A DNA stretch of 19,700 bases from an uncultured Pseudomonadota bacterium (lineage in GTDB: Bacteria > Myxococcota_A > Polyangia > HGW-17): contig CALKWH010000405.1 in the NCBI GenBank assembly GCA_938004375.1, positions 1-19,700 on the forward strand, in the 5' to 3' direction. The notes under the pieces are model-generated. The model made no database searches. It had not been told where the DNA came from and saw only the letters and a list, made by a program, of their open reading frames with translations. Position numbers and translations under genes: made by a program. This document shows positions 1 to 19,700 of the stretch, piece after piece. Each line of letters begins with the position of its first letter. Positions within the stretch are counted from its first letter, which is position 1.

Positions 1-1088
1 CACAAATAGAGGGAGGTGCCCGAGACGGGGCAGGAGGTGATCCGCCCGGTCTCGAGGGCGTCCTCGAGGTTGCCCAGGATCTGAGGGGAGAAGAACGCCA
101 GGGGGGTCACATGGAAGCGCTGGCCGATCAGGCCGTCCCCCAGCCACTTCCGGGCGGACTCGTTGACCCAGGTGACGACCATGCGGGTGTCCAGGAACAG
201 CATGCCGAAGGGATGCTGGATGAAGGCGGCCTGCAGGTCGAAGGGCGGGGGAGGTCCGGGTTCGGGGACGCGGGCGGGGATGGGGCCGGACTCCGCCTCC
301 GGGGCGCCGTCGCTGCAGGCGAGATCCCCGAGGGTGAGCAGCCGGTCCCGCGGGGCGAAGGACAGCAGGCCGAACAGGAAGGCGGCCAGTTTGGGCGAGA
401 TCGTCCGGCGCTCCAGCGGGAGGTTCAGTTCGCCGGACTGGTGGAACACCGGCAGCACGCCGAACGTGAGCTCGTGCAGCAGCACGCCCAGCGCGAAGGC
501 GTCGGCCCCGGCGTTGGGCATGCCGCCCGAGAAGATCTCGGGGGGCAGGTATTCGCGGGTGACGTTCATGGCGAGCCAGTCGTCGAGGCGCCGCATGGGC
601 ACGAAGTCCAACACCACCACCCAGGGATCCCGGGGACCCTTGGTGAGGAAGATGTTCTCCGGCTTGATGTCTCCGTGGAGCATGTTCCGGTCGTGGATGG
701 TCCGCAGGCAGGAGGCGACCTGGGCGCCGACGGACCGGATGAAGAACTCGGACAGTTCCCGGTGTCCTGAGATGTGCCGCGCCAGGCTCTCCCCCTCCAG
801 GAGGTCCATCACCCAGTAGGGCCCGAGCTCGGGGTCTTCCCCAAAGTCCAGGGTCCGGACCAGGTGCGGGTGCGTGAACTGCAGTCCGAAGCGGGCGCCG
901 GCGAGGAAGTGCTGGACCTGGTCAGGCTGCAGCGGGCCCTCCTTGCGCAGGAGGATCTTCACGGCCACACTCCGGTGCTCGGCGGTGTCCTCGGCCTCGA
1001 ACACGGCGGAGAGGCCGCCGGTCCCGGCCAGCCGGACGAGCCGGTACCGGTTCTGCAGGGTGCGGGGAATCTCGAAGATCGGGTTCAT
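1..1088 (-). CDS. Ser/Thr protein kinase-like protein with PAS-like domain (C-terminus off the window)
   Basis: The frame starts at an ATG (1088-1086) and stays open to the left edge, giving 362 codons without a stop, so the protein is partial. Residues about 15-250 form a Hanks-type kinase domain: glycine-rich loop GTGGLSAV (22-29), ATP-anchoring Lys in VAVK (K44), catalytic loop HGDIKPEN (D140, N145), metal-site Asp in DFV (D161), PPE, and the helix-F pattern ADAFALG. Two usual elements are altered: the helix-C Glu position reads Gly (FLAGAR, about 64) and DFG reads DFV. After a Pro-rich linker, residues about 285-362 (HPFGMLFLDTRMVVTWVNES) look like the start of a PAS domain. I see no membrane segment in the visible part. 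The start overlaps the upstream gene's stop (ATGA), which implies translational coupling within a three-gene operon. The substrate is unknown; the co-encoded FHA-GGDEF protein is an obvious candidate. The kinase fold is secure, the activity is not. Confidence 0.85.
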   Translation of the reverse strand, partial: MNPIFEIPRTLQNRYRLVRLAGTGGLSAVFEAEDTAEHRSVAVKILLRKEGPLQPDQVQHFLAGARFGLQFTHPHLVRTLDFGEDPELGPYWVMDLLEGESLARHISGHRELSEFFIRSVGAQVASCLRTIHDRNMLHGDIKPENIFLTKGPRDPWVVVLDFVPMRRLDDWLAMNVTREYLPPEIFSGGMPNAGADAFALGVLLHELTFGVLPVFHQSGELNLPLERRTISPKLAAFLFGLLSFAPRDRLLTLGDLACSDGAPEAESGPIPARVPEPGPPPPFDLQAAFIQHPFGMLFLDTRMVVTWVNESARKWLGDGLIGQRFHVTPLAFFSPQILGNLEDALETGRITSCPVSGTSLYL

Positions 1089-2857
1089 GGGAGCACCGTC
1101 CTCAGGGTCAACTGCCCCAGCCTATCCTTTTTTCGAAGACAACAATAGTGCGTTCTTGGGGTGCCCCTTCCCGGGGAGGAGAGGGGCAGCACCAGACAGA
1201 ACGTCACGTAGCCCGGGAAGGAGCGCTCCAACATCGCGCGGGTCCGCTCGGTGGGCGGTCCCCGCCCGATCCAGGCCACGTTGGGGTTGCACAGGATGTC
1301 CGCGTCCAGGGCGCGGACATGGGACCAGGAGGCCTGCTTGAGGTGGCCCGGTTTGGAGAAGGATCCCGTCTTCACCTTCATCCGGGCGACCGTCGGGTCG
1401 GTCAGGCCGAAGGTGTCCACCACGCGTCCGACGCGGCTCTCGAAGGCGAGGGCGCCAGCGCCCCCGACGACCATGACGACGCGGCGGCGCACGGCCTCGG
1501 GGATGAGCCGTCGCAGGGCTCGCCCCACCTGCTCCCGGTCCCGGGCGAAGTGCACCATGCCCGCTACGCTCTCCATCATGAATTGGGTGCGTTCGGAGGC
1601 CAGGGAGGCGCGGGAGAAGCGCCAGGAGGCGAGGCCGACGGTCGAGACGAACCCGGCGCACGCGAGGGTGGCCAGGGGCCAGGCGATCCGGGGCCGGCCG
1701 GTCTTCTCCGCGAGCCAGAGCGACCAGGCGGCGATCCCCGCGGCGAGGCACGTCAGGAAGAGGGGCCAGGCCGGCGCGAAGAACCGGAACTGGGCCATGA
1801 AATCCCCCCCCGAGCGCACGATGTGGATACCCAGCAGCAGGAACAGGCCCGCCGCCAGGACGAAGAGCCGGCGTGCGCCCGGGAGGCGCTCCCCGGTGCC
1901 GGGCAGGGCGATCCCCGCAAAGAGCGGGAGGGTCCAGTACAGGTGATAGGTGGTGAAGAAGGCGTGGGCGTAGGCGCGCCCGTGGCGGAACAGGAAGCCG
2001 GGGTCGATCCCGGAGACCTTCGTGTGGTACGTCATGGGCAGCCACTGGCCGTAGATCAGGCGTCGCCAGAGGAAATGGGCGCCCACGATCCCGGAAAAGA
2101 GCAGCAGACCGGTCGCCGGGCGGGTCAGGGCCCGCAGGGAGAACCGTCCGGTCACGTTCGATCGTTCGTCCATCCAGGCGGCCAGCAAATGCCAGCCGAG
2201 CGCGGCCGCGCCGAGGAACACGCCCTCGGGGCGGGTGAGCGCGCAGGCGGCCCAAAGCAAGCCGGCCTTCCAGGATCGTCCCGCCGCGTGCGGTCGCCCG
2301 GCGGCCGTCGGGCGGCCTGCTTGCCAGGTGGCCAGGGTGGCCGCGGTCAGGAGTGCGGCGAAGAGCATGGTCTCCATGCCGGTGGAGACCCAGAAGGCGA
2401 ACGGACCGAAGGTGACGGATGACAGCAGGACGCCGGAGACGAGGGTCAGGTGCAGGCCGCGCGCCGGCTCCGGGGCGAGCCGCCGGACGAGGCCGGCCAG
2501 GGAGACGAGGGTCCAGCCCGCGGCGAGGGCGGAGAGGACCCAGGCGGTGGCCGGCAGGGGGAAGGAGAGCCGGTGGGCGCCGGCCAGCAGGACCACCCAG
2601 AGGAAGTTCGAGTACCCCTCCACCGCTTCGCCCGGGTTGTACTCGGGGACGCCGTGGCGGGCCAGGTTGACGGCGTACCGGAAGGAGATGTAGGCGTCGT
2701 CGCAGGTGAACCAGGTCAGGAAGGTGGTGTGGACCAGCAGCAGGGCGGCCGCGGCCGCCAGGAGGAGCCAAACCGGGAGGACCGCGTCGGTCCCGTCCGG
2801 GTGCGGGAGCCGTCCTCTCCAGATGGTGATGAACTCCCGGAGGTCTCTCAAGGTCAC
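1085..2857 (-). CDS. Multi-pass membrane protein, GT-C glycosyltransferase-like (AftB/ZomB-like)
   Basis: This is a 590-residue integral membrane protein with about nine or ten hydrophobic segments from residue 25 to about 400, followed by a soluble C-terminal part. The first loop carries DDAYISFRYAVNLA (53-66), then NPGE and EGYSNFLW (80-87). Further on are LTRPEG and GGDFM-x-x-FRFFAP. Paired acidic residues in the first loop together with these motifs are typical of GT-C polyprenyl-phosphate-sugar transferases of the AftB-like group, which also includes proteins annotated ZomB. The C-terminal part has GGAGALAFES and VVDTFGLTDP, a conserved feature of the same family as I remember it. It probably transfers a sugar to a lipid, glycan or protein on the outer face of the inner membrane; the substrate cannot be told. 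The GTG start overlaps the upstream TGA (GTGA), and the stop overlaps the kinase ATG. I see no strong Shine-Dalgarno site, in keeping with coupled translation. Confidence 0.75.
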   Translation of the reverse strand: MTLRDLREFITIWRGRLPHPDGTDAVLPVWLLLAAAAALLLVHTTFLTWFTCDDAYISFRYAVNLARHGVPEYNPGEAVEGYSNFLWVVLLAGAHRLSFPLPATAWVLSALAAGWTLVSLAGLVRRLAPEPARGLHLTLVSGVLLSSVTFGPFAFWVSTGMETMLFAALLTAATLATWQAGRPTAAGRPHAAGRSWKAGLLWAACALTRPEGVFLGAAALGWHLLAAWMDERSNVTGRFSLRALTRPATGLLLFSGIVGAHFLWRRLIYGQWLPMTYHTKVSGIDPGFLFRHGRAYAHAFFTTYHLYWTLPLFAGIALPGTGERLPGARRLFVLAAGLFLLLGIHIVRSGGDFMAQFRFFAPAWPLFLTCLAAGIAAWSLWLAEKTGRPRIAWPLATLACAGFVSTVGLASWRFSRASLASERTQFMMESVAGMVHFARDREQVGRALRRLIPEAVRRRVVMVVGGAGALAFESRVGRVVDTFGLTDPTVARMKVKTGSFSKPGHLKQASWSHVRALDADILCNPNVAWIGRGPPTERTRAMLERSFPGYVTFCLVLPLSSPGRGTPRTHYCCLRKKDRLGQLTLRTVLP

Positions 2858-3759
2858 TTGTTGTGGGAGCAGACCCGGTTGCGGCCGGAGTGTTTGGCTT
2901 CGTAGAGGGCGCGATCGGCGGCCTCCACCAGCTCCTGGGGAGAGCCGATCAGGGGATCGGGGAGGCTGGCGATCCCGATGCTGACGGTCACGGTGAGGTG
3001 CTGTCCCTCGTACAGGAACGGCCGGTTGGCGATGTTCATGCGCAGCCGGTCGGCCAAAATGAGGGCGTTCTCATGTGGTATGCCGCGGGTGATGAGGGCG
3101 AACTCCTCGCCGCCGTAACGGGCGAACACGTCCTCGGAGCGGATCGAACCCGTCACGCGGCGCGCCATTTCCACGAGCACGGCGTCCCCGCACAGGTGCC
3201 CGTAGGTGTCGTTGAAGCGCTTGAAGTGGTCCAGGTCGAACATGAAGAGCGTGACAGGAAAATGGTGCCGCAGTGCGTAGGCGAACTCGGCTTCGAGCCG
3301 CTCGACGAAGTACCTCTTGTTGTAGGTCTTGGTCAGGCCGTCGCGGAGGGCGGACTCGAACATCTGGCGCTGGAAGTTTTCCTCGACGTTGTCGTGGTAG
3401 GTGAACTTGAGGATCGAGGTGGAGCCGACCTGGATCTTGTCGCCGTCGCGCAACAGGCGCCGAGTGACGCGCTCACTGTTGATGTAGGTGCCGTTGGTGC
3501 TGTTGAGGTCCTCGAGCATCACCTCGCCGCCGGGCAGCGCGATGAGCCGGCAGTGGGAGCGGCTGATCCCGTCGTCGATGAGCACAATCTGATTGAGGTG
3601 GCCTCGGCCGATGACCATCTCCTCGTTGTCGATGCGGAACATCTGGCCGACGTTGCTGCCGGCGATGATGATCAGGCAGGCGTAGTTCTTCTTCTGAGGA
3701 CTCTGCAGGTTTGTGATGTTGACGATCTTGGTGCTTTCGGAAATGTCTTCTCCGGACAC
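2854..3759 (-). CDS. FHA-domain diguanylate cyclase (FHA-GGDEF)
   Basis: This 301-residue soluble protein is predicted to make c-di-GMP from two GTP. The N-terminal tail (1-25) contains STKIVNIT. The FHA domain spans about 26-120 with the phosphothreonine-binding signature GR (51-52), SRSH (66-69) and STNGT (87-91). The GGDEF domain spans about 135-300: FDLDHFK (metal Asp 175), RYGGEEF (GGEEF at 216-220, an active variant) and an RxxD inhibitory site (R207-D210) placed exactly five residues before GGEEF, so product inhibition is expected. The GTG start is supported by AGGAGG five bases upstream (3770-3765); no better start lies between. The gene heads a minus-strand operon and overlaps the next gene by 4 bp. 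Bdellovibrio DgcB, as I remember it, has the same architecture and a similar N-terminal tail. Thr10 sits in T-x-x-V, a plausible FHA ligand if phosphorylated, perhaps by the kinase two genes downstream (inference). Confidence 0.93.
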   Translation of the reverse strand: MSGEDISESTKIVNITNLQSPQKKNYACLIIIAGSNVGQMFRIDNEEMVIGRGHLNQIVLIDDGISRSHCRLIALPGGEVMLEDLNSTNGTYINSERVTRRLLRDGDKIQVGSTSILKFTYHDNVEENFQRQMFESALRDGLTKTYNKRYFVERLEAEFAYALRHHFPVTLFMFDLDHFKRFNDTYGHLCGDAVLVEMARRVTGSIRSEDVFARYGGEEFALITRGIPHENALILADRLRMNIANRPFLYEGQHLTVTVSIGIASLPDPLIGSPQELVEAADRALYEAKHSGRNRVCSHNK

Positions 3760-3811
3760 GAGGTCCTCCTGCGGTGGACGGAAAGGGGCTTAAACGCTTT
3801 CCGGTGGGCGA

Positions 3812-3840
3812 ATCCTATTCCATTTTATTAGCATGTGCAA
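3812..3840 (-). promoter_or_regulatory. Candidate sigma-70 promoter of the FHA-GGDEF operon
   Basis: On the minus strand TTGCAC (3840-3835) is separated by 17 bases from TAGGAT (3817-3812), a reasonable -35/-10 pair. It lies about 50 bases upstream of the GTG start of the diguanylate cyclase gene, with AGGAGG in between. The match is good in spacing but only partial in sequence. Confidence 0.45.
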
Positions 3841-4067
3841 GCCCCGAACCGGCGGATCTCATCATTCGGCGTCCGCGGCCGATCCGGTTGAAGAGATCAC
3901 CACGTCCGAGGGGTTTTTTAGCACGAGGTGGAGGATCTCCTGCGTCGCACGTTGGACCTCCAGGGCACCCGGAAATACAAATTATGCAATAATATCAATT
4001 AGTTTCTTGATGACAGGGGTAATCCTCCTCCTGGGGGGGCGATTTCGTGGGGTACCCAAGAAATGTC
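3841..4067. other. Divergent intergenic region, no gene seen
   Basis: This stretch separates the minus-strand signalling operon from the plus-strand tRNA-tuf operon; the whole gene-free gap is 3760-4132. It contains no credible ORF with a ribosome binding site. An AT-rich patch around 3975-4010 contains the short dyad ATTATgcaATAAT (3981-3993). T6 at about 3914-3919 has no stem ahead of it that I can find. It may hold regulator or UP-element contacts for the downstream stable-RNA promoter, but nothing specific can be claimed. Confidence 0.5.
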
Positions 4068-4096
4068 TTGACAAGCGGGAGTCGCTTACTTATAAA
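4068..4096 (+). promoter_or_regulatory. Strong sigma-70 promoter of the tRNA-tuf operon
   Basis: TTGACA (4068-4073) and TATAAA (4091-4096) are separated by the optimal 17 bases. Transcription would start about 30 bases before tRNA-Thr. A near-consensus promoter fits an operon of stable RNAs and EF-Tu. Confidence 0.85.
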
Positions 4097-4132
4097 GCTG
4101 AGTCGCACGCTTTCGTGTGGACGCGGTCCCTC

Positions 4133-4205
4133 GCTGGCGTAGCTCAACCGGCAGAGCAGCTGATTTGTAATCAGCAGGTTGCGGGTTCAAGTCCCATCGC
4201 CAGCT
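4133..4205 (+). tRNA. tRNA-Thr (anticodon TGT)
   Basis: A full cloverleaf of 73 nt: acceptor GCTGGCG/CGCCAGC, D-arm GCTC/GAGC, anticodon stem GCTGA/TCAGC around loop TTTGTAA (anticodon TGT, reads ACA), five-base variable loop, T-loop TTCAAGT, discriminator T. The T-stem GCGGG/CCCAT has a G-T pair and a C-A opposition at its outer end. CCA is not encoded. It is the first gene after the promoter, in the position of E. coli thrU. Confidence 0.96.
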
Positions 4206-4285
4206 CTGACCGCCACCTCAAATTCCCCGGGTTTGAGTGAAGCGGTTGCCGAGGAACGGAGGAAGTTCCGTTCCGCCTTGTTTTT

Positions 4286-4368
4286 GGTGGGGTTCCCGAG
4301 CGGTCAAAGGGAGCAGACTGTAAATCTGCCGCCGAACGGCTTCGGTGGTTCGAATCCACCCCCCACCA
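4286..4368 (+). tRNA. tRNA-Tyr (anticodon GTA)
   Basis: An 83-nt type II tRNA: acceptor GGTGGGG/CCCCACC, anticodon stem GCAGA/TCTGC around CTGTAAA (anticodon GTA), long variable arm with GCCG..CGGC, T-stem GGTGG/CCACC around TTCGAAT, discriminator A. CCA is not encoded. It occupies the place of E. coli tyrU. Confidence 0.97.
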
Positions 4369-4407
4369 CAGCCTTCCGTGACGCCGCGGTCTGGAAGGTG
4401 GGCGTTT

Positions 4408-4483
4408 GCGGGAATAGCTCAGTTGGCAGAGCATCAGCCTTCCAAGCTGAGGGTCGCGGGTTCGATTCCCGTTTCCCGCTCCA
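4408..4483 (+). tRNA. tRNA-Gly (anticodon TCC)
   Basis: Acceptor GCGGGAA/TTCCCGC, anticodon stem TCAGC/GCTGA around CTTCCAA (anticodon TCC, reads GGA/GGG), T-loop TTCGATT, discriminator T. Here CCA is encoded (4481-4483), unlike the flanking tRNA genes. It occupies the place of E. coli glyT. Confidence 0.97.
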
Positions 4484-4500
4484 GTTCTCGCGCCGGCCAT

Positions 4501-4573
4501 GCCCACATAGCTCAGTCGGCAGAGCACCTCCTTGGTAAGGAGGAGGCCATCGGTTCAAATCCGATTGTGGGCT
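4501..4573 (+). tRNA. tRNA-Thr (anticodon GGT)
   Basis: Acceptor GCCCACA/TGTGGGC, anticodon stem CCTCC/GGAGG around TTGGTAA (anticodon GGT, reads ACC/ACT), T-stem ATCGG/CCGAT around TTCAAAT, discriminator T. CCA is not encoded. Only 17 bases separate it from tRNA-Gly, and it lies directly before tuf as E. coli thrT does. Confidence 0.97.
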
Positions 4574-4627
4574 CAGACGGTCTTTTCAAGAACCCGGCCT
4601 TTGGGCCATTTTTTGGAGGAGTTTGTA

Positions 4628-5824
<1,197 letters not shown>

Positions 5825-5835
5825 GAAGGTGTGCC

Positions 5836-5991
5836 ATGGGTAACCGCACGATGATCAATTTGGAATGCACCGAGTGCAAAAACCGGAACTACACGACCAC
5901 GAAGAACAAGCGGACTACCCCCGATAAGTTGGAGTTCAAAAAATATTGTCCCTTTGATCGGAAACACACGACCCATCGCGAGAGCAAGTAG
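5836..5991 (+). CDS. rpmG: 50S ribosomal protein L33
   Basis: This 51-residue protein, too short for many gene callers, starts with ATG at 5836 and ends with TAG at 5989-5991. It reads [20 protein letters not shown] and ends [14 protein letters not shown], matching L33 throughout. The bacterial Zn-binding form has two CxxC knuckles. Here the first is intact (C11, C14), but the second is C38-P-F-D41, with Asp where the last Cys is expected, so the site is three Cys plus one Asp. AAGGTG lies just ahead of the start. L33 sits on the 50S subunit near the E site. It lies 11 bases after tuf and before tRNA-Trp and secE, a common bacterial arrangement. Confidence 0.95.
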
Positions 5992-6030
5992 TTCTTTCGT
6001 AAGGGTCGGGTGTGGTGAGTGTGCAACGGG

Positions 6031-6073
6031 CGGCGGGTGAGAGTCTTCTCACCCGCCGTTTCGTTGTCTTTCG
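6031..6073 (+). terminator. Terminator-like hairpin between rpmG and tRNA-Trp
   Basis: A perfect 12-bp stem CGGCGGGTGAGA/TCTCACCCGCCG (6031-6042, 6047-6058) with a GTCT loop is followed by the interrupted T-rich run TTTCGTTGTCTTTC. It probably ends or attenuates tRNA-tuf-rpmG transcripts. The T-tract is imperfect, so readthrough into tRNA-Trp and secE is plausible. Confidence 0.6.
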
Positions 6074-6103
6074 GAGAGCTTGCACGGAGGACCCCTTCCG
6101 TGT

Positions 6104-6179
<76 letters not shown>

Positions 6180-6210
6180 CTTTCTCGTGTCCTGCCTGTG
6201 AGGTTTTGAA

Positions 6211-6570
6211 ATGGGCGACAGAAAATACATTCATCTGGTTTTCCTGGTGCTGGTACTGGCCACCTCCTGGGTGGCGGTCAAGTCGATCGACCTGGTGTGG
6301 TCCATGTTTGCCCGTCCGGACAAACTGTGGCCGGATCTGATCGGCCTGGGCATCGGTATCCTCGTGGTCGGCTTTTACTGGCTCAAGCAGGAGAGCTTCG
6401 ACTGGGTGGGCGCCATCATCCACGAGCTCAAGCGCGTGACCTGGCCCACCAAACAGGAGACCTCCAGCGCGACCATCGTGGTGATCGTCACGGTGATCAT
6501 CGCTGCCTTCCTCATGGGTATCTTCGACTGGTTCTGGGCTTTCGTGACGGATTACATCCTGTCCGCGTAG
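6211..6570 (+). CDS. secE: Protein translocase subunit SecE
   Basis: SecE is the essential small subunit of the SecYEG translocon and clamps SecY in the inner membrane. The 119-residue product is the long, three-segment form found in E. coli rather than the minimal one-segment form. Hydrophobic segments lie at about 7-27, 42-59 and 86-108. The family signature [13 protein letters not shown] (71-83) forms the cytoplasmic amphipathic helix before the last segment. GTGAGG lies about seven bases before the ATG. The stop TAG is directly followed by the nusG ribosome binding site, so secE and nusG are co-transcribed, as is near-universal. Confidence 0.96.
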
Positions 6571-6583
6571 GAAGAGGCGTGTC

Positions 6584-7111
6584 ATGGCGATGAAATGGTA
6601 CGTGGTTCACACTTACGCCCAGGCGGAAGAAGCCGTGAAGGCGTCGTTGGAGGAACGGTACAACGCCGCGAAGAAAGCCCATCTCTTCGGCGAGATCCTG
6701 ATCCCCATCGAGCGCGTCATCGACATGAAGAACGGCGAGAAGCGCACCTCGACGCGCAAGTTCTTCAACGGTTACATCTTCGTCCAGATGGAGATGTGCG
6801 AGGAGGCCTGGCACCTGGTCAAGGACACCCCCAAGGTGACCGGCTTCCTCGGCGGATCCAACCCGACCCCGCTCCCGGAGCGCGAGATCGACGCCGTGCG
6901 GGCCCAGGTCCATGAGGGTACCACCAAGCCCAAGCCGAAGATCCAGTTTGCCGACGGCGAGCGCGTCCGGGTGATCGACGGCCCCTTCAACAACTTCCAG
7001 GGCATCATCGAAGAGGTGAAGCCCGAGAAACAGAAACTCAAGGTCCTGGTCACGATCTTCGGCCGCGCCACCCCGGTGGAGCTGGACTTCACCCAGGTCG
7101 AGAAGAATTGA
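6584..7111 (+). CDS. nusG: Transcription termination/antitermination factor NusG
   Basis: NusG binds RNA polymerase, suppresses pausing and links it to Rho or to the ribosome (S10). The 175-residue protein has an NGN domain (about 4-105: [31 protein letters not shown]) and a C-terminal KOW domain (about 124-151: [17 protein letters not shown]). The length is normal. The start MAMKWY at 6584 is preferred to the ATG two codons later because GAAGAGG (6571-6577) is six bases upstream. The gap after secE is 13 bases. A structured 185-bp gap follows before rplK. Confidence 0.98.
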
Positions 7112-7142
7112 CGGATCCCAAGGGATCCGGCCGGCATCCGGC
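7112..7142 (+). repeat. Inverted repeats after nusG
   Basis: CGGATCCC-AA-GGGATCCG (7112-7129) is an 8-bp-arm palindrome beginning two bases after the nusG stop, at once followed by GCCGG-CAT-CCGGC (7130-7142). Further GGATC copies occur at about 7144 and 7153. No T-tract follows directly, so this is more likely a transcript-end, processing or pausing structure than a classic terminator. Confidence 0.55.
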
Positions 7143-7210
7143 TGGATCCGCAGGATCTGCTGGAACCTGCATAAACAGCTTGAATTTTGGATCGTTTTGT
7201 TGTAAAAACC

Positions 7211-7259
7211 CCACCGGCGCGTTGAGGGCGCCAGGTGAGGATTTGAGATTTTCTCAATC
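7211..7259 (+). promoter_or_regulatory. rplK leader stem-loops, candidate L1 operator
   Basis: CACCGGCGC (7212-7220) pairs with GCGCC-a-GGTG (7228-7237), a 9-bp stem with one bulged A. A second stem follows, GATTTGAGA/TCTCAATC (7240-7248, 7252-7259, one bulge). The 11-mer GGCGCCAGGTG recurs before rplA. In bacteria L1 represses the rplK-rplA mRNA by binding a leader that imitates its 23S rRNA site. The structure is seen; the role is inferred. Confidence 0.45.
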
Positions 7260-7296
7260 ATTTTAACAGGTTACGATTGGTGAGATTGGTGATCCC

Positions 7297-7719
7297 ATGA
7301 AAAAACTGACGGGTCAGATCAAGTTGCAGTTACCGGCCGGAAAGGCGACCCCCGCCCCCCCCGTGGGACCGGCCCTGGGCCAGCACGGCGTGAACATCAT
7401 GGAGTTCTGCAAGCAGTTCAACGCTAAGACGCAGAAGGAAGACGGGATGATCATTCCCGTGGTGATCTCCGTGTTCTCGGATCGCTCCTTCACCTTCATC
7501 CTCAAGACCCCCCCGGCGTCGATCCTGCTGCTCAAGGCCATCGGCGCGAAGGGCGGATCCGGTGAGCCCAACAAGAAGAAGATCGGCAAGGTCACCTGGA
7601 AGCAGATCCAGGACATCGCCGCCCTGAAGCTGCCCGATCTCAACACCACGGACCTGCAGGCCGCCATGCGCACCGTCGCCGGCACGGCCAAGTCCATGGG
7701 GATCGACGTGGTCGACTGA
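7297..7719 (+). CDS. rplK: 50S ribosomal protein L11
   Basis: L11 forms the base of the ribosomal stalk and contacts the GTPase-associated region of 23S rRNA. The 140-residue product has the family's usual length and pattern: flexible Pro/Gly segment [20 protein letters not shown] (12-31), [14 protein letters not shown], the linker FILKTPPAS, and a C-terminal rRNA-binding domain ending [11 protein letters not shown]. The Shine-Dalgarno match is weak (only GGTGA before GATCCCATG) compared with neighbouring genes, which fits a start regulated by leader structure. A structured leader with repeats lies upstream and a second structured gap separates it from rplA. Confidence 0.98.
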
Positions 7720-7732
7720 CGGCATTTCTCAC

Positions 7733-7777
7733 ATACCACCTGTGAGTAGAGGCGCCCGAGGCGCCAGGTGGGAGGCT
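7733..7777 (+). promoter_or_regulatory. rplK-rplA intergenic structure resembling the L1 site of 23S rRNA
   Basis: CCACCT (7736-7741) pairs with AGGTGG (7766-7771), enclosing a GGCGCC-cga-GGCGCC hairpin (7751-7765) with a one-sided loop. The strands ATACCACC (7733-7740) and AGGTGGGAGGCT (7766-7777) match, from memory, the two strands of E. coli 23S helix 77 and the start of helix 78, in swapped order. It ends 14 bases before the rplA ribosome binding site. It is a candidate L1 feedback site. Confidence 0.5.
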
Positions 7778-7801
7778 GATCATGGCCGAAAAGGAGGATT
7801 T

Positions 7802-8512
7802 ATGGCGAATCTAGGGAAGAAGTACAAAAACGCACTCAAAGTCTACGACCGCACCAAACGCTACACTGTGGACGAGGCCGCCGGCCTCGTCGAAAAACTC
7901 AGCACCACCAAGTTCGATGGCACGGTGGAACTGGCCGTCAGGCTGGGCGTCAATCCGCGGCACGCGGATCAGATGGTCCGCGGCGCGGTGGTTCTGCCCC
8001 ACGGCACCGGCAAGACGGTCCGTGTCCTGGTCTTCACCAAGGGCGACAAGGTCCAGGAAGCCCTGTCCGCCGGCGCCGACTTCGCGGGCGCCGAGGAGCT
8101 CGTCGAGAAGATCCAGAAGGAAAACTGGCTCGAGTTCGACAAGACCATCGCCACGCCGGACGTCATGCCCCTGGTCGGCCGCATCGGCCGCATCCTCGGC
8201 ACGCGCGGCCTGATGCCGAACCCCAAGGTCGGCACGGTCACCTACGACGTCGAGAAGACCGTCAAGGAGCTCAAGGGCGGCCGCGTGGAGTTCCGCGTGG
8301 AGAAGGCCGGCATCGTGCACCTGGGCATCGGCAAGGTCTCCTTCGGCCAGCAGAAGATCAAGGAGAACATGATCTCCGTGATCGAGATGCTCCTGAAGCT
8401 CAAGCCCGCCTCCGCCAAGGGCACTTACATCAAGAGCGTGACCCTCGGCGCCACCATGGGTCCCGGCATCAAACTGGACGTGCATCAACTGCTCGCCCTG
8501 CTGACGGCCTAA
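7802..8512 (+). CDS. rplA: 50S ribosomal protein L1
   Basis: L1 forms the mobile stalk that helps release E-site tRNA, and in many bacteria it represses its own operon. The 236-residue protein matches the family: [74 protein letters not shown], the hallmark [17 protein letters not shown], and a C-terminal [15 protein letters not shown]. The ATG at 7802 is chosen because AGGAGG (7792-7797) lies four bases upstream; an in-frame GTG at 7742 would add 20 residues unlike L1 and translate the leader hairpin. Tandem stops TAATAA end the gene and the second overlaps the rplJ ribosome binding site. Confidence 0.98.
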
Positions 8513-8525
8513 TAAGGGGTGTGAA

Positions 8526-9062
8526 ATGAACCGCGTACAAAAATCTGAACACATCCGATACTACGAAAAGGTCCTCAAGGACGCCCAGTCCCTGGTGTTC
8601 GTCGAGTTCGCCGGCCTGAAGGTGGAAGAGATCAACAAGATCCGTCGCGAGTTCCGCGCCGCCAACTGCGAGTACAAGGTCATCAAGAACACCCTGCTCG
8701 AGCATGCCAGCCAGGGCACCGCCGCCCAGGTGATCAAGCCGACGCTGGCCGGACCGCTCGCGATCCTGTTCTCCCGGGAAGATCCCGCGGCTCCGGCGCG
8801 CATCGCGCTGAAGCTCTCCAAGGAGTACGACAAGTTCAAGATCCACTCGGGCTACATCGATGGCGCGCTGCTGGACAAGAACGGCGTCACCCAGCTCTCG
8901 AGCATGCCGTCCAAGAACGAGCTGCGCGCGAAACTGCTGGCCACGTTCCTGGCGGCCCCGCAGAAGATGCTGCGTCTGCTGCAGGCGGCGCCGTCCCGCA
9001 TGCTGATGGTGCTCGACGCCCGGAAGCGTTCCATGGAGTCCGCCGGTGGCGGTGAAGGTTAA
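8526..9062 (+). CDS. rplJ: 50S ribosomal protein L10
   Basis: L10 anchors L7/L12 dimers to the stalk base. The 178-residue protein has the N-terminal rRNA-binding domain (SLVFVEFAGLKVEEINKIRREFRA, YKVIKNTLLEHA, LAGPLAILFS) and a C-terminal helix (about 135-170: LLATFLAAPQKMLRLLQAAP) that binds L7/L12. Length is typical. AAGGGG (8514-8519) precedes the ATG. Only 13 bases separate it from rplA, so the long L10 leader found before rplJ in many bacteria is absent here and translation is probably coupled to rplA. Confidence 0.98.
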   Translation: MNRVQKSEHIRYYEKVLKDAQSLVFVEFAGLKVEEINKIRREFRAANCEYKVIKNTLLEHASQGTAAQVIKPTLAGPLAILFSREDPAAPARIALKLSKEYDKFKIHSGYIDGALLDKNGVTQLSSMPSKNELRAKLLATFLAAPQKMLRLLQAAPSRMLMVLDARKRSMESAGGGEG

Positions 9063-9123
9063 CAGTCATTCGTAGAGGTTTTATTAACTCTATTTCTCGT
9101 TTCGAGTCCAACTGGAGGAAAAA

Positions 9124-9513
9124 ATGTCAGTATCTAAAGAGCAAGTTGTGGAATTCCTGAGCAAGATGACCGTGATGGAGATGGCCAACCTCGTGAAAGA
9201 GCTCGAGGAACTCTGGGGCGTCGAAGCCGCTCCGGCCGTCGTCGCTGGCGCTGCCGCCCCGGCCGCCGGTGGCGCCGCCCCGGCTGCCGCCGCCGAAGAG
9301 GAGAAGACCGAGTTCGACGTGGTGATCGAGGACGTCGGCGCCAAGAAGATCGAAGTGATCAAGGCGATCCGCGAGATCACCAGCCTGGGCCTGAAGGAAG
9401 CCAAGGAGATGGCCGAGAACAACCAGGTCGTGAAGACGGGCGTGTCCAAGGACGAGGCCGCTTCCATCGCCAAGAAGTTGGAAGAAGCTGGCGCCAAGGT
9501 GAAAGTGAAGTAA
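9124..9513 (+). CDS. rplL: 50S ribosomal protein L7/L12
   Basis: L7/L12 is the multicopy stalk protein that recruits translation GTPases. The 129-residue product shows an N-terminal dimerisation part (1-33), an Ala/Pro/Gly-rich hinge (about 35-58), and the C-terminal domain with [23 protein letters not shown] and [10 protein letters not shown] strong GGAGGAA site (9114-9120) with an A-rich spacer precedes the ATG, as expected for the most abundant protein of the operon. It is 61 bases after rplJ and is followed by a structured attenuator-like region before rpoB. Confidence 0.98.
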
Positions 9514-9543
9514 CCACTCTCCTGTAAACCCAAACAGGAGTGG
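9514..9543 (+). promoter_or_regulatory. Bulged hairpin directly after rplL
   Basis: CCACTCTCCTG (9514-9524) pairs with CAGGAGTGG (9535-9543), leaving a two-base bulge and a TAAACCCAAA loop. It starts at the base after the rplL stop and has no T-tract. In E. coli this gap contains an RNase III cleavage site, so an mRNA-processing role is possible but not shown. Confidence 0.45.
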
Positions 9544-9568
9544 TACAAGTTGATGGTCAGAGTTGGAT

Positions 9569-9621
9569 AAGGTATCCGGCGTGAAGGATCGTCCTTCCGC
9601 CGGGTACCTTTTTTCTCTTTT
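9569..9621 (+). terminator. Terminator/attenuator between rplL and rpoB
   Basis: The arms at 9569-9588 and 9592-9610 form a stem of about 19 pairs (GAAGGA/TCCTTC, CCGGCG/CGCCGG, GGTA/TACC) with one bulged T and one T-G pair. The loop is TCG, followed by TTTTTTCTCTTTT. This has the form of an intrinsic terminator and ends only 13 bases before the rpoB start. Partial termination here would set the ratio of ribosomal protein to RNA polymerase mRNA. Confidence 0.8.
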
Positions 9622-9633
9622 CAGGAGAAATGG

Positions 9634-13836
<4,203 letters not shown>

Positions 13837-13912
13837 CCGCGGTTCGCCGGTGGCCGGGCGGTGACGTCCGGCGGTTCTTTGAGTTCCTCTATTCCTGTCG
13901 AGGTCATACCCG

Positions 13913-18115
<4,203 letters not shown>

Positions 18116-18202
18116 TCGATCCTGGTTCGTGCCGGATAAAAAATGATCGCTCTTTTTCCGAAAACCCCCGTCAAACCTGGAGTTTTTTTTGGAATTAACA
18201 AC

Positions 18203-18230
18203 TTGACACGGTGATTGCGTTCCCTATAAT
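18203..18230 (+). promoter_or_regulatory. Consensus sigma-70 promoter of rpsL-rpsG-fusA
   Basis: Perfect TTGACA (18203-18208) and TATAAT (18225-18230) boxes are separated by 16 bases. T8 at 18183-18190 lies just upstream with no convincing stem before it, so it looks more like an AT-rich upstream element than the end of a terminator for rpoC. The leader to rpsL is about 55 bases long. Confidence 0.9.
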
Positions 18231-18290
18231 ACACCGCGTTTTTGTGGAAGGCCGTGTGGTTTTCCCGCAGCCTGAAAGAGAAAGTGTGCG

Positions 18291-18665
<375 letters not shown>

Positions 18666-18677
18666 AGAGGTATTTCG

Positions 18678-19166
18678 ATGTCCCGCAAAGGTCGTGCCCA
18701 TATCCGCAAGCTCATCCCCGATCCGAAATACACGGACGCCACGATGGACATGCGCCAACTGATCAGCAAGTTCATCAACCAGGTCATGTACGACGGCAAG
18801 AAGAGCACCTCCGAGACGATCGTGTACGGTGCCCTCGAGATCATCGCCGAGCGCCGGAAGGAAGATCCCCTGAAGGTCTTCGAGAAGGCCATGGCCAACG
18901 TCCGCCCCAAGGTCGAGGTCAAGTCACGCCGCGTGGGCGGCTCCACCTACCAGGTCCCCGTCGAGGTCTCCACGCGGCGCGCGAACGCCCTGGCCATGCG
19001 CTGGCTGATCGGCTATTCGCGCAAGCGCTCCGAGCACAACATGTTCGAGCGCCTGGCCGGCGAGTTGCTCGAGGCCGCCGAGAACAAGGGCACCTCCGTG
19101 AAGAAGCGCGAGGACACGCACAAGATGGCCGATGCCAACAAGGCATTCGCCCATTATCGCTGGTAG
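18678..19166 (+). CDS. rpsG: 30S ribosomal protein S7
   Basis: S7 nucleates assembly of the 30S head and contacts E-site tRNA. The 162-residue protein shows the family pattern: [75 protein letters not shown] and the typical end [17 protein letters not shown] lies eight bases before the ATG. The gap to rpsL is only 12 bases, so the roughly 100-base S7 repressor site that E. coli has between these genes is missing. A structured 134-base gap follows before fusA. Confidence 0.98.
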
Positions 19167-19191
19167 TCGATCTTTTTTCAGGTTTTCCGTT

Positions 19192-19213
19192 CCTGGACAT
19201 CCATTCGTCCAGG
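19192..19213 (+). promoter_or_regulatory. Hairpin in the rpsG-fusA gap
   Basis: CCTGGAC (19192-19198) and GTCCAGG (19207-19213) form a perfect 7-bp stem with an 8-base loop ATCCATTC. Seven loop bases (TCCATTC, 19200-19206) are complementary to GAATGGA at 19262-19268, so a pseudoknot or switch with the fusA leader is possible. It has no T-tract after it. Confidence 0.4.
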
Positions 19214-19300
19214 GGGTTCGGAACCACAAACCGTAAGGCGCGAGAGCGAACCGACGGACGTGAATGGACGGTGTTTTGTGTTTTCCCAGGATGATGTAGC

Positions 19301-19656
19301 ATGAGCGAGCCGACCGGAAAGAAAGCAGCCGCGAAGAACAAGGCCGCCGGCCTGCGCGACGTCGCCATCGAGAAGGTGCGTAACATCGGCATCATGGCGC
19401 ACATCGACGCGGGCAAAACGACGGTCACCGAGCGCGTGCTCTTCTACACCGGCATGACCCACCGGCTCGGGGAGGTCCACGAGGGCACCGCCACCATGGA
19501 CTGGATGGAGCAGGAGCAGGAGCGTGGGATCACCATCACCTCAGCCGCCACCACCTGCTACTGGAACGAACACCGCATCAACATCATCGACACCCCCGGC
19601 CACGTGGACTTCACCATCGAGGTGGAGCGTTCCATGCGCGTGCTGGACGGCGCCTG
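19301..19656 (+). CDS. fusA: Elongation factor G, N-terminal part (truncated by contig end)
   Basis: EF-G is the GTPase that drives translocation. Only the first 118 codons plus two bases are present. GTPase motifs: AHIDAGKT (33-40), switch I RGITI (75-79) and DTPGH (97-101), continuing [16 protein letters not shown] as in EF-G. The N-terminus is longer than usual by roughly ten residues and Lys/Ala-rich ([20 protein letters not shown] before [10 protein letters not shown]). CAGGA about nine bases upstream supports the start. The in-frame TGA at 19655-19657 is not a real stop: it is made from two genomic bases and the first base of sequencing adapter. Confidence 0.96.
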
Positions 19657-19700
19657 AGATCGGAAGAGCGTCGTGTAGGGAAAGAGTGTAGATCTCGGTG
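19657..19700. other. Illumina adapter sequence (assembly contamination)
   Basis: These 44 bases begin AGATCGGAAGAGCGTCGTGT and continue to GATCTCGGTG, the reverse complement of the Illumina TruSeq universal (P5-side) adapter as I remember it. They interrupt fusA in the middle of a conserved stretch. This is library-construction sequence, not genome. Confidence 0.98.

Follow-up and report, generated by a model that had tools for sequence, protein, structure and literature searches.

Adapter tails on contigs of public microbial assemblies have been described by Moeller et al. 2024 (PMC11536531). According to the sections of that paper drawn on here, 1110 of the 15,657 MGnify species assemblies are enriched for AGATCGGAAGAG (p < 0.01; about 157 expected), and the adapter clusters at contig ends, beside the adapter-specific stretch CGTCGTGTAGGGAAAGAGTGT.

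Here we analysed a window, i.e. the whole stretch of DNA under study, of 19,700 bases. Its last 44 bases are practically certain to be an adapter artefact that contains no bacterial DNA, and the stop codon that ends the reading frame of fusA is part of this artefact. Upstream of the adapter, the window carries an ordinary tuf-secE-nusG-rpl-rpoBC-rpsL-rpsG-fusA cluster. The features at its right end are the following:

13913..18115, plus strand: rpoC, complete, which served as the query for finding relatives
18291..18665, plus strand: rpsL (ribosomal protein S12), complete (TIGR00981, 231.6 bits, cut-off 112.95)
18678..19166, plus strand: rpsG (ribosomal protein S7), complete (TIGR01029, 221.4 bits, cut-off 135.85)
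19301..19656, plus strand: 5′-terminal part of fusA (elongation factor G), truncated within the GTP-binding domain (PF00009, TIGR00484)
19655..19657, plus strand: false TGA stop codon, composed of the TG before the junction and the first A of the adapter
19657..19700, plus strand: synthetic tail, an exact match (44/44) to the TruSeq Universal adapter

To the left of the translation cluster, three ORFs are located on the minus strand (window positions 3-3759). The first encodes a Ser/Thr protein kinase (PF00069) and runs off the left contig end, the second a protein of 590 aa that matches no Pfam family, and the third an FHA-GGDEF protein (PF00498 and PF00990). Between positions 4133 and 6179, genes for tRNA-Thr, tRNA-Tyr, tRNA-Gly, and a further tRNA-Thr lie ahead of tuf, and a tRNA-Trp gene lies between tuf and secE. 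The tRNA-Trp gene is followed by secE and nusG and, according to the ORF table, by the rpl and rpoBC genes.

Adapter sequence at the contig end

The initial annotation had proposed that a TruSeq adapter begins at position 19657, ends the contig, and creates a false stop codon in fusA. When the last 44 bases were aligned to adapter oligos, all 44 positions of 19657-19700 agreed, with 0 mismatches, with Illumina's TruSeq Universal adapter (P5, Read 1 side) read as its reverse complement. The name TruSeq therefore stands, and the tail can be specified more narrowly as the reverse-complemented adapter of the Read-1/P5 side. The match begins exactly where it had been placed, at 19657, with adapter base 1, and ends 14 bases before the end of the 58-base adapter. 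The junction in the window reads ...GTGCTGGACGGCGCCTG/AGATCGGAAGAGCGTCGTGTAGGGAAAGAGTGTAGATCTCGGTG, the slash marking the boundary between 19656 and 19657.

The letters used for this match are those that we take to be the TruSeq Universal adapter. In the parts considered here, PMC4381617 prints the 33-base Read-1-side part of it as well as an oligo that opens with the same 58 letters. Exact matches of the seven other oligos tried do not exceed 12 bases in the window, and the 12-base match is the common GATCGGAAGAGC core at the same position. Using a first-order Markov model built on the genomic part of the window, we estimated that the 44-mer would be expected about 10^-21.8 times in the window (both strands), and the 13-mer AGATCGGAAGAGC alone about 0.002 times (both strands). 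At the left end of the window (bases 1-150), no adapter match of 8-14 bases was detected with two oligos, each in one expected orientation.

The protein table contains an entry, P0001, of 118 aa that is encoded by the window and is 100% identical to the fusA fragment. The longest contig given for P0001 has 19700 bases, exactly as many as the window. It therefore appears that the window is the complete contig and that the contig literally ends in adapter, as had been proposed.

The tail thus combines three characteristics of adapter contamination, i.e. perfect identity with a commercial oligo, starting at the ligation end of the oligo (44/44 from base 1), an outward-pointing position at the contig end (it ends at 19700), and absence at the same place in relatives. 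The 13-mer AGATCGGAAGAGC occurs in 0 of the 80 loci of rpoC relatives (best 80 of 580), which comprise 1,334,110 bases, and the first 23 bases of the adapter were found in none of the relatives' genomes G001-G003. As an assembly artefact, the adapter tail is of a known kind; it is no biological feature.

The truncated fusA gene and its stop codon

The ORF at 19301-19657 encodes 118 aa, begins with an ATG, and ends VLDGA before a TGA that uses the adapter base A19657. The false stop and the artificial nature of the 118-residue product, both of which had been postulated, are borne out by the ORF table. Comparison of the fragment with PF00009 yielded a value of 2.4e-39, with a match to positions 2-96 of 188, i.e. 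to the first half only. The best NCBIfam match was elongation factor G (EF-G, TIGR00484), with residues 19-118 of the fragment aligned to positions 3-102 of 691. Hence the N-terminal GTP-binding domain of EF-G is represented by its PF00009 match, whereas a full-length multi-domain protein above the NCBIfam cut-off is not present; the score of 199 bits remains below the cut-off of 659.4 because the contig ends.

The 118-aa ORF stands as a separate entry, P0001, with PF00009 in the protein listing. The warning that annotation pipelines could report a short standalone GTPase-domain protein at this place seems to describe what has in fact happened. The three forward frames of the 44 bases are translated as RSEERRVGKECRSR, DRKSVV*GKSVDLG, and IGRASCRERV*ISV. 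Five peptide strings derived from the adapter were found in 0 of 120 protein relatives, i.e. the best 120 listed from 7999 scored candidates sharing most words.

fusA in related genomes

The relatives of the window are the best 80 of 580 confirmed tblastn loci of rpoC, which have identities of 62-94% in the best segment and belong, by title, mostly to the Myxococcota/Deltaproteobacteria. The fusA fragment was matched by tblastn in 20 of these 80 loci. All 20 have the rpoC-rpsL-rpsG-fusA order of the window, with fusA starting 1.1-1.7 kb past rpoC in 17 loci and 4.2-7.7 kb past it in L126, L132, and L137. For the analysis of the next codon, the partial loci L183 and L195 were dropped, leaving 18 loci (of the best 80 of 580) that reach it. 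In these loci, VLDGA is followed by a codon for Val (12) or Ile (6), and a GV[EQ]PQSE stretch is then seen in 17 of the 18, L126 ending before that point. In the genomes of L125 and L121, which are among the closest relatives, the fusA frames without internal stops have lengths of 739 aa and 730 aa, respectively; frame lengths were taken from these two only, and the rows for L131 and L201, which had wrong frames, were left unused.

Because the EF-G frame of the relatives continues and stays open, the fusA stop codon of the window is an artefact. The initial annotation had also stated that the gene continues in the genome. For the relatives, this is directly visible (18/18 loci; 739 and 730 aa), and by analogy with them the organism's own fusA would be expected to go on past 19656.

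These results have to be set against the view that the 44 bases are genomic and that fusA truly has 118 codons, so that the window would encode a GTPase domain that is naturally truncated or stands alone. The ORF is indeed formally complete, with an ATG and a TGA. However, it stops at position 96 of the 188 positions of the PF00009 profile, its frame continues in 18 of the 18 relatives that reach this residue (best 80 of 580), two of which have frames of 739 and 730 aa, and the 13-base core is present in 0 of the 80 relative loci (best 80 of 580). Together with the 44/44 identity to a synthetic oligo, which starts at the oligo's first base and extends to the contig's last base, this makes a genuine short gene vanishingly improbable.

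No match to the fusA fragment was present in 60 of the 80 loci (best 80 of 580), and 51 of these 60 span at least 2 kb after rpoC; two of the 51 contain rpsL and rpsG. The gene order seen in the window is therefore not a general trait of these relatives. This patchy synteny touches the gene order, not the adapter call. The closest rpoC relative among those listed, L122 from genome G001, is 94% identical over residues 1-994, and its contig breaks off within rpoC, the match reaching position 8310 of 8315. The G001 bin contains no close fusA; its most similar protein shares 43% identity with the fragment and lies in a 607-aa frame. When G001 was searched at the DNA level with positions 18120-19656 of the window, without a positive control, no match was obtained.

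The bases preceding the adapter

The last two bases before the junction, 19655-19656, are TG and would open a Cys or a Trp codon, in contrast to the Val or Ile codon in 18 of 18 relative loci (best 80 of 580). Among the 120 best protein relatives, the residue after the motif was readable in 113, the other seven having no motif match. The values are Val in 91 proteins, Ile in 18, and Cys, Gly, and Tyr in one each, and the remaining protein is the copy from the window itself, which has its end at this point. Val or Ile is thus found in 109 of the 112 other proteins with a readable residue (best 120 listed). The lone Cys belongs to P0055, and the C-terminal sequence of P0120, the protein with Tyr, looks frameshifted.

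Either Cys, which is rare at this site, is present in the EF-G encoded here, or the errors extend to the last one or two bases ahead of the adapter. A rare Cys (TGY) immediately behind VLDGA in the GTPase domain of this organism's EF-G is a tentative reading, to which we assign somewhat less than an even chance; it would be the sole oddity at this locus that is not artefactual. Because the TG departs from the usual Val or Ile codon, a cautious cut would be placed a few bases to the left of 19657.

Adapter matches in viral contigs and the origin of the tail

For comparison, viral_contigs was scanned with the same 44-mer, which yielded 122 matches in at least 120 stretches, a sample that is neither complete nor random. 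Among the matches listed, the outer end of the adapter is at most 30 bases from the contig end in 102 of the 122 and at most 200 bases in 114. The sequence runs on as adapter for as long as it lasts, up to 14 bases, in 105 of the 122 listed matches. In eight of the 122 listed matches, the distance to the outward end exceeds 200 bases (L023, L025, L047, L064, L076, L089, L117, and L120).

Two of these eight belong to one contig, IMGVR_UViG_2602041661_000004 (35,578 bases), which contains the 44-mer twice, well inside (L047, 8039-8082, and L089, 2762-2805). These two internal copies suggest joins that were made through adapter sequence. In IMGVR_UViG_3300028840_004475 (147,747 bases), the complete 58-base adapter is present at L076 (1557-1614) and points inward, about 1.5 kb from the contig start; the stretch examined (1-1617) ends three bases beyond it.

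The Read-1/P5-side adapter in reverse complement is what Read 2 enters when an insert is too short, and the first A of the adapter is usually ascribed to the A-tail of the insert. The tail of the window most likely arose in this way. A short library insert would have ended at about 19656, a read would have passed through it into the ligated adapter, and the adapter would have been left untrimmed. The assembler would then have extended the contig along adapter k-mers up to a dead end. In the resulting contig, the fusA frame runs into a stop composed of TG and the first adapter base, and a gene caller then records a complete-looking 118-aa GTPase fragment rather than a gene cut by the contig edge. 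We regard the short-insert step, taken by itself, as highly probable.

The arrangement of insert, adapter from its ligation end, and contig end is most likely the result of such untrimmed short-insert read-through. The same artefact might have come about through chimera formation during ligation or PCR, or through an adapter multimer, and the contig alone would then look the same as after read-through; a chimeric or damaged insert end could, in addition, explain why TG is found in place of the usual Val or Ile codon. However, the simple orientation, with the insert followed by base 1 of the adapter, and the location at the contig end follow the read-through pattern, as do the 102 of the 122 listed viral matches with an outer end no more than 30 bases from the contig end, so that we consider a chimera or multimer improbable. 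Plain read-through remains the preferred explanation.

Implications and comparison with known systems

The importance of the adapter tail is one of data hygiene only. The contig should be trimmed at 19656 or a few bases earlier, and the ORF should be labelled as partial fusA; the 118-aa entry should not be counted as a short GTPase or as a fusA truncation. A stop codon supplied by an adapter would defeat the flag by which a gene caller marks genes cut at a contig edge. The translated frames of the 44 bases can be used for spotting adapter tails in protein sets.

The fusA of the window comes after rpoC, rpsL, and rpsG, as it does in the 20 relative loci (among the best 80 of 580) in which the fragment was matched, and it differs from known EF-G in that its fragment has only 100 of the 691 positions of the elongation factor G model (TIGR00484).

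Like the cases in the sections of PMC11536531 drawn on here, the tail of the window has the AGATCGGAAGAG core, the neighbouring CGTCGTGTAGGGAAAGAGTGT, a position at the contig end, and the forward orientation. The main text of that paper uses none of the expressions “protein”, “stop codon”, or “open reading frame”, so that false gene ends are not its subject. A false stop follows directly from adapter tails of the kind that it describes. The subject of PMC11536531, in these sections, is adapter counts and contiguity.
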